Source: Aquimarina sp. RZ0 (GTDB taxonomy: Bacteria; Bacteroidota; Bacteroidia; Flavobacteriales; Flavobacteriaceae). From it: 64,000 bases of DNA. Numbering within the stretch: position 1 is the stretch's first letter; each line of letters starts with the position of its first letter. The stretch is from NCBI RefSeq assembly GCF_008370685.1, contig NZ_VTZU01000004.1, forward strand, positions 1-64,000. The letters run 5' to 3'. Shown one piece after another: positions 1 through 64,000 of the stretch. The translations under genes were made by a program, and so were the position numbers. The notes beneath the pieces are model-generated. The model was not told the DNA's origin. It saw only the letters and a program-made list of their open reading frames with translations, and searched no databases.

Positions 1-138
1 AATCGATAACTTTCTGAAAATAAAGAAGTTGTTCCTGTGCGTTTGTAACTATTCATCTCACCTGTGTTTAGTCAGTAAAATACTATAACTATTTGATTAA
101 AAATAAATTAATTTTAGAGGTAACCTTATATTTGAATT

Positions 139-255
139 ATGGCAAAAAAGTATGAAGAAGAATTGAAAAATATCGTGCTTAATAGTGAGAGTTATCAAAA
201 AGAGGCTGTTGAAGCCGCAATAAATTTATTAAAATCTCGTGCACTACAGAAGTGA
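139..255 (+). CDS. Small hypothetical protein, 38 aa
   Basis: An ATG-started ORF encodes 38 residues, starting MAKKYEEELKNIVL and ending RALQK, rich in Lys, Glu and Ala and predicted mostly helical. A purine-rich AGAGG lies about 20 bases upstream, too far to be a convincing ribosome site. I recognise no family. It could be a small helical regulator or a chance ORF; it is on the opposite strand to the next genes and lies near the window edge, so context is little help. Confidence 0.3.
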   Translation: MAKKYEEELKNIVLNSESYQKEAVEAAINLLKSRALQK

Positions 256-400
256 ATTGAACTACAGTAGAAACAACCATGATCATTTTGTATAGGTTGA
301 AGAATGTTCTCCTGATGTCGCTAGCCAGTATCTGCTAGTGGCGATTAAAGATTGGCAGGGGTAGTGCGGCAAGATCAAGATACAGTAAAAATAGTCATGA

Positions 401-429
401 CCCGCTCAGAAAGTCTGAGACTTTGCGGG
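401..429. other. Hairpin between convergent small ORF and nlpC-type gene
   Basis: CCCGC at 401-405 pairs with GCGGG at 425-429, and inside it TCAGA (406-410) pairs with TCTGA (414-418) around a 3-base loop. There is no clear T-tract on either side. A shorter CCC/GGG hairpin at 439-450, followed on the minus strand by TTTAATT, may be the actual end of the leftward gene that stops at 458. The rest of 256-457 shows nothing else to me. Confidence 0.35.
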
Positions 430-457
430 ATAATTAAACCCGAAAAAGGGAATCCGA

Positions 458-976
458 TTACAAAACCCTTCTGACGGTCACAAAGCAATTACTCCAATAC
501 CGTTCATTGAGACTAGATATGGTAACTCCTTTAGATGTAGACGCGTGTATAAATTGTACCTGATTTCCTGTGGTTACCACGAGCCCTACGTGATTAATTA
601 CATTTTTGTTTTTATTTGTTTTAAAAAAAAGTAAATCTCCCGGAGCTACATTTTTTAAAGATATTTTAGTTCCCTGACTTGCCATAGCTCTAGAAGTTCT
701 AGGGAGTACGATGTCATTTTTTTTGAATGAAGTGTAGACCAATCCAGAGCAATCCATTCCTTTTTTGGTGGTACCTCCGTATTTATAGCGTGTACCCTCA
801 AATGTTTTGGCATACTTGATAACACCTATAATTTTTTTGCTTTCAGCCTTTGTTGTTTTTCTGGATTTAGTGTGCGTATTTGCTTTTTTTGAAGCACTAA
901 TACCTCTTTTTTTAGTACTACCACAAGAAGAAAGCAAGATACAGAAGAGGAGTAATAAGGATAGTGTTTTTTTCAT
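458..976 (-). CDS. NlpC/P60 family lipoprotein, putative cell-wall endopeptidase
   Basis: The 172-residue protein starts with a lipoprotein signal (LLSSC, predicted lipidated Cys18) and a basic Ser/Lys/Thr-rich linker to about residue 48. An NlpC/P60 domain follows. The expected papain-like residues are visible: Cys76 in GMDCSGL, His129 in INHVGLVV and a third polar residue, probably His144 in FIHAS. Family members cut peptidoglycan stem peptides between gamma-D-Glu and the diamino acid. Lipidation predicts anchoring in a membrane facing the periplasm. It stops 11 bases before lpxB on the same strand, so it may be last in the surE-lpxB transcript. The substrate is inferred from the family. 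Confidence 0.9.
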   Translation of the reverse strand: MKKTLSLLLLFCILLSSCGSTKKRGISASKKANTHTKSRKTTKAESKKIIGVIKYAKTFEGTRYKYGGTTKKGMDCSGLVYTSFKKNDIVLPRTSRAMASQGTKISLKNVAPGDLLFFKTNKNKNVINHVGLVVTTGNQVQFIHASTSKGVTISSLNERYWSNCFVTVRRVL

Positions 977-987
977 TTTGGGATGTG

Positions 988-2100
988 TTATTTTATAGAC
1001 TCTACAATAAGATTGGCAGTTTTGTCACTTGCTCCTTTTCCACCTAATTTTTTTTCCAGATCATAATAATCTAAAAACATAACAGCTCTCTTATAATCAT
1101 CAATAATGGTAGAAAGTTCTTCTTTTAGTCTTTTGGTAGTAAGCGCTCCCTGAATTAATTCGGTGACAACAGGCTTGTCCATAATTAAATTTACCAAAGA
1201 AATGTAGTCAAGATCAATAATTCTCTTAGCGATCTGATATGAAATCCAATTCCCTTTATAGCATACAACTTCAGGGATTTTGAACAAAGCAGTTTCTAAG
1301 GTCGCCGTACCAGAAGTTACCAGAGCGGCATTGCTTAAGCTAAGAAGGTTATACGTTTGATTCATAACCAGATGAACCCCTTCTTTATTTATAAAAGGCG
1401 TATAAAACTCAGGATCCTGACTCGGTGCTCCTGCAATTATAAATTGATAGTCAGGAAAATCATCAACGATACTGAGCATTATCTCCAGCATTTTTTTGAT
1501 TTCTTGTTTTCTGCTTCCGGGAAGAATAGCAATAATAGGTCGGTTATCGAGATTGTGCATTTTATTAAATTCTTCTGGCATAACCTGTGCATGATTTGCA
1601 ATTGCATCGATAAGAGGATGTCCGACAAAATGAACGGGAAATTGATGCTTGTCTTCATAGAAACTTTTTTCGAATGGAAGGATCACATACATAGCATCAA
1701 TGCATTTTTTAATACTCTTGATTCTTCCTTCTTTCCAGGCCCATATTTGTGGAGAAATATAATAATGAGTTTTGAATTCGTTTTGTTTTGCCCATTTTGC
1801 AATGCGTAGATTAAATCCTGGATAATCAATAAAGACAATAACATCAGGAGTGTAATCGAGAATATCTTGTTTACAGAATTTTATGTTTTTTAGAATGGTA
1901 AACAAGTTTAACAATACTTCTATAAAACCCATAAAAGCAAGCTCTCTATAGTGCATCACGATAGAGCCACCAACAGTTTGCATCAGATCACCTCCCCAGA
2001 ATCTAAATTCTGCCTCTGGATCTTTTTCAAGAATAGACTTCATAAGGTTAGCACCATGCAAATCTCCAGATGCTTCTCCTGCGATAAGATAATATTTCAT
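988..2100 (-). CDS. lpxB: Lipid-A-disaccharide synthase
   Basis: LpxB joins UDP-2,3-diacylglucosamine and lipid X to make the lipid A disaccharide at the inner membrane. The 370-residue length fits the family. Recognisable features are GEASGD near the N-terminus (residues 8-13), the nucleotide-binding segment ILPGSRKQEI, and the C-terminal SGTATLETAL with its downstream Glu. It sits between a small membrane protein and an NlpC lipoprotein gene and follows surE at short spacings, a grouping common in Flavobacteriia, so the genes are probably co-transcribed. I see no missing catalytic segment. Confidence 0.95.
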   Translation of the reverse strand: MKYYLIAGEASGDLHGANLMKSILEKDPEAEFRFWGGDLMQTVGGSIVMHYRELAFMGFIEVLLNLFTILKNIKFCKQDILDYTPDVIVFIDYPGFNLRIAKWAKQNEFKTHYYISPQIWAWKEGRIKSIKKCIDAMYVILPFEKSFYEDKHQFPVHFVGHPLIDAIANHAQVMPEEFNKMHNLDNRPIIAILPGSRKQEIKKMLEIMLSIVDDFPDYQFIIAGAPSQDPEFYTPFINKEGVHLVMNQTYNLLSLSNAALVTSGTATLETALFKIPEVVCYKGNWISYQIAKRIIDLDYISLVNLIMDKPVVTELIQGALTTKRLKEELSTIIDDYKRAVMFLDYYDLEKKLGGKGASDKTANLIVESIK

Positions 2101-2121
2101 CTTTTTATACTTTCTACGGTA

Positions 2122-2403
2122 TTAATTAAATTTACTAATTGCTATACATACTGCCGCAATTAGCGTAGCAAGGAGCACGCCACGTGCTCTATACGGTTTA
2201 TTTTGTTTTAAAAACAAAAAGAAAATAATAAGATTGAGAATTGCTCCCAATGCTATCAAACTTCCCAAAAAATTATTTACTCTAGCAGCTTTTAATGTTG
2301 CTGGTATACTTGAATCAGAAAATAATAGAATATATAAAACAATGCCAATTGTATTGGCAAGTATGCCTATAAAAAAACCTATAACAATCTCTTTTTTAAT
2401 CAT
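2122..2403 (-). CDS. Small membrane protein between surE and lpxB
   Basis: This 93-residue protein has three hydrophobic segments, near residues 5-28, 45-65 and 73-90, and a short basic loop (KQNKPYRARG) before the last. Its start overlaps the end of surE by 8 bases and its stop lies 21 bases before lpxB, so translation is probably coupled to surE. I know of no function. A protein of this type at this place is a common flavobacterial arrangement, which suggests an envelope role, but that is inference from position only. Confidence 0.75.
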   Translation of the reverse strand: MIKKEIVIGFFIGILANTIGIVLYILLFSDSSIPATLKAARVNNFLGSLIALGAILNLIIFFLFLKQNKPYRARGVLLATLIAAVCIAISKFN

Positions 2404-3178
2404 GTAACGACCAATTGTTTAATTCTTGTATAAAATGATGAGCTGTAAGGTCAAATTGTGTGGGGACGACAGAAACATATCCATTATGCAATGCCCATTC
2501 ATCAGTATCTTCTCCTTTGTCTTCATTGATAAATTTTCCTGAAAGCCAGTAATAATCTCTACCCATTGGATTTGTTCTCTTGTCAAATTCTTCTACCCAA
2601 TGTGCATTGGCTTGTCTACAAATTTTAACACCTTTTATATCTGGAGTATCCATTTTAGGAATATTGACATTAAGCACTATACCTTTGGGTAATCCATTTT
2701 TCAAGACATTTTCTACGATGGATCTTACATATTTTTTAGCAGGCCCAAAATTAGCGTTCATACTATAGTCTAATAATGAAAAACCAATAGCTGGAATTCC
2801 TTCAATTCCAGCTTCTACAGCAGCACTCATTGTTCCCGAATAGATCACATTAATTGCAGAATTAGAGCCATGATTAATACCACTAACACATAAATCAGGT
2901 TTCCGGTTCAAAATTGTACGAGTTGCCATTTTAACGCAGTCTACTGGTGTTCCAGAACAACTATATTCTTTTTGAGGGGCATTGTTGTCAATAACAATAG
3001 CGTCACAGTATAATGTGTTGTTAATAGTGATTGCATGCCCCATTGCGCTTTGAGGACTATCAGGAGCAACAACATATACATCTCCAATCTCATTCATAAC
3101 ACTTATTAAAGTCCTGATTCCAGGAGCTGTAATACCGTCATCATTGGTGACTAATATAAGAGGTCTTTTTTGAGGCAT
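2396..3178 (-). CDS. surE: 5'/3'-nucleotidase SurE
   Basis: SurE is a metal-dependent phosphatase acting on nucleoside monophosphates, described in stationary-phase survival. The 260-residue protein shows the family signatures: TNDDGITAPGI near the N-terminus with the paired metal-binding Asp residues, GTPVDCVKMA, SGINHGSN and YSGTMSAAVEAG. It appears to be the first gene of the leftward group continuing through the small membrane protein and lpxB. The 265-base region upstream (3179-3443) is AT-rich and separates it from the divergent protease gene; I see no firm promoter there. Confidence 0.95.
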   Translation of the reverse strand: MPQKRPLILVTNDDGITAPGIRTLISVMNEIGDVYVVAPDSPQSAMGHAITINNTLYCDAIVIDNNAPQKEYSCSGTPVDCVKMATRTILNRKPDLCVSGINHGSNSAINVIYSGTMSAAVEAGIEGIPAIGFSLLDYSMNANFGPAKKYVRSIVENVLKNGLPKGIVLNVNIPKMDTPDIKGVKICRQANAHWVEEFDKRTNPMGRDYYWLSGKFINEDKGEDTDEWALHNGYVSVVPTQFDLTAHHFIQELNNWSLHD

Positions 3179-3443
3179 TTTTTTTGTTTTTTCGTATGTA
3201 AAAATACATTTTTTTTACTCTAAAAATATTATTAATGACGAGGTGAACATATTATTAGTTCTTTTAAGAAAAATTTAGTATTATTACGTTATATTGGCAC
3301 GATTTTTAATGTATTTTGCCATGAAACCCTAAACTAAAAATGAACGTATGTAATGAATCAAAAAAACATTCTTTTAATTAGCGTTAGTTCGAGAATGTTT
3401 ATTGATAAGTTTCATCTGGCCATTGAAAACAAAAATATAGCGT

Positions 3444-5582
3444 ATGAAAAAGAGTTTTTTGGTATTGATGCTTACCGTAATTGTTTCTGCTGCCTCTTGC
3501 AGCTTTACCACAAAAGTTGATGAAGATGATCCGGACAAAGATCGAATCTTGATAGATCTGATTAGTTATGTCTTGAGTAAAGGTCATTATGATGCAAAGG
3601 ATATGGATGATGATTTTTCTAAAGAAGTATTTGCGGATTATATAGATGCCTTAGATCCTTTAAAAAGATATTTTTATAAGAGTGATATAGACGAGTTCAA
3701 GAAATTCGAAAAGTTGTTGGATGATCAGATTCGAGATAAGGAGATCGATTTTTTTAACCTAACTTATAATAGATTACAAGATAGAATGTCTGATGCCCGA
3801 TCACTTTATAAAGAAATTTTGGGGCATCCCTTTAATTTTGAAAAAGATGAATCTATTAATACGGATTATGAAGAAATAGCGTATGCCAGTAATAAAGAGG
3901 AGATGAAAAATCGCTGGCGATTACAACTTAAGTTTAATGCACTATCTAGTTATTATGATAAAGTAGATGAGCAGATAGATTCTATTACAAAGAATAAGAA
4001 TTATAAGAGAAAAACTGCAGTTGTTCTTGAAGAAGAGGCTCGTGAAATTACCAAAATGTCATTAAAAGAATATTTTGAATTTGCAGATGACCTGGAAAGA
4101 AAAGATTGGTTTTCTATATATATAAATTCTATTGTAGAAGAGTTTGATCCGCATACCTATTATTTTGCGCCTCAGGATAAAGACCGTTTTGATATTGCAA
4201 TGTCTGGAAAACTTGAAGGTATTGGTGCCAGATTGCAAAAAAAGAATGATAATGTAAAAATTATTGAGATTATTTCTGGAGGTCCTGCCTGGAGAGGAAA
4301 TGAAGTAGAGGTAGGTGATCTTATTATGAAAGTTAAGCAGGAAGATGAAGTAGAGCCAGTGAATATTGTTGGGATGAGATTAGATGACGCAGTAAGTCTT
4401 ATTAAAGGGGCAAAAGGGACTAAAGTAATGCTTACTGTTAAAAAAGTTGATGGCACTATTGAGAATATTGAAATTGTTAGAGATGTTGTAGAATTAGAAG
4501 AAACCTATGCAAAATCTTCCTTGGTCAAAAAAAATAATAAAGCTTATGGGGTGATTAATTTACCTAAGTTTTATTTTAATATGCAGGATTATAATCAGCG
4601 TAATGCTGCTAAGGATGTAAAACAAGAGATTATTCGTCTTAAAGAACAAGACATGGAAGGGCTTGTTATTGATCTTAGAGATAATGGAGGAGGCTCTTTA
4701 CAGACCGTAGTCGATATTGCAGGTTTATTTATCGATAAAGGACCTATAGTACAAGTCAGAACTAAAGGAGAATCTCCAGAGGTTTTAAGTGATAAAGATA
4801 GAAATGTGCTGTGGGATGGACCATTAGTTATTCTGGTGAATGAACTTTCGGCCTCGGCATCCGAGATTTTGGCAGCTGCCATGCAAGATTACAAAAGAGC
4901 TATTATTATTGGTAGCAAGCAAACATATGGAAAAGGAACGGTACAAAACGTTATGGATCTTAACAGATGGATGAGAAGTAATGATTTTGGAGACCTTGGA
5001 GCCTTGAAGCTTACTACACAGAAATTTTATCGTGTTAACGGAGGTTCGACACAGCTAGAAGGAGTAAAAAGTGATGTAGTAGTTCCGGATCGGTATAGTT
5101 ATATTGATATAGGAGAAAAAGATCAGGAGAATCCCCTTCCTTGGGATAAGATAGCTGCTGCCGATTATACATTATGGGACGGTTATATAGATTTTGATCA
5201 AACAATCAATAAGAGTAAGGCACGTATGGCAACAAATGAGCAGTTAAAACTGATCGAAGAAAATGCTAAATGGGTGAGAGAAAAAAGAGATGTCAATAAA
5301 TATTCATTAAATTATAATAAGTACAAAGCAAATATTGAATTAAATGAAAAGCAGGCAGAACGATTTGAACGGCTAAATGATTATAAAACCAATTTATCAT
5401 TTGAGTCATTGCCATATGAAAAAGATTTGATGAAGAAAGACACAATTCTGGAAGAAAAAAGAAAAAGATGGCATAAAAGTTTAAGTAAAGATGTTTATGT
5501 TGAAGAAGCATTGAGTGTTCTGGAAGATATGAAAATCAACAATATACGTAGATCTAAAAATCCACTTACCATTAAAAATTAA
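3444..5582 (+). CDS. Carboxy-terminal processing protease (Tsp/Prc type, S41)
   Basis: The 712-residue protein begins with a signal resembling a lipoprotein signal (SAASC). A PDZ domain lies around residues 245-330 (GIGARLQKK, ISGGPAWRGNEVEVGD). The S41 core has the serine motif SASASE at residues 469-474 and the general-base Lys497 in YGKGTVQ. The long extension after the protease domain is the Tsp/Prc layout (DUF3340-like) rather than the shorter CtpA type. Such enzymes trim or degrade envelope proteins from their C-termini in the periplasm. A dppC-like permease gene begins 9 bases after the stop, so the two are likely co-transcribed; the functional link is unknown. Confidence 0.93.
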   Translation: MKKSFLVLMLTVIVSAASCSFTTKVDEDDPDKDRILIDLISYVLSKGHYDAKDMDDDFSKEVFADYIDALDPLKRYFYKSDIDEFKKFEKLLDDQIRDKEIDFFNLTYNRLQDRMSDARSLYKEILGHPFNFEKDESINTDYEEIAYASNKEEMKNRWRLQLKFNALSSYYDKVDEQIDSITKNKNYKRKTAVVLEEEAREITKMSLKEYFEFADDLERKDWFSIYINSIVEEFDPHTYYFAPQDKDRFDIAMSGKLEGIGARLQKKNDNVKIIEIISGGPAWRGNEVEVGDLIMKVKQEDEVEPVNIVGMRLDDAVSLIKGAKGTKVMLTVKKVDGTIENIEIVRDVVELEETYAKSSLVKKNNKAYGVINLPKFYFNMQDYNQRNAAKDVKQEIIRLKEQDMEGLVIDLRDNGGGSLQTVVDIAGLFIDKGPIVQVRTKGESPEVLSDKDRNVLWDGPLVILVNELSASASEILAAAMQDYKRAIIIGSKQTYGKGTVQNVMDLNRWMRSNDFGDLGALKLTTQKFYRVNGGSTQLEGVKSDVVVPDRYSYIDIGEKDQENPLPWDKIAAADYTLWDGYIDFDQTINKSKARMATNEQLKLIEENAKWVREKRDVNKYSLNYNKYKANIELNEKQAERFERLNDYKTNLSFESLPYEKDLMKKDTILEEKRKRWHKSLSKDVYVEEALSVLEDMKINNIRRSKNPLTIKN

Positions 5583-5591
5583 TATGTTTTA

Positions 5592-6698
5592 ATGGCAAAA
5601 TCAAATTCATTAACAGCAATAGCGCTCCAAAGATTTAGGAAAAATTTTTGGGGCGTTTTGAGTTTTTGGTTTATTGTTTTTTGTGGATTGATTGCCATGC
5701 TGGCATATATATTAGCACCTGATAATTCTCAGAATGCAAACCAGATGCACTTGTCTATACATTCTAAGAAACCAGGGTTTTCTGTACAGATGCTTACAAT
5801 ACCTTCTGGTACGTCTACTGATCAATCTTTGTTTGAAAGACTATTTTTTGGAGTAAAAAATTTAAATACAGAGATTCCAATAGAAGATTTTACTTTTGAA
5901 AACAATATTCTTAAAGTTACTCCTTATACAGAAGGAGAACTTGCAGGGATTTCTAAAAGTATAGAATTAGATAATTTTCCTCAAAGACTTGATAAAGATG
6001 AGATTGTACAGACATTTATAAGGAATCAAACTTTTTTTTTAGGAACGGATAAATATGGAAGAGATCTGTTGAGTAGAATGCTGATAGGTATTCGTATCTC
6101 GTTTTCTATCGGTTTTGTAGCCGTTTTGATATCATTACTTTTGGGGGTTTCTATCGGTGCGATTGCTGGGTATTTTGGAGGCAAAATGGATGTGTTTATT
6201 ATGTGGTTGATTAATGTGACCTGGTCGATTCCAACACTGTTATTAGTGATTGCTATTACATTGGCCTTAGGAAAAGGATTTTGGCAGGTTTTTATCGCGG
6301 TAGGTTTGACAATGTGGGTAGAAGTGGCAAGAGTAGTGAGGGGTCAGGTTTTGAGTATAAAGGAAATGCAGTATATTACGGCTGCAAGGGCATTGGGTTA
6401 CAATCATTTTAGAATTATCACCAGACATATATTACCCAATAGTTTGGCGCCGGTTATTGTGATCTCTGCTGCTAATTTTGCCGGAGCTATTCTTATAGAA
6501 AGTGGTCTTAGTTTTTTGGGAATAGGAGCACAGCCACCAATGGCTAGCTGGGGTGCAATGATCAAAGATCATTATTCTTATATTATATTAGGAAAAGCAT
6601 ATCTGGCTGTCATACCAGGGATTGGTATTATGAGCCTTGTGATGGCTTTTATGCTTATTGGGAATGCATTACGCGATGCATTAGATGTAAAAGGATAA
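5592..6698 (+). CDS. DppC/OppC-type ABC transporter permease
   Basis: The 368-residue inner-membrane permease has one N-terminal TM helix, then a periplasmic insert (about residues 45-145) rich in polar residues, then the binding-protein-dependent transport domain. Family marks are FLGTDKYGRDLLSRMLIGIRI at the domain start and the EAA loop region ARALGYNHFRIITRHILPNSLAP. Homologues form dipeptide/oligopeptide importers with a DppB partner, ATPases and a binding protein; none of these is adjacent, so partners must be encoded elsewhere. A strong terminator follows directly. The substrate cannot be read from the sequence. Confidence 0.9.
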   Translation: MAKSNSLTAIALQRFRKNFWGVLSFWFIVFCGLIAMLAYILAPDNSQNANQMHLSIHSKKPGFSVQMLTIPSGTSTDQSLFERLFFGVKNLNTEIPIEDFTFENNILKVTPYTEGELAGISKSIELDNFPQRLDKDEIVQTFIRNQTFFLGTDKYGRDLLSRMLIGIRISFSIGFVAVLISLLLGVSIGAIAGYFGGKMDVFIMWLINVTWSIPTLLLVIAITLALGKGFWQVFIAVGLTMWVEVARVVRGQVLSIKEMQYITAARALGYNHFRIITRHILPNSLAPVIVISAANFAGAILIESGLSFLGIGAQPPMASWGAMIKDHYSYIILGKAYLAVIPGIGIMSLVMAFMLIGNALRDALDVKG

Positions 6699-6702
6699 AT
6701 AA

Positions 6703-6738
6703 AAAGGAGTATATTCAAAAAAATATACTCCTTTATTT
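6703..6738 (+). terminator. Rho-independent terminator after the permease gene
   Basis: AAAGGAGTATATT at 6703-6715 pairs perfectly with AATATACTCCTTT at 6722-6734 around a 6-base loop, followed by ATTT. It begins 4 bases after the permease stop. Confidence 0.88.
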
Positions 6739-7537
6739 GTTATTAGTATGCTCTTAATGAACTCTGTTGACTTATTTCTATTTTCTGAAAAATGGCTGAA
6801 ATTCGTCCATGTTTCGTTACTTTTTTCATCTGGAGTACTACTATAGACTAAAAAAAGTGCCTTATCTGGACAAATTTCAACTCATTTTCGGTTAAAAATA
6901 AAAGGTCAAAATGAGTTCAAAGAAAACCCTAACCTTCTGGTTTTTATAATTGAGGATGACCTTTACATTTGGTTTTAAGAATATAGATTTTGAAAAGAGT
7001 TTTAAAATGTTTTTTTTATAATAATTATCATGTTTCACAGCAATATTAGTATTGTCTGCTAATATTCACGTTAGGTATGAATGATAATACTAGTGTGTTT
7101 TAAAATTTTGATTGCCAGTGAGTATGCCTTTCTTTAGAAATGTTTTTTTAATTGTAAAAAGTGTAGTTCATAATTTTATTAAGTTTTAAATATTCCCCGA
7201 TTGGTATAAGCAATCGGGGAAATATTCTGAGTGAGTGTGTGAAGAAAAAAGAGTAATAATACGTCTTTTTAAAAGTAAGCTTTTCTGTATTGTTATTAAT
7301 TTAGAAAAGTTTTAGTTAAAACAATCCAATAATTATAAACAAAGCATGTTACCAGGCATTTGTAGCTATTAATTCCAGAAATTATGGATTGATTGTTACT
7401 GTATATCAAAGCCTTTAAGTAGCCAAGCTAAGGAAAGTGAAATGAGCGTTATTTATTTTATCTATATTTTTAAACATAATCTTCTTTATATATATATTTA
7501 ACAGCTATGGCAATAGTTTGATTATTGTAAAAAACCA
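6739..7537. other. 800-base gap with two inverted repeats, no gene seen
   Basis: No ORF longer than about 20 codons looks coding on either strand. An 11-bp stem, TTCCCCGATTG at 7193-7203 with CAATCGGGGAA at 7211-7221, has a 7-base loop and stands alone. A looser inverted repeat, AACTCATTTT at 6879-6888 with AAAATGAGTT at 6908-6917, lies further left. Either could belong to an untranslated RNA or to terminators; nothing else is evident. Confidence 0.4.
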
Positions 7538-9133
7538 TTACACAGGATTTGTATCTATTTCTGGCGTTTGAACGATTTCTTCTTGATTGTTTTCAATCAT
7601 CATACTAGTAAAATGAAAAAATTCATCATAACTATATTTTTGAGGGTATATTCTAGTATTCATTATAGAAGCAGGCGTATAAAACAAATTATTCTTTTCT
7701 GCCCAGTCTGATTGTTTTTTAAGTACTTCTATATAATCTTTATTGTTTTTTGGAGTACCATATTTTTTTATCCAGATGGTGAACGTTCTGTTTTTAAACC
7801 ATTCAGTATATGCTGTTATAAATCCATCAGACCCATCAGCGTGATAAATTTCTAAAAGGCGTAAACTAATCTGTGTAGCCTGATTATCTGTGTCATCAAA
7901 CGAAACTTTTAATCGTATAATGATTTGTAATTGCTGATCCATCGTTTTTAGAACTCTGGCATAGGCTTCAAACGCAGTTTTACAATACCCACACATGGGG
8001 TTGGTAAGACTTGTTATTCTATAAGGAGCATTAGGATTACCAAGAATAATTTCATTTATAATGTTCGTTTTATCCTCAACCCTCTCAGAAAGACTCAATA
8101 AATGATTAAATATTTGAGGATCCCTTTTAAAATGATTTAGTTTTATATTTTCACTTTTATAATCTTTGTTTTCTATTAAGTTTTGCATTGCAAACATGTA
8201 CGCCAAAGTGAATGTTGTAGCGATCAGAATAAAGCCAGAAATCAATGTCAGGCTAAAATTAAAAGAAAGATTAAGAAGCGCAATGAAAACTAGTCCTATT
8301 GATATAGAAGCTATGGCAATACAGATAGCACACCATTTTTTTATTACAAATGCCTGAGAATATATAGAATATAGTATAAAGGGAATTCCAAGAAGTGTTG
8401 GGAGCAATAAGGTACTATTGAATCCATAAAAAAGTTGAAATATGGTAATAACACTGAAGAAAGTGATACTGGCATCTGCTAGTGAAAAATTCTTGAAAAG
8501 TTTTCCTGTATTGTTATTGATGACATCACCACAATTCGAGTTTCCGACAGAAGTACAAAATTGATGTATGGTTTGAGACTGTATCCCAAGACTCTCACGC
8601 ACAGCAAAGAATCCAAAAACAATCCCCGATAGCGACATTAGTAAAAATAGAATTTGACTAAGTCCTAATGATTTATCAACTACAAGAACAATAGTGCTTA
8701 AAAGAAGTGTTACTAATAAAATATTTTGTAAGACAGACTTTTGCGAAAATAAATTGCTTTTTGTGCTATGTTCTACAGCAATTACTTTTGGAATCCATAT
8801 TTTCTTAAATTCAGAATAAGTATAATTTTTGTCTTTAAGGCTGGTATGTTTAAGCTGTATTTTGTTTCGTTTATTGATAACGGCAACAATTTCTTCAGAG
8901 TCTTCTGTTTTTACCAAGGAAACAAAACTTTCGGGAAGTTGATCCAATGCATCTATAGGTACTTCTACAGCAATGTTATCAATATCAAAATAATCTAAAG
9001 TATCAGTGATAGATTGAAAACTTGGATAATTGGGATGTATCTGAAGTTGTAACTCTAAATCCTTTTTATCGTAATCTCCGATCCGATTTTGGATTAAAAC
9101 ACTTTCTATGATATTCTCAATTTTATTTTTCAT
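7538..9133 (-). CDS. C39-like / VKOR / thioredoxin-fold fusion protein
   Basis: The 531-residue protein has three parts. Residues 1-125 resemble a C39 peptidase domain (NYPSFQSITDTLDYF) but lack the catalytic Cys, so this part is probably a peptide-binding relic. Residues about 135-325 form a multi-TM VKOR domain with the loop cysteines Cys193 and Cys201 and the CxxC pair Cys268/Cys271. The C-terminal half is a DsbA/thioredoxin fold with CGYC at Cys381-Cys384. This predicts a self-contained disulfide-forming machine at the inner membrane. Related Bacteroidota fusions often occur near double-glycine leader peptide exporters. No exporter or peptide gene is adjacent here; the closest candidate peptide lies about 47 kb away at 56030-56227. 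Confidence 0.85.
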   Translation of the reverse strand: MKNKIENIIESVLIQNRIGDYDKKDLELQLQIHPNYPSFQSITDTLDYFDIDNIAVEVPIDALDQLPESFVSLVKTEDSEEIVAVINKRNKIQLKHTSLKDKNYTYSEFKKIWIPKVIAVEHSTKSNLFSQKSVLQNILLVTLLLSTIVLVVDKSLGLSQILFLLMSLSGIVFGFFAVRESLGIQSQTIHQFCTSVGNSNCGDVINNNTGKLFKNFSLADASITFFSVITIFQLFYGFNSTLLLPTLLGIPFILYSIYSQAFVIKKWCAICIAIASISIGLVFIALLNLSFNFSLTLISGFILIATTFTLAYMFAMQNLIENKDYKSENIKLNHFKRDPQIFNHLLSLSERVEDKTNIINEIILGNPNAPYRITSLTNPMCGYCKTAFEAYARVLKTMDQQLQIIIRLKVSFDDTDNQATQISLRLLEIYHADGSDGFITAYTEWFKNRTFTIWIKKYGTPKNNKDYIEVLKKQSDWAEKNNLFYTPASIMNTRIYPQKYSYDEFFHFTSMMIENNQEEIVQTPEIDTNPV

Positions 9134-9632
9134 AAATTTTTTAAAAGTACTTATTTGTTAAAAAAGAGTATCGTCAAGGAGACACTAGGATATAAAGGAT
9201 CTCAAATTTACATACATTAGATTTTATACAATAAATACTCAAAAAATAATAGTATTATATCTTTATAACTAACAAGTGTTCTAAATTAGATATTTTAGAA
9301 GACATCAGACACGATGTTTAAGATCAAAATAAGAACGGTATAACCGTAATTTTAATATTTATTTATGTTAATTATTATTGTATGTTGTTGATTTTAAATA
9401 TTTTATGTTTTTTTAGCTATCCACAAATTGAATGATTTTTTTTGTGTTAAAGTTTAGTAAATTACTATATGTTTAGATGAAATGTCTTGATTTTCATTTG
9501 TTTGACCGGAACTGTGGCATACTTAGGTAAAACTAATAATACTATATTCTACTTTGAAAACATTATGTAATTCAATTCTTAAAATGAAATCACCGTAAAC
9601 TGAATCCGGTTTTTTTGTTTCCTGCTTCAAAA
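9134..9632. other. 500-base AT-rich divergent intergenic region
   Basis: This region separates the VKOR fusion (leftward) from the nuclease (rightward). It is very AT-rich and contains only ORFs of about 16 codons or fewer. It should carry promoters for both genes, but I cannot pick out a -33/-7 pair with confidence. Confidence 0.4.
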
Positions 9633-10514
9633 ATGAAAAGAAATGATATACAGTACTTATATGTCGCTATTTTGATATTTTTACGGTTTTATATCAATTA
9701 TAAATCAGAAAATTTGAAAAGAAGGTATATTTATCCAGTATTAATAATTTCAGTATCAATAGGTTTTTATTATTTTGAAGATTATCTGGACAAAAAAGAA
9801 GTGAATTTTTCAGATCCAGGAGTGGAGGCATCGGTGTTTAGTTTCTTTTATCTTCCGAGTTCGACTACCGGAATTGTGGTTTCTCATTCTCATTATTCAT
9901 TATCCTATTCAGAAAAACATGAACAACCAGAATGGGTTGCTTATGAATTGAAAAAAGAGCATCTTTCTAAAAATGAATTTAAAAGACCTTTTTTTGAGAT
10001 AGATAAAAAGATCAGATCCTCGTCTGCAGATTGGAGAAATTATAAGAATTCAGGGTATGACAAAGGTCATTTATGTCCTGCTGCAGATAGAAGATTTACG
10101 TATAAAGCATTTGAAGAAACGTTTCTTACTTCAAATATTTCTCCACAAAATCATAAGTTTAATGCAGGTATCTGGAATCTTTTGGAGCAAAAAACTCGTT
10201 ATTGGGCGACTATATATAACAACGTTTATGTCATTACAGGCGGAATTCTGGAAACTGATCTGAAGACTATAGGGTATGAGGCTGTATCTGTACCAGAATA
10301 TTTTTATAAGATCATATTGGATATGAGCTCTGAAGAACCAAAAATGATTGGTTTTCTGATACCCCATGAAGATTCTGATAAAAAATTAAGTGATTTTGTA
10401 GTTCCTGTGGATCGTATCGAAAAATTAACCGGGATTGACTTTTTTCCTAAGCTAGATGATGTTGTGGAGGATAGGTTAGAGGCGTCTTCGAACGATCAAG
10501 AGTGGAAATTTTGA
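9633..10514 (+). CDS. DNA/RNA non-specific endonuclease, membrane-anchored or secreted
   Basis: I chose the ATG at 9633 (293 aa) over an in-frame TTG 18 bases upstream. Two hydrophobic stretches lie near the N-terminus, the second (YPVLIISVSIGFYYF) followed by an acidic linker, so the catalytic part is probably outside the cytoplasm. The NUC1/NucA domain is clear: YDKGHLCPAADR replaces the classical DRGH block, with catalytic His146, and the Asn-containing segment SNISPQNHKFNAGIW supplies metal ligands. Such enzymes degrade DNA and RNA with a divalent metal, often for nutrient recovery or competition. It converges with rodA, leaving only 2 bases between stops. Confidence 0.88.
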   Translation: MKRNDIQYLYVAILIFLRFYINYKSENLKRRYIYPVLIISVSIGFYYFEDYLDKKEVNFSDPGVEASVFSFFYLPSSTTGIVVSHSHYSLSYSEKHEQPEWVAYELKKEHLSKNEFKRPFFEIDKKIRSSSADWRNYKNSGYDKGHLCPAADRRFTYKAFEETFLTSNISPQNHKFNAGIWNLLEQKTRYWATIYNNVYVITGGILETDLKTIGYEAVSVPEYFYKIILDMSSEEPKMIGFLIPHEDSDKKLSDFVVPVDRIEKLTGIDFFPKLDDVVEDRLEASSNDQEWKF

Positions 10515-10516
10515 GA

Positions 10517-11770
10517 TTACCATTCATTCACGCGATTCGAGTCGAGTTTTATAAAAATAAAAAGTAAAAGGGTGAAACCCCATAGTCCAGAACCACCATA
10601 GCTAAAAAACGGGAGAGGAATACCTACGGTAGGGAGTAATCCGGTAACCATACCTACATTGACGGCAAAATGAATAAATAAAATTCCGACTACGCTATAT
10701 CCATATACTCTGCTAAATTGAGATTTTTGCCTTTCTGCGAGATAAAGAAGACGTATCAATAACCCTACAAATAATAAAATAATAATAGAAGCGCCCATAA
10801 ATCCCCATTCTTCTCCCACAGTACTAAAAATATAATCTGTATGTTGTTCAGGCACGAAGCCCCCTTTGGTTTGGGTACCTTCTTTCCACCCCTTTCCAGT
10901 CCAGCTACCACTACCAATAGCAATTTCACTTTGATTGGTATTGTAGCCAATACCTTTGGTATCAACTTCTTTTCCTAATACAATATTAAAACGATCTCTA
11001 TGTCTTTGTTCAAAAACATTATTAAAAATATAGTTGACCGAGAAACAAAATCCAGTGATAATAATTAATACTAAAATATATCGGGAATACCTGGGTTTGT
11101 GTTTTCTATTCTTAAGTAAAACTAAAGCTATTAAGATTGCAATAAAGAGAACCACCCATAAAGGAGTAAACAGTAGTGTAAGTATGAATAATACTGAGGC
11201 TGCTGCTCCGATAATCAAATACATGGCAGCTAATCCTTCTCTATATAATGGAAAGAAAAATGCTGTATATACTAAAGCACTTCCAGGATCTGGTTGGGGT
11301 ATTATAATTAACGCTGGTAGTGCAATGATTAAAAATGCTCTTAATTGATGGTTAGTTAGTTTTATATTAGTTTGCATATCACTTAAGAATTTGGCTAGTG
11401 CAAGCGCTGTAGCAGCTTTGGCAAATTCTGATGGTTGTAGCCCTACAGGTCCAAAAGCGTACCAGGAAGTAGCTCCGTTCACATTTTTACCAAATACGAA
11501 AAGACCAAGAAGAGATATAAGAGAGATAATAAAAATCAATCCGGCAAATCGCTCATAAAATTTAGTTTCGATTGCCATGGTAATGATAATGATAGTAATA
11601 CTTAGGGCAATCCAATATAATTGTTTTATATAGGGTTGAGAAAAATCAGTAATCGAGAATGCCTCGTCACCATATGAAGCAGAATAAATGTTTCCCCAGC
11701 CAAAACCAACGAGTAGCAAAAATAAAATAACAGAAATCCAATCAATTGCAACAATAGTTGATCTAGCCAT
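10517..11770 (-). CDS. rodA: Rod shape-determining peptidoglycan polymerase RodA
   Basis: This 417-residue SEDS-family protein (RodA/FtsW/SpoVE) has about ten membrane segments. Family marks include the VGLQPSEFAKAA loop and the C-terminal GIPLPFFSYGGSGLWGF. RodA polymerises glycan strands from lipid II during side-wall growth, paired with the class B PBP encoded just upstream. Its start overlaps the stop of that gene by one base. The immediate position after mrdA and the whole mre operon separates it from the division paralogue FtsW. Confidence 0.95.
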   Translation of the reverse strand: MARSTIVAIDWISVILFLLLVGFGWGNIYSASYGDEAFSITDFSQPYIKQLYWIALSITIIIITMAIETKFYERFAGLIFIISLISLLGLFVFGKNVNGATSWYAFGPVGLQPSEFAKAATALALAKFLSDMQTNIKLTNHQLRAFLIIALPALIIIPQPDPGSALVYTAFFFPLYREGLAAMYLIIGAAASVLFILTLLFTPLWVVLFIAILIALVLLKNRKHKPRYSRYILVLIIITGFCFSVNYIFNNVFEQRHRDRFNIVLGKEVDTKGIGYNTNQSEIAIGSGSWTGKGWKEGTQTKGGFVPEQHTDYIFSTVGEEWGFMGASIIILLFVGLLIRLLYLAERQKSQFSRVYGYSVVGILFIHFAVNVGMVTGLLPTVGIPLPFFSYGGSGLWGFTLLLFIFIKLDSNRVNEW

Positions 11771-13638
11771 TATTGATTGATTTTAAAAGGTTTATTGCTA
11801 TAGGGTTTGGCGTACTCTTCTTCTAAACTGTGTGTCAATACCCATGCTTCCAGATCAGTTCTGGAAATAATTCCTCTAAGGTGTTTTTCTATCATTAAAC
11901 TAGCAATTTTTCCAGCATATCGAGAGCCCCAATGCCCGTTTTCTATAAAAACAGCAAGTGCAATTTTCGGATTTTCTTTAGGAGCAAAAGCTATAAAAAC
12001 AGAATGATCTGTTAATTGCATTCGTTTTCCATCGATCTTGGTATAGTTTTCTGCTGTTCCTGTTTTGCCACAGATGTCTATTCCTTCTACCTGTAGTGAT
12101 CTAGCAGTTCCTTGTGTGTACACTTGATGCATCCCCTCAATTACAGGGGTAAAGTGCTCTTTATTTATGGTAGTGTATTTGGGTTTAGTATATGTTTCGA
12201 TATGTATTGGTTCTCCGTCGATCGCTTTTAGAATATGTGGGGTATAAAAATGCCCTCTATTGGCAATAGCGGCAGTCATATTGGCTAATTGTATGGGAGT
12301 GGCTAATACAGCTCCCTGACCGATTGCATTAGATATGGTAGCGGTAGCATACCACTTATATTTTGGATATTGATATTGTTTATTATAAAAATCTGAATTA
12401 GGAATCAATCCTTTGCTACCGCTAGATAGGTCATTGCCAAGATAATTCCCTAGTCCAAAACTTTCAGCATGTTTTTTCCAATTATCAATACCTTTTTGTG
12501 GCGTATCATATTTATTGATAATTCTTAGATAGACATTTGCAAAATATGCATTACAGGATTGCGCTATTCCAGGAATCATATTTAAAGGGCTCCCATGTGA
12601 GTGGCACCCTAGTTTTGCTTTTTTTCCGTAGCGAAACCCATGATTACAAAAGAAACTCTCTTGTGTATCTACAACACCCTCTTGTAGTCCGATTAAAGCT
12701 GTTATCGCTTTAAATGGAGATCCAGGAGGATATTCACCTTTGACACCTCGATCAAATAAAGGTCTGGAAATAGAATCATAATGTAACCTGGTATAATTAG
12801 GAGATCTTTTTCTGCCTACTAATAACTCTGGCTTATATGTAGGAGCTGTAATCAAAGAGAGAATTTCACCACTGGAAGGTTCTATGGCAACAATTCCGCC
12901 TCTTTTATTTTCCATAAGTTGCTGTCCATATGCCTGTAACTCTTCATCAATGGTAATGGTAAGATCTTTTCCGTTTACAGGTAGTGTATCATACTTTTTG
13001 TTTTTATAAGGACCAATATCTCTGTTAAATCTATCTTTCTGGATACGTTTGATCCCTTTAATACCTCTTAATTCTTTTTCATATTGCTTTTCGACACCCT
13101 GCATTCCGATAAGATCACCTGATAAATAATACGGGTCTTTCTCAATGAGTGCGTCATTAACTTCAGCAATATATCCCAACACATTAGAACCATTAGTAGT
13201 TTGATAATCCCTGAGAGAACGTTTCTGGATATAAAAACCATCAAATTTCCGCATCTTCTCCTGTAGAAAAGCATATTCATTTTTTGTTAATTGTGGTACA
13301 ACTACAGATGGAACTCTGGGAGAATATACTTTAGCTTTCTTTAGCTGTTTTATTAGTTTTTCTTTAGTAATCCCAAGGATAGAACAAAATTCCAGAGTGT
13401 CAAAAGGTTTTAGTTCTCTGGGGATAACCATTACATCGTACGACGGTTGGTTGGTGACTAATAATTTTCCGTTTCTATCATATATTGCGCCTCGTTGCGG
13501 ATAGTCATATAGAACTTTAATAGCATTGTCTTCTGATAATGCAGTAAAAGAAGTATTGTAGATTTGTAAATAGAAGAGCCTGGCAATAAACACAATACCA
13601 GTACTTATTATGATAAGGTAAAGTAATAATTTTCTCAT
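11770..13638 (-). CDS. mrdA: Penicillin-binding protein 2 (elongation transpeptidase)
   Basis: The 622-residue protein has an N-terminal membrane anchor, a PBP dimerisation domain (RGAIYDRNGKLLVTNQPSYDV) and a transpeptidase domain. Active-site motifs are visible: SPFK with nucleophile Ser307, SCN in AQSCNAYF, and KTGTAEN. PBP2 cross-links new peptidoglycan in the elongation complex together with RodA and MreBCD. It overlaps mreD by 4 bases at its start and rodA by 1 base at its end, indicating translational coupling through the operon. Confidence 0.95.
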   Translation of the reverse strand: MRKLLLYLIIISTGIVFIARLFYLQIYNTSFTALSEDNAIKVLYDYPQRGAIYDRNGKLLVTNQPSYDVMVIPRELKPFDTLEFCSILGITKEKLIKQLKKAKVYSPRVPSVVVPQLTKNEYAFLQEKMRKFDGFYIQKRSLRDYQTTNGSNVLGYIAEVNDALIEKDPYYLSGDLIGMQGVEKQYEKELRGIKGIKRIQKDRFNRDIGPYKNKKYDTLPVNGKDLTITIDEELQAYGQQLMENKRGGIVAIEPSSGEILSLITAPTYKPELLVGRKRSPNYTRLHYDSISRPLFDRGVKGEYPPGSPFKAITALIGLQEGVVDTQESFFCNHGFRYGKKAKLGCHSHGSPLNMIPGIAQSCNAYFANVYLRIINKYDTPQKGIDNWKKHAESFGLGNYLGNDLSSGSKGLIPNSDFYNKQYQYPKYKWYATATISNAIGQGAVLATPIQLANMTAAIANRGHFYTPHILKAIDGEPIHIETYTKPKYTTINKEHFTPVIEGMHQVYTQGTARSLQVEGIDICGKTGTAENYTKIDGKRMQLTDHSVFIAFAPKENPKIALAVFIENGHWGSRYAGKIASLMIEKHLRGIISRTDLEAWVLTHSLEEEYAKPYSNKPFKINQ

Positions 13639-14141
13639 GAATCTTTTCTTCTAAACAACACTAAAATCAACATAACAACCACTATAGAAAATAAGCTTGT
13701 GAATAACGTTTTTTTGCCTATCAATAGTATATGTGATAAGTTAAATATTTCTAGTGAGAAAAGTACTATGTGATGTGTGAAAACTAATAAAATTACATAA
13801 GCTAATCGTTCTCCGAATCTTGCATTGTTTAATTTCATGGTTTGAAACTCATAACTTAAGCCAAAAACTGATCTCAAAACAATAGGTCTGAGGTATGCTA
13901 TGACAAGACAAGCGGCTGCATGAATACCTCCTGAATCCCCGAATATGTCAATAGTTAATCCTAGAACAAAACTCAAAAACAAAAAGAGGCTTTTATGAAT
14001 GGTGATAGGGGCTAATAATATAAAAATAATATAGATATATGGGTTGAGATATCCCAAAAAGTTGACGTGATTAAGGATGAAAACCTGAACGAAAACCAGA
14101 ATAATAAATCTGCCGATATATAGTAGAATATTATTATTCAT
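13635..14141 (-). CDS. mreD: Rod shape-determining protein MreD
   Basis: This 168-residue integral membrane protein has about five hydrophobic segments, and its sequence is weakly conserved as usual for MreD. The assignment leans on size, topology and position: it overlaps mreC by 8 bases and mrdA by 4. The segment GLTIDIFGDSGGIHAAACL is typical of the Bacteroidota members. MreD links MreC and MreB in the elongation complex. Confidence 0.9.
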   Translation of the reverse strand: MNNNILLYIGRFIILVFVQVFILNHVNFLGYLNPYIYIIFILLAPITIHKSLFLFLSFVLGLTIDIFGDSGGIHAAACLVIAYLRPIVLRSVFGLSYEFQTMKLNNARFGERLAYVILLVFTHHIVLFSLEIFNLSHILLIGKKTLFTSLFSIVVVMLILVLFRRKDS

Positions 14142-14961
14142 TAATTTTAGAATTTTCTAGTTTCTTAACCTCTATCGCTTCATTACTTTTGATAGCATAC
14201 ACAAAACCAATATCAGTCATATCATTAAATAATTTAACATCTATGAGATAATAACTTTGATTTTTATCCAATTCATAATTTAAAATGGTTCCTATGCCAA
14301 TGCCTTTGGGGAAAATAGTAGAGCGCCCATTAGTAATGATAGTGTCTCCTTTTTTTAAGACAGCTTGTCTTGGGATCGTTTCTAGTTGCACAATATTAGG
14401 GTCTTTGCCATTCCACATAAGCGATCCATATTGGTTTGATTTTTTTAAACCGGCATTAATTCTGGAATTACTATTTAATATAGAAATTACTCTACTGTAA
14501 TTTTTAGATGTGTTTTCTACGATTCCAATAATGCCTTTATCCGTAATTACGCCCATGTCTGGTTTGATACTATCTTTTTCTCCTTTGTTAATCAGGATAT
14601 AATTATCTGCTTTACTATAATCATTTCTATAAACATTCCCTTTTATGAAGGTGAATGGTCTGTTAAATGAGATTGTATCAATATAAATGACAGGAGTAGT
14701 TTCTTTAGAAAAAAGGCTGAGTTGATTGCGAAGTTTTTCATTTTCCTCTATGAGTCGTCTGTTTTTTTCTTTTAGCCCAAAGTAATCACTAATGGAATAT
14801 CTCCAGCCATAGATACCACCAGTTAAGAAATTAGTAGAACTAATAAATTTACTTTTATGATAACTATGGGATTGTATAGTAAATAGTAATGATAATAAGA
14901 GCAGAAACAGAAATAACAGGAAGTTTTTGTTCCTTATTAAAAAATTAATAATCTGCTGCAT
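14134..14961 (-). CDS. mreC: Rod shape-determining protein MreC
   Basis: The 275-residue protein has a short cytoplasmic N-terminus, one TM helix (about residues 12-28), a helical coiled-coil stretch (LKEKNRRLIEENEKLRNQL) and a beta-rich periplasmic domain with GVITDKGIIGIV and GDTIITNGRSTIFPKGI. MreC is the periplasmic scaffold that activates PBP2/RodA. It is separated from mreB by 141 bases, the only sizeable gap within the mre group. Confidence 0.93.
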   Translation of the reverse strand: MQQIINFLIRNKNFLLFLFLLLLSLLFTIQSHSYHKSKFISSTNFLTGGIYGWRYSISDYFGLKEKNRRLIEENEKLRNQLSLFSKETTPVIYIDTISFNRPFTFIKGNVYRNDYSKADNYILINKGEKDSIKPDMGVITDKGIIGIVENTSKNYSRVISILNSNSRINAGLKKSNQYGSLMWNGKDPNIVQLETIPRQAVLKKGDTIITNGRSTIFPKGIGIGTILNYELDKNQSYYLIDVKLFNDMTDIGFVYAIKSNEAIEVKKLENSKINE

Positions 14962-15052
14962 GATTTATAGGGGATACTAATTTCTAAAATAAAACTAACA
15001 GTTTTAATAACCTTCAAGGTATAATTAAAAACAATCAAAAGCACAATAACGT

Positions 15053-15090
15053 AAAAAACATTTTCTAGGTATATTAAACGAATGTTTTTT
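15053..15090 (-). terminator. Possible intra-operon hairpin between mreB and mreC
   Basis: AAAAAACATT at 15053-15062 can pair with AATGTTTTTT at 15081-15090 around an 18-base loop, 13 bases after the mreB stop. On the minus strand the A-run of the left arm reads as a T-run at the 3' side. It could attenuate transcription into mreC-mreD-mrdA-rodA, but the stem is AT-only apart from two pairs. Confidence 0.3.
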
Positions 15091-15102
15091 TCTGAAAAAC
15101 AA

Positions 15103-16140
15103 CTATTTAATTAACACGCTTTTGTATCGATTAATATTTTTTAGGGTAATTCCTGTTCCTCTTACTACAGCTCTTAGGGGATCTTCTGCAATATAAACAG
15201 GTAAATCTGTTTTCTGAGATAAGCGTTTGTCTAATCCCCGTAACATAGATCCTCCTCCGGCTAAGTATATTCCTGTATTATAGATATCTGCTGCCAATTC
15301 TGGCGGAGTCTGTGATAATGTTTCCATCACGGCATCTTCAATTCGCAAGATCGATTTATCTAGGGCTTTGGCAATTTCTCTATAAGAAATCTGAACTTGT
15401 TTAGGTTTTCCTGTTAAAAGATCTCGCCCCTGTACATTCATTTCTTCTGGTGGTATCTCCAGGTCCTCTGTAGCAGCACCTATTTGTATTTTTATCTTTT
15501 CTGCCGTACGCTCACCTACATATAAGTTATGTTGAGTACGCATATAATAAATGATATCATTGGTAAATACATCTCCGGCAATTTTTACTGATTTATCACA
15601 AACGATTCCCCCCAGTGCAATCACTGCAATTTCTGTAGTACCTCCGCCAATATCTACAATCATATTTCCTTTGGGTTGCATAATATCTACCCCGATACCT
15701 ATGGCTGCTGCCATAGGTTCATGGATAAGATAAACTTCTTTTCCATTTACTCGTTCTGCACTTTCTTTAACCGCACGCATCTCTACTTCTGTAATCCCTG
15801 AGGGAATGCAGATCACCATACGCAGTGCTGGAGTAAAGACTTTTTTCTTTAATGCCGGAATGTCTTTGATAAACATACTTATCATTTTTTCACTAGCATC
15901 AAAATCGGCAATTACGCCATCTTTAAGAGGTCGAATAGTTTTAATGTTTTCGTGTGTCTTTCCCTGCATCATTGCTGCCTCTTTACCTGCGGCAATTATT
16001 TTTCCAGACATAATATCCCTGGCAACTATTGATGGGCTGTCAACAACCACTTTGTCATTATGTATAATTAAGGTATTTGCAGTACCTAAGTCTATTGCAA
16101 TCTCTTCAGTAAAGAAGTCAAAAAATCCCATATAAAACAA
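15103..16140 (-). CDS. mreB: Rod shape-determining actin homologue MreB
   Basis: The 345-residue protein shows the actin-like ATPase blocks: IDLGTANTLI (phosphate 1), IVDIGGGTTEIAVIALGG (phosphate 2) and GIYLAGGGSMLRGLDKRL (adenosine). MreB filaments organise the elongation complex along the inner membrane. An in-frame Met four residues downstream (MGFFDFFTEE) is the more usual family start, so translation may begin at 16131 instead. It follows purH by 34 bases on the same strand. Confidence 0.95.
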   Translation of the reverse strand: MFYMGFFDFFTEEIAIDLGTANTLIIHNDKVVVDSPSIVARDIMSGKIIAAGKEAAMMQGKTHENIKTIRPLKDGVIADFDASEKMISMFIKDIPALKKKVFTPALRMVICIPSGITEVEMRAVKESAERVNGKEVYLIHEPMAAAIGIGVDIMQPKGNMIVDIGGGTTEIAVIALGGIVCDKSVKIAGDVFTNDIIYYMRTQHNLYVGERTAEKIKIQIGAATEDLEIPPEEMNVQGRDLLTGKPKQVQISYREIAKALDKSILRIEDAVMETLSQTPPELAADIYNTGIYLAGGGSMLRGLDKRLSQKTDLPVYIAEDPLRAVVRGTGITLKNINRYKSVLIK

Positions 16141-16174
16141 TAAAAAGGGTTAGAATTAAGTAAATGTACTAAAA

Positions 16175-17707
16175 TTAATGTTTAAAATGACGAGTTCCTG
16201 TCATTACCATTGCAATTCCGTTTTCATCACAATAATCTATACTTAATTGATCCTTTATAGAGCCTCCTGGTTGTATGACAGCTTGGATTCCGGCTTTGTC
16301 TGCTAGTTCTACACAATCAGGGAACGGGAAGAATGCATCACTAGCCATCACAGCTCCCTTAAGATCAAAATTAAAAGATGCTGCTTTCTCAATAGCATGT
16401 GTTAATGCATCAACTCTGGAAGTTTGCCCGGTACCACTGGCTAATAACTGCTTTTCTTTGGTGAATACAATGGTATTAGACTTTGTATGTTTACATATTT
16501 TAGATGCAAATAATAAATCGGCAACCTGATCAGTTGTTGGAGTTACTTTGGTAACAGTTTTTAGATCATCAGAAGCATCTGTTTTTAGATCCTTATCCTG
16601 AACTAGTACTCCATTAAGACAAGAACGAACTTGTGTCTCAGGTAAAGTAATATCTTTTTGTACTAAAATGATTCTGTTTTTTTTGCCTTTTAATATTTCT
16701 AATGCCTCATCAGTATAAGAAGGAGCAATGACAACTTCACAGAATAATGTATGGATTTCTTTTGCTGTATCAATGTCAATCTCAGAATTACTAACTAATA
16801 CACCTCCAAATGCCGAAACAGGATCGCCTGCTAATGCATCAATATATGCCTGATGGATCGTCGAACGTTGTGCTAAACCACAAGCATTGTTATGTTTTAA
16901 AATAGCAAAAGTGGGAGCTTCTCCCTTAAATTCATTCATTAGATTTACTGCAGCATCAACATCAAGAAGATTATTATAGGATAATTCTTTACCGTGTAAC
17001 TTATCGAACATAGCCTCAAAATCCCCAAAGAAAAACCCTTTTTGATGCGGATTTTCTCCATATCGCAAAGCATTGCCATTGGTTTCACTAATTTTGAGAG
17101 ATGCAATAGCGTGATCATTATTAAAGTAATTAAAAATAGCACTATCATAATGTGAAGAAACATTAAATGCTTTTGCAGCAAAACGTTTACGATCAGCTAA
17201 TGAAATACTGCCTTTTCCATCAGAAATAATATCTAAAAATCCTGAATAATCATCTACAGAAGCCACGCAGGTAACATCGGCAAAGTTTTTTGCGGCAGCT
17301 CTAATTAATGAGATTCCGCCAATATCTATTTTTTCGATGATGTCTTGTTCTGAGGCTCCAGAAGCCACAGTTTTCTCAAAAGGATATAAATCTACAATTA
17401 CAATATCGATTTGTGGAATTTCATATTGTGTTAACTCCGCTACATCACTATCATTATTTTGACGATTTAGGATTCCTCCAAATACTTTGGGATGTAATGT
17501 CTTTACTCTTCCTCCCAAAATGGACGGGTATGAAGTAACATCTTCTACAGGGATTACTGTAACTCCTTGATCTTTAATGAATTTCTCTGTACCTCCGGTG
17601 GAATAAATGGTAATACCTAGTTCATCTAATTTTTTTACGATAGGTGCTAATCCGTCTTTACTAAACACAGAAATTAAAGCAGATTTAGCGGTTTTTGTAT
17701 TGCTCAT
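16175..17707 (-). CDS. purH: Bifunctional AICAR formyltransferase / IMP cyclohydrolase
   Basis: PurH carries out the last two steps of IMP synthesis. The 510-residue length fits the bifunctional enzyme. The N-terminal MGS-like cyclohydrolase part has ISVFSKDGL, STGGTEKFI and GGRVKTLHPKVFGGIL; the C-terminal transformylase part has LRYGENPHQKG, KHNNACGLA, SDAFFPFPD and QPGGSIKD. It is upstream of mreB and probably shares its transcript. The purH start faces a divergent ABC permease gene across about 138 bases, which should hold both promoters. Confidence 0.97.
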   Translation of the reverse strand: MSNTKTAKSALISVFSKDGLAPIVKKLDELGITIYSTGGTEKFIKDQGVTVIPVEDVTSYPSILGGRVKTLHPKVFGGILNRQNNDSDVAELTQYEIPQIDIVIVDLYPFEKTVASGASEQDIIEKIDIGGISLIRAAAKNFADVTCVASVDDYSGFLDIISDGKGSISLADRKRFAAKAFNVSSHYDSAIFNYFNNDHAIASLKISETNGNALRYGENPHQKGFFFGDFEAMFDKLHGKELSYNNLLDVDAAVNLMNEFKGEAPTFAILKHNNACGLAQRSTIHQAYIDALAGDPVSAFGGVLVSNSEIDIDTAKEIHTLFCEVVIAPSYTDEALEILKGKKNRIILVQKDITLPETQVRSCLNGVLVQDKDLKTDASDDLKTVTKVTPTTDQVADLLFASKICKHTKSNTIVFTKEKQLLASGTGQTSRVDALTHAIEKAASFNFDLKGAVMASDAFFPFPDCVELADKAGIQAVIQPGGSIKDQLSIDYCDENGIAMVMTGTRHFKH

Positions 17708-17845
17708 GAGAATTTTTAGTTAACAAAACGCAAAAATAGCGATTTAGTTAGCAATTAGACAACTCATTACTTGTAATTGTTTAGATATTTTGTAACAAAA
17801 TAATTAAGAAAACGTCCTATCTTTATATTGTACAAAAATCAACTC

Positions 17846-19099
17846 ATGTTAATTTATCTAAGAGTACTGAAAGAGAGTTTTAATTTTGCAATTAATGCGC
17901 TCAAAAATAATAAGCTAAGAACTTTTCTTTCCCTGCTGGGAGTTACCATTGGTATTTTTTCAATAATTGGAGTGCTGGCAGCTGTAGATTCTTTAGAAAA
18001 AGAAATAAAAGGTAGTATTAGTTCCTTGGATAATAGTACAATTTATTTGATGCGATTTTCTTTTGGACCTTCAGAAATTCCTCAATGGAAACGAGAACAA
18101 TTTCCAGACGTAACTTTTGAAGAATATCAGTACCTTAATAGAACAATGCCTGATATGAAAGCAGCAAGTTTTGTTCTTAATGTAACTCCGGAAACTATAA
18201 AATATGAAGATCAAAGTGTTAGTAACGTAGAAATAGTACCTGTTACATATGATTATTATGATATTGAAGAATTGCAAGTAGTCAAAGGAAGGTTTTATAA
18301 CGAGCAGGAATCAGTGGCTGGATCGCCAGTGATTGTTGTTGGGGATGAAATAGCGAATAGTTTGTTTGGGGAAATTGATCCAATAGGAAAGAAAGTACGC
18401 CTCTACGGAAGGAAATTCACTGTGATTGGAGTCTTGAAAAAGGAGGGAAGCGGGCTTTTTGGGAACTCAAAAGATACCGCAGCAATGATACCAGTTAATA
18501 TTGTAAGAAAAATATACGGAGATAATAATAAGTTTGCTTTCCCTGCAATCATTATTAAGCCAGTATCAGGAAGTGATGTTCCGGAATTTGTAGCAACACT
18601 CACCCAGAAGGTAAGAACATATAGAGGATTAAAACCAGATGAGATTGATAATTTTTTTGTAAATCAATTACAAGGATTTACTGATTTTATAGATAATATT
18701 ACTGGTACAATGTCCAAAATTGGAGGATTTATAGGTATGTTTTCTCTGTTGGTAGGTGGTTTTGGTATTGCAAATATCATGTTTGTAAGTGTAACAGAGC
18801 GAACAAATCTTATCGGAATTCAAAAGGCATTGGGGGCCAAAAGAAAATTTATCTTACTACAGTTTTTATTTGAAGCAGTGATATTAGCTGTTTTTGGTGG
18901 ATTAATAGGTTTGGTCTTGGTTTGGTTAATCTCAAAGGGAGCTTCTACTATGACAGGCGATTTTGAGTTTATACTCTCTGCATCCAATATGTTTTGGGGA
19001 ATGTTTTGGTCAACATTAATAGGTCTGATTGCAGGTATTTTTCCTGCCTGGATGGCATCAAAACTAGATCCTGTAGAAGCTATAAGAACAGGGATGTAA
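17846..19099 (+). CDS. MacB/FtsX-type ABC transporter permease
   Basis: I chose the ATG at 17846 (417 aa) rather than the in-frame TTG 18 bases earlier. Architecture is one N-terminal TM helix (LRTFLSLLGVTIGIFSIIGVLA), a large MacB-type periplasmic domain to about residue 270, then three TM helices of the FtsX domain ending ASKLDPVEAIRTGM, the typical C-terminus. Family members use ATP hydrolysis mechanically to export or extract molecules across the envelope. No ATP-binding subunit is adjacent, so it must be supplied in trans; the substrate is unknown. Confidence 0.9.
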   Translation: MLIYLRVLKESFNFAINALKNNKLRTFLSLLGVTIGIFSIIGVLAAVDSLEKEIKGSISSLDNSTIYLMRFSFGPSEIPQWKREQFPDVTFEEYQYLNRTMPDMKAASFVLNVTPETIKYEDQSVSNVEIVPVTYDYYDIEELQVVKGRFYNEQESVAGSPVIVVGDEIANSLFGEIDPIGKKVRLYGRKFTVIGVLKKEGSGLFGNSKDTAAMIPVNIVRKIYGDNNKFAFPAIIIKPVSGSDVPEFVATLTQKVRTYRGLKPDEIDNFFVNQLQGFTDFIDNITGTMSKIGGFIGMFSLLVGGFGIANIMFVSVTERTNLIGIQKALGAKRKFILLQFLFEAVILAVFGGLIGLVLVWLISKGASTMTGDFEFILSASNMFWGMFWSTLIGLIAGIFPAWMASKLDPVEAIRTGM

Positions 19100-19118
19100 G
19101 TTATAGTTAAGGGGTCTT

Positions 19119-19304
19119 TTATGAGATAAATTTCAATAATAAATAAATATTCATCACTAAAGCAATTAATATAATAACCAGTACAGCTACAGGAATTAAT
19201 TTCATCATGGTATTTCTTTTTTTATTTGGGGGCATTATATCTATAATCGTGGTATATAAAGATACAGTGAATAGAAGATGAACAAAATAGGTAGAAATAC
19301 TCAT
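19119..19304 (-). CDS. Small putative membrane protein, 61 aa
   Basis: Two hydrophobic stretches (about residues 5-23 and 36-58) flank a basic loop (PPNKKRNTMMK). The ORF lies alone between a rightward permease and a leftward T9SS gene. I recognise no family. The membrane-like composition supports a real gene, but AT-rich DNA yields such ORFs by chance, so confidence is moderate. Confidence 0.4.
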   Translation of the reverse strand: MSISTYFVHLLFTVSLYTTIIDIMPPNKKRNTMMKLIPVAVLVIILIALVMNIYLLLKFIS

Positions 19305-19485
19305 TTTTTGTTCGTAGATGATTTTATCCCAGTAAATTCAAAGGGGAAGAGATATAGTTTTTATAGAGACAAAAAAAAATTATATCCTGAGATTTCTCTT
19401 TATTTTGAAACAAAAAAGAGTAAATTTTAATGTGTCAATTTAAATCGGAAAAGGTATAAGAATTGATGAAAAGCTATGGATACAT

Positions 19486-19523
19486 AAAAGACCGAGATAA
19501 CTGGCAGTTACCTCGGTCTTTTT
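19486..19523 (-). terminator. Terminator after the T9SS Ig-like protein gene
   Basis: AAAAGACCGAG at 19486-19496 pairs with CTCGGTCTTTT at 19512-19522, extended by TAACT/AGTTA inside. T-runs occur on both strands, so it could work in both directions; the gene ending at 19545 on the minus strand is the obvious client. Confidence 0.85.
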
Positions 19524-19544
19524 ATTTTGGATTGATTGTTTTAT

Positions 19545-21497
19545 TTACTGTTTGATCAACCTTTTAGTAGTGGTTGATCCAGTGTCAGATTGAATCGTTA
19601 TTAAATATAATCCAGAAGGTATTGACGAAATGTCAATAGTATTCGAATTACGATTAGTACTCAACGTTTCAGAAATAAGTAATTTACCCTGAATGTCAAA
19701 TATTTCTGCATTAAATACACGTAAGCTTTGCTTCGCAGAAATAGTAATGATATTATTTGAAGGAATAGGATATATGTCTACTCCGTTACCGAATAGTTCA
19801 TCTTCTATGCCCAGTACATTATCAAAATCAATGCTAAACTCTGTAGCTGCTGTATTTCCATTTCCTAGTGCATCATTAGCAACATCAGCATTGATATTTA
19901 CTGTAATAGTAATGGGGCCAGCAGAAGAAGGTGTTATGTCTACGGTATAATTACTTCCTGTTCCAGAAAAGTTTCCTGGTGTTCCATTTGCAATTACTAA
20001 ATCTCCTATTACAAAATCACTTACGTTTTCAGAAAAAGTAATAGTCACCGGGATTGGGTTTGCTCCTGTAGGCGAATTTTCTGAAGAATCAATAATAACA
20101 GTAGCACCTGTATTGTCAACTACAAATGTATTATCATTAGTACCTGTAGGTGTTGTTGCAAGTGAGTTTCCAGCATCATCGATAATGTCTTGAGAACCGC
20201 TAAAGCTTAAAGTTACTGTTGCATCTAACTCTGCCAGATCTCCACCAGAAGCAGTTACCCTATAAGTATTTCCCGTTGGGTTCGTTACTGAGGCAATGGT
20301 TGCTGTAGTTCCTGTTAGAGCAAAATCTGCAGGAGTTACATTGCTAACATCATCATCAAAGGTTACATCCCATACCAGTACATCAGCATTAGTAGGGCTT
20401 GTCATTGGGCTTTGGCGAACAATACTTGTCACTCCGGGGCCCATGTTATCTACCAAAAAGTTTTCAGGAAATGGGTCTATTGGTGTTGTATTTGTTAATT
20501 CATTTCCTGCAGTATCTTCGATGTTTTGGTTATTCACAATACCAAGTGAAACTGTTCCATTAAAACCTGCCAGATCTCCTCCAGAAATTGTTACTCCCCA
20601 TACGTTACTTCCCAGATCTGCCACATTGGTAATAGTGGCGGTCGTTGTACTACCAATCGAAAAATCTGCAGCATCTACATTTACAACCTCTTCTGTAAAT
20701 TCTACTGCAAATATAAGTGCATCTGCATTAGTAGGAGATGTCATTGGTGTTTGTCTGTTGATGGACTGTATCTGTGGGTCAGTGGTATCAGCAGGTCCAA
20801 GATAGCTACAGCCTGGAGCCTGATAATTTTCGCTATTGACTCCATTAATAAAGTTGCTAGCAGTAGCAAGCGATGTTCGTAATGCTGCTACTGGTGTTAG
20901 CGGAGCACCACTATTGCAATCGAATTGAAAATTATCATCTCCTCCAAAGGTAGTTGCAAAATCTTCTGCGGTGACTCCATCTGCCAAACCCGTAGGGATT
21001 CCTGATGTAGTGGTAGTGGTAGCATCTGGAATCCAGCCCGTATTTCCCATATTTACCGCCCAAATAAAGTTGGTAACTTCAGTTCCGTTATTAGGAACTC
21101 CTGTCCCTGTATAAGCAATAATTACATCACCAGTACTTGAAGGACTATATGTCCCTATTTCAGTTGCGGTGCCTATTGTTGCAGATGGTGCAGTTTTTGG
21201 TGTCGTTATTTGAATTTCGGTACCAGCAGTAGCCATCCCAGTATATGTCCAAATAATAGTCCCTTCAGAAGTATTGCCCCAGTTTGAACCATTTTCATTC
21301 CATCCGTTTTCAGTGAAATAAACAGTAGTAGTGCCTGATATATCTGTTAGGAGTACAAAACTAAATTCATCATTACTATCAGTATTACAAGATGTAATTG
21401 CCAGGTCACCAACAACAAGATCCGTTGCATTAATTTGTAGTGCTCCCATAAAAAGCAATACTATTAAAAATAAGAATTTAAAGTCAAAATGTTTCAT
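19545..21497 (-). CDS. Secreted T9SS protein with Ig-like repeats
   Basis: I chose the ATG at 21497 (MKHFDFKFLF), which places a good signal peptide (cut after about QINA) at the N-terminus; the open frame extends 21 codons upstream. The mature protein starts with a domain rich in Gly, Thr and Asn (DLVVGDLAITSCNTDSNDEF) to about residue 225. At least three related Ig-like repeats follow, marked by R-Q-[ST]-P-M-T-S-P-T-N-A-D and ADF-[AS]-[LI]. A T9SS type A sorting domain ends it (VDIYPIPSNN ... GLYLITIQSD ... TTTKRLIKQ). Predicted location is the cell surface or medium. Two collar-domain genes lie directly upstream in the same direction. The role is unknown; an adhesin or scaffold is plausible. 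Confidence 0.85.
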   Translation of the reverse strand: MKHFDFKFLFLIVLLFMGALQINATDLVVGDLAITSCNTDSNDEFSFVLLTDISGTTTVYFTENGWNENGSNWGNTSEGTIIWTYTGMATAGTEIQITTPKTAPSATIGTATEIGTYSPSSTGDVIIAYTGTGVPNNGTEVTNFIWAVNMGNTGWIPDATTTTTSGIPTGLADGVTAEDFATTFGGDDNFQFDCNSGAPLTPVAALRTSLATASNFINGVNSENYQAPGCSYLGPADTTDPQIQSINRQTPMTSPTNADALIFAVEFTEEVVNVDAADFSIGSTTTATITNVADLGSNVWGVTISGGDLAGFNGTVSLGIVNNQNIEDTAGNELTNTTPIDPFPENFLVDNMGPGVTSIVRQSPMTSPTNADVLVWDVTFDDDVSNVTPADFALTGTTATIASVTNPTGNTYRVTASGGDLAELDATVTLSFSGSQDIIDDAGNSLATTPTGTNDNTFVVDNTGATVIIDSSENSPTGANPIPVTITFSENVSDFVIGDLVIANGTPGNFSGTGSNYTVDITPSSAGPITITVNINADVANDALGNGNTAATEFSIDFDNVLGIEDELFGNGVDIYPIPSNNIITISAKQSLRVFNAEIFDIQGKLLISETLSTNRNSNTIDISSIPSGLYLITIQSDTGSTTTKRLIKQ

Positions 21498-21605
21498 AAA
21501 GTATTTTTTAATTAGACTCACTATTTTAAGAGTTTTTTTAGGTATCATCAAAGATTGCATAAAGATATTAAAATCTTTGATGATACTTAAAAGAATAATA
21601 GTGAT

Positions 21606-22196
21606 TTAGTTTCTGGAAGGAAAAACTCCTTGCATGCATATTATGTAATATGTTCCAAGCCAGGGCTGCATATTATTTGTGGGTTGACTTCCTCCATTGA
21701 GGTTGACATTGACATTCCCCGATACAGGAGCGTTAAATGGTTTTAGTGTAGCATCTGCAGATTGATTACTATAGGTTTTTACTTCAGAACCATTTGTATC
21801 TTCAGAAGTTGCCAGAGAAGCGTTTGATGGATCCGGAATATCGGCAGCATCTGCCAATACAGGTATGGATACAGTGGCAACTGTACCAGGACTGATAGTT
21901 GCGATGTGATTATGAGCCGGCATTTGTAAAGTAGTTAATGTATTTGTTTCAGTTCCGCTTCGGGCTCCTTGTTTACGTGTTGATAAACCGGGGCCGGTTC
22001 CTGGTCCAATAGGTACGCGTCCTCTAAGATCTGGTAATGCAAACGAGGTTCTTCCATCACCTCCATAAGTTGTTCCTAGTAAAGAAAATAAAGCTTGATT
22101 TGAGTTTATTGATAATAATTGTCCTTCGCAAAACGCCCAGTTTCTTGGTGCAAAATTTCCTCCGAAAATTCGAATTTCTGCCATTGTTCCTTCCAT
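21606..22196 (-). CDS. Phage tail-collar domain protein (MdpB-like), copy 2
   Basis: This 196-residue protein has an N-terminal tail-collar domain: EIRIFGGNFAPRNWAFCEGQLL, LFSLLGTTYGGDGRTSFALPDLRGRVPIGPGTGPG, then a Ser/Asn/Thr-rich C-terminal part ending MQPWLGTYYIICMQGVFPSRN. Similar non-phage proteins are annotated as microcystin-dependent protein homologues. There is no signal peptide, and no phage structural genes lie nearby. It is a close paralogue of the next gene, 42 bases away, so this is a recent tandem duplication. Function is unknown. Confidence 0.88.
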   Translation of the reverse strand: MEGTMAEIRIFGGNFAPRNWAFCEGQLLSINSNQALFSLLGTTYGGDGRTSFALPDLRGRVPIGPGTGPGLSTRKQGARSGTETNTLTTLQMPAHNHIATISPGTVATVSIPVLADAADIPDPSNASLATSEDTNGSEVKTYSNQSADATLKPFNAPVSGNVNVNLNGGSQPTNNMQPWLGTYYIICMQGVFPSRN

Positions 22197-22238
22197 AATT
22201 GTATATTTTATAAATTATTAAATGATTGGTCTGATTTT

Positions 22239-22829
22239 CTAACTTCTAGATGGGAAAACACCTTGTAAACAAATTATATAGTATGTCCCCAGCCAGGGCT
22301 GCATATTATTTATAGGCTGACTTCCTCCATTGAGGTTGATATTGACATTTCCCGATACAGGAGCGGTAAATGGTTTTAAGGTAGCATCTGCCGTTTGGTT
22401 GCTATAGGTTTTTACTTCAGAACCATTTGTGTCCTCAGAAGTTGCCAGAGAAGCATTTGATGGATCTGGAATATCGGCAGCATCTGCCAGTACAGGAACG
22501 GATACATTGGCAACTGCACCAGGACTGATAGTTGCAAGGTGATTATGAGAGGGCATTTGTAAAACAGTTAGTGTATTGGTTTCGAGTCCGCTGCGTTGTC
22601 CAAGTTTGCGAGTCGATAAACCTGGTCCAGTTCCAGGTCCTACTGGCACACGCCCTCTTAGGTCAGGTAGTGCAAACGAGGTTCTCCCATCTCCCCCATA
22701 AGTAGTTCCTAAAATTGAAAATAATGCTGTGTTTTGTGAGATCGCCAATAATTGCCCTTCGCAAAATGCCCATGTTCTTGGCGCAAAATTACCGCCAAAC
22801 ATACGAACTTCTCCTATTGTTCCTTCCAT
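22239..22829 (-). CDS. Phage tail-collar domain protein (MdpB-like), copy 1
   Basis: It has the same length and architecture as its downstream twin (196 aa). Differences cluster in the first 30 residues and a few positions after the collar motif (for example TRKLGQRSGLE against TRKQGARSGTE). The collar block GGNFAPRTWAFCEGQLLAI and the C-terminal YYIICLQGVFPSRS are kept. It lies 59 bases downstream of the formyltransferase gene in the same direction. It lacks a signal peptide. Confidence 0.88.
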   Translation of the reverse strand: MEGTIGEVRMFGGNFAPRTWAFCEGQLLAISQNTALFSILGTTYGGDGRTSFALPDLRGRVPVGPGTGPGLSTRKLGQRSGLETNTLTVLQMPSHNHLATISPGAVANVSVPVLADAADIPDPSNASLATSEDTNGSEVKTYSNQTADATLKPFTAPVSGNVNINLNGGSQPINNMQPWLGTYYIICLQGVFPSRS

Positions 22830-22888
22830 AGTTGTAACATTAAAGATTAATAATTGTTATTGATTTAATAGTAATTTGTTTCTTTTTT

Positions 22889-23848
22889 TTAAGAAACAGT
22901 GTTGTAATTGCTTGTTAAACTTGTTGTGAAACAATGTCCTTGCCGTACTCCCAAATGAATATATTTGGTTCCTGTTAATACTCCAGCGTCAGAACTAATG
23001 ACATTGATCTTTAATAATTTTCCATATTTACAACACACAAACAGCCCTTCTTGTAGGTGTGCATGTACAATTTCTCCAGATGTCTTACCTAATAAAGGTT
23101 TTGTGTCTACAGGTGAAACTTCTACTATTTTTATAGGTGCTCCCTGATAGTAGGTAATTGCTCCTCCAAATTTAGGATTGCAAGCATTGACCAAACTCTC
23201 AATCTCATCAGAGGTTTGTGTTTCCCATTGTATTGTCAATGCTTTCTCATCGGGTCTGTTGTGATATGTTATATTGTTATTGGATTGTGGTTTTAAGTTG
23301 CTGGAATCTTGTATTAATGTTATTGCTTTTTGTGTTAACTGTCCTAATAGGTAACTCATTTTTGAGTTTAACATACCTAAGGTTTCTCCAGGGATGATAG
23401 GAACAGGTTGCTCAATTAATATTTTGCCAGTATCCCAATCTTCATCTATTTGATGTATGGTAATAGCCGTTTGTTTTTTTCTTTCTTTGATAGACCAAAA
23501 TACAGGAACAGCTCCTCTGTTTTCGGGTAATTTTCCGAAATGAATATTTAAAAAACCAAATGTTGGGATGTGTAAGATTTCCTTTGGGATTTTAATAGAG
23601 AAACCGCATACGAGTACTAAATCAGGGCGTTTGTTAATTAACCATGTTTTAAACTCGTTTTTGATATTTCGCTTGTTTATAACAAAGGTGTCAAAACCTT
23701 CTTTTTTGATGGATGTGATCCAAAAATTATCCTGTGGTTTTGTAATTTCAGATTCCTGAAAGCAAACAGAATCAAGCTGCTTTTCTTTTGAAACAGTATT
23801 GTATACAGAAAGGCAAATTGGAAAGCTTCCGATAAGTATTACTCTCAT
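22889..23848 (-). CDS. Formyltransferase-fold protein, Fmt-like
   Basis: The 319-residue protein belongs to the Fmt/ArnA formyltransferase family. The catalytic core is visible: FLNIHFGKLPENRGAVPVFWSI supplies Asn and His (classically N-x-H...LP..RG), and IDEDWDTGKIL supplies the Asp. The region from about residue 200 resembles the C-terminal OB-type domain of Fmt. It is unlikely to be the housekeeping Met-tRNA formyltransferase because it sits among exported-protein and collar genes and its N-terminal third is divergent. Such paralogues often formylate amino sugars or peptides; the acceptor here is unknown. Confidence 0.82.
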   Translation of the reverse strand: MRVILIGSFPICLSVYNTVSKEKQLDSVCFQESEITKPQDNFWITSIKKEGFDTFVINKRNIKNEFKTWLINKRPDLVLVCGFSIKIPKEILHIPTFGFLNIHFGKLPENRGAVPVFWSIKERKKQTAITIHQIDEDWDTGKILIEQPVPIIPGETLGMLNSKMSYLLGQLTQKAITLIQDSSNLKPQSNNNITYHNRPDEKALTIQWETQTSDEIESLVNACNPKFGGAITYYQGAPIKIVEVSPVDTKPLLGKTSGEIVHAHLQEGLFVCCKYGKLLKINVISSDAGVLTGTKYIHLGVRQGHCFTTSLTSNYNTVS

Positions 23849-23994
23849 GAATTTGTAATTTTAAAATAAGACAAGTTATCAGATGAAGTTTGACTAATCT
23901 ATATCAAACGATTTTGCAAATACCCCAGTTATCAAATTTAGGAAGAGTATAGGAGTAAGTCAATACGTAAAACTACGTGAATTTCAGTCGAATA

Positions 23995-24579
23995 CTAACT
24001 TATTATGGCGATCTGCCTTTTTGTAGATCCTTTTAAAGTTATAGTATTGCCTATTGCATTTTTATAGGTGAATGTATTTTCTTTTCCATAGGATTCTTTA
24101 ATGATTCTATTAGGAGTAATAAAAGTAAGTGCATCCAGATGTAATCCTTGACTCTTAGAGCTTTTAATAAAATTCTCAATCAAAGAATTAAATGCTAATG
24201 CTGTTTGCTCTTTCAGGATATAATAGTTATAAATTCCATTGTGTTTTATGAGCATCGCTAGTTCTTTAGAATAAAAACCTATTAAAGGTTTTTTGATTAA
24301 TGGGATAATAAAGCAACTGTTACTTAATTTTACAACTTCAGAATTATTGTAAGTATATCCCTTATCGTCAAGTAGGTTTACTAATTCCACATGTGTTTTT
24401 GCAAGGTTTTTAGACAAGAATGCTACAGGAAGATGATGGATTTGTCCTGAGATCTTAGTGAACCCTTTTCCAATAGAAAAAATGGAAATAGTATTGTCAT
24501 TACTAATAATTGATGATGGAAATATGGATGTAGTTCCTAATCCAATAGTTCCAGAGAATAAAAATTTTCTTCGATTCAT
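23995..24579 (-). CDS. Small exported protein with Tat-like signal
   Basis: The 194-residue protein begins MNRRKFLFSGTIGLGTTSIFPSS, a twin-arginine-like start (RRKF) with a hydrophobic stretch; the remainder has no domain I recognise. It lies 146 bases upstream of the formyltransferase gene in the same direction and may be the first gene of the leftward 24.6-19.5 kb group. A Tat signal would imply export in a folded state, but with no cofactor-binding motif that is tentative. Confidence 0.65.
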   Translation of the reverse strand: MNRRKFLFSGTIGLGTTSIFPSSIISNDNTISIFSIGKGFTKISGQIHHLPVAFLSKNLAKTHVELVNLLDDKGYTYNNSEVVKLSNSCFIIPLIKKPLIGFYSKELAMLIKHNGIYNYYILKEQTALAFNSLIENFIKSSKSQGLHLDALTFITPNRIIKESYGKENTFTYKNAIGNTITLKGSTKRQIAIIS

Positions 24580-24642
24580 AAAATGATAGAGTATAATTAT
24601 ATAACAGGCGTGTCTTTTAAAATATTAACACTATTAAGGTTG

Positions 24643-24896
24643 TTTTTTGTTAAAAATAGTTAATTTTTTTAACAATAAATAATTATGAGCATTGTTTTTT
24701 ATGAATAATGAATTGTATAAGGGTTTGAATTTCAATATAATTCTTGTGTTGATGTAGGGTAGATAGCTGGTTTTTACTCGATGATCGAGATTTAAATGCT
24801 AATCTAAAGATGGGCTTGCCCCCGAGGTAGTTTGCTTTTGTTTTCTGAGAAATTTTATTTGGTAATCAAAAAATGTGTATTGAAGGAGGTGCTGTT
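24643..24896. other. Intergenic stretch with repeat fragment
   Basis: The 317-base gap 24580-24896 separates two leftward groups. Its right half carries a fragment of the dispersed ACTCGAT repeat (24775-24835, listed separately). The left half is AT-rich; nothing further is seen. Confidence 0.4.
24775..24835 (+). repeat. Dispersed ACTCGAT...GAGGTAGTTT repeat fragment
   Basis: The block starts TACTCGATGATCGAGATTTAA (an inverted repeat around CTCGAT/ATCGAG) and ends GGCTTGCCCCCGAGGTAGTTTGC. The same two landmarks occur in the same order at 40494-40542 and 45377-45477, and in reverse orientation at 51324-51364. Confidence 0.75.
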
Positions 24897-25334
24897 TTAT
24901 TTTAGGTAAAGGCATTTTCGCTCATAATCAATAACTGCCTTTCCTTTTTTTAGGATATCTGCTCCTATGATACCATCTACAGGTTCTGCCTCATGTGCAA
25001 CCAATGCAGTATTTACGTGTGTAAGGTCGAATAATACTAATGAGATATTTTTTTTGGTCCACTTATCCAATTGTAGTATGTTTTTTTTAGAAAGTTGGGT
25101 GAACATATCGGTTGCTCCTGCTCCTGCTGCTTTAACATCACTGTCCTGAGCAAAAAGAGAGAATTTTTCTACAGCATCAAATCCTACACAGGAATTAGAA
25201 GCCCCGGTATCTACAATAAAGGTTCCTTTTATACCATTAAGTGCAGCTTTTACTTCAAAATGATTGGTCTTGGTATATGTAAGTGTAATACGGTGGTATT
25301 TTTTTTTGGTGAGTAGCTGTCGTAATGTAGTCAT
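24897..25334 (-). CDS. Retropepsin-like aspartic protease, single domain
   Basis: I place the start at the ATG at 25334 (145 aa, MTTLRQLLTKKK). The open frame continues 42 codons upstream but into the CHAT gene. The catalytic block FIVDTGASNSCVG matches the clan AA D-[TS]-G signature; PVDGIIGADILKKGKAVIDYERKCLYL is the matching C-terminal flap/psi-loop region. As one lobe, it should act as a dimer. There is no signal peptide. The start codon sits in an ATGA overlap with the stop of the TPR-CHAT gene, so the two putative proteases are translationally coupled. Confidence 0.87.
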   Translation of the reverse strand: MTTLRQLLTKKKYHRITLTYTKTNHFEVKAALNGIKGTFIVDTGASNSCVGFDAVEKFSLFAQDSDVKAAGAGATDMFTQLSKKNILQLDKWTKKNISLVLFDLTHVNTALVAHEAEPVDGIIGADILKKGKAVIDYERKCLYLK

Positions 25335-27934
25335 TTTCTTTTTTGTCTGATCACGAACAAAAATAGTACAATTAATAAGAAACTGCCTATAATAATACTC
25401 CAGATTGATTTGGGCTCTACAGAAGGGGTATATGCTCCATAATATACAAATGCAGCCCAATAATAGGGAGATTTTTGGATATTAGAAATGTTGGGGGAAT
25501 TAAGATACTCTAATTTAGCAGTATGTAATCCATATGTTTTTGAATTAGAAGAATAAAGGTTTTTATAAAAATATTGCATTAGCAGAGAGGTAGTTTTGTC
25601 ATTTACTTTCCATAATGAGAACAATACGTTTTGTACACCTGCATATTGAAAACCTCTTGCGATGCTTAATGGCCCTTCTCCTTTTGCTAATGCACCTATG
25701 CCAGTTTCACAGGCACTTAATACTATTAAATCTGCTTTTAATTGCAAACCATATAATTGATTGACCAGAATATCTTGATCTCTAAATTTTATAGAGGCAG
25801 GTCTCAAAAAACTACCTGCTTCAGCATGTGTAGAAAGATGCAAAATATGGTGTTTTTCTACTTCATTCATAAAATGGGCATAGGTTGCTTCTTTTTTTTC
25901 TAAGAATACTCCATTAAATTTTTCCTGTATTGAGTGCTTTTCTTCTAAAGAAAAAGGGAGTTCCAGAGTGGAATCTTCAAAAACAGGAAATACACCTAAT
26001 ACTTTTGAGTTATTGTTATTAATGTTTTTTGATCTTATATATTTACTTGCAGAAATTTCATAACTGACGATACTCGATTTTAACAAAAAAGCCATATTTT
26101 GGAAATTTAGAGAGCTATTTTTTTTAATCAACAATGTTTCAAAAGGAATAAAATTAAGAAGTCCGTCTGGAATAATTAGGAGATTCTTAGTGGTAGGAAT
26201 TTTTAAAGCATTGAATGTGTCAAAACTACTTTTCGAAAAACCAGTTATATCATTAATGATAATAGATGCTTTCTCAAAATAACCAATATAATTCAGAATT
26301 ACATTTCTAAAATTCTCAATATCATGTATCATATTAATTTCTATTGAATCAGAGGTGATATGAAATTGATAGACAGTTTCTTTTCCGAAAAAATATTCAA
26401 TTAATGTAAGATCATCTTGTTTTAGTTTTTTTTGTAATTTTTTAATTGTGATGTTTTCTTGTTTCAAAAGAAAACTGGGATACATACGCTTAAGTTTTTT
26501 AATCGTTTCTTTGAGTTCAATGGATTTGTTGCTATATAAAGAAGTCCATTTTTGAATTTGTGTAATATTGGCTTGATCTCCTTTTTGTTTTTCTTTTAGG
26601 ATATAAGTATCATATATAGCTAGTTCATTATGAAATTGATTTGTTTTTATTACTAATGAATCATTTTTATATTGTGATAGCAGCTGTTTTGAGACCAAGG
26701 CTTCGTTGACAAAAGGAGCTTTTGAATTTTCTGAGGCTATAAAAGCTTTTATGATATACTTTTTCTTTTTTGTGGTCTTATACATCGAATACAAAAGATC
26801 TATATAAGCTTCAGTACGATCTCTGTTTTGACTGTGTTGAATAATCTTAGTATTCTGTAAAGGGTATGCTATGTTTAATTTTGAGTTGACCTCAAAAGCG
26901 ATTTCATAGATATCTATAGCTAAAATTGGCTTGCCTAACTGTTGATAAATATATGCTTGAACATCCAGGGTTTTAAGTAATATTTTATCTGCAATAAGAG
27001 CTTCTTTTTCAGGAAAACCTCTTTTGGATGAGTATCTAGGAAGAAGAGAAGTGTAAATTTCTTTTATGTTACCCAATGCTTCTGTGTATGTTGATTTAGA
27101 AAGTAGAATGTCAATGTAGGCTAATTGTAATTTTGCAAGATCTCTTGCTGATGCGTCTGGGTTTTTAAGTAATTGAGATTTAGCTTTCAGAATATAGTTT
27201 TCCCCTTGTTGGATATCATTGTTTTCTAGTGCTATTGCTGCTAAAATTTGATACGCATTTACTTGGGTAGTATCTATTGAGATCACCTGTAGCGCATAAT
27301 CTTTTGCTTTTTTGATTTCTCCGGTATCTAAATAATTTGTTGCTAGATTAGTTAGTATATTGACGTTTTTCAATGCAATGGATTCTCCTTTTTTAAGGAT
27401 CTCAATTGCTTTTTGATACTTACTTTGATTGTGATACGTAATGGATAGATTGGTGATAGCAGAAATGACTTTGGAAGTGTTTTGTGATTGCTCTGAAAGA
27501 TATAGGTAACTGGTGATGGTGTTTTCTGCCTTCTGGAGATCACCTATTTTAATGTATAGATTACCAAGAGGTTGGAGACAGTTTTCAATAATGTCATACT
27601 CCTTGAACGTATTTTTATTAAATACTTTCCAAGCTTTTTCATAATACATGATTGCAGTAGGAATGTTACCAAATTGATTGTGATAATACCCCATATTGGT
27701 GTTAACAATACCCCAAGCTAAAATTTCTTCTTTGGTTAGAAGTCGATTTTCTTCAGAAGCTATTAATTTTCCTAGTCGATGTAATTTTTCTTTGGTTGGA
27801 TCTTTTAAAAAATAATCTAATTGATCATATAGAAATTTTGAAGCTTTTCTTTTTTGCTGCGCACAAAGTGATGGGTTTCCTTGATATATATAAAAGAAAA
27901 CTAAAAATACTATTTTAAAATTTCCAAATCCCAT
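25331..27934 (-). CDS. TPR-CHAT (caspase-like) protease, exported and C-terminally anchored
   Basis: I prefer the ATG at 27934 (867 aa), which gives a clean signal peptide ending near SLCAQQ; an upstream in-frame Met exists. Residues about 45-430 carry TPR-like helical pairs (YHNQFGNIPTAIMYYEKAWKVF, YHNQSKYQKAIEILKKGESIAL). The CHAT domain is C-terminal, with the catalytic His in HLSTHAEAG and Cys in LSACETGIGALAKGEGPLS. A final TM segment (WSIIIGSFLLIVLFLFVI) plus RQKRK predicts inner-membrane anchoring with the protease in the periplasm. It overlaps the upstream PKD gene by 20 bases and the downstream retropepsin gene by 4. Target and trigger are unknown. Confidence 0.9.
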   Translation of the reverse strand: MGFGNFKIVFLVFFYIYQGNPSLCAQQKRKASKFLYDQLDYFLKDPTKEKLHRLGKLIASEENRLLTKEEILAWGIVNTNMGYYHNQFGNIPTAIMYYEKAWKVFNKNTFKEYDIIENCLQPLGNLYIKIGDLQKAENTITSYLYLSEQSQNTSKVISAITNLSITYHNQSKYQKAIEILKKGESIALKNVNILTNLATNYLDTGEIKKAKDYALQVISIDTTQVNAYQILAAIALENNDIQQGENYILKAKSQLLKNPDASARDLAKLQLAYIDILLSKSTYTEALGNIKEIYTSLLPRYSSKRGFPEKEALIADKILLKTLDVQAYIYQQLGKPILAIDIYEIAFEVNSKLNIAYPLQNTKIIQHSQNRDRTEAYIDLLYSMYKTTKKKKYIIKAFIASENSKAPFVNEALVSKQLLSQYKNDSLVIKTNQFHNELAIYDTYILKEKQKGDQANITQIQKWTSLYSNKSIELKETIKKLKRMYPSFLLKQENITIKKLQKKLKQDDLTLIEYFFGKETVYQFHITSDSIEINMIHDIENFRNVILNYIGYFEKASIIINDITGFSKSSFDTFNALKIPTTKNLLIIPDGLLNFIPFETLLIKKNSSLNFQNMAFLLKSSIVSYEISASKYIRSKNINNNNSKVLGVFPVFEDSTLELPFSLEEKHSIQEKFNGVFLEKKEATYAHFMNEVEKHHILHLSTHAEAGSFLRPASIKFRDQDILVNQLYGLQLKADLIVLSACETGIGALAKGEGPLSIARGFQYAGVQNVLFSLWKVNDKTTSLLMQYFYKNLYSSNSKTYGLHTAKLEYLNSPNISNIQKSPYYWAAFVYYGAYTPSVEPKSIWSIIIGSFLLIVLFLFVIRQKRK

Positions 27935-29897
27935 AGAATTGAATTTGAGAATTTGGACGATTAAAATTATAAACATATCTAAAACCTAGACTTGGTCCAA
28001 TTCTAACTACGCCAATGTTCGTGCCAATAAAAATTCCAGTTTGCAGGTTTGTAAAACTATCATCTATTTCTCGAGAAACAAAAGAGTCTAAGTCTGGATT
28101 TCGTCTTTCTACACCATTTTGATCGATTAAGAAACCCTCACCAATGATCTCCTGATCATTTGTACTGCTTAGGTCTATTCTAAGTTGAACTCCTAGCCCC
28201 ATGGCAAAATAGTTATTAAAATTATGCCGGTATGAGGCGGGTACGGCAATTATAGAAATATTGTTAAACTGGTTTGTTTCTGAAAATCGTATAACGTCAT
28301 TTGTTCCGGTTGGATTAATAGTTCTGGTTTCAGAATTTATGAGTTCATCAAAAGAAGCAGCAGAAAATAATAATTCTGCCTGATAGTATCCTCGGTACGA
28401 TTTAAAAGGTGATAAGGTTGCTCCAACAAAGTATTCTTTTTGATTTTCTAATTCTGGAACTGTAATATACCCTGCTTTTGCGCCAATAGAAATCCCTGGT
28501 AAAAATCGAGTAGTAGCATAATTGGTAATAATAGGTTCATTTTTGTCAAAATAAATAGCAGTCTTGCTTTGGGTCTTTTTTTTATGAAATTTTTCACCGA
28601 ATTTCATAGAATATTTTACAAAACCTTTAGTAGAATCTATTGCCGAAACATTTTTTTGCTCACTTCCGGGAAGATAAATTTTATGAAACTGAAAGATGAT
28701 TTTATCCTTTTGTAGTATCGTATCCAGACAACTATAATTTATTTCTCTTTCCTTTGGACAGATTGGACATTCTGGATACATGGTATCGATTCTCAATGTA
28801 GATTTATCAAACATTTCTGGAGTATCTACTTCTAACTTAATCGTATTGGCTGGGCCTTCTCCATTATTTTGAAAACGAACTTTGAATTTTAATCGTTTGA
28901 ATCTGACCAAACGATAATTCATTAACCAGCCATTAGAAGACATTTTATTAGGATCATGAGAAGTTACAATTTCCATTTCAGTGTCTTTTACTGTATGATC
29001 ATCAAAATTAGTATCAGGAACATAAACACTTCTTAAGGTAACAATAGCACTGGTGTCTTTAATCATTTCGGGAGTCGTTTTTAGTGTCCTGAATATATTG
29101 CGTTCCTCACCTGGTTGCATGTTTTCAAACTCAATGATCTGATAGCTTCGGTATAGTGCTTTAGATTTTTCCAGTGTTAATGGAAAGTTTTTTCGTTTTG
29201 TGGTGTCTTGTACAAAAAGCTTTTTGTACTGTAAAAATGAGGTATTGTTAGATGCTAATAAGGTATGATCATCGTTCTTTGGTAATACTTGAGAAATAGC
29301 AGTTAGCGTAACAATGCGTTCACCATGATGTAATCGCGTATCTTCAATAATGAAGTTGTCATTTTTAAATTGCAGATCATTATAAAATAGATATAGCTTT
29401 CCGTTAGAAACATAATTATGATTATTCTTATAACTAGTGATAAATACCATTTCTTGATCAGGAATAGGTTCTCGGTTTCTTTTTAGAAGCAAATCTGTAC
29501 CTTCTGTAAAAAGAGAATTGTCTTCTATAGAGGTTTCATCATTTACATTGCTAATAGTTACAGATTTTGGCCTACTTGCAGGTGGTTTTCCATTGTCATA
29601 GTTGTTTGTAGCCCAAAGTTTTGTGTCAAATGTTCCATTCTTTTTGTAGTTGTGTTGCGGTTTTTCTTTAAAACTGTAATTGCCATCTCCAAATTCCCAA
29701 TAATAGGTATAAAAAGCTTTGGGAGCTCCGGCAATTTGATTGAGAGGAGGCATTTCTGCTTTATAGATTACTTGATTGCCTTGGATTTCATATGATATAG
29801 GTGCTATTCTTGGGGTGGTGTCATTAGTGAGTATTTGTCCGAAACATACTAATTGAAACAATATAATACTCGTAAATAAAGTAAAGAACCTCTTCAT
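27915..29897 (-). CDS. PKD-domain protein with C-terminal outer-membrane barrel
   Basis: The 660-residue protein has a signal peptide (cut near CFGQ), a PKD domain at about residues 50-115 (YYWEFGDGNYSFKEKPQHNYKKNGTFDTKL), a middle beta-rich region with a four-Cys cluster (YPECPICPKEREINYSC), and from about residue 465 a porin-like strand pattern (GISIGAKAGYITVP, YFAMGLGVQLRIDL, GPSLGFRYVYNF) ending in Phe, as barrel proteins do. Predicted location is the outer membrane with a periplasmic or surface PKD part. Its 3' end overlaps the CHAT gene, suggesting a joint role, perhaps sensing or presenting substrate. Confidence 0.8.
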   Translation of the reverse strand: MKRFFTLFTSIILFQLVCFGQILTNDTTPRIAPISYEIQGNQVIYKAEMPPLNQIAGAPKAFYTYYWEFGDGNYSFKEKPQHNYKKNGTFDTKLWATNNYDNGKPPASRPKSVTISNVNDETSIEDNSLFTEGTDLLLKRNREPIPDQEMVFITSYKNNHNYVSNGKLYLFYNDLQFKNDNFIIEDTRLHHGERIVTLTAISQVLPKNDDHTLLASNNTSFLQYKKLFVQDTTKRKNFPLTLEKSKALYRSYQIIEFENMQPGEERNIFRTLKTTPEMIKDTSAIVTLRSVYVPDTNFDDHTVKDTEMEIVTSHDPNKMSSNGWLMNYRLVRFKRLKFKVRFQNNGEGPANTIKLEVDTPEMFDKSTLRIDTMYPECPICPKEREINYSCLDTILQKDKIIFQFHKIYLPGSEQKNVSAIDSTKGFVKYSMKFGEKFHKKKTQSKTAIYFDKNEPIITNYATTRFLPGISIGAKAGYITVPELENQKEYFVGATLSPFKSYRGYYQAELLFSAASFDELINSETRTINPTGTNDVIRFSETNQFNNISIIAVPASYRHNFNNYFAMGLGVQLRIDLSSTNDQEIIGEGFLIDQNGVERRNPDLDSFVSREIDDSFTNLQTGIFIGTNIGVVRIGPSLGFRYVYNFNRPNSQIQFYGIWKF

Positions 29898-29941
29898 GAT
29901 TCGTTGTTAGTAGTTACTAAAGATAAGTAAAAGTTCATAGA

Positions 29942-29968
29942 ATTCCGGAAGGTAAATGCTTCCGGAAT
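29942..29968 (-). terminator. Hairpin after the serine hydrolase gene
   Basis: ATTCCGGAAG at 29942-29951 pairs perfectly with CTTCCGGAAT at 29959-29968 around a 7-base loop. The minus-strand T-tract is weak, the plus-strand one (CTTCTTTT) better. It separates the serine hydrolase gene from the PKD-CHAT-retropepsin group. Confidence 0.65.
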
Positions 29969-30014
29969 CTCTTCTTTTATGTATAGATGATTTGTGATCA
30001 ATAAATAGACGAGG

Positions 30015-31238
30015 TTATTCCCATGCATCATTATAGGCATTATAAATCATTTGGCGTAGGCTTGTAGTATTGTTTAAAGTAACATCCTGGCTATTCATTA
30101 CAATTACACAATCAATGCCATTTACGGGAAACATAACTATCTGATTGCGTACTCCTTGAGAAACGGCGGAGTCGTTACTAGAACCTATAGATCCACCTTT
30201 TCCATAATAATTTCCATGGATCTCGTCATTAGGGTCGGCAATATCCATTCCTAAACGATGTTCTTTCATAAGATTTCTTTGATCTTCTGTGACTAAAATT
30301 TCGCTATGCTCAAAAAAGGCATTTACTTTTGCCATTTCGATGACCGACATAAAATAACCTCCACCACCAGATTTGTTATTCCAACTAGTATAGAATGATC
30401 CGTTAGTGTTTGTGTTGATATCATTTTTGTTATAATAAAGCGTAGCATTGCTTTGGTCTTCTGGAACACAGCCAACCAGAGGTAATGCCAAACTATCAAA
30501 AATATTTTCCTGCATATATAACAAATACATGAATTGCGTATTTGCATCGTTCTCCAGATCAATGATATTTGTATTGTCTACAGCACTCCATAAAGATGGA
30601 ATAAGAATTCTAAATAATGCAAAGTTTACATTAAGATAGTTACGACTTTGTGAATTAATTACTCCTGTTTCGATACAATCTCTTAATCCTCGATATCCTA
30701 ATGTGGTGTCAAAATTATTGTTAGTGCTTTGTAGTCCAGACTCGTGTTTTAATAGGTCTTTAAAGCTAAGATCGGATATTCCAGGTCCTTTTGTCCATGA
30801 TGCTGGTAGCCAATCTTCAATTTTGTCTTCTATAGTAAGACTATTAGCTTCCAGTAATTGTATAGCAGCAATGGCAGTATAAAATTTGGTGATACTTGCT
30901 ACATTTATTTCTTTGTTTAGTGTAAAGTTAACTGCACCATCAATTGCCGTTCTAGCTTGTCCGTATGCATTAGATCTGGATAAATTTCCATTAACATTTA
31001 TGGTATATGCCCACCCAATAGGGGTGTCATTGCCTGCATTTACAGATGATATAATATTTTGTTCAAAAAGATCCATGTTAAAAACTGGAGCGTTCGTTTG
31101 TAGCTGATCAATATCATCTGTATTCTCACAACTTATGAATACGAGTATAGGTAAGATTAAAAATAAAAAGATATTTGTTTTTTGGATTACATCCCTACTT
31201 TTATTTGGTATTGTAACGGTTACATTGTTTGTAGTCAT
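30015..31238 (-). CDS. Class C beta-lactamase-like serine hydrolase lipoprotein
   Basis: The 407-residue protein has a long polar N-terminus before a hydrophobic stretch and lipobox (LVFISCEN, Cys about residue 37). The hydrolase domain has the S-x-x-K motif (Ser115-Lys118 in NVASITKFYTAI), a Tyr-x-Asn-like YLNVNFALF, and GKGGSIGSS in place of the usual KTG-type strand. Family members include peptidases, esterases and carboxypeptidases. Its promoter region shares two spaced blocks with that of the next lipoprotein gene upstream, so the two are probably co-regulated. Confidence 0.85.
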   Translation of the reverse strand: MTTNNVTVTIPNKSRDVIQKTNIFLFLILPILVFISCENTDDIDQLQTNAPVFNMDLFEQNIISSVNAGNDTPIGWAYTINVNGNLSRSNAYGQARTAIDGAVNFTLNKEINVASITKFYTAIAAIQLLEANSLTIEDKIEDWLPASWTKGPGISDLSFKDLLKHESGLQSTNNNFDTTLGYRGLRDCIETGVINSQSRNYLNVNFALFRILIPSLWSAVDNTNIIDLENDANTQFMYLLYMQENIFDSLALPLVGCVPEDQSNATLYYNKNDINTNTNGSFYTSWNNKSGGGGYFMSVIEMAKVNAFFEHSEILVTEDQRNLMKEHRLGMDIADPNDEIHGNYYGKGGSIGSSNDSAVSQGVRNQIVMFPVNGIDCVIVMNSQDVTLNNTTSLRQMIYNAYNDAWE

Positions 31239-31255
31239 GATTTATGTGTTTTTTA

Positions 31256-31295
31256 GTTTATACTATCATATCAATAGCATTGTCTTTTTGTTACC
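31256..31295 (-). promoter_or_regulatory. Putative alternative-sigma promoter, serine hydrolase gene
   Basis: Read on the minus strand: GGTAACAAAAA, 10 bases, TTGATAT, 7 bases, TAAAC, then the ATG 17 bases further. The identical blocks with identical spacings occur at 32565-32604 ahead of the other lipoprotein gene. The AAC-containing upstream block resembles ECF-type -35 elements. A sigma factor gene lies close by at 32651. Confidence 0.6.
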
Positions 31296-31390
31296 TCTAT
31301 TTGTGATTTTTTTTAAGAATTTTTTTTTAGCTAAAATGGTTGAACCTGGATTTTTTCATGTATAATCCGAGGTGAACTTTGATTAAATAA

Positions 31391-31419
31391 AAATTCCGGA
31401 AGTTTCACCTCCGGAATTT
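31391..31419 (-). terminator. Terminator after the 349-aa lipoprotein gene
   Basis: AAATTCCGGA at 31391-31400 pairs with TCCGGAATTT at 31410-31419 around a 9-base loop. On the minus strand the stem is followed by TTATTTAATC, completing a T-rich tail. Confidence 0.78.
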
Positions 31420-31478
31420 ATGCTGAAATCTGCTGTACCCCCCATTACTTAATTAGCATATTCCAGTGTGAGATTTAT

Positions 31479-32528
31479 TTACGGAAGATCATTAATTAAT
31501 GCAATCAATTCAGCCTCTGTTCCAGTAGTTGTAGTACCAATTACTTCTAAGTGATCTTCACCTATGGTTACACCTTGAATAGCATATACGTATTGACCAT
31601 CTTGTACGGATACAAAAATAAAATGTACTTCTAATCCAATTGGTATTAAGCCATAATGTTCAGAGAATAAACCAGTTTCTGGATTGTAAATGTCTAATAA
31701 TGCTAATGCTGTAGGTTCTCCATCATAAGAGATGTATACATTACTATTAGTATTGTCAAAACCTTCTGGGACATCTACATATACAATTGTTTTAGGGGCA
31801 TTATAATTATACCAACGATCTAAATTTGTCCATCCAAAATTACTAAGAAAACCTCCATATCCAGTAAGAATCTGTCCGTTAGGGCCTTCTCTTTCTCTTT
31901 GTTCTAAGACTCCTTGTTCGTCTTCTTCCCATACAATATCACATTGCATTTCATCTCCATCACAATCATTGTTTTGACCATTAAAAATTACCATATCTTC
32001 ATCAAATTCATCTACAGGAACAAAAATTTGAAAACCATTAGCAAGTTCTAATTGTTGACCGTTTTGAGTAGCATTTATAAAAAATTCTCCAGCAGACACT
32101 AGTGTTTCTACATCTCCATTAGGACGTTTCCCGTTGGTAGGCATTTTAGTCAGTACCATTTTTGACTTGTTGTAAATTTCAATTAATTCAATGGTAACAA
32201 GACCAGTAACAGTGTTGCCATTTTGATCTTTAAAGCTATCTGGAGAAAAGGTAAGTATGGTTCCTTCTGCGCCATACATTTCTCCAGTGCCTCCTGCATT
32301 TAGCATAAAAATCTGTAACGCTTCTTCACGGTTTTCGATAATCTCAGCTTCAAATTCTAATCCATCTAGGATTTGCTTAACAATAATATCGTTATCATCA
32401 TTTTTACTACAACTTGTTAGGAAAAAAATAGTTAACCCTAAAAGTAAAAAGCTTATCCTGTTCTGTTTTACATTCTTACTACTATTCAGTAATGTAAGTG
32501 TTTTGCTATTTGTTCTCATAGTATTCAA
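31479..32528 (-). CDS. Putative lipoprotein of unknown function
   Basis: The 349-residue protein has an unusual polar leader of about 25 residues before the hydrophobic stretch and lipobox (FFLTSCSKNDDND). The leader resembles that of the neighbouring serine hydrolase lipoprotein in length and composition. The body is beta-rich and acidic, with a Cys-containing acidic stretch (QNNDCDGDEMQCDIVW) that may bind metal. I recognise no domain. An alternative Met is at residue 4. It is divergent from the sigma factor gene at 32651 with 122 bases between. Confidence 0.7.
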   Translation of the reverse strand: MNTMRTNSKTLTLLNSSKNVKQNRISFLLLGLTIFFLTSCSKNDDNDIIVKQILDGLEFEAEIIENREEALQIFMLNAGGTGEMYGAEGTILTFSPDSFKDQNGNTVTGLVTIELIEIYNKSKMVLTKMPTNGKRPNGDVETLVSAGEFFINATQNGQQLELANGFQIFVPVDEFDEDMVIFNGQNNDCDGDEMQCDIVWEEDEQGVLEQREREGPNGQILTGYGGFLSNFGWTNLDRWYNYNAPKTIVYVDVPEGFDNTNSNVYISYDGEPTALALLDIYNPETGLFSEHYGLIPIGLEVHFIFVSVQDGQYVYAIQGVTIGEDHLEVIGTTTTGTEAELIALINDLP

Positions 32529-32564
32529 TTTTAAGTGTCCGTTATAGACTTTCTAAATTTTGTT

Positions 32565-32604
32565 GTTTACATCTTTATATCAACAACACTAGTTTTTTGT
32601 TACC
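32565..32604 (-). promoter_or_regulatory. Putative alternative-sigma promoter, 349-aa lipoprotein gene
   Basis: On the minus strand: GGTAACAAAAA, 10 bases, TTGATAT, 7 bases, TAAAC, about 36 bases before the ATG. Blocks and spacings match 31256-31295, while the intervening bases differ, as expected for conserved promoter elements rather than a recent copy. Confidence 0.6.
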
Positions 32605-32650
32605 TTTTTTCTTAAAACTTTTTTAATTTAGTTGTCCAGACCAATTATTT

Positions 32651-33238
32651 ATGGGAAAATCCAAAACGCATGCTGATCAGAAATATATTGAGGCGCTCTT
32701 GAATAATGATACAATAGTTCTTAAAGAAATATATGAAAAATTTGCTCCTAAAGTCGTGGGCTATATAAAGAAGAATAACGGTGATGAATCCAGAGCTCAG
32801 GACATTATACAAGAAACATTAATAGCCATATATAAGCTGGTAAAAGAAAAAGGATTATTGCTTACTTGTCCATTTGATGCATATTTTTTTTTATTGTGTA
32901 AACGCAAATGGCTGAATGAACTAAAAAAAGCCTCTTTAAAAGAGGTAACAATTAATGAAGAAGTTGTATCTATTAATGATGAGAGCATTCAACATGCTGA
33001 TGAGACTTTGATTTTTGAGGCTAGAAACGAGCTTTTTACTGAAGTGTTTGAGCAGTTAGGGAAGACATGTAAAGAATTGTTAAAAGCAATTTTTACGATA
33101 AAATCTATGGAAGCAGTAGCCTCAAAATTAGGGCAATCCTATGGATATGTACGTAAGAAGAAATCTTTATGTATTGGTCAACTGACAAAGATGATACAAA
33201 GTTCACCAAAGTATAATCGAATAAAAAATTTGTTATGA
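32651..33238 (+). CDS. Sigma-70 family (ECF-like) RNA polymerase sigma factor
   Basis: The 195-residue protein has a region 2 with EIYEKFAPKVVGYIKKNNGDESRAQDIIQETLIAIYKL and a region 4 helix-turn-helix (MEAVASKLGQSYGYVRKKKSLCIGQL). Length and the two-domain layout fit ECF sigma factors. Its stop overlaps the start of a membrane TPR gene by 4 bases (ATGA), the usual arrangement for a sigma factor and its regulator. It faces the lipoprotein genes whose promoters share a motif, making these its most likely targets, though this is inference. Confidence 0.88.
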   Translation: MGKSKTHADQKYIEALLNNDTIVLKEIYEKFAPKVVGYIKKNNGDESRAQDIIQETLIAIYKLVKEKGLLLTCPFDAYFFLLCKRKWLNELKKASLKEVTINEEVVSINDESIQHADETLIFEARNELFTEVFEQLGKTCKELLKAIFTIKSMEAVASKLGQSYGYVRKKKSLCIGQLTKMIQSSPKYNRIKNLL

Positions 33239-33972
33239 CCCCAGAAGAAAAATACGAGCTTTTTGAACGAAAAATAAATGGAGAACTTTCGGCTAAAGAA
33301 GAGGGCAGATTATTATTAATAATAAATAATGATAAGGCTATTGCTGATGAATTTAGAATATACAAAGAATGGAGTTCATATTTGGGTTCTAATCTTAATT
33401 TAATGCAAGAACAATCTGATTTAGAAAATAATCTAAAAGAAATTGGAAATGCGTTTTTTACACAAAAATCAGGTGAAAAAAAGGCAAAAATTATTAAAAT
33501 TCCATCTTGGGGCTATGCTGTTGCTGCAAGTATTGCAATTATTTTGGGAGTATATATTTTTACTAAGAGTAAGCCAACGTATAATGATTTTGTTTCTATA
33601 CCAGAATTATCAATCATAGAAAGAGGAGTTGAAAATGAAATTATAAATAATGCAGAAGAGGCTTTTAATTCAAAAAACTATGATAAGGCAGGGAAATACC
33701 TGTCAGAGTTATTGAAAAATGACGAGACAAATTCAGTATATCTTTTTTACTATGGTATTACACTTATAGAACAGAATAAAAGTAAAGAAGCATCCCAGAT
33801 TTTTGCAACACTGCAAAAGGGAAGTTCTGCTTATAAATATCGAGCAATTTGGTTTGAAGCGCTGAATCAATTGAAACAAGATAATAAAGATCAATGTATT
33901 GAGTTATTGAAGACGGTGCCAAAAGAAGCTGAAGATTACACACAAGCCCAAAAATTGCTTAAAAAACTATAA
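33235..33972 (+). CDS. Membrane TPR protein, candidate anti-sigma factor
   Basis: The 245-residue protein has a cytoplasmic N-terminal part of about 95 residues (MTPEEKYELFERKINGELS, resembling the start of anti-sigma proteins), one TM segment (WGYAVAASIAIILGVYIFT), and a periplasmic part with TPR-like helices (AEEAFNSKNYDKAGKYLSELL, YYGITLIEQNKSKEASQIFATL). Coupling to the sigma gene supports an anti-sigma role that senses the envelope. TPR partners in the same locus (the CHAT protein) could interact with it. The assignment rests on layout, not on a recognised anti-sigma domain. Confidence 0.75.
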   Translation: MTPEEKYELFERKINGELSAKEEGRLLLIINNDKAIADEFRIYKEWSSYLGSNLNLMQEQSDLENNLKEIGNAFFTQKSGEKKAKIIKIPSWGYAVAASIAIILGVYIFTKSKPTYNDFVSIPELSIIERGVENEIINNAEEAFNSKNYDKAGKYLSELLKNDETNSVYLFYYGITLIEQNKSKEASQIFATLQKGSSAYKYRAIWFEALNQLKQDNKDQCIELLKTVPKEAEDYTQAQKLLKKL

Positions 33973-34102
33973 TGTATTTGATAATAAATTTGATTATAAT
34001 ATGTTAATTAGTTGTGTTATTTGTGCTAAAAATGCTGTATTGTGTAATGTATTGCAAGTAATTCCTACTAAGTTTTTGAATAATTTTAAAAAGAGATGTG
34101 TT

Positions 34103-34390
34103 ATGAAGATGAATGATCAAATACAAGTTATAGAAAAAGAGCAAATAAAATTTTTACATTTTCCTCACCAGGAAGTTTTAATGAATAAAAAAGAAAAACA
34201 TACCAGATGTTTAGATTTAAAAAGAGCGATGAGTCTAGGTAATTTAGAACATGCTAAAGTTAAAATTATTTTTGCAGATGATAAAGGACCTAAAAAAGTA
34301 GAGACAACCGTTTGGGGGATTACAGAAAAGTCTGTGATTTTGAAACAATCTACCATTATCCCTTTAAAAAGGATTATTAGTGTAAATTAG
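34103..34390 (+). CDS. Small conserved-looking protein of unknown function
   Basis: The open frame begins at 34001, but the ATG at 34103 after AAAAAGAGATG is a better start (95 aa, MKMNDQIQVIEKEQ); a further Met (MNKKEKHTRC) is possible. The C-terminal half, DLKRAMSLGNLEHAKVKIIFADD and VETTVWGITEKSVILKQSTIIPLKRI, looks like a compact beta-rich domain that I believe is common in flavobacteria, without known function. It lies between the sigma/TPR pair and tatD on the same strand, but gaps on both sides suggest its own transcript. Confidence 0.65.
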   Translation: MKMNDQIQVIEKEQIKFLHFPHQEVLMNKKEKHTRCLDLKRAMSLGNLEHAKVKIIFADDKGPKKVETTVWGITEKSVILKQSTIIPLKRIISVN

Positions 34391-34470
34391 AAGTATTACT
34401 AAGATTTTTTTATAAAAAATTATTTTTTTTGATATAAATTATGTGAGTAAAATTTAGTTATTTTTGCCGC

Positions 34471-35259
34471 ATGATACTTACCGATACACATACCCATATA
34501 TATAGTGAATCTTTTGCAGAAGATCAGGATACAATGATGCAAAGAGCAATGTCATCTGGAGTAGAACGTTTTTTTGTGCCAGCTATTGATTCTACACATA
34601 CAGAATCGATGTATGTGATAGAGAAAAAATATCCTGAGAATGTTTTTCTGATGATGGGGTTACATCCTACTCATGTTAAAGAGAATTATAAAAAGGAGCT
34701 ACAGCATGTAGAAGAAGAATTAGAAAAACGTTTGGGAGGTAATTCTGATCAGAAATTCTATGCGGTAGGAGAGATAGGGGTTGATTTATATTGGGATAAA
34801 ACTTTTTTAAAAGAACAGCAAGAAGCTTTTAGATATCAAATTAGACTAGCAAAGAAATATCAATTGCCAATAGTAATTCATTGTAGAGATGCATTCAATG
34901 AAGTTTTTGAAGTGCTAGAGTCAGAAAAAGGAGATGATTTGTTTGGGATATTTCATTGTTTTACTGGAACTAAAGGAGATGCTCAAAAAGCGATTGATTA
35001 TAATATGAAATTAGGGATTGGAGGTGTTGTTACTTTTAAAAATGGAAAGATAGATACTTTTTTACGAGAATTTTCATTAGATCATATTGTATTAGAAACA
35101 GACGCGCCGTATCTGGCACCTACTCCGTTTAGAGGAAAAAGAAACGAAAGCTCATACCTTATCAAGGTAGCTGAGAAACTATCCGATATATATGAAGTGC
35201 CTATAGAAGAAATTGCCAGAATCACTACAGAAAACTCTAAGACGATATTTGGAGTATAG
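34471..35259 (+). CDS. TatD family metal-dependent hydrolase
   Basis: The 262-residue amidohydrolase-fold protein has the TatD landmarks: LTDTHTHIY, GEIGVDLYWD, VIHCRDAF, IFHCFTGT and LETDAPYLAP, giving the metal-ligand His, Glu and Asp residues. TatD proteins act as cytoplasmic DNases or exonucleases in quality control. The name tatD is not certain among the family's several paralogues. An asparaginase gene follows by 58 bases on the same strand. Confidence 0.93.
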   Translation: MILTDTHTHIYSESFAEDQDTMMQRAMSSGVERFFVPAIDSTHTESMYVIEKKYPENVFLMMGLHPTHVKENYKKELQHVEEELEKRLGGNSDQKFYAVGEIGVDLYWDKTFLKEQQEAFRYQIRLAKKYQLPIVIHCRDAFNEVFEVLESEKGDDLFGIFHCFTGTKGDAQKAIDYNMKLGIGGVVTFKNGKIDTFLREFSLDHIVLETDAPYLAPTPFRGKRNESSYLIKVAEKLSDIYEVPIEEIARITTENSKTIFGV

Positions 35260-35317
35260 ATAAAACTATTTTGATTTAATTTTTGTTCATTTGCTATTCA
35301 AGAGAACTTGATTTTAA

Positions 35318-36346
35318 ATGAATACATCTCCTAATATATTACTTATCTATACCGGTGGTACGATCGGTATGATTAAAAATTTTGAAACGGGAGCGCTTAT
35401 CGCTTTTGATTTTAATGAATTATTGCTCAAAATCCCTGAACTCAAACAACTGGATTGTCAGATTAAGACCATAAGTTTTGATGAGCCTATTGATTCCTCT
35501 GATATGGATATCAACAGGTGGAAAGATTTAGGAGATATCATCCATGAGAATTATGATCTGTATGACGGTTTTGTTGTTTTGCACGGTAGTGATACGATGT
35601 CGTATACATCTTCTGCCTTAAGTTTTATGTTTGAGAATCTAACCAAACCAATCATTTTTACGGGGTCACAATTGCCTATTGGGGATTTGAGAACAGATGC
35701 AAAAGAAAATTTGATAACTGCTATCCAGATAGCGGCATTACAAAAAAAAGGTAAACCGGTAATTACAGAAGTAGGATTGTATTTTGAATATAAATTACTT
35801 CGTGCAAATAGAACGACAAAGATCAATGCAGAACATTTTAAAGCGTTTCAGTCACTCAATTATCCTTTTTTGGTTGAGTCTGGAGTACATCTCAAAGTAA
35901 ATACTGCTGTTTTGAGAACCGCAAATCGCCGAAAAAAAATGATATACCACACACATTTTGATACTAATATTATCATCATTAAAATGTTTCCCGGGATTAA
36001 CGAAGAGATTTTAAGAGGAATTTTTTTACTAAAAAGCATTAAAGGTATAATTATTGAGACATATGGATCAGGAAATACAACAACAAAAAAATGGTTTTTA
36101 GAGATGATTTCAGCACTTATTAAGAAAGGAATTCCGGTAGTAAATGTTACTCAATGTGTAGGAGGAAGTGTTGCTATGGGAAAGTATGCTACTAGTTTGG
36201 CACTTAAAAAAGCAGGTGTTATATCAGGTAATGACATTACAACAGAGGCAGCAGCAGCCAAATTGATGTATTTGCTTGGAGAAAAAATGCCGCTTAAAGT
36301 CCTCAAAACCATTTATGAAACATCGTTGAGAGGTGAAATGTCATAA
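35318..36346 (+). CDS. ansA: Type I L-asparaginase
   Basis: The 342-residue enzyme converts L-asparagine to aspartate and ammonia. The N-terminal YTGGTIGMI block gives the nucleophilic Thr, HGSDTMSYT the second Thr-Asp pair, and RTDAKENL the Lys. No signal peptide is seen, so it is a cytoplasmic, type I enzyme. It precedes the tRNA-Ser gene, 76 bases away. Confidence 0.93.
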   Translation: MNTSPNILLIYTGGTIGMIKNFETGALIAFDFNELLLKIPELKQLDCQIKTISFDEPIDSSDMDINRWKDLGDIIHENYDLYDGFVVLHGSDTMSYTSSALSFMFENLTKPIIFTGSQLPIGDLRTDAKENLITAIQIAALQKKGKPVITEVGLYFEYKLLRANRTTKINAEHFKAFQSLNYPFLVESGVHLKVNTAVLRTANRRKKMIYHTHFDTNIIIIKMFPGINEEILRGIFLLKSIKGIIIETYGSGNTTTKKWFLEMISALIKKGIPVVNVTQCVGGSVAMGKYATSLALKKAGVISGNDITTEAAAAKLMYLLGEKMPLKVLKTIYETSLRGEMS

Positions 36347-36422
36347 AATTAACGCCTCAAATTTTAGTAGTTAACATTTTTTTTGTTATTTGCTCAACCA
36401 TTTTTTTGGTATAATATTTAAT

Positions 36423-36510
36423 AGAGAGGTGGCCGAGTGGTCGAAGGCGCACGCCTGGAAAGTGTGTATACGCCAAAAGCGTATCGAGGGTTCGAATCCC
36501 TTCCTCTCTG
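36423..36510 (+). tRNA. tRNA-Ser (GGA)
   Basis: The 88-base cloverleaf has acceptor arms AGAGAGG (36423-36429) and CCTCTCT (36503-36509) with discriminator G at 36510, anticodon GGA in CCTGGAAAG, a long variable arm (GTATACGCCAAAAGCGTATC) characteristic of serine tRNAs, and a T arm GAGGGTTCGAATCCCTT. CCA is not encoded. Confidence 0.96.
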
Positions 36511-36592
36511 CATTATTATTAAAAAATTAATTGATTTTATAATATTTTTTTATCTTTAACCCTTTAACTAATTAAAATTAAGAATCAGCGCA

Positions 36593-37384
36593 ATGAAAAG
36601 ACTATTTTCTATTCTGGCAATCGCAACAGTAATGGCTTTTGGAAATATACAAGCAGCCACTGCTCCAGCCCAGTTAACAGCAAACGTGCAATTATTAATT
36701 GCTCCAATAACAACAACTATTCAGGATGCAGAGCCTGCAGCAGTGGAAGAATCCTTTCACCAAAACCTTAAAAAACGTTTTATAGAAGGAGGTCCTAGCT
36801 TTATGGGAATCGTACTTTTATGTTTGATTTTAGGTCTTGCGATAGCAATTGAAAGAATTATCTTTTTGAACCTGTCAACTACCAATAGTAAAAAATTACA
36901 ACAAAATGTAGAAGATGCTCTTAATAGTGGAGGCGTTGAAGCAGCAAAAGAAGTTTGTAGAAATACAAAAGGTCCTGTAGCTTCTATCTATTATCAGGGC
37001 CTTGATAGAGCTGATGAGAGTATTGATGCTGCTGAGAAAGCTGTTGTAGCTTATGGTGGTGTACAGATGGGACAATTAGAGAAGAATGTATCTTGGGTAT
37101 CATTGTTTATTGCTCTTGCTCCAATGCTTGGATTTATGGGTACCGTAATCGGGATGATTGATGCATTTGATAAGATTGAAGCAGCAGGAGATATGCAGCC
37201 TTCATTAGTAGCAGGTGGTATTAAAGTAGCACTTCTTACTACAGTATTCGGACTTATTGTAGCTATTATCCTTCAGGTTTTTTATAACTATATTATTGCA
37301 AAAATTGATAGTATAGTAAATGATATGGAAGATGCATCGATTACGTTGATCGATATGTTGGTAGCTTACAAAAACAAAAAATAA
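36593..37384 (+). CDS. exbB: MotA/TolQ/ExbB proton channel family protein
   Basis: The 263-residue protein begins with a signal-like segment (AMAFGNIQAAT region), unusual for enterobacterial ExbB but frequent in Bacteroidota, followed by a TM helix, a cytoplasmic helical domain and two TM helices (WVSLFIALAPMLGFMGTVIGMIDAF and VALLTTVFGLIVAIILQVFY) that form the channel. It should energise outer-membrane transport or related work via the proton gradient with the ExbD proteins encoded downstream. It heads a five-gene-plus cluster. Confidence 0.92.
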   Translation: MKRLFSILAIATVMAFGNIQAATAPAQLTANVQLLIAPITTTIQDAEPAAVEESFHQNLKKRFIEGGPSFMGIVLLCLILGLAIAIERIIFLNLSTTNSKKLQQNVEDALNSGGVEAAKEVCRNTKGPVASIYYQGLDRADESIDAAEKAVVAYGGVQMGQLEKNVSWVSLFIALAPMLGFMGTVIGMIDAFDKIEAAGDMQPSLVAGGIKVALLTTVFGLIVAIILQVFYNYIIAKIDSIVNDMEDASITLIDMLVAYKNKK

Positions 37385-37488
37385 TAAAAGGTTTCGTTTA
37401 TAAAAAATACGGCAAGTACGTGTTTTTTGATTCAGATTATTATTTAATATAGGAATTGCGGAAGTGATTCAAATAAAAAATTAGTCAA

Positions 37489-37983
37489 ATGAAAATTTCA
37501 AAAATTTTATCATATGTTATACTGGCAGTAGGAGCTATTGGAGCTATCATGTTATTCTTGATGAGTAATAATTTTGATACTCTTATGGATAGCTATGGTA
37601 TTACAGAGGCAAAAGATTTAGTTAAGGATGAAGCAGGATCAGCATTCGCTGAGGCTACAGCATTAGTAAGTCCGATGTATACGCTTACGCTTTTAATATT
37701 AGTCATAATCATAATAGCTACTTTATTTGCAGTGTTTTCTGCCTTAGCTAAAAATCCTGCCGGTCTTAAGAAAGCTGGTATTGGTATTGTAGCTTTTTTA
37801 GTAGTAATAGGAATAGGTTTTGCACTGGCAGACGGTGCAGAAACCGAAATGAAGGATGGAGAAATACTTTCTGCTAGCGGTTCAAAATGGGTAGGCACAG
37901 GTTTGTATGCCTTCTATGTTTTGGCAGCAGCAGCAGTAGGCCTTATGTTAGCATCCGGAGTTAAAAAAGTAATAGGTAAATAA
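37489..37983 (+). CDS. Small membrane protein of the exb cluster
   Basis: The 164-residue protein has three or four hydrophobic segments (near residues 5-25, 62-88, 94-115 and 135-160) and an acidic extracytoplasmic loop. Its position between exbB and exbD, one base before the first exbD, is a recurrent flavobacterial layout. Function is unknown; a partner of the ExbB/ExbD complex is plausible. Confidence 0.8.
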   Translation: MKISKILSYVILAVGAIGAIMLFLMSNNFDTLMDSYGITEAKDLVKDEAGSAFAEATALVSPMYTLTLLILVIIIIATLFAVFSALAKNPAGLKKAGIGIVAFLVVIGIGFALADGAETEMKDGEILSASGSKWVGTGLYAFYVLAAAAVGLMLASGVKKVIGK

Positions 37984-37984
37984 T

Positions 37985-38593
37985 ATGGCAAGAAGATCAG
38001 CACCAGAGGTAAATGCAGGATCGATGGCAGATATTGCATTCTTACTTCTTATATTCTTTCTGGTTACTACAACCATTGATACAGATAGAGGTATAAGTCG
38101 TAAGTTACCACCACCATTAGATGAAACGGTAGAGCCACCAATTCTTAAGCAAAAAAATATTTTTGTTGTAGAATTAAATAAAAATAATGACTTATTGGTA
38201 GAAGAAGCTCCCATGGAGTTAAAAGATTTACGAGCTGCCGCAGTTGCATTTCTTGATAATGGTGGAGGAAGCGGTGATGATGGCTGTAAATATTGTAAGG
38301 GAGAACGAAGTTCAAGTTCTTCTGATAATCCTGATAAAGCGGTAATTTCTCTACGTAATAATCGTGAAACTAGCTATTCTATGTACATTGCTGTGCAGAA
38401 TGAATTAGTTGCAGCGTATACAGAATTACGTAACAGAGAAGCAGAAAATCTTTATGGAAAATCTTTTACTCAGATGGAAGCAGATGTTAAAGATGTGAAT
38501 TATTCTGGGAGTAAGACAAAACTTAAAGATCAGATAAAAAAGATACAACTTATGTATCCTGAAAAGCTTTCTGAAGCAGAACCAAAGAAATAA
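37985..38593 (+). CDS. exbD: ExbD/TolR family biopolymer transporter, type 1
   Basis: The 202-residue protein has an N-terminal TM helix (MADIAFLLLIFFLVTTTI) with the conserved membrane Asp, then an ExbD periplasmic domain containing an insert with GCKYCKGERSSSS. Its start is one base after the previous stop; the second exbD follows 21 bases later. A diverged copy lies at 39828-40451. Confidence 0.92.
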   Translation: MARRSAPEVNAGSMADIAFLLLIFFLVTTTIDTDRGISRKLPPPLDETVEPPILKQKNIFVVELNKNNDLLVEEAPMELKDLRAAAVAFLDNGGGSGDDGCKYCKGERSSSSSDNPDKAVISLRNNRETSYSMYIAVQNELVAAYTELRNREAENLYGKSFTQMEADVKDVNYSGSKTKLKDQIKKIQLMYPEKLSEAEPKK

Positions 38594-38614
38594 GTATAAC
38601 ATAAAAACGTAATT

Positions 38615-39097
38615 ATGTCTAAGTTTAAAAAGAAAAAAAGTGGTGAATTGCCGGCTATTTCTACAGCGTCTTTACCTGATATTGTTTTTATGTTATTATT
38701 TTTCTTTATGGTAGCTACCGTAATGAGAGAGAATAATTTAAAGATTGAAAATAGGTTGCCAGTCGCTGATCAAACAGAGAAGTTAGATAAGAAAAATCTG
38801 GTAATGTATATTTATGCAGGAAAGCCTAGTTCTAGATATGCTTCTAGTGCCGGTACTCAAGCCAGAATTCAGCTAAATGATAAATTTGCTGAAGTAAGTG
38901 ATATTAAACCTTTTGTCTTGGCAGAAAGAGCAGCTAAGAGAGAAGAAGAGGTGCCTTTTCTTATTACAGCCTTAAAGGTTGATGGTGATACTAATATGGG
39001 ACTTGTAGGAGATATTAAAAAAGAATTAAGAGAAGTTCAAGCGCTGAAAATTAATTATACTACAAGACAAGGTGAAGCCACCGGTAATATTCAGTAA
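38615..39097 (+). CDS. exbD: ExbD/TolR family biopolymer transporter, type 2
   Basis: The 160-residue protein has a basic start (MSKFKKKKSGELPAI), one TM helix (LPDIVFMLLFFFMVATVM) with the conserved Asp, and a periplasmic domain (YIYAGKPSSRYAS, IQLNDKFAEVSDI). It differs from type 1 in N-terminus and size, so the cluster makes a mixed complex. The paralogue at 40756-41235 is nearly the same in layout. Confidence 0.92.
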   Translation: MSKFKKKKSGELPAISTASLPDIVFMLLFFFMVATVMRENNLKIENRLPVADQTEKLDKKNLVMYIYAGKPSSRYASSAGTQARIQLNDKFAEVSDIKPFVLAERAAKREEEVPFLITALKVDGDTNMGLVGDIKKELREVQALKINYTTRQGEATGNIQ

Positions 39098-39130
39098 AGA
39101 AAAGTTATAAAATTTTTAAATACCTATAGT

Positions 39131-39158
39131 AAACCCTGCATTTTTGCAGGGTTTTTTT
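39131..39158 (+). terminator. Rho-independent terminator after exbD type 2
   Basis: AAACCCTGCA at 39131-39140 pairs perfectly with TGCAGGGTTT at 39145-39154 around TTTT, followed by TTTT. It should separate the first exb block from the duplicated exbD pair. Confidence 0.92.
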
Positions 39159-39827
39159 GATTTTAATAAGTGATTTCCATTTAGAATGGTATATATATCA
39201 TTTCTCAAATGAAATTACCCGTTAAAATCATTTCCTTTTGTTTCACGCTGCGAAATAAAGCATCGATAGCATTGCATCTATAAATTTTCTTTCCCGTCTG
39301 AATTAAAAAATAATTTAATTTAGTTTACAGTGATTTCATCTAAGAGTTGTTATAACTAATGTTGTGGCATAACAATTGCTGCTTTCTTCATAACTGTAAT
39401 CTGATGTGCTGATACATTGTATGTATAATACGATTTATAACTAAAAATTTCGCATATTCATCGTTTCTTTTTCCTTTCTACTTCGTTTAAAAAATAAACC
39501 GTAGCTATAGCTATGCTTGATTTTTTTGCCTTGCATAAAGAAAAAATAATTCAATGAATTTATACGAATTTTTTAATCACAAATCGTATAATTAGCAGGT
39601 AATCATCAATATCTAACCTTCCAAAAAATGTGATATTGATATGTTATAAGGCCATTGTTATTCAGAAGGACTTTTTTTCTGATTACTTTTATTTCTTGGT
39701 GTTGTATCGAATAGTTTGATATTCTATTTGGTTATAATACTTTCATTCTTCTTGTTCATAATAATATCATTTTCAGGTTTTCAGCATGCTGTTTTGTAAG
39801 TAATTATTAACTAAATATTGAATTATT
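39159..39827. other. 670-base intergenic region carrying a MITE
   Basis: This gap sits between the first exb block (after its terminator) and the duplicated exbD pair. It contains one copy of the 160-bp MITE (39429-39588) and otherwise AT-rich DNA with no convincing ORF. Any promoter for the second exbD pair should lie in 39590-39827, but I cannot identify one. Confidence 0.5.
39429..39588 (+). mobile_element. 160-bp MITE, copy 1
   Basis: The element starts TACGATTTATAACTAAAAA and ends TTAATCACAAATCGTA; the outer 24 bases form imperfect terminal inverted repeats, perfect over the first 8 (TACGATTT/AAATCGTA). It is flanked by TAA on both sides, a 3-bp target duplication. The sequence reads the same as the copies at 55604-55763 and 56401-56560. 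It has no ORF, so movement would need a transposase in trans. An internal GTAGCTATAGCTATGC palindrome is shared with a second repeat family. Confidence 0.92.
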
Positions 39828-40451
39828 ATGGCTAGAAGAGTAGCACCAGAAGTGAATGCAGGATCCATGGCGGATATTGCATTCTTATTACTTATCTTTT
39901 TTTTGGTAAGCACTACGATTGAGACTGATTATGGTATCAGCAGACGACTTCCACCTCCTCCTGAGGATCATAAAGCTGAAGTTGTGATCAAAGAAAAAAA
40001 TCTATTTAGAGTAGAATTGAATCAGGCAGGAGCCTTGTTTGTAGAGAAGAAACCTATGCAGCTTATGGATTTAAAAGAGGCTGCTGTTGCATTTTTGGAT
40101 AACGGTGGAAGCAAGGAACAGCTTTGTAGCTACTGCAAAGGACTTGGAGACCCTGCGTCTTCGGATCATCCTGATAGTGCGGTGATATCCCTTGTTAATA
40201 GTCGAGAAACAAAATATGAAGCGTATATAGCTGTTCAGAATGAAATACTAAGTGCATATGCAGAATTAAGGAATAGAGAAGGGCTTAGACTCTATAAAAA
40301 ATCCTATCCGCAAATGCGATCTGATATGAAAGATCCTGGGTATTCTGGAGATAAGAAAGTACTCAAAGAACAAATTAGTACGCTTCAATCCATGTATCCG
40401 GAGAAGCTCTCTGAAGCAACACCGGCAGATTCTGAAATGCAAACATTATAA
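39828..40451 (+). CDS. exbD: ExbD/TolR family transporter, type 1, duplicate
   Basis: The 207-residue protein parallels the type 1 ExbD at 37985-38593: ARR-[SV]-APEVNAGSMADIAFLLLIFF, the CSYCKG insert, and the RETKYEAYIAVQNEILSAYAELRNREG block, with an acidic/Gln extension at the end. A separate transcript is likely because a terminator and a 670-base gap lie before it. Duplication of the whole type 1-type 2 pair is the simplest origin. Confidence 0.92.
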   Translation: MARRVAPEVNAGSMADIAFLLLIFFLVSTTIETDYGISRRLPPPPEDHKAEVVIKEKNLFRVELNQAGALFVEKKPMQLMDLKEAAVAFLDNGGSKEQLCSYCKGLGDPASSDHPDSAVISLVNSRETKYEAYIAVQNEILSAYAELRNREGLRLYKKSYPQMRSDMKDPGYSGDKKVLKEQISTLQSMYPEKLSEATPADSEMQTL

Positions 40452-40467
40452 TCAATTATTCAACGCG

Positions 40468-40732
40468 ATACCATTTGTTGTCTGAATTTATGTGATAATC
40501 GAAATTTAAATGTTTTGAGGCTTGCCCCGAGGTAGTTTACTGCGGTACATTCAATGAACTCATCATGAGTAGTGGTTTTCAACCAAAAAGTTTGGCTTTT
40601 GTACTATAATGAAGTAGGTTTTTTTCAGCATAGCTATAGCTAAGGTTAAAAAAACCAACAAAATTAGCGCGCAACATGTAAATTTTGTAGGTCAGAGCAG
40701 TACTCAAGATGAGTTCAATATATAAATGGTAT
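40468..40732 (-). repeat. 265-bp repeat element with ATACCATTT ends, inside exbD pair
   Basis: ATACCATTT at 40468-40476 is the exact inverse of AAATGGTAT at 40724-40732. Inside are an ACTCATGATGAGT palindrome, the GAGGCTTGCC...GAGGTAGTTTAC block (40494-40542) and AGCATAGCTATAGCTA. Reverse-complemented, it aligns well with 57916-58246, for example over a 57-base stretch around CCAAACTTTT. I see no clear target duplication. It accounts for nearly all of the 304-base gap between two exbD genes that are 21 bases apart in the other copy. Confidence 0.82.
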
Positions 40733-40755
40733 TATATAAAATAAACAGCTTAATT

Positions 40756-41235
40756 ATGTCAAAATTTAAAAAGAAACAAAATGAAGTATTACCCGTAATT
40801 TCTACAGCATCATTGCCAGATATCGTCTTTATGCTATTATTTTTCTTTATGGTAGCTACGGTGATGAGAGCCCATAGATTACGCGTAGAAAATAAATTAC
40901 CATATGCAGATCAGGTTGAAAAATTAGATAAGAAAAATTTAACTATGTATATCTATGCAGGTAAGCCAAGCTCAAGATATATAAATATGGGTTCAGAAGC
41001 AAAAATTCAATTGAATGATAAATTTGCTGATATATCGGATATCAAAGCGTTCGTTTTAGAAGAGATGAAATCTAAAAGGGATGATTTGCAACCTTTTTTG
41101 ACTACAGCTTTAAAAGTAGATAAAAATACTAACATGGGGCTTGTCAGAGATATTAAAAAGGAGTTGAGAGCAGTAAAAGCATTGAAGATTAATTATACTA
41201 CAAAAGAAGGAAAAGCGGTTAATAATTTTCAATAA
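40756..41235 (+). CDS. exbD: ExbD/TolR family transporter, type 2, duplicate
   Basis: I take the ATG at 40756 (159 aa, MSKFKKKQNEVL), matching the start of the paralogue; the open frame extends 10 codons upstream into the inserted repeat. The TM helix LPDIVFMLLFFFMVATVM and the periplasmic blocks (YIYAGKPSSRYIN, QLNDKFADISDI) are kept. Because of the repeat between it and its partner, coupling to the duplicate type 1 gene may be reduced. Confidence 0.9.
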   Translation: MSKFKKKQNEVLPVISTASLPDIVFMLLFFFMVATVMRAHRLRVENKLPYADQVEKLDKKNLTMYIYAGKPSSRYINMGSEAKIQLNDKFADISDIKAFVLEEMKSKRDDLQPFLTTALKVDKNTNMGLVRDIKKELRAVKALKINYTTKEGKAVNNFQ

Positions 41236-41553
41236 AGATGTTGAGTTTACATCAATACGCCCCGTTTTTATGGAGGGGATTTTAGATTTTGACGGTTTTT
41301 TGGTCAAAAAGGATAAGTAGTATCGTTTTCTGAATAAATAAATTTATTTTAGTGTCCTCGTATACAATTCTGTTTTAAAAATACTAATGTAAAAAGTAGT
41401 AATTATTTAGATAAAGAGAAAATTAGCGCATACTTTATGCTGCAACTTCTTTTTATTTTGAAATATAAACAAAAAGAGCAAATTTGAATGGGTAGCGTTA
41501 AGTCAAAAATTGTAGTGCCTTTTAACTTAGATGAGGCGTAAATTATTAGAAGT
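41236..41553. other. 318-base intergenic region before porT-like gene
   Basis: A weak terminator-like hairpin is present at 41260-41284 (CCCC 41260-41263 with GGGG 41275-41278, then ATTTTAG). The rest is AT-rich and I see no ORF or repeat. Confidence 0.4.
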
Positions 41554-42264
41554 GTGAAACAGTTTTTTTTATTTTTCGGGATATGTATGTATGCTAGTTT
41601 GGGGTATGGGCAAGATAGTATTCCTGTAAATCAAGAGGTTAGTAAAGAATTAGATTATCGTTATCGAGAAGATCAATTCTATGTTGGTTTTACATTTAAT
41701 TTATTATGGAACACCCCCCAAGAAGTGAATCAATCTGGGTTTTCTGGGGGTTTTCATTTGGGATATACCAGAGATATGCCTATAAATAAAAGGCGTAATC
41801 TTGCTGTCGGTTTGGGATTAGGATATTCTATCAATACTTATGGTCAGGATCTTTTTATAGGAGAAGAAGAAACTACAGAGCAGAGTATATTTGATGATTT
41901 AAACGGAGTTGTATTTGATAAAAACAGATTTACAACACATTTGGTTGAGTCGCCATTAGAGTTTAGGTGGCGTACTTCTGTACCGGATACGCATAAGTTT
42001 TGGAGAATCTATACGGGTTTAAGAGTAGGATACTTATATTATTTTAATTCTAATTTTGAACAGCCAGGAAATCGGGTTAGGCAAACTGAAATTGATGAAT
42101 TAAACAGGTGGAGGGTAGGGGCTACTTTTACATTTGGTTGGAATACATTTAATTTCCATTTTTACTATAGCTTAAATCCTTTGTTTAATAGTGATGCCTT
42201 GATAGATGATGAGACTGTAGGTCTTAATGTTGCCAAAATAGGATTGATGTTTTATATTTTATAG
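41554..42264 (+). CDS. PorT-like outer-membrane beta-barrel protein
   Basis: The 236-residue protein uses a GTG start followed by a signal peptide (KQFFLFFGICMYASLGYGQ). Alternating strand patterns (YVGFTFNLLWNT, FHLGYTRDMP, LAVGLGLGYSIN, YTGLRVGYLYYF, VAKIGLMFYIL) predict an eight-stranded barrel. Position next to the exb cluster and rpoN, plus similarity in layout to PorT/SprT, suggests a T9SS assembly protein, but the family is divergent and other small porins look alike. It converges with the PAP2-like gene, overlapping by 6 bases. Confidence 0.72.
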   Translation: MKQFFLFFGICMYASLGYGQDSIPVNQEVSKELDYRYREDQFYVGFTFNLLWNTPQEVNQSGFSGGFHLGYTRDMPINKRRNLAVGLGLGYSINTYGQDLFIGEEETTEQSIFDDLNGVVFDKNRFTTHLVESPLEFRWRTSVPDTHKFWRIYTGLRVGYLYYFNSNFEQPGNRVRQTEIDELNRWRVGATFTFGWNTFNFHFYYSLNPLFNSDALIDDETVGLNVAKIGLMFYIL

Positions 42265-42864
42265 CCAAAAATTAACAAGGATCAATTGTGGTACAACACC
42301 AATAAAAAACCCTAAGATAAGTTCTAAATTGCTATGGGCTTTGTAGTGTAATCGTGAGGTAGCTACAAGACCATTGACAATCATCATTCCAGAAATAAGC
42401 AGTGTAAGATTTATACCAAAATGAATACTTAAGGCAATCGTAAACATGGTGATTGCTCCGGAACCCATCATATGAAGACTCACTTTTGTGCTAAAAAGTA
42501 CCATAAAGATTGCGCTCAGTGATGAAAATAATATTCCGAGAAAGAAGAAATATAACTCTGGATAATTATATACATCAATAATCATCTTTATGGTAAGAAG
42601 TAATAATAAAGATTGTAATAATAATGGGATTTTACGTTGTTTGACATCTTCTAAATGGATAGAAGTAATGACCCCGAGTGTTTTAAGGAAAAAATAAATT
42701 ACAATAGGGATCAATATAGTAACGACCGTAAGTCCAAATATTTTTGTCTTGATAATTTCTTGTGGGATGAACCTGGGGGCTGTAATAAAATAAATTACAG
42801 AACCCGCAATAGGCATCAACAGGGGATGAAAAATATATGAAATGCTTTTTAGCAAAAAATTCAT
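42259..42864 (-). CDS. PAP2-like membrane protein
   Basis: The 201-residue protein has about six TM segments. A lower-case match to PAP2 phosphatase motifs is seen in KVSLHMMGSGA and ATSRLHYKAHSNLELILGF (Ser-Arg, His and Glu), but the first KxxxxxxRP motif is only partly present (KQRKIPLL), so activity is uncertain. Its start overlaps the rpoN stop by one base, indicating coupling. Possible role: lipid phosphate recycling. Confidence 0.7.
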   Translation of the reverse strand: MNFLLKSISYIFHPLLMPIAGSVIYFITAPRFIPQEIIKTKIFGLTVVTILIPIVIYFFLKTLGVITSIHLEDVKQRKIPLLLQSLLLLLTIKMIIDVYNYPELYFFFLGILFSSLSAIFMVLFSTKVSLHMMGSGAITMFTIALSIHFGINLTLLISGMMIVNGLVATSRLHYKAHSNLELILGFFIGVVPQLILVNFWL

Positions 42865-44324
42865 TAGATTTTTTTTCGTAACCTCGCTACAGGAATGTCT
42901 AATTGTTCTCTGTATTTAGCTACCGTTCTTCTGGCGATAGGATATCCTTTTTCTTTTAATATTTTTGCCAACCTGTCATCAGTAAGCGGTTTTTTCTTAT
43001 CCTCTTCACCTATCGTAATTTCCAGTATTTTTTTAATTTCTCGTGTAGAAACCTCTTCTCCCTGATCATTAGTCATAGATTCTGAGAAGAATTCTTTGAT
43101 TAATTTTGTTCCGTAAGGAGTGTCTACATATTTACTATTGGCAACTCTGGATACGGTGCTAACATCCATTCCTATCTCATCCGCAATATCTTTTAGGATC
43201 ATGGGTTTTAAGTTGCGTTCATCACCACTTAAGAAATAACTTTTTTGATAATGCATTATTGCACTCATTGTTACAAAAAGAGTTTGTTGTCTTTGTTTTA
43301 CTGCTTCGATAAACCATTTTGCTGCATCTAGTTTTTGTTTTATAAACATGACAGCATCTTTTTGAGATCTTGATTTGTCTTTGCTGGCTTTGTATCCTTG
43401 CAGCATATTATTATATTCTCTGGAAACGTGTAATTCTGGAGCATTACGACCGTTTAGTGTAAGTTCTAGTTCACTATCTATAATTTTTATAGTAAAATCA
43501 GGAACTACATGTTCTACGATTCTATTATTTCCGGCATACGCGCCCCCAGGTTTCGGATTGAGATGTTCTATTTCCTCAATGGCATCTTTTAGATCCTCTT
43601 CGGTAATGTCATATTTAACTAATAGTTTGTCATAATGTTTTTTACTAAAATGATCAAACGATTTTCTTAACAATAAAGTAGCTAATTTTATTGGGATAGT
43701 AGTCTCTTTTCTGTCTAATTGAATCAGTAAACATTCCTGAAGGTCTCTGGCGCCAACTCCTGCCGGATCTAATTGGTGGACAATCTTAAAGATGTTTTCA
43801 ACTTTTTCCTCAGAGGTATATATATTTTGGGTAAAGGCAAGATCATCGATAATATCAGATAACGATCTTCTGATATAGCCACTCTCATCAATACTTCCGA
43901 CAAGGAATTCTGCAATTTCCCGCTCTTCAGTATCAAACCGATAGGTATTTAATTGATTTACAAGATGTTGGTGAAACGAAGTGCCAGAAGCATAAGGAAC
44001 ACTTTTATCATCGTCGTCAGCACTATAATTATTAGAACTTAAACGATAACTAGGAATTTCATCATCACTTAGATATTCATCTACGTTGATATCGGTTTCA
44101 ATTTTTTCTGTACCATAATCATCTTCTGGGGTATTTTCATTACTAAAAGTGTCTTCATATTCATCCACCGTATCTTTACCAGTATCTAATGCCGGATTTT
44201 CTTCCATTTCCTGTTTCAAACGCTGTTCAAAGGCCTGCGTAGGAAGCTGGATCAACTTCATCAGCTGAATCTGCTGAGGAGAAAGTTTTTGTGAAAGTTT
44301 GAAATTTAATTGTTGCTTTAGCAT
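42864..44324 (-). CDS. rpoN: RNA polymerase sigma-54 factor
   Basis: The 486-residue protein has the Gln/Leu-rich region I (LKQQLNFKLSQKLSPQQIQLMKLIQLP), an acidic linker, the core-binding domain, and the C-terminal RpoN box ARRTVAKYREQL. Sigma-54 needs enhancer-binding AAA+ activators, none of which lies in this window. It is followed by the PAP2-like gene. The 211 bases upstream to the response regulator gene are AT-rich. Confidence 0.96.
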   Translation of the reverse strand: MLKQQLNFKLSQKLSPQQIQLMKLIQLPTQAFEQRLKQEMEENPALDTGKDTVDEYEDTFSNENTPEDDYGTEKIETDINVDEYLSDDEIPSYRLSSNNYSADDDDKSVPYASGTSFHQHLVNQLNTYRFDTEEREIAEFLVGSIDESGYIRRSLSDIIDDLAFTQNIYTSEEKVENIFKIVHQLDPAGVGARDLQECLLIQLDRKETTIPIKLATLLLRKSFDHFSKKHYDKLLVKYDITEEDLKDAIEEIEHLNPKPGGAYAGNNRIVEHVVPDFTIKIIDSELELTLNGRNAPELHVSREYNNMLQGYKASKDKSRSQKDAVMFIKQKLDAAKWFIEAVKQRQQTLFVTMSAIMHYQKSYFLSGDERNLKPMILKDIADEIGMDVSTVSRVANSKYVDTPYGTKLIKEFFSESMTNDQGEEVSTREIKKILEITIGEEDKKKPLTDDRLAKILKEKGYPIARRTVAKYREQLDIPVARLRKKI

Positions 44325-44535
44325 AAAGATATCAATGTTCTTCTATGTCACAAAAATAAACAAAATAGCATGTATTTAAGTGGGTAATAGAGGGTTAGTT
44401 TATTATAAAAAAATGATAATGTTGTTTGTAACAAACAAAACTATTTTTTGCAATTTATCAATAAACGCGCCAAAATTAATTTTATGCTGAAAAGATAGCC
44501 ATTTTAAAACATAATAATGTATCGATATTAAAAAA

Positions 44536-45174
44536 TTAGGGGACAAATATTTTATTTTTTATTGCATAGATTACTAATCCGGTTCTGTTTTTTAGGTTTA
44601 ACTTTTCGAAGATAGCATCTCGATAGCCTTCTATAGTTTTAGGACTGAGGCACATATCACTCGCGATTTCTTTATATGTTTTTTCGGTACAGGCGTGTTT
44701 TATGAATTCCATTTCCCGTTCTTTTAAGACGATCTTATTTTCTTTTTTAGGGTTTAATGAGCTTAGCAGTAAATTTGTAACATCCTTTGTGTGATAGAAT
44801 CCTGTTTCCTGTACTTCGACCAGAGCATTCTCGAGAATACTTTTTTCAGTATCTTTTAGCAGGTATCCCTTAGCTCCGGCTCTCAGCATTTTTAAGATGG
44901 TTTTTTCATCTTCTTCTACAGAAAGTGCCAGGACATTTACCTCTGGATATTCTTCTTTTAATGCAATAGTAGTTTCGATACCGTTCATAATCGGCATATT
45001 AATATCCATCAATACAACATCCGGAATGTTTTTAGGATCTTTAAACCGGGTTAATAACTCTCTCCCGTTTTTACAGAGATATAATATCTTAAATTTAGAA
45101 AATCCATTTACCAATCCTGCCAAAGCCTGAGATAGTAAAATGTGATCCTCTACGATGACTACTGAATATTTCAT
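44536..45174 (-). CDS. NarL/LuxR-type response regulator
   Basis: The 212-residue protein has a receiver domain with phospho-acceptor Asp57 (VLMDINMP), Glu9/Asp10 and the Lys of LLKD, and a C-terminal LuxR-type helix-turn-helix (HACTEKTYKEIASDMCLSPKTIEGYRDAIFEKL). It is the presumed partner of the HisKA_3-type kinase at 45614. The two are separated by 439 bases that carry a repeat, so a separate promoter is likely. Confidence 0.93.
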   Translation of the reverse strand: MKYSVVIVEDHILLSQALAGLVNGFSKFKILYLCKNGRELLTRFKDPKNIPDVVLMDINMPIMNGIETTIALKEEYPEVNVLALSVEEDEKTILKMLRAGAKGYLLKDTEKSILENALVEVQETGFYHTKDVTNLLLSSLNPKKENKIVLKEREMEFIKHACTEKTYKEIASDMCLSPKTIEGYRDAIFEKLNLKNRTGLVIYAIKNKIFVP

Positions 45175-45613
45175 GAGTATATATTTGTATGAATAGTATC
45201 TTTTTTTAGCCGTTTGTTTTGTTTAATTCGTATAAGTTACGGATTTCAAAAATAGTTAAAACAATGTATTCTAATGCATTCGCTCTTAGTTTCTAAAAAA
45301 TGATACTATATGATTATAATATTATTAGTAGTTATTTAGTATTCATGGTTAACTACATTACCAAAAAAAAATATGTTACTCGATAATCGAGATTTAAAAT
45401 ACTCCGAGGCTTGCCTCGAAATCGAAATGTTTTTTTTCAATACATGCCTCGTTGGCGTGCCTCGAGGTAGTTTACTGGTTATACACAGGCTTTAGACCTG
45501 TATAAACGTTCTATATGTGCTGGTTTTAAGAATTTGAGGACAATTACGTTTCTGTATATAATGTCTGTAGGTGTGACAAAGAAACGTTATTTTGTTATGA
45601 TAACGATGCTAAA
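45175..45613. other. Kinase-regulator gap carrying a dispersed repeat
   Basis: The middle of this gap is a dispersed repeat (45377-45477, listed separately). The rest is AT-rich, without an ORF or obvious terminator. Confidence 0.45.
45377..45477 (+). repeat. Dispersed ACTCGAT...GAGGTAGTTT repeat, long form
   Basis: It starts TACTCGATAATCGAGATTTAA and ends GCCTCGAGGTAGTTTACTGG, with CCGAGGCTTGCCTCG (a hairpin) between. Landmarks and order match the copies at 24775 and 40494. The extra 50 bases in the middle repeat the CCTCG motif. Confidence 0.75.
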
Positions 45614-46405
45614 TCAGATATCTTCTTTTTCATTCAATACATTTTGGTTTTTATAATAATAAGAAACTGTGATAGAAGTTCCGTCTCTTTCCTTAGAATG
45701 TATATCAATGTTGGCTCCAATTAATTTTGCCCTATTTTGCATATTACCTAATCCGATGCCTTTGCGTAATGATTGGTCTTTCATATCAAAGCCAACACCA
45801 TCATCCTTGGCATTGATTACAAGTTTATTGATATCATAACAGACATCAACATGTAGCTTAGAAGCTTTAGAATGTTTTACTGTATTACTAAAAAACTCCT
45901 GTAATATTCTGAAAATGATAACTTCTGCTTTGTCATCCAGTTCGCGTATTTCTGTATTACTACTTAGGGAGGCTTCTATAAATTGCAGTCTGTTAAAACG
46001 TTCGATCTCCAAACCAATAGCTTCTGTTAGGTTGAGGCTTTTGATTACATCTGGATTGATAAGCTTAGAGAGTGCCCTGAGCTCAGTAAGGCTTTTTGTA
46101 ATTGTATCTGTAACCTCTGGGAGTTGTTCCGGATCTCCCTGAGCTATCTCAATCTGTATTTTTGCCAAGGTAAGGAGCTGCCCTATATTATCGTGCAGCT
46201 CCCAGCTGATATTACGCAGGGTTTCTTCTCTGATTTCTATTTGTGTCTCTGCAATAGCACGCTCAAACTTTTTCTCAGCTTCTTTTTGTTTTAATAATAA
46301 ACTGTTTTTTCTTTTTTGAAAAATTGAAAAAAGAAAAACCATGATTATAATCAGCATTATTAAAATGCAGCTTGTAATCAGTACAATTGCTTCCTGTCGC
46401 TCCAT
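45614..46405 (-). CDS. Sensor histidine kinase (HisKA_3 type)
   Basis: I place the start at the ATG at 46405 (263 aa, MERQEAIVLIT); an in-frame upstream Met exists. One TM segment (IVLITSCILIMLIIIMVFLF) is followed by a short linker and the kinase: H box ISWELHDNIGQLLTLAKIQ, N box ILQEFFSNTVKHSKA, G box INAKDDGVGFD and GLGNMQNRAKLIGA. There is no periplasmic sensor domain, so sensing may rely on other proteins. The upstream gene (a multi-TM protein) overlaps its start by 28 bases, suggesting the two work together. Confidence 0.93.
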   Translation of the reverse strand: MERQEAIVLITSCILIMLIIIMVFLFSIFQKRKNSLLLKQKEAEKKFERAIAETQIEIREETLRNISWELHDNIGQLLTLAKIQIEIAQGDPEQLPEVTDTITKSLTELRALSKLINPDVIKSLNLTEAIGLEIERFNRLQFIEASLSSNTEIRELDDKAEVIIFRILQEFFSNTVKHSKASKLHVDVCYDINKLVINAKDDGVGFDMKDQSLRKGIGLGNMQNRAKLIGANIDIHSKERDGTSITVSYYYKNQNVLNEKEDI

Positions 46406-47043
46406 ATAAAACCAATAATAAAACAAGTATTTGAGATGATGATCAAGGCGTATAATATTAAATATAAATGATTAATGTTTTGCATGTCCGCATAATAATT
46501 CATGGTAATCCTAAAAGGAATAAATCCTGCGTAACATAATAATAAGCCTACACTGATCCAAAATAGTAAATTCTTTTTTACTGATAGTACTTTTTCACTT
46601 TTTAAAACTTCTGTAAAGTAGAAAATGATAGATATGATCAAAAAACCAGAACCTAGTATAAACGGTATCGTCTGGGATCTTGTGATATAATTTTCAAAAA
46701 AACCATTAATAATAAAAACAATACTATATCCTATGGCAAAATAGCTTATAATTTTTTTTCTTTTTTTATTATTTAATACTAGAGAATATGTGTAAAATAA
46801 ATATAAGAAATGAACTACATAAAAGAAATTGAATAACCATGCATTGTATTTAACTCCAAAATATTCTCTTGAAATAAAAGCAGAATATTCAATAAACACA
46901 ATAAACCATAAATAGATTAAAAAGTATTTTAATATCGTATGCTTGTATTTATGAAAAAAAATTGAACCAATTATTGCAGAAATAAGTTCGATGAATAAAG
47001 TCGAGAACTCCCTAAAAAATACAACAAAGTAGTCATAATTCAT
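46378..47043 (-). CDS. Seven-TM-like membrane protein, paralogue A
   Basis: The 221-residue protein has about seven hydrophobic segments and a conserved block SQTIPFILGSGFLIISIIFY ... GFIPFRITMNYYAD. Its paralogue at 47975-48655 shares this block in order and spacing. It ends inside the start of the kinase gene. No family with known function recognised. Given the sensorless kinase, a membrane sensor role is plausible. Confidence 0.75.
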   Translation of the reverse strand: MNYDYFVVFFREFSTLFIELISAIIGSIFFHKYKHTILKYFLIYLWFIVFIEYSAFISREYFGVKYNAWLFNFFYVVHFLYLFYTYSLVLNNKKRKKIISYFAIGYSIVFIINGFFENYITRSQTIPFILGSGFLIISIIFYFTEVLKSEKVLSVKKNLLFWISVGLLLCYAGFIPFRITMNYYADMQNINHLYLILYALIIISNTCFIIGFIWSDRKQLY

Positions 47044-47075
47044 TTCTTTTTAAATTTACAGATTAGTTTTATATA

Positions 47076-47732
47076 TTAATCATTGTCTGGCGGGCTTATT
47101 TGTCCTCCCTGGCCCTGTAAAGAAATTAGGTCATCATCTACTATTGAGCTGGAGAATGACAGTAATCCGGCTTTGCTATGGGCTGATGTTTTGCCTTCGA
47201 CGTCACAATCAAGTTCAAATTCTTCGAGGTTATTGATCAAAACAATTTCTGCCTGATCATCGGATTCTCGTATCGCATAGATTATTTCTTTATTATTGGT
47301 AGCATTTTTTATAGTAGGATTAAAAAATAGCATTTGCTGGCCGGGATATTTTGGGTGGTCATAAGGGTATTTGCCCAGAAAAAATCGTATGCCTGATATT
47401 CTTTGCCCTGCTTTCTCTGTGATTTGTTCGATAAAATTAAAATAATTGACCAATTCCTGGTATTCAAAGGTGATGGTTCTGGAAGCTCTAAAAGCTTCAT
47501 TTATTCCTGTTTCATAAGCTTCTATGGAGTCTGCACGTCTTTCATAATTCTTAAATAACCTTTGCGCTTTGCAGAGTTCTATAACTTCTTCCGGATCTCC
47601 GTCTGGTGGATACAAAGGAATTTCTGAAACGATATCATCATCTTTGTCAGAACAATTCTTGAATAGATGTGTAAATAGTATAGTCAACCCAATGACTATA
47701 ATGTAACCGATAATAGTTGTTTGTTTTTTCAT
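47076..47732 (-). CDS. Putative lipoprotein, paralogue A
   Basis: I choose the ATG at 47732 (218 aa, MKKQTTIIGYII), giving one hydrophobic stretch followed by FKNCSDKDDD, an imperfect lipobox; the open frame extends 15 codons further. The middle has LCKAQRLFKNYERRADSI and ITEKAGQRISGIRFFLGKYPYDH, both matched in the paralogue at 48648-49388. The C-terminus ends GGQISPPDND. It lies 32 bases upstream of the 7-TM gene. No known domain. Confidence 0.72.
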   Translation of the reverse strand: MKKQTTIIGYIIVIGLTILFTHLFKNCSDKDDDIVSEIPLYPPDGDPEEVIELCKAQRLFKNYERRADSIEAYETGINEAFRASRTITFEYQELVNYFNFIEQITEKAGQRISGIRFFLGKYPYDHPKYPGQQMLFFNPTIKNATNNKEIIYAIRESDDQAEIVLINNLEEFELDCDVEGKTSAHSKAGLLSFSSSIVDDDLISLQGQGGQISPPDND

Positions 47733-47974
47733 TTTTGATAAAGGTTTATTAGGATGATTACGTATGTGAATTATCAATTAGTATGATAACTGGTATTAAA
47801 AATAATTCTTCACGCACTTTAAAAAAAACAGTTTTATGCTGTATACGGTTAAAATACAACAAAACCTCTGAAAAACAAGGAGTTATGTTATTTTTCATTT
47901 TTGGTAAAAGGTTGATTAAGAGAAGCATAGGGGATAATACCCCTTTGCTAAAAAGGGGTATTAACGGTGGTGTT

Positions 47975-48655
47975 TTATCTGGGAGTCTTTTTTTTTATTG
48001 ATTTTTTATTGACTATAATAAAACCAACAATAAAACAAATATTCATTAATATGGTGAAAATACCATTTAGAATGAATAGTATAGAGTAATCATCAAGTTT
48101 TGCATAATAATCTCTTACTAGGCGAAAAGGTATTATTCCTATGTAATAAATAAGTATTCCTGCGCCTATCCAGATTAGAAGGTCTTTAGATCTGTTTTTA
48201 AGTAATTCTTCTTTTAACAATTCTGCATAATATAAGATAATCGAAATCATTAGCAGAGATGACCCTAATAGAAAAGGAATGCTTTGTAACTGAATAAGAT
48301 AATTTTCTATAAAGCCATAAATAAAAAGAGAAATTATATAAGAAATTAAGAAAATAGCGATGAGACGCTTATTTTTTTTTTCTTTTGAATATTGATAATA
48401 AATAGAAAATAGAAATACAAAGGTAACTATCGTAGATATATTATATAGTATTAGATTATTAGAATTAGAGAATAAGTGTTTTGTATTTAGTCCTATTATA
48501 TCATTTAAAAAAACATAGGTAAGGAAAGCTGGAAACCATTTTAATAAACCGTTAATTTGATTTTTATATACAAAAAATAGCCCAGTCGCTGCAGCTAAAA
48601 ACTCAGTTCCATAGGCTATTTTTCTTAGTAATATTAGTATTTCTATTTTAGTCAT
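47975..48655 (-). CDS. Seven-TM-like membrane protein, paralogue B
   Basis: The 226-residue protein has the same topology as paralogue A. The shared block reads LQSIPFLLGSSLLMISIILY ... GIIPFRLVRDYYAKL. Its start overlaps the stop of the lipoprotein paralogue B by 8 bases, so this pair is translationally coupled. The gap of about 240 bases to the next lipoprotein gene carries no evident terminator. Confidence 0.75.
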   Translation of the reverse strand: MTKIEILILLRKIAYGTEFLAAATGLFFVYKNQINGLLKWFPAFLTYVFLNDIIGLNTKHLFSNSNNLILYNISTIVTFVFLFSIYYQYSKEKKNKRLIAIFLISYIISLFIYGFIENYLIQLQSIPFLLGSSLLMISIILYYAELLKEELLKNRSKDLLIWIGAGILIYYIGIIPFRLVRDYYAKLDDYSILFILNGIFTILMNICFIVGFIIVNKKSIKKKTPR

Positions 48656-49388
48656 TATAATCTGGTGGAGAAGCGCCTAAGTTATTAGCAATAAGGCTAA
48701 AAGGATCATCTTCATTTCCTGATTTGGCAAAATCAAAACCACTGTCCTGATATGCTTTACTTCTCTGGTTTCTTCTATGTGGGAATCCGTTTACCTTGTC
48801 CAAAAACTTTACTTTTCCATTTTTTTGGATGGTATATCCAATATGTACGATATGATCATCGATCTTTTCTTCTGTGGTAGGGGCTATAAAAAAGGTTTGG
48901 CGTCTGGCATTCCGATTACTCCCGGTAGAAGAGACATGATCTTCGGTATACCTTCCAAAATAAAATCGAATCCCGGAAGTAGCAACTCCTGCTTCTTTTG
49001 ATAATTCTTCTATATAGGATAAATACTCTTTTAAATCATTGATATCATAAAATAAGGATCTGGTGGTCATAAATGATTCCCCATTTTGATCGGTGCCTAC
49101 ACTCTGACTAATTAAGTCTGCAATAGGATCATAATTCTTAAATAATTTTTTTGCCTGACCAAACGAGATGATGTTTCTGGGCCTTCCTCTTCTATTGGAT
49201 TTCTGAAGATTTGTTTTGCCTAATTGCTGCTCTAAATCTTCTATCTTTTTTTCATACATCTCTATTTTTTTTTGATAAGAAGCTTCTTCTACTAGTTCTA
49301 TATCAGCATCTTTTTGACAAGAATAAAATAATGAGGTGCTAATGGAAAGGATGGCAAAATTCTTAATAAGGTGTGCAGGTCTTTTCAT
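48648..49388 (-). CDS. Putative lipoprotein, paralogue B
   Basis: The 246-residue protein has a lipobox-like FYSCQKD (Cys about residue 24), a coiled-coil stretch (EASYQKKIEMYEKKIEDLEQQLG), a basic linker (SNRRGRPRN), then FGQAKKLFKNYDPIADLI and LSKEAGVATSGIRFYFGRYTEDH, and ends ASPPDYND. The first gene of the leftward group leading to the two-component system. The coiled coil is absent from paralogue A. Confidence 0.75.
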   Translation of the reverse strand: MKRPAHLIKNFAILSISTSLFYSCQKDADIELVEEASYQKKIEMYEKKIEDLEQQLGKTNLQKSNRRGRPRNIISFGQAKKLFKNYDPIADLISQSVGTDQNGESFMTTRSLFYDINDLKEYLSYIEELSKEAGVATSGIRFYFGRYTEDHVSSTGSNRNARRQTFFIAPTTEEKIDDHIVHIGYTIQKNGKVKFLDKVNGFPHRRNQRSKAYQDSGFDFAKSGNEDDPFSLIANNLGASPPDYND

Positions 49389-49481
49389 GACGAGTGTTTT
49401 ATCAGTTATGGGTTAGTTCTTTCCGATACTATAGTACTCGTTTTAGGTTTTAAGAGTACCAAAAGTCGGATATTATAAGAA

Positions 49482-49509
49482 ATTCTTACTTTATTTATAA
49501 AGTAAGAAT
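49482..49509. promoter_or_regulatory. Perfect 12-bp inverted repeat upstream of the lipoprotein-kinase group
   Basis: ATTCTTACTTTA at 49482-49493 and TAAAGTAAGAAT at 49498-49509 form a perfect dyad with a TTTA loop, 94-121 bases before the first ATG at 49388. It may be an operator for a dimeric regulator such as the linked NarL-type protein, or a hairpin. No T-tract is evident. The rest of 49389-49905 is AT-rich without genes. Confidence 0.5.
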
Positions 49510-49905
49510 CGCTCTAAAAATGTAAAAATACGATATATTATATTTCTTTACTTGTGAGATTATTCTTCTTTTTTGAGTGTAGGACTTTAATTTCTGTAGA
49601 TCCTATAATTTTAGAAAATCTAAGTGTATTATTTTTTTGGCAGAATCAACATTTCATCTTTAGAATTCCTAAAGTTTAGATGAAAGTTTGAACACCTAAG
49701 GTTTTCATCAAGCTAAAAATTGACGTTCTTTCTTTGAATACTCACTATACTCCTGATGAGATTATGTAATAGTGTTAAATAAATGATAAAAATTCCCTGA
49801 AAGTGTTTGCGTAGATATAGTGCCGTCTTCTTTTCTTTAAAATCCGATTTCTATATTCTTGTTGTTGTGGGTGTCGTGTGTAATTGTGAAAATCGAAAGT
49901 TTAAC

Positions 49906-50379
49906 TTATAAAATATATTCCATTTTTATATTACTTCTTAGGTAAGGCGCATTTTTCTCTAGTTCAATTTCTATAAAACCATATTTTTTATAAATATGAA
50001 TAGCATTTTCCAGAATTCTATTAGAATAAAGAATGAGCTTAGACCAGTTCTGATCTCTGGAAAATTGCAAGCAAAAAGTCATCAGCTGTTGTCCGATGCA
50101 TTGCCCTTGAAATTTTGGAGAGACTGCCATTTTTCCTAATTCATAGATTCCTTCTTCAATTTTTATAAGAGAAAAAGTTCCAGCAATTTCTGCTCCCGAT
50201 CTGGCAAAGAAAATGTACCCTCCTTTATTGATAATGGTTTCTTTACATCGTTTCAATAGATCCACATCATGAGGTTCTACAACAAAATATTTTTCTAACC
50301 ATTCGATATTGAGATTTGCAAAATCTTGAGCGTATTTTTGATCAAAAGGTATGATTTCTATGTTTTGTATGATGTCCAT
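49906..50379 (-). CDS. GNAT family N-acetyltransferase
   Basis: The 157-residue protein has the GNAT fold with the acetyl-CoA loop MAVSPKFQGQCIGQQLM (Q-x-x-x-G-x pattern), ELGKMAV strand and a C-terminal AIHIYKKYGFIEIE segment. The substrate is unknown. It follows a MarR regulator by 85 bases on the same strand and may be its target. Confidence 0.9.
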   Translation of the reverse strand: MDIIQNIEIIPFDQKYAQDFANLNIEWLEKYFVVEPHDVDLLKRCKETIINKGGYIFFARSGAEIAGTFSLIKIEEGIYELGKMAVSPKFQGQCIGQQLMTFCLQFSRDQNWSKLILYSNRILENAIHIYKKYGFIEIELEKNAPYLRSNIKMEYIL

Positions 50380-50464
50380 TGCAGTTTTTTTTGATAGTAT
50401 GTATATACGTTTGGTGATAGGAGATTATAGAGAGAATTAGGTCGGTTCTAAGATTTTTGAGGTA

Positions 50465-50944
50465 TTATTCGAGGTTTTCCAAAACGCGTGTGCTCAATGA
50501 TTTTTTTCTTAATTGATTTTCTAAATGTGTGATATGATGGATCAGATTAGTGGCACTACCCTCGGTAAGCCATTTGATTTGTGTATCAATAACCTGCCAG
50601 AGCGGGATCATTTGCTGGTGAGTCTTATGACCTTTTGGTGTCAGACTTACGATCTTTTTTCGTTTATCGATAGGATCAACTTTGTAATGGATCAATGCTT
50701 TGTTGAATAGTTTTTTTAGTGCTTGTGTAATTGCAGGTTGTGTATACTGCAATTGTTGCTGTATCTCAGAATTAGTAGTTGTTTTCTGATCTGCAACGAT
50801 TTTGAAAATGGGAAAAAGATACGGGTCAAAATCTATATGTAGGGCATCATATACCAGTTGCGTTTCTTTCATTAGGTATTCGCTTAATCGATTAAGTCGT
50901 GATCCTAATCCGAGTTCTTCTAATTGTTGCAAAGTATCTTGCAT
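50465..50944 (-). CDS. MarR family transcriptional regulator
   Basis: The 159-residue protein has a winged helix with TTNSEIQQQLQYTQPAITQALKKLFNKALIHYKVDPIDKRKKIVSLTPKGHKTHQQMI, in which the DxRxK wing and LTPKG are typical of MarR. It would control itself and the GNAT gene; the ATG is preceded by an imperfect dyad (TAAGTGTTTATATAAGTGCTTATG) that may be its operator, positions 50945-50967. Confidence 0.9.
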   Translation of the reverse strand: MQDTLQQLEELGLGSRLNRLSEYLMKETQLVYDALHIDFDPYLFPIFKIVADQKTTTNSEIQQQLQYTQPAITQALKKLFNKALIHYKVDPIDKRKKIVSLTPKGHKTHQQMIPLWQVIDTQIKWLTEGSATNLIHHITHLENQLRKKSLSTRVLENLE

Positions 50945-51822
50945 AAGTGTTTATATAAGTGCTTATGTAAAAATAATAAAAACAAATTGAATTCCTGAAT
51001 ACATCAGGGTATATTTCTGACCAGACACTTTAGAGACATGTTGTTTAGGTAGCTTTCCTTCTCAGATATTAGATACTGGTAATGAATTCGGTTCTTTTTA
51101 TTCTCTAAAATATTTATGGTTTTTCTCAACTTGTGCTCAACGAAATTATATACACAACGATTAAAAATAAAGATGATTTCTATGCTTTTACTAGTTGCTA
51201 TTTGAATGTACTGGAAATTCCATGTCCTTTTTTCACTTCAGCTTCAGCACAAGAATATGCCATGGCGCTGCTATGATTGATTTTTCTTATTCACCAAGAT
51301 AAAAAACCGTACTTTTCTTTTACGTAAACTACCTCTGAGCATTTAAATCTCGATTATCGAGTAAATTCAAACAACAACTGATCCTAATAATGACAACAAA
51401 AAATGGACAAACTGTTGTTATTCTTGTGGATACCAATAGCTAAAATAATCATATAAAAAATAAGTACAATTTCCCTTGTATCTTTGTATGTTTGTGGGTG
51501 TATAAACTCCAAAAAACTACTGTTGGATACATTATGAGAACGTATAGCTTACTTAAAAAAAGGCAATAAAGTAGTGATTGTGAGATCGAATACTCCTCGT
51601 AAAGTTACGAATACTATCTTGATCTCTACGCTTACTATTTAAATAATCGAAACAGGTACTATGCTGTAGTATTTTTCGTTTCCATGAAGATGCTTTTAAC
51701 GTAACTAACTAGAACTATTTTTTTGAGGATTTATGTTTTTTAGAAGTCATAAAATTTCTACTATTTGAATTTTGAAGAATACATAATTAGAAATCACTAA
51801 ATAATCTAAAAATAACTACACA
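50945..51822. other. 880-base repeat-rich intergenic region
   Basis: This region has no convincing ORF. It holds remnants of the ATACCATTT repeat family (51196-51410) and, close to the next gene, AT-rich DNA. A TATCTTTG at 51479-51486 fits the Bacteroidota -7 consensus TAnnTTTG, but no -33 partner is clear. Confidence 0.45.
51196..51410 (+). repeat. Remnant of the ATACCATTT repeat family
   Basis: CTATTTGAATGTACTGGAAA, CTTCAGCACAAGAATATGCC, the palindromic CATGGCGCTGCTATGATTG and TTTTCTTATTCACC match 55766-55935 in order. After them come GTAAACTACC...TCGATTATCGAGTAA (51324-51364) and AACAACAACTGATCCTAA. The ends are eroded, so borders are approximate. Confidence 0.65.
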
Positions 51823-54800
51823 ATGATCTTTTTTACTAGACTAAAATTTTTACTAATTTCCTTGCTAATAGGCTGCACAGCCTTGGCTCAGACTCCAGAA
51901 GGGGAGCTAAAACGATGGCATAAGGTTACTTTATCATTTGAGGGGCCTACTACTTCAGAAACAGCAAGTACAAATCCATTTTCTGATTATCGATTGGATG
52001 TTACATTTACAAATGGAAATCTAACCTATGTGGTTCCAGGTTTTTATGCTGCCTGCGATGATGCGGCAGATAGCAGTTGTGATTCTGGTAATCTTTGGCA
52101 AGTACATTTTAGCCCTAGCCAAACAGGAACTTGGAACTGGACTGCCGAATTCGTTACAGGATCCGATGTGGCTATTAACGGAGGTGGAGCTAGTGCAGGA
52201 TTTATGGATGGAGTTACAGGATCTTTTGATGTTGTAGAGTCTGATAAGTCAGGAAGAGATTTCAGAAGTAAAGATCTCGGTAGATTAAAATATGTTGGAG
52301 AACATTACTTACGACACATAGGAACCAGTCCGGAAAACCCTAACGGTCCCTGGTTTGTAAAAGCAGGAGCTGACTCTCCAGAAAATGCATTGAATTATGT
52401 GGATTTTGATGCGACACCTAGTTATAACAATAATTTAAACAAAATAGGGAGTAAAACGTGGCAACCACATCAACAAGATTATGTTGCTGCAGATGCAAGC
52501 TCTTATACTTGGGGTAATGGAAAAGGAACCGAGATCTTAGGAATGTTAAATTATCTCTCTGGAGAAGGGGCAAACGTAATGTCTTTCTTAACCTGGAACT
52601 CTAGTGGTGATGGTGGAGCAGTTTTTCCACATACCTTAAAAGTTTCTCTGCAAGAGTACAGTAATACTGCTCGTAATCAGCAATGGAATAAAGTGAATAA
52701 AGATCGTTTTGATGTTTCTAAAATGGCGCAATGGGAGAAAGTAATGGAATATGCTGATAAAAAAGGTATTTATTTACATTTTAAAACCATGGAGACAGAA
52801 AATGATAATTTGATGGATGGAAATGATTTTGGGAGACAAAGGAAATTATATTATAGAGAACTAATTGCTCGTTTTGGACATCATTTAGCACTTAATTGGA
52901 ATCTTACAGAAGAAACAACACTTGCTGATAATGTTGTAAAAAGTACTGCTACTTACATAAAAGAACAAGATCCTTATGATCACAATATAGTAATACATAC
53001 GTATCCAGACCAACAAGATCAGCGATATAATCCATTACTAGGATCTAATTCAGAACTTACGGGAGCATCTATACAAACAAATAAAAGTAAAGTACACAAT
53101 GATGTAAGAAGATGGCTCGAAAAGTCAAGAAATGCAGGGAAAAAGTGGGTAGTTGCTAATGACGAACAAGGTAGTGCAGGCGAAGGTATTAGAGTTTCTG
53201 ATAAAAGAGTAAGAGAAGATGTTTTATGGGCTACATTAATGGCTGGTGGAACAGGAGTAGAGTACTATAGTGGCTACACGGATGATGACGGAGATATTAA
53301 TGGTAATGATCACAGAAAACGAGGTAATAAGTATAAAGAAGGTGGGTATGCTCTCAATTTCTTTAATACATATTTACAACCGTATATGACAGAAATGGTA
53401 AGCTCTGATGGAATTACTTCTAATAATAATGATTATGTTTTTGCAAAAGCTGGGGAAGTATATGCTGTGTATTTACCAAACGGAGGATCTACAAATATTG
53501 ACTTGCCTTCTGGAACCTGGGAAGTACAGTGGTATAATCCAAGGTCCGGTGGTGGCTTAAGTGCAGCAACAGCTGTAACCAATTCGATATCAGCACCAGA
53601 TACGAATGATTGGGTAGCATTGATTAAAGGTGAGTCTGACGGAACAGATTGTGACAATGTAGAAAATGTAACAGCAAGTCATGATGCCTATTTACAGGGA
53701 ACAACATTATTTAATTCTGCAGAATTAAGAGTAGAAAGTGGTAACAGAATATCCTACTTACAATTTGATGTGCCCTCAACAACAGAAGTAATTACAGGAG
53801 TAAAACTACAAATGACCGTAAGTTCTGATGGTGGGAGTGGACTTATTGAAGTGTTCAAAGGAAATTCGGATAACTGGACAGAGGCCAGTCTTTCTGATGC
53901 GAATAAACCTGGAGAAGGAGCAATGATTGGTTCTTTAAATACTACCTACAGTGTGGGACAATCGTATACATGGAATTTATCTGGAGTAACCGCAGGAGAA
54001 ACCATTTCTTTGATTGTTAAACAAACAGGAGGAAATGATGTGTCTTTTTCATCAAAAGAAGGTTCGAATGCGCCTACGTTATTGCTGGAGCTAGAGTGCA
54101 ATGATGGAGGAGGTTCTGGAGACTGCGATGCTGTTACTATGACTGCTGTTACGGATTTTCCAAATATTACAATAGCAGGTTTTTCTCCTGCCTACGTAGA
54201 TGATGTTCGAAATGCTTTGGCTATTAATGCAGGTCAATACAAAGATATGTTTGCTGCGGCTCAGGGAAGTTTTTCCGGAGAAACAGGGATCTATAATATA
54301 AAGCTTACAACATTGACAGAGCTTGATGGAGAGAGTACATATAGAGTTGTTGTAGACGGAACTACTGTCGGAACTTTTCAAAACCCTACAACCACCACAG
54401 ATTATGCACCGGCAGAAGTAGTTTTTGAAGACATCGCTGTTGCTAATGGCGCAACCATACAAGTAGAGTTTAATTCTCATACGAATGGGACTATTCCAGA
54501 AGATGATATCACAGCATACTCAAGAGGACGCTGGACAGGATTAGAGTTTGCTTGTGTTGATGGAACAGGAGGAGATGGTGATGGTGATTGTGTTGCACTC
54601 GAAGAAAATGGTGTTGTTGCTGTAGAAGCAGAACATTTTGCGAGCCAGTCCAAATCTGATAAGAGAAAATGGTATGTATTAGATGGTTCTGGAACCACAA
54701 CACCTACTCCAGATCCGGATCCTAGTCATCATACCGCTGCAAGTGGCGGTGGATATCTCGAAATCTTACCAGATACAAGAGTTACACATAGTGATCAACT

Positions 54801-55467
54801 GGTGGCTGGAGAAAACTTTTCTAATGTTCCCGGTCAGTTGACTATTGTTGATTATAAAGTAAAATTTAGCTCAGCAGGAAAATACTTTGTGTGGGTAAGA
54901 GCCTATTCTACAGGAACAGAGGATAATGGTGTTCACGTAGGAATTGATGGTACCTGGCCTGAGTCCGGAAAACGATTACAGTGGTGTACTGGTAAGAATC
55001 AGTGGACCTGGGAAAGTAAGCAAAGAACTGATGCAAATCATTGTGGTGAGGCACAAAAAATATATTTGGATGTTCCTTCTGCTGGTGTGCATACTATTTC
55101 TTTCTCATTGAGAGAAGATGGTTTTGAAATGGATAAATTTGTACTTTCAAAAACATACACAAAACCAAGTGGAGAAGGACCTGATGAAGTACTTGTAGAT
55201 TGTGGTACTTTGTCAGTAGATGATGTAGAAGCCAACAAAAAAGTTAAACTTTATCCAAACCCGGCACAAAATACTATAGTCGTGCAAGGAATTGCAAAAG
55301 GAAAAGCTACTATCTATGATACCGTGGGAAGAAAAGTAATTTCTTCTGTAAATATTCTCCAATCTGAGAACAAAGCAATAGATATATCGCTAATTCCTGC
55401 AGGAGTATATTTTATCGTTATCAATGATGATACAAACAAACATGCCTTAAAATTTATAAAAGAATAG
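51823..55467 (+). CDS. T9SS-secreted glycoside hydrolase-like multidomain protein
   Basis: The 1214-residue protein starts with a signal peptide (cut near ALAQ). Residues about 27-135 look like DUF5060; about 160-530 form a barrel-type domain (HLRHIGTSPENP, YLHFKTMETEN, LALNWNLTEETT, WVVANDEQGSAG) probably of the apiosidase/DUF4038 kind, with Glu residues as catalytic candidates. A collagen-binding-like all-beta segment follows (YAVYLPNGGSTNIDLPSGTW), then a DNRLRE-like module, another beta domain, a carbohydrate-binding-like domain (about 930-1130, VAVEAEHFASQ) and a T9SS sorting tail. Inferred role: binding and cutting an algal or plant polysaccharide at the surface. No SusC/SusD pair lies nearby, so it is not in a classical PUL here. 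Confidence 0.82.
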   Translation: MIFFTRLKFLLISLLIGCTALAQTPEGELKRWHKVTLSFEGPTTSETASTNPFSDYRLDVTFTNGNLTYVVPGFYAACDDAADSSCDSGNLWQVHFSPSQTGTWNWTAEFVTGSDVAINGGGASAGFMDGVTGSFDVVESDKSGRDFRSKDLGRLKYVGEHYLRHIGTSPENPNGPWFVKAGADSPENALNYVDFDATPSYNNNLNKIGSKTWQPHQQDYVAADASSYTWGNGKGTEILGMLNYLSGEGANVMSFLTWNSSGDGGAVFPHTLKVSLQEYSNTARNQQWNKVNKDRFDVSKMAQWEKVMEYADKKGIYLHFKTMETENDNLMDGNDFGRQRKLYYRELIARFGHHLALNWNLTEETTLADNVVKSTATYIKEQDPYDHNIVIHTYPDQQDQRYNPLLGSNSELTGASIQTNKSKVHNDVRRWLEKSRNAGKKWVVANDEQGSAGEGIRVSDKRVREDVLWATLMAGGTGVEYYSGYTDDDGDINGNDHRKRGNKYKEGGYALNFFNTYLQPYMTEMVSSDGITSNNNDYVFAKAGEVYAVYLPNGGSTNIDLPSGTWEVQWYNPRSGGGLSAATAVTNSISAPDTNDWVALIKGESDGTDCDNVENVTASHDAYLQGTTLFNSAELRVESGNRISYLQFDVPSTTEVITGVKLQMTVSSDGGSGLIEVFKGNSDNWTEASLSDANKPGEGAMIGSLNTTYSVGQSYTWNLSGVTAGETISLIVKQTGGNDVSFSSKEGSNAPTLLLELECNDGGGSGDCDAVTMTAVTDFPNITIAGFSPAYVDDVRNALAINAGQYKDMFAAAQGSFSGETGIYNIKLTTLTELDGESTYRVVVDGTTVGTFQNPTTTTDYAPAEVVFEDIAVANGATIQVEFNSHTNGTIPEDDITAYSRGRWTGLEFACVDGTGGDGDGDCVALEENGVVAVEAEHFASQSKSDKRKWYVLDGSGTTTPTPDPDPSHHTAASGGGYLEILPDTRVTHSDQLVAGENFSNVPGQLTIVDYKVKFSSAGKYFVWVRAYSTGTEDNGVHVGIDGTWPESGKRLQWCTGKNQWTWESKQRTDANHCGEAQKIYLDVPSAGVHTISFSLREDGFEMDKFVLSKTYTKPSGEGPDEVLVDCGTLSVDDVEANKKVKLYPNPAQNTIVVQGIAKGKATIYDTVGRKVISSVNILQSENKAIDISLIPAGVYFIVINDDTNKHALKFIKE

Positions 55468-55528
55468 TCAAAGGATTTTGATATACATATCCTGGACTAT
55501 AGCCTTAAGGGGTTAAGGTTAATTTTTT

Positions 55529-55572
55529 AAAAAGGGATTGAAATGAGATATCTTATTTCAATCCCTTTTTTA
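55529..55572 (+). terminator. Strong terminator after the T9SS enzyme gene
   Basis: AAAAAGGGATTGAAAT at 55529-55544 pairs with ATTTCAATCCCTTTTT at 55555-55570; the inner AGATATCT is itself palindromic. A T-run follows. Confidence 0.93.
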
Positions 55573-55603
55573 TTGTTCTTTAAAATAGTTTGGTAACTAT
55601 TTA

Positions 55604-55763
55604 TACGATTTATAACTAAAAATTTCGCATATTCATCGTTTCTTTTTCCTTTCTACTTCGTTTAAAAAATAAACCGTAGCTATAGCTATGCTTGATTTTT
55701 TTGCCTTGCATAAAGAAAAAATAATTCAATGAATTTATACGAATTTTTTAATCACAAATCGTA
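55604..55763 (+). mobile_element. 160-bp MITE, copy 2
   Basis: Same length and sequence as the copies at 39429 and 56401, flanked by TTA on both sides (3-bp target duplication). It is inserted 2 bases before the left end of another repeat (55766), so it landed next to an older element. Confidence 0.92.
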
Positions 55764-55765
55764 TT

Positions 55766-55935
55766 ATACCATTTGTCATTTGAATTTATTGGAATAAAAT
55801 GTTCTTTTTTCACCTCAGTTTTCAGAATAAAAATAAACCATAGCGCTGCTCTGATTGTTTTTTCTTATTCACCGATAAAAAAATCTTACTTTTCTTTCAC
55901 AGTAAATTCAAGCATTAACTGATTCTAAAATCAAA
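55766..55935 (+). repeat. Partial ATACCATTT-family repeat
   Basis: It starts ATACCATTTGTCATTTGAAT, continues with CTTTTTTCACCTCAGTTTTC, ACCATAGCGCTGCTCTGATTG and CTTATTCACC, and ends near AACTGATTCTAAAA. Order matches 51196-51410, except that the GTAAACTACC...CGATTATCGAG block is missing. No clear right terminus; its end is approximate. Confidence 0.65.
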
Positions 55936-56029
55936 ATTCCGCAAAAAGATATAAATTTGATTTAGCTGTATTTCCTACCAGACACGAGCTATTCACTACA
56001 TTCTTTTATGCCATCCTCGGAGGGTAATA

Positions 56030-56227
56030 CTAAAAAGGATTATTACAGACTGGACTATTTGGTAAAACACAGTTTCCGTGACAACAGATATGACCGGGAA
56101 TGCCGCAAAAAAAGGAATTAGGTGTGTGGCATTGTCCATAGTCATCACTAAAACTACCAGTTATGGATTTTTGAACTGACTTACCTAAAAGTACAATTCC
56201 GTTAATTTTTGAAACGTTTTTTAACAT
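56030..56227 (-). CDS. Cysteine-rich precursor peptide with double-glycine-type leader
   Basis: I choose the ATG at 56227 (65 aa); the open frame runs 16 codons further. The leader MLKNVSKINGIVLLGKSVQK is the type seen in Bacteroidota peptides cut by C39 peptidases, ending ITGS where Gly-Gly is common. The core (about 40 residues) has six Cys residues: C, C, adjacent CC, C, C, in GQCHTPNSFFCGIPGHICC and HGNCVLPNSPVCNNPF, compatible with three disulfides. No exporter or modification enzyme is adjacent. A short bacteriocin or signalling peptide is plausible. MITE copies lie on both sides at 55604 and 56401. Confidence 0.72.
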   Translation of the reverse strand: MLKNVSKINGIVLLGKSVQKSITGSFSDDYGQCHTPNSFFCGIPGHICCHGNCVLPNSPVCNNPF

Positions 56228-56400
56228 AATTGAGAATTTATAAAATTTATGAAACCCGATCAGTTTTATAGACACTCGGGAGTTATGTCTTTTTTATCTA
56301 TTTGATTTGTAATTGTTAATGTAAAGAATACTCTATATTGTTTTTAGAGAGTCTAAACTTTAATAACAATTGCTGCTTCCTTTATATCAGATCTAAGGAA

Positions 56401-56560
56401 TACGATTTATAACTAAAAATTTCGCATATTCATCGTTTCTTTTTCCTTTCTACTTCGTTTAAAAAATAAACCGTAGCTATAGCTATGCTTGATTTTTTTG
56501 CCTTGCATAAAGAAAAAATAATTCAATGAATTTATACGAATTTTTTAATCACAAATCGTA
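56401..56560 (+). mobile_element. 160-bp MITE, copy 3
   Basis: Same sequence as copies 1 and 2, with GAA on both flanks as the 3-bp target duplication. It lies 174 bases upstream of the leader-peptide ATG, so it could influence that gene's promoter. Confidence 0.92.
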
Positions 56561-56646
56561 GAACACACAAATTAACTAAAATTCCAGAAGATTGTACCTG
56601 CCCAAATCGGGTAGTTTTTGACTGGCTCTATATATTTTGCTATTTA

Positions 56647-57798
56647 TTATTTTACTTTTCTCCAGGTGAGTTTTCTCCAGACTTTTTCTAGAGGACCCTG
56701 ATCGTATTTATGCAACCACCAGGAGGAAAAAAGCATTTGACCCCAAAGACATGCCAGACCGATAATGAGCGAAAACAAAGAACCACAGGATGCATATAAA
56801 CCGAACCCCCAGTTGTAATACAATACACTTCCTATTATTGACATCAAAACATAATTTGTCAATCCCATTCTACCAAAATTTATAAATTGGGTAATCCATA
56901 CTTCTCCAGAGTTATGTCTCCATAAGATTACAATAACAGACAGAAATAAAAACATAAGTGAAAGTTTGGCATACGTATCTATCATGGATTTCATAAGTTG
57001 TAAGGTGTTACTATCTGTAATTTGTGGTATCCAGACGAAATTAAGAAAGCTAAAAAAGGATACGAATAAAATACTAATGACTACTATTTTATACCAGACT
57101 TTTATGCTTCCCTCAGTTAAAAACTTAGTTTTTCTAAACAATACTCCCAGATAGAATAATCCAAGAATTGTAAAAAACCTACCTACATTCCAGGACCAAA
57201 TTAGGGTTATGAGATATCCTGACATGAAATTCATTTTCAAAACCTCTTTGAATGTTCCTGCCTTTAATACGTCTTCAATTTTTATTTCGGGATATGCTAC
57301 TCTAAAGTCGTATACATCCCAATTCATGACATAAGTGATCAAATTGTACACATACAGCGGGTTTACTAAAAGGATTACAGCAATGGTGATCAAACTTTTA
57401 TTTCCTAAATATTTAGAAAATATAAGAGGAAAGCCTAAAAGAGCATACATAATCAAAATATCTCCTCTAAAAAAGATCAAGTGTATCCCGCCAATCAGCA
57501 TGAGTATAATCATTCGCCAAAAATGCCTGTAAAAATATTCTTGATTTCTCTCCTTATGATTCTCATGTATGATCCAAAAACTTATTCCAAATAAAAGAGA
57601 GAATAAAGCAAAAGCTTTTCCGGAGACTAGGTCAAACAAGGTGTTCCATATCCATTGATCTGCTTTTACAAGCCATTTGATTGTATAGTCTGGTTTTACA
57701 TAAAAGTCAAAATGTTCTATATGATGCAATAAAAGTATACCAGAAATTGCAAGTCCTCTAAGAGCATCGATTAATTTAATTCTTGGTTTGTTTGGCAT
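56647..57798 (-). CDS. DUF418 family membrane protein
   Basis: The 383-residue protein begins with KLIDALRGLAISGILLLHHIEHF, the N-terminal heparan-alpha-glucosaminide acetyltransferase-like (acyltransferase-3-like) region, and carries the DUF418 C-terminal segment (GRMGLTNYVLMSIIGSVLYYNWGFGLYASCG ... GPLEKVWRKLTW). About ten TM segments. Family members are of unknown or putative transport/acyl transfer function. It stands alone between repeat-rich regions. Confidence 0.9.
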   Translation of the reverse strand: MPNKPRIKLIDALRGLAISGILLLHHIEHFDFYVKPDYTIKWLVKADQWIWNTLFDLVSGKAFALFSLLFGISFWIIHENHKERNQEYFYRHFWRMIILMLIGGIHLIFFRGDILIMYALLGFPLIFSKYLGNKSLITIAVILLVNPLYVYNLITYVMNWDVYDFRVAYPEIKIEDVLKAGTFKEVLKMNFMSGYLITLIWSWNVGRFFTILGLFYLGVLFRKTKFLTEGSIKVWYKIVVISILFVSFFSFLNFVWIPQITDSNTLQLMKSMIDTYAKLSLMFLFLSVIVILWRHNSGEVWITQFINFGRMGLTNYVLMSIIGSVLYYNWGFGLYASCGSLFSLIIGLACLWGQMLFSSWWLHKYDQGPLEKVWRKLTWRKVK

Positions 57799-58278
57799 TA
57801 GATTATTTGTTCTTTGATTGAAATGCCTCTAATTTATGAATTAGTAATTAATTGGTGTAATATCTTAAAGATGTATCATTTCTGCTTCTCCCATTTTTCA
57901 AAGAATTGAATCGTAGTACCATTTCTGAATTAAAATTTCCCATTCAGATTTGCTCTTTTTCATTGGTGCTTCAGCATAAAAAGAAGGGCGTAGGCTATGT
58001 CATAATTTTATTTTTATAGAAACGAAAAATAGTTGATTTTTATTAGAGTATTTTAAAACCAGAATCAAGAAAGTTTAAACTACTTCATTATAGTTCAGAA
58101 GCCAAACTTTTCGGTTGACAACCACTACTCAAGATGAGAGCATTGTATTCATCTTCAATACAATATGTAGAATGAATAATTTTCAATAAACTTTCATCAC
58201 TGATACTACCAAAAGGATTACAATGAATTCAGACAACAAATGGTATTAATAATTTCGCTACTATTCAAGGAAACTGAT
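57799..58278. other. 480-base intergenic region mostly made of a repeat
   Basis: The repeat at 57916-58246 fills most of this gap. The remaining bases beside the DUF418 start are AT-rich and probably hold its promoter. Confidence 0.5.
57916..58246 (+). repeat. 331-bp ATACCATTT-family repeat element
   Basis: The left end GTACCATTTCTGAATT and the right end AATTCAGACAACAAATGGTAT are inverted relative to each other. The stretch CTACTTCATTATAGTTCAGA, then GCCAAACTTTTCGGTTGACA, then ACCACTACTCAAGATGAG matches the 265-bp element at 40468-40732 in reverse orientation with few differences. It lacks the GTAAACTACC block. No coding capacity. Confidence 0.78.
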
Positions 58279-61200
58279 TTATCTCTCTAACCCTTTTTTT
58301 AATACCTCCTGAATTCCTGATAAATGTTCACTAAACTGCATCATCTGAGCCAGTACCTGTGCCATTTCGTTTTGATCTCCAAAACCTTTTAGCTTATTAT
58401 TTTTTATAAAAGTGTCCTTGATAGTTTCCCATCGGGTGATTTCTTCTTTTGTTATACTATTTGTAAGTTCTTTATATTTCAGAAGATTTGCTTCTGCTGC
58501 ACTGGTTAGGGTTTGAGATTCATTTTCGTAATGCGATAGGAGCAAAGTTTGTAATTCTGTAGCGTTCATAATCGGAACCACCTTTGCCACTAATTTACTC
58601 ATATCGCGATAAGACCCTTGTAGCTTGAACGAAGGTTCAGTTCTGTTAGCATCTTCCATGGCGGCAGATTTTATATAAGTAGCATTTACATGCATGATTG
58701 TATTTCTTATGGTCACTACTTTCTCTAATACAGCCAGATATTCCTGAATCTCTTGTTTCGTATGATTTCCTTTTAATTCTATACCTTCCTGAACACCGGT
58801 TTCTACCATTGCAATCAGGCCATAGATATCTTCAAAATACTTGCTGCTTAACTGATGTAGTATAGGGTTGGAAGTCAATGCATTTTCGATCAGACTTAGC
58901 TTAAATAGATCTGCTGTATCACCAATTATATCTCCCAGGTTGTAGATATCTGCTCTATTAGCCAGCATGTCTGGAATCTGAAATTTGTCTCCACTTTCTG
59001 TATATGGATTTCCGGCCATAATCACACAGAATTTCTTGCTCCGCAGATCATAAGTTTTAGGGTTTCCGTTATAGACTCCTTCAATTTTACGGGTTCCATC
59101 GGCTAATGAAATGAATTTTTGTAGAAATTCCGGATTGCAATGTTGTATGTCATCCAGGTATAGCATTACATTATTACCCATCTCAAAGGCGAGGTTTAAT
59201 TTTTTGAGTTCTTCTCTGGCGGCCGAGTTGTGAGCTGCCATTGGGTCTACAGAAGTTACCTCATGACCTATGGCTGGACCATTAATTTTCATAAATACCA
59301 GCCCCAGGCGATTCGCCATATATTCCATCAACGTTGTTTTACCATATCCGGGAGGAGATATTAATAATAGCATACCCATTCTATCAGTACGCTTAGTATC
59401 GCCTACGCTTCCTAATTGTTTTGCCAGGTTATCACCAAAAAGAGGCAGGTAGACCTGATCAATTAATTTATTACGTACAAAAGAAGATAATACTCTGGGT
59501 CTAAATTCTTCTAGTTTTAGGTCTTCTTTTAATGCTTCGGTCACTGTGTGTTTTGCTTCCCGATACCGCTCAAAAGCAGGAACTTCTATGGTTGCAAATT
59601 CAGATAGTTTTTTGATGAAAAGATGATAGTTAAACTCAAAATTGCCTTCTTGTATATTTTGATGACTTCCTTTTAAGCCCTTAATATTTTGAAAAGGGTC
59701 TATATGAATTATTTCTGATACAGCTTCTTTTTTATACAATAGGATACAGACAATTTCGTGAGCATATTCAATCTTTTCCGGATCGTGTGACTTGAGGAAA
59801 GCAGTTACCCATTGAAGAGCAAGATTAATTACATCTTTCTGGGTTCTATTGTTGGATAATGATACAGATTTCTTAAACTTAATCAACACTTTTTTCTTGT
59901 CTAATGTTGATAAAAACGCATCATATAGCTCGTGGGCGTTTTGACTAATACAAAATATATCATCACTTTGAAGCTCTTCAAAAAGATAGATAGCTATTTG
60001 TTTAGATAGATTTAGTACAATATCAGAATTCTTATTCTCTGACGTGGTTTGTCGAATTTTATATTGTTCTGATAATGCAATTATAATTTCAGAAGTATAG
60101 ATTTCTTTCTCTAAATCAGAAAGTATGGTTTGATGCTCGGTACTATCAGAGAAAATTTCTAAAACCGCTCCCGAAGCTTTTATAATACCATTCCAGTATG
60201 TTTTCTTTTCTGTATCTAAACTATGCCAAAAGTATTGTGCATAGGATCGGGATATTGGGCTATACTTTAATAATCCCAGATTGTGATCTTTGCTTACCAA
60301 GACTTGTAGAATTTTGGAAGCATCTACATCGTGAACTCCTTTGATATATCCTTCTGCATAATTCTTGCTGCTTTCGGATTTTACAAGATCCAGTAGTTCT
60401 TCTTCAGACATTAACGTCAGGTTATGTTTGTCAAATTCTTTTTTATCAGATGTGTTGGATGATTGTACCTGAAAAGGATTCGTATGAAAACTCCTAAAAA
60501 TTTTATAAGCTAAATAGGAGGATCGATATACTTCCTGATTTTCTGAAACCAGCTCCTGATCCCAGTATTTTTTTGATTCCAGTAAAATTTCATTATTGAT
60601 TTCCTGGTAAAAATCGGTTCCTGTCAGATGGTATTGTAATGTTTTGTCTTTATAAAGTATAGTGAGATCTAATGGTTGTTTGTTGACACCAAATTTATGT
60701 TTCCCTAATTTGATAATATTTTCGCCATCTTCATATAGATCTTGTTTGTCTTTTAGTTTTCGTGTAGCATCCTCTTTGGCGACTTTTAGAGCTGTTTCTA
60801 TAGTTTCTGCTTTGCCGGCATCATCAAGCTCTAGTAATCCGGAGATGATATCCCGAAGTTTATTGATCATAAGATCAGCTGCAAAATATCCATTGATATC
60901 AGCGACAGAACCAAAACTCAATGCTTTTTTTGTTACCCCTTTTAATATGCGATTTGCGGCATTTTCTAAGGCAACTGCTTTTTTGTTTCTAGCTTCGATC
61001 AGGCTGTTTTTTCTAGCTTCAAAAGCGTTATATACTTCTTCCCGCTTTTCTATGATCTGAGTAATAAATGCCGAAAAATCTGCGAAACGACCTTCGAGAT
61101 CTTCTAACTGGACGGATACTTTATTTAATAATTCATCCGTTTTTTCTGGGGTATTGGCGATATCAAGATAATTGATAATACTCTGATCCACCAGTTTTAG

Positions 61201-63252
61201 TTGGGCAGCAAATTCTGCACTGGATTCTTTACTGCCCAGGGACTTTATTTTATTCTTAATCCCTGCTTTGAGTTGATTGATAGTTGCAAAAATCAAAGAT
61301 ATATTATCTATGATTCTGGTAGAATGTGAAGTATCTTCGATCTGTAGATTAGAAATAATATCAATTAGCATTTCCAGGTCTTTGGCGATCTGATTGACGT
61401 CATCTTCCAGTTTTTTTGCCTCAATAACCTTTTTTATAGTATCTAATACGATCTGTTTTTCTGCTACTCTGGCATGATAGGGCAGGAGCGCTTTTTCATC
61501 TAGCAGAAATTGAACACATCGTTGCGAAATTTTATCAGTTTGTTCGGCAATTTCAGTTTCAAGATTGGTAATGAATTGTAGGTCGATATATCTAATATCA
61601 TTGAGTCCAATAACTTCTCCCCGTAATGTTCTTAATTGTGATAAAACCTGTACAAAGTCGTCTATAGATTTAAAAGAACTGCTTTTTATCTTATTGAAGA
61701 TGGTTTCTGCTGTCACTTTTGTTTCCTTGGTAACATTGGTAGCAGTTTTACGCAGTTGAACTACTTTCTCGAATTCATCAATTGCTGCATTGGCGGCATT
61801 GTTAATTTCGCCTAATGGGATATCTAATCGACAGGTGTCTTCTTCTCTTATCCAATAATAACTATCTATAATATCATTAGAGGAGGCAGTAAGATCATCA
61901 TATAGACCATCATAATTATCCTCTTTGTTAAGTAGCGTGATTAATGCATGGCATTCTGCCATAGCTTTTACGATATCCTTATTTCCAATTTTATACAATA
62001 ATGTATCTGTATGTTCGGATGGAATTTCGTTACCTTTTAGAAATGGTGTTTGCCAGATCTGGATGACATGGTGTTTTGTTTGTTCATCTTCGGTTCTAAA
62101 ATAGCATAGTTCACCATTTTCCAGAATAGTAAATCCATTGCAGATGATAGGTGTTTTGACTTCCTGCTCAATAACATTGTAGGACATTAAGGTGTATAAG
62201 CCTTTTTTACTTTCATAAAAAACATACAAAAAGTCTTCTCCATTTGGGGAGCTTATTTTTTCCTGAAACTTGACATCATTCACCTCATTGGTAAATAATT
62301 TAACTTCTCCGGACTGCAAGTAATATCCATTGGGATACATGATTCCCTGATCATCAGGTAAAAGTACACAAGCATCCTTAATGCATTCAATTTTTTTGAC
62401 TTCCTGCACTTTATGATTATATACAAAATAGCGTGGAGCTTCCTGAAAAGGTTTGATCTCGAGCGCAATGAGGTTTCCTAGATTGGCATAACGATATTGC
62501 CCATCGTCTAATGTTTGATCTACGTGTGTTACTGCCTCATCATAAATTCCTTTTCCATCGTCAGTATTATCTTCTATTTTTATAGTAAGATCTCCTCCTA
62601 TAGTTTCTACAAATACTTTATCTAATATCGAAATATGGGGATGTGCTCCATACCGATGCATATCACGAGTTACTTCTGTCCACTCAAACTCATATTGTTT
62701 AGGGAATTTAAATTCGTGTTCACTACGATTGTCTACATAGGTAAGTGTGCCTTCATTTATTAACCATTTAAAAGTTTTGATGTCAGTAACACTTTCGCTG
62801 AGCTGAAATACCATATGCAGATAGTTGCCAACGATGGCAAACTTAGAAAAGATAGTATTGCGATAATATTTATAGAGGTTGGTAAAATCATCTATAAATA
62901 CGGTATCCTGGATAAGGTCTAGTTTTTTGCTAACAAAGTGATTATCTGTATATGTATAGATACTGAATACATCATCTAGTGTAATCGCTGTGCGCAATCC
63001 AAAATGGACATTATACCCAAAAAGACAATATTGACCAATAGTAATAATATCTCTGGCAATACAGTTGTTTACTGTATTGATTCGGTTATTAGCAATGAGT
63101 TTGGTTTCTACACTGCCAAATACTTCTTTTCTAGCTTCATTTAATTGTGCCAGACGATCTAGAAGTTCTCCTTTTTGCTTTTGCAAACGATTCTGGATAA
63201 TCTCATAAGTTCCTCCGTCTAGTTGTATGTTGTTTGTATTGGTTTCTTCCAT
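58279..63252 (-). CDS. Giant AAA+ ATPase with DUF3686-like N-terminal region
   Basis: The 1657-residue protein starts with a short coiled coil, then a beta-rich region (about residues 60-440) as in DUF3686 proteins annotated DNA repair ATPase, then long helical and coiled-coil segments (about 480-880). The AAA+ core is at about 1230-1480: Walker A SPPGYGKTTLMEYMA with Lys1305, Walker B NVMLYLDDIQHCNPEF, sensor 1 CVIMAGNPYTES. No TM or signal is seen, so it is cytoplasmic. MoxR-like AAA+ enzymes act as chaperones or remodellers. Actual function is unknown, and the repair label is not supported by anything seen here. A small TM protein gene lies 117 bases upstream. Confidence 0.85.
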   Translation of the reverse strand: MEETNTNNIQLDGGTYEIIQNRLQKQKGELLDRLAQLNEARKEVFGSVETKLIANNRINTVNNCIARDIITIGQYCLFGYNVHFGLRTAITLDDVFSIYTYTDNHFVSKKLDLIQDTVFIDDFTNLYKYYRNTIFSKFAIVGNYLHMVFQLSESVTDIKTFKWLINEGTLTYVDNRSEHEFKFPKQYEFEWTEVTRDMHRYGAHPHISILDKVFVETIGGDLTIKIEDNTDDGKGIYDEAVTHVDQTLDDGQYRYANLGNLIALEIKPFQEAPRYFVYNHKVQEVKKIECIKDACVLLPDDQGIMYPNGYYLQSGEVKLFTNEVNDVKFQEKISSPNGEDFLYVFYESKKGLYTLMSYNVIEQEVKTPIICNGFTILENGELCYFRTEDEQTKHHVIQIWQTPFLKGNEIPSEHTDTLLYKIGNKDIVKAMAECHALITLLNKEDNYDGLYDDLTASSNDIIDSYYWIREEDTCRLDIPLGEINNAANAAIDEFEKVVQLRKTATNVTKETKVTAETIFNKIKSSSFKSIDDFVQVLSQLRTLRGEVIGLNDIRYIDLQFITNLETEIAEQTDKISQRCVQFLLDEKALLPYHARVAEKQIVLDTIKKVIEAKKLEDDVNQIAKDLEMLIDIISNLQIEDTSHSTRIIDNISLIFATINQLKAGIKNKIKSLGSKESSAEFAAQLKLVDQSIINYLDIANTPEKTDELLNKVSVQLEDLEGRFADFSAFITQIIEKREEVYNAFEARKNSLIEARNKKAVALENAANRILKGVTKKALSFGSVADINGYFAADLMINKLRDIISGLLELDDAGKAETIETALKVAKEDATRKLKDKQDLYEDGENIIKLGKHKFGVNKQPLDLTILYKDKTLQYHLTGTDFYQEINNEILLESKKYWDQELVSENQEVYRSSYLAYKIFRSFHTNPFQVQSSNTSDKKEFDKHNLTLMSEEELLDLVKSESSKNYAEGYIKGVHDVDASKILQVLVSKDHNLGLLKYSPISRSYAQYFWHSLDTEKKTYWNGIIKASGAVLEIFSDSTEHQTILSDLEKEIYTSEIIIALSEQYKIRQTTSENKNSDIVLNLSKQIAIYLFEELQSDDIFCISQNAHELYDAFLSTLDKKKVLIKFKKSVSLSNNRTQKDVINLALQWVTAFLKSHDPEKIEYAHEIVCILLYKKEAVSEIIHIDPFQNIKGLKGSHQNIQEGNFEFNYHLFIKKLSEFATIEVPAFERYREAKHTVTEALKEDLKLEEFRPRVLSSFVRNKLIDQVYLPLFGDNLAKQLGSVGDTKRTDRMGMLLLISPPGYGKTTLMEYMANRLGLVFMKINGPAIGHEVTSVDPMAAHNSAAREELKKLNLAFEMGNNVMLYLDDIQHCNPEFLQKFISLADGTRKIEGVYNGNPKTYDLRSKKFCVIMAGNPYTESGDKFQIPDMLANRADIYNLGDIIGDTADLFKLSLIENALTSNPILHQLSSKYFEDIYGLIAMVETGVQEGIELKGNHTKQEIQEYLAVLEKVVTIRNTIMHVNATYIKSAAMEDANRTEPSFKLQGSYRDMSKLVAKVVPIMNATELQTLLLSHYENESQTLTSAAEANLLKYKELTNSITKEEITRWETIKDTFIKNNKLKGFGDQNEMAQVLAQMMQFSEHLSGIQEVLKKGLER

Positions 63253-63369
63253 AGTTGATACCCTAGGTTTTAGTTAGAGTTGTTAAAAATTCCTCTCATC
63301 TTTGAGGAGAGGATTAATGTGTTGCTATTAATCCTAAATTTTTTTATTCATAATTCTTTTCTTTTTTAG

Positions 63370-63669
63370 CTACCTATAGGAACTAAAACTAATTTCTGGA
63401 TTATTCTGAAAATGTAGTATTATTCTCCATAAAATAAAGGTTAATAGTAACAAGCTGATAATTACAATAATGATGTTTCTTTTTTTTGTAGCCTTTTGTT
63501 GCCGATCTATTTTCAGCCTAATTTCTTTTAGAATTTCTTCTGAAACTGGTTCCACTATAATTCCTTTGCTCTCTGCATCAGATTCTCCTGTGATATGACT
63601 AAAAGCTTCTCTCTTGACTCTTCGATTATTATTCTTCATCGAAATGTTCATTCCTGAAATTGCACCCAT
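63370..63669 (-). CDS. Small single-TM protein upstream of the giant ATPase
   Basis: The 99-residue protein has a polar basic N-terminus (MGAISGMNISMKNNNRRVKRE), a conserved acidic helix (VEPVSEEILKEIRLKI) and one TM segment near residues 65-85 (NIIIVIISLLLLTFILWRII). I know no function. It resembles the stop-interrupted copy at 63707-63955. It may be co-transcribed with the ATPase gene. Confidence 0.7.
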   Translation of the reverse strand: MGAISGMNISMKNNNRRVKREAFSHITGESDAESKGIIVEPVSEEILKEIRLKIDRQQKATKKRNIIIVIISLLLLTFILWRIILHFQNNPEISFSSYR

Positions 63670-63706
63670 ACGTTTTTCAAGTTTATAATTTATATTTCGA
63701 TGATTT

Positions 63707-63955
63707 TTAGAATAACAAGCAAGTTGTTGTTATGATGCCAATTGTGATAACTGCTATAATTTTGATAGTAGTTATTCGATTTTGCTTCTGAATCTTATTT
63801 CTAATTTCTTTTAGAATTTCTTCAGAAACAGGTTCTATTTTTATTCTATTACTTTCTTTATCAGAACTGGTTCATCCATCAAAAGTTTCTCGTTTATTTC
63901 TCCTGTTATTATTTTTCAAGGAAATTATCATTCCCTGAGCTCCTCCAAATCCCAT
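63707..63955 (-). pseudogene. Stop-interrupted paralogue of the small TM protein
   Basis: In one frame from the ATG at 63955: MGFGGAQGMIISLKNNNRRN, KRETFDG, then an in-frame TGA, then TSSDKESNRIKIEPVSEEIL, KEIRNKIQKQ and a hydrophobic tail. The parts on both sides of the stop align with the intact gene at 63370-63669 (SLKNNNRR/SMKNNNRR and EPVSEEILKEIR in both), so a nonsense mutation is likely. Re-starting downstream or an assembly error are other possibilities. Confidence 0.75.
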
Positions 63956-64000
63956 AGTAAACCGTATTTAAAAGTTAAACAAATCCCATCTGGTCAATCG

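Follow-up and report, generated by a model that had tools for sequence, protein, structure and literature searches.

A CHAT protease in a co-inherited sigma-factor and apparent envelope-sensing locus of flavobacteria

In many flavobacteria, a sigma factor is co-inherited with a CHAT protease, a lipoprotein and an outer-membrane protein, and these apparently constitute one undescribed envelope-sensing unit. The locus described here comes from Aquimarina sp. RZ0 (Flavobacteriaceae); the window is the whole stretch of 64,000 nucleotides that was analysed (Table 1). The sigma and TPR genes, which have ATGA in common, run divergently from the LP1, hydrolase, PKD, CHAT and retropepsin genes. The end of the PKD gene overlaps the start of the CHAT gene (ATG at 27934) by 20 bases, and the CHAT stop overlaps the retropepsin ATG at 25334 by 4 bases. 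An alternative open ATG for CHAT is located at 27976. The gene coordinates, families and 20- and 4-base overlaps given in the preliminary description were all confirmed. Both of its lipoproteins are present in the window, but the serine-hydrolase one (PF00144, 49.3 bits) is optional, being found in 3 of 40 loci.

Table 1. Features of the locus and its flanks in the window.
Feature	Position	Strand	Remarks
Single-lobe retropepsin, flank outside unit	24897..25334	-	Carried by 75/76 family genomes
TPR-CHAT protease, predicted exported, C-terminal TM anchor, 867 aa	25331..27934	-	PF12770
CHAT catalytic codons	His703 25826-25828, Cys742 25709-25711	-	
PKD + DUF7619 + DUF7849 gene; DUF7849, predicted 8-stranded outer-membrane barrel	27915..29897	-	
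Serine beta-lactamase/esterase-like lipoprotein, optional cargo	30015..31238	-	PF00144
Second promoter-like site, 5' of serine-hydrolase lipoprotein	31268..31295	-	Motif scan
Lipoprotein LP1: predicted ZU5/GAIN-like domain (residues 60-238) + Ig-like C-terminal domain	31479..32519	-	
Promoter-like site GGTAACA-N16-GATAT, 5' of LP1	32577..32604	-	Like sites 5' of LP1 elsewhere
ECF-type sigma gene, 195 aa	32651..33238	+	TIGR02937, Sigma70_r2
Single-TM TPR gene, predicted anti-sigma	33235..33972	+	TPR_19; 4-base overlap with sigma gene
tatD-like gene, opposite cassette flank, outside unit	34471..35259	+	Position in relatives

The distribution of these genes supports co-inheritance. Sigma, TPR and CHAT genes were each found in all 40 loci chosen by a PKD/DUF7849 match, and in 75 of 80 named loci the PKD gene is followed by CHAT; the remaining five are on contigs of 3.2-7.2 kb. 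Among 395 genomes from the order, the 24 with full-length sigma are exactly those with DUF7849, which is present in 24/24 genomes with full-length sigma and 0/371 without. Natural losses were also found. In two genomes without DUF7849, the last third of the sigma (model positions 130-194) is missing and what is left forms a fusion with the TPR protein; in a third genome LP1 alone is left between tatD and the retropepsin gene and the promoter-like motif is absent. The single sigma-centred envelope system of the preliminary description gains from the sigma/DUF7849 co-occurrence and from a shared promoter-like motif, but loses the retropepsin, which lies outside the unit.

The sigma protein matches TIGR02937 (50.3 bits, cut-off 42.9) over residues 25-181 and Pfam Sigma70_r2 (28.1 bits, cut-off 24), with no Pfam match to Sigma70_r4 (region 4, -35 recognition) at E 0.05. 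Its partner matches TPR_19, and 61 of 67 homologues of this protein have a hydrophobic segment by a crude hydrophobicity cut-off, the predicted topology placing the N-terminus in the cytoplasm and the TPR region in the periplasm. No anti-sigma domain was recognised in this protein by Pfam or NCBIfam; it is a predicted membrane-spanning partner encoded with the sigma, as anti-sigma factors are, and we infer that it is the anti-sigma. It also has a Csm6_6H match below cut-off.

The promoter-like motif GGTAACA-N16-[G/T]ATAT recurs 5' of the transcription units of the locus. The pattern GGTAACA.{14,16}[GT]ATAT yielded 133 sites in 80 loci totalling 1.37 Mb, whereas five shuffles gave 0-2. Two sites were found in the window, against a mean of 0.05 in shuffled sequence. 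The nearest downstream start is that of LP1 for 66 sites, PKD for 12 and other genes, 12-189 bases away, for 45. Nine sites on the sigma/TPR strand were assigned to TPR but set aside, as they fall within the sigma coding sequence; one site had no downstream start and none was assigned to sigma. No full motif was found 5' of the sigma gene in the 80 loci, which speaks against autoregulation of the sigma. Taken by itself, the six-base GGTAAC box occurs near 73/98 LP1, 27/80 PKD, 2/68 sigma, 1/75 CHAT and 0/58 retropepsin starts. The pattern misses a GATCT variant present 5' of LP1 in some Aquimarina loci. In some genera, an inverted repeat surrounds the -35-like box and could be a repressor site.

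A similar pattern had 16 matches in the RZ0 genome versus 4 for a reversed control, and the form GGTAACAAAAA...TTGATAT is limited to the two locus sites. Two of the 14 matches outside the locus, L188 and L200, have the locus spacing, L188 being within an opposite-strand ORF. The motif set thus appears confined to its own locus, and there may be further targets in the genome. The motif was not found around LP1 homologues in eight genomes lacking the sigma. We infer that the sigma recognises this motif, which differs from the ECF-type motif with a CGT -10 box among the sigma motifs of F. psychrophilum given in the excerpted text of PMC9723704.

The CHAT protein matches PF12770 with 154.3 bits (cut-off 24), and His703 and Cys742 are conserved in all 76 aligned CHATs. 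Judged by its sequence, it is a member of the CHAT peptidase family with both catalytic residues and predicted endopeptidase activity. All 75 CHATs compared (75/75) carry a hydrophobic segment at the C-terminus; the N-terminal one is less uniform, the mean over 19 residues reaching 1.6 in 39/75 on this crude measure, and the N-terminus of the window CHAT looks by eye like a signal peptide. CHAT is therefore predicted to be exported and held in the inner membrane by a C-terminal anchor. Sequence searches against solved structures matched CHAT in its TPR region only and gave weak matches for the retropepsin and one weak match for the sigma.

Sigma and TPR homologues also accompany other CHAT genes, most of which, to our knowledge, have no assigned role in this phylum. 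CHAT genes were detected in 61 of 118 sampled phylum genomes, and homologues of sigma and/or TPR lie near 6 of the 7 other CHAT genes of RZ0 (5 of 6 regions); one motif site was observed in these regions. From the 60 other genomes with a CHAT match, we took the region (3.9-17 kb) of the best-scoring CHAT in each of the 39 top-scoring genomes and one hand-picked genome (G080), with 20 control regions at hand-picked positions in 20 of the same genomes. In these samples, both of which are illustrative, sigma and/or TPR homologues occurred in 15/40 CHAT regions (7 with both) versus 0/20 control regions on the stricter E-value scale, one control region having a weak CHAT-model match; the looser scale gave a sigma or TPR homologue in 19/40. 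No sigma or TPR match was found within about 8 kb in 25/40 CHAT regions, so CHAT need not act with a sigma. The motif is absent from all 40, implying that any similarly regulated CHAT-sigma pairs there depend on different promoters.

The PKD protein comprises Pfam PKD_4, DUF7619 and DUF7849 and ends in phenylalanine in 80/80 cases. Since its AF2 model is of moderate confidence (pLDDT 75, pTM 0.46), only the barrel (468-660) and the PKD domain were used. The barrel matches OmpA (Z 15.3), NspA (15.1) and OmpW (14.4), and this modelling predicts DUF7849 to be an OmpA-like 8-stranded outer-membrane barrel. LP1, which has a lipobox-like motif in 96/98 homologues by a loose pattern, matched no Pfam family at E 0.05, ZU5, GAIN and FIIND profiles included. 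Its AF2 model (pLDDT 84) had no convincing whole-model match in Foldseek (best 4jcl, TM 0.19). A second aligner, on which the ZU5/GAIN reading depends, matched the model to ankyrin ZU5 (3ud2; Z 10.2, 128 residues, 3.0 A), GAIN chains (Z 8.1-8.7) and UNC5b (Z 8.1), with two axonemal chains (Z 8.3-8.4) among these matches. Going by its model, LP1 may adopt a ZU5/GAIN-like fold. In the stretches inspected, LP1 has no conserved site of the CxH type named in PMC3482391. What is almost invariant there is FGW[T/S]N (of 44 sequences, T in 31, S in 12 and F in 1), with Gly, not His, two residues before.

The preliminary description further proposed that CHAT and retropepsin are coupled, forming a proteolysis pair under the sigma. 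The retropepsin matches Asp_protease_2 (PF13650; 37.7 bits, cut-off 24.3) and PF00077 (22.5 bits, cut-off 20.7) and has a single DTG motif, DTGAS in 57/57 homologues. The CHAT-retropepsin adjacency, whose absence elsewhere was to count against the proposal, is in fact kept in other genera: it was found in 57 of the 73 named loci whose contigs extend far enough downstream and in 36 of 40 PKD/DUF7849-selected loci, with the 4-base overlap in the window. Functional coupling is nonetheless unsupported and was rejected. One strong retropepsin match is found in 75/76 family genomes, 52 of these carriers being without the locus, which occurs in only 23. The gene directly adjoins tatD in 15/18 examined family genomes lacking the locus, is located elsewhere in 13/13 tested genomes whose CHAT operon is without it, is still intact in genomes that have lost sigma and CHAT, and is preceded by the GGTAAC box in 0/58 cases. 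None of the 57 homologues contains a hydrophobic segment, which predicts a cytoplasmic location, and without a signal peptide the retropepsin is predicted to occupy a different compartment from CHAT. A coupled pair is therefore strongly contradicted and highly improbable. Rather than belonging to the unit, the retropepsin is a core gene of the whole family that flanks the cassette, and the adjacency has a simpler cause, this core gene being usually beside tatD where the locus is missing. As tatD lies beyond the TPR/sigma side in 35/40 loci, the sigma-CHAT cassette sits between two core genes.

On balance, we lean towards a self-contained trans-envelope sigma circuit in which CHAT would be the site-1 protease of the anti-sigma, with mainly locus-restricted positive feedback. 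The single-TM TPR protein would hold the sigma, and the outer-membrane sensors or ligands would be the barrel protein (PKD/OmpA-like) together with one or more ZU5/GAIN-like lipoproteins. The exported, inner-membrane-anchored TPR-CHAT protease would read the sensor state and cut the periplasmic part of the anti-sigma, probably as Csx29 cleaves Csx30. The freed sigma would transcribe mainly or only its own locus from the GGTAACA-N16-[G/T]ATAT promoters, resulting in positive feedback and strain-specific exported cargo, and the operon would now run into the downstream retropepsin core gene. This circuit draws on the sigma/DUF7849 co-inheritance, the motif, the natural losses, sigma and TPR near other CHATs, the folds and topology, and the Csx29-Csx30 precedent; it is weakened by the anti-sigma domain and Sigma70_r4 not being found, by the N-terminal segment in only 39/75 CHATs and a TM segment in 61/67 TPR proteins, by the 25/40 CHAT regions with neither sigma nor TPR and by the missing full motif 5' of the sigma gene.

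The same facts also fit a CHAT that serves the sigma as an effector instead of activating it. Ordinary site-1 and site-2 proteases would then switch the sigma, and CHAT would be an envelope protease among its products, processing the lipoproteins, barrel protein or cargo expressed along with it. The place of CHAT within the operon behind the motif is consistent with this possible but doubtful role, as are the variable motif-led genes, many of which look exported (3/8 scanned with a type IX sorting domain), and the ZU5/GAIN superfamily of the predicted LP1 fold, which the excerpted PMC3482391 links to proteolytic processing. However, sigma and TPR accompany other CHATs in regions without LP1 and, in the 40 phylum regions, without the motif, suggesting that CHAT tracks the regulator more than the cargo. 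A conflict or defence locus, in which envelope attack would be detected and CHAT would set off cell death or damage containment, appears improbable. Passages of PMC8195603 and PMC3482391 do place ECF-sigma/TPR/caspase neighbourhoods and ZU5 domains in predicted conflict systems, and variable genes lie between conserved flanks here; yet PADLOC matched only the retropepsin (PDC-M08B, E 1.8e-10), with nothing at E 0.01 for sigma, TPR, LP1, hydrolase, PKD protein or CHAT, and the locus keeps its stable chromosomal place beside tatD.

In FecI-FecR-FecA cell-surface signalling, an outer-membrane protein, an anti-sigma and an ECF sigma are arranged as is predicted here. Neither a FecR domain nor a TonB-dependent receptor was found by Pfam among the nine proteins scanned, and the outer-membrane part here is a predicted 8-stranded barrel. 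The protease of the E. coli sigmaE-RseA-DegS system belongs to the S1 PDZ type and CHAT to clan CD. That system shares with the proposed circuit a membrane anti-sigma, an inner-membrane-anchored periplasmic protease and an envelope signal, as outlined in the excerpt of PMC10028731, but the protease here would be CHAT and the motif set is apparently local. The same excerpt describes the TPR-CHAT protease Csx29, which cleaves Csx30, an inhibitor of an ECF-like sigma. The CASP/Craspase system (Csx29-Csx30-CASP-sigma) resembles our locus in genetically tying such a protease to an ECF-like sigma and its inhibitor, here presumably the TPR protein, and in sigma motif matches inside its own locus. It differs in that Csx29 is RNA-activated with Cas7-11 (PMC10028731, same excerpt), whereas CHAT here is predicted to be exported and TM-anchored and an outer-membrane barrel and lipoprotein would take part; no Cas family was found by Pfam among the nine proteins, apart from the sub-cut-off Csm6_6H match. 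EACC2 systems, as presented in passages of PMC8195603, likewise place a caspase-fold protease beside an ECF sigma and a TPR (DUF1822) gene, but no family so named is among the Pfam matches here and our CHAT is predicted to be envelope-anchored. The predicted fold of the exported LP1 recalls the ZU5 domains of bacterial surface proteins mentioned in excerpts of PMC3482391, from which LP1 differs in lacking a Pfam match and a conserved CxH-type site in the stretches inspected. Full-text searches of open-access PMC listed no paper that, going by its title and the opening of its abstract, dealt with this gene set.

The analysis corrects a tempting pairing of two proteases, the retropepsin being a core gene of the family, and suggests an outer-membrane barrel for DUF7849. 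A broader reading, which we consider unlikely, is that exported, membrane-anchored TPR-CHATs would be general site-1 proteases for Bacteroidota TPR anti-sigma/ECF sigma pairs, here with an LP1 possibly self-cleaving at FGW|[T/S]N; if true, an envelope sensor would be built from caspase-fold and ZU5-fold components known from death signalling in animals. Its dedicated sigma and promoter-like motif, the scars of natural loss and two conserved catalytic residues make the locus a directly testable link between a caspase-fold protease and an envelope sigma outside CRISPR.

The genes that the preliminary description had named at this locus were all recovered in their places, and its gene list was right (see table). 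To assess their conservation we used two sets of loci. In 40 loci chosen by a match to the PKD/DUF7849 protein (19 of them from Aquimarina, the window's genus, the other 21 from different genera), the sigma, TPR and CHAT genes were each present in all 40, LP1 in 38, the retropepsin in 36 and the serine hydrolase in 3. The second set comprised the best 80 of 398 stretches in named genomes whose products are related to the PKD protein; CHAT followed the PKD gene in 75 of the 80, and the remaining five lay on contigs of 3.2-7.2 kb. Of the 69 loci that had CHAT and in which the sequence ahead of the PKD gene exceeded 5 kb, 65 had sigma, 65 had TPR and 67 had LP1. The PKD protein had a long match in 20 of 33 Aquimarina genomes, one of which (G025) has a broken gene; at this locus (L056) the PKD-barrel gene is split into two frames and sigma, TPR, LP1, CHAT and the retropepsin are still there. 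Nearby in the window, two tandem genes of similar sequence (21606-22829 and 22889-23848), one of which was scanned and is a phage tail collar gene (PF07484), adjoin a gene resembling by eye a formyltransferase; collar-like genes occur near 14 of the 19 same-genus loci.

Features of the locus and of related regions
Feature	Position	Strand	Remark
ECF-type sigma factor	32651-33238	rightward	shares 4 bases with the TPR gene
Single-TM TPR protein	33235-33972	rightward	4-base overlap with the sigma gene
Lipoprotein LP1	31479-32519	leftward	
Serine-hydrolase lipoprotein (PF00144)	30015-31238	leftward	
PKD + DUF7619 + DUF7849 protein	27915-29897	leftward	
TPR-CHAT protein	25331-27934	leftward	
Retropepsin	24897-25334	leftward	
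FGW[T/S]N motif	LP1 residues 228-232		last strand of the ZU5/GAIN-like domain
Sigma-TPR in-frame fusions	L287:9005-9976; L295:8862-9890		sigma without its C-terminal third; beside retropepsin
Lone LP1	L296:702-2242		between tatD and retropepsin

Judged from sequence comparisons, the unit consists of sigma, TPR, LP1, the PKD-barrel protein and CHAT. DUF7849 scored above the cut-off in 24 of 395 genomes of the order (five weaker matches below it were left out), and a full-length sigma orthologue (E <= 1e-45) was present in exactly those 24. In two further genomes, both lacking DUF7849, only sigma positions 1-129 persist, as an in-frame fusion with the TPR protein. Another genome retains LP1 alone; matches to sigma, TPR, PKD and CHAT and the promoter-like motif were sought in this region (L296) and not found. 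We read the fusions and the lone LP1 as loss scars, with sigma decaying once the operon is gone. Strong LP1 matches (>290 bits) were obtained in 23 of the 24 DUF7849 genomes and in three that lack DUF7849; homologues of lower score are more widely spread. Seven fetched regions (L297-L303), two from the same family and five from the order's other families, small-genome lineages among them, carry LP1-like lipoproteins; matches to sigma, TPR or CHAT were looked for in these regions and not found.

The coupling of the CHAT and retropepsin proteases proposed in the preliminary description is not supported by the distribution of the retropepsin. One strong match (E <= 1e-20) was detected in 78 of 395 genomes, comprising 75 of the 76 genomes in the family of the window, taken to be Flavobacteriaceae, and three genomes of one other family; the locus is present in only 23 of these 76. 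All 13 tested genomes whose locus has no retropepsin adjoining CHAT (11 of the 16 such loci in the 80-locus set and two of the four in the 40-locus set) encode it elsewhere, as do G170 and G283, which hold the other two such loci of the 40-locus set. Twenty retropepsin regions were also examined for neighbouring ORFs of at least 120 residues; 18 came from the 52 family genomes without the locus. In these 18, tatD is the usual neighbour of the retropepsin (regions L276-L292), adjoining it directly in 15 and one gene off in one, and two carry the sigma-TPR scar. Where the locus is present, tatD lies beyond the TPR gene (35 of 40 loci). The cassette thus has tatD on one side and the retropepsin on the other, a position that is reflected in the overlap of the CHAT and retropepsin genes. 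Adjacency of the two is nevertheless kept in 57 of 73 loci with enough downstream sequence, other genera included. By its distribution, the retropepsin is a neighbour and not a member of the unit. It is predicted to be cytoplasmic; the alignment showed no signal peptide, and a TM segment was likewise not found.

A promoter-like motif accompanies the unit. In the window, GGTAACAAAAA...TTGATAT precedes both LP1 and the hydrolase gene, two pattern matches versus a mean of 0.05 in shuffled sequences. Across the 80 loci (1.37 Mb), GGTAACA.{14,16}[GT]ATAT gave 133 sites versus 0-2 in five shuffles. ECF -35 elements typically contain the AAC that is seen in the first box. By nearest downstream start, 66 sites were assigned to LP1, 45 to other genes (12-189 bases from the start), 12 to PKD, nine to TPR, all nine within the sigma coding sequence, none to sigma, and one had no assignment. 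With a wider spacing range, the boxes were 16 bases apart at 57 of 64 LP1 sites and 15 at seven. Many of the motif-led other genes sit between sigma and PKD and appear exported; three of eight scanned contain a type IX sorting domain. The motif was absent from all eight fetched regions of genomes with an LP1 homologue and no sigma orthologue at E 1e-45, only three of which have close LP1 relatives, and it occurred twice in the 20 retropepsin regions, neither time close to the retropepsin. In loci such as L160, L161, L163-L165, L169, L172, L176-L178 and L186, from a group that includes Flavivirga, Mariniflexile and Winogradskyella, the -35-like box upstream of LP1 belongs to an inverted repeat of slightly varying sequence (AACAGGGTAA ... 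TTACCCTGTT) that might serve as an operator.

The predicted structure of the PKD protein (pLDDT 75) ends in an 8-stranded barrel matching the designed barrel 6x9z (Z 16.2), OmpA (15.3), NspA (15.1) and OmpW (14.4), and all 80 homologues end in Phe. Residues 60-238 of the LP1 model (pLDDT 84) align with ankyrin ZU5 (3ud2; Z 10.2, 128 residues, 3.0 A), with GAIN domains (the four best at Z 8.1-8.7), with UNC5b (Z 8.1) and with one chain from the DPP9-CARD8 complex (Z 6.7); two axonemal chains appear in the same list (Z 8.3-8.4), and plain Foldseek did not return the ZU5/GAIN likeness. FGW[T/S]N is nearly invariant in LP1 homologues (T 31, S 12, F 1; n = 44); to call it a site of self-cleavage would be speculation. 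A C-terminal anchor was found in all 75 CHATs; since an N-terminal hydrophobic stretch exceeded our crude cut-off in only 39 of them, CHAT export is a prediction.

CHAT genes with sigma homologues nearby also occur outside the locus. The genome encodes eight CHATs, the other seven spread over six regions: sigma and TPR homologues both lie near CHAT in L207, L209 and L210, a sigma homologue alone in L205, a TPR homologue alone in L206 (two CHATs), and neither was found in L208. Related genes thus occur in five of the six, and L209 and L210 have the divergent layout of the locus itself. In the phylum, a sigma and/or TPR homologue was found within ~8 kb of CHAT in 15 of 40 regions (seven with both) and in 0 of 20 controls, regions and controls alike being hand-chosen; the other 25 regions were negative.

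Sigma/anti-sigma systems under protease control are already known. Gene linkage, topology and the Csx29-Csx30-CASP-sigma precedent (PMC10028731), in which CHAT-sigma linkage is already described, suggest that CHAT would be the activating protease of the sigma circuit. The main rival, also plausible, is that CHAT is a downstream processing enzyme. Neighbourhoods of caspase, ECF and TPR genes have also been reported (PMC8195603). Our searches of open-access papers listed no account of a system in which an exported CHAT is combined with a sigma of its own, a ZU5/GAIN-like lipoprotein and a PKD protein resembling OmpA. The best-supported reading of the locus is a sigma/anti-sigma circuit that includes outer-membrane components and is largely restricted to the locus itself.
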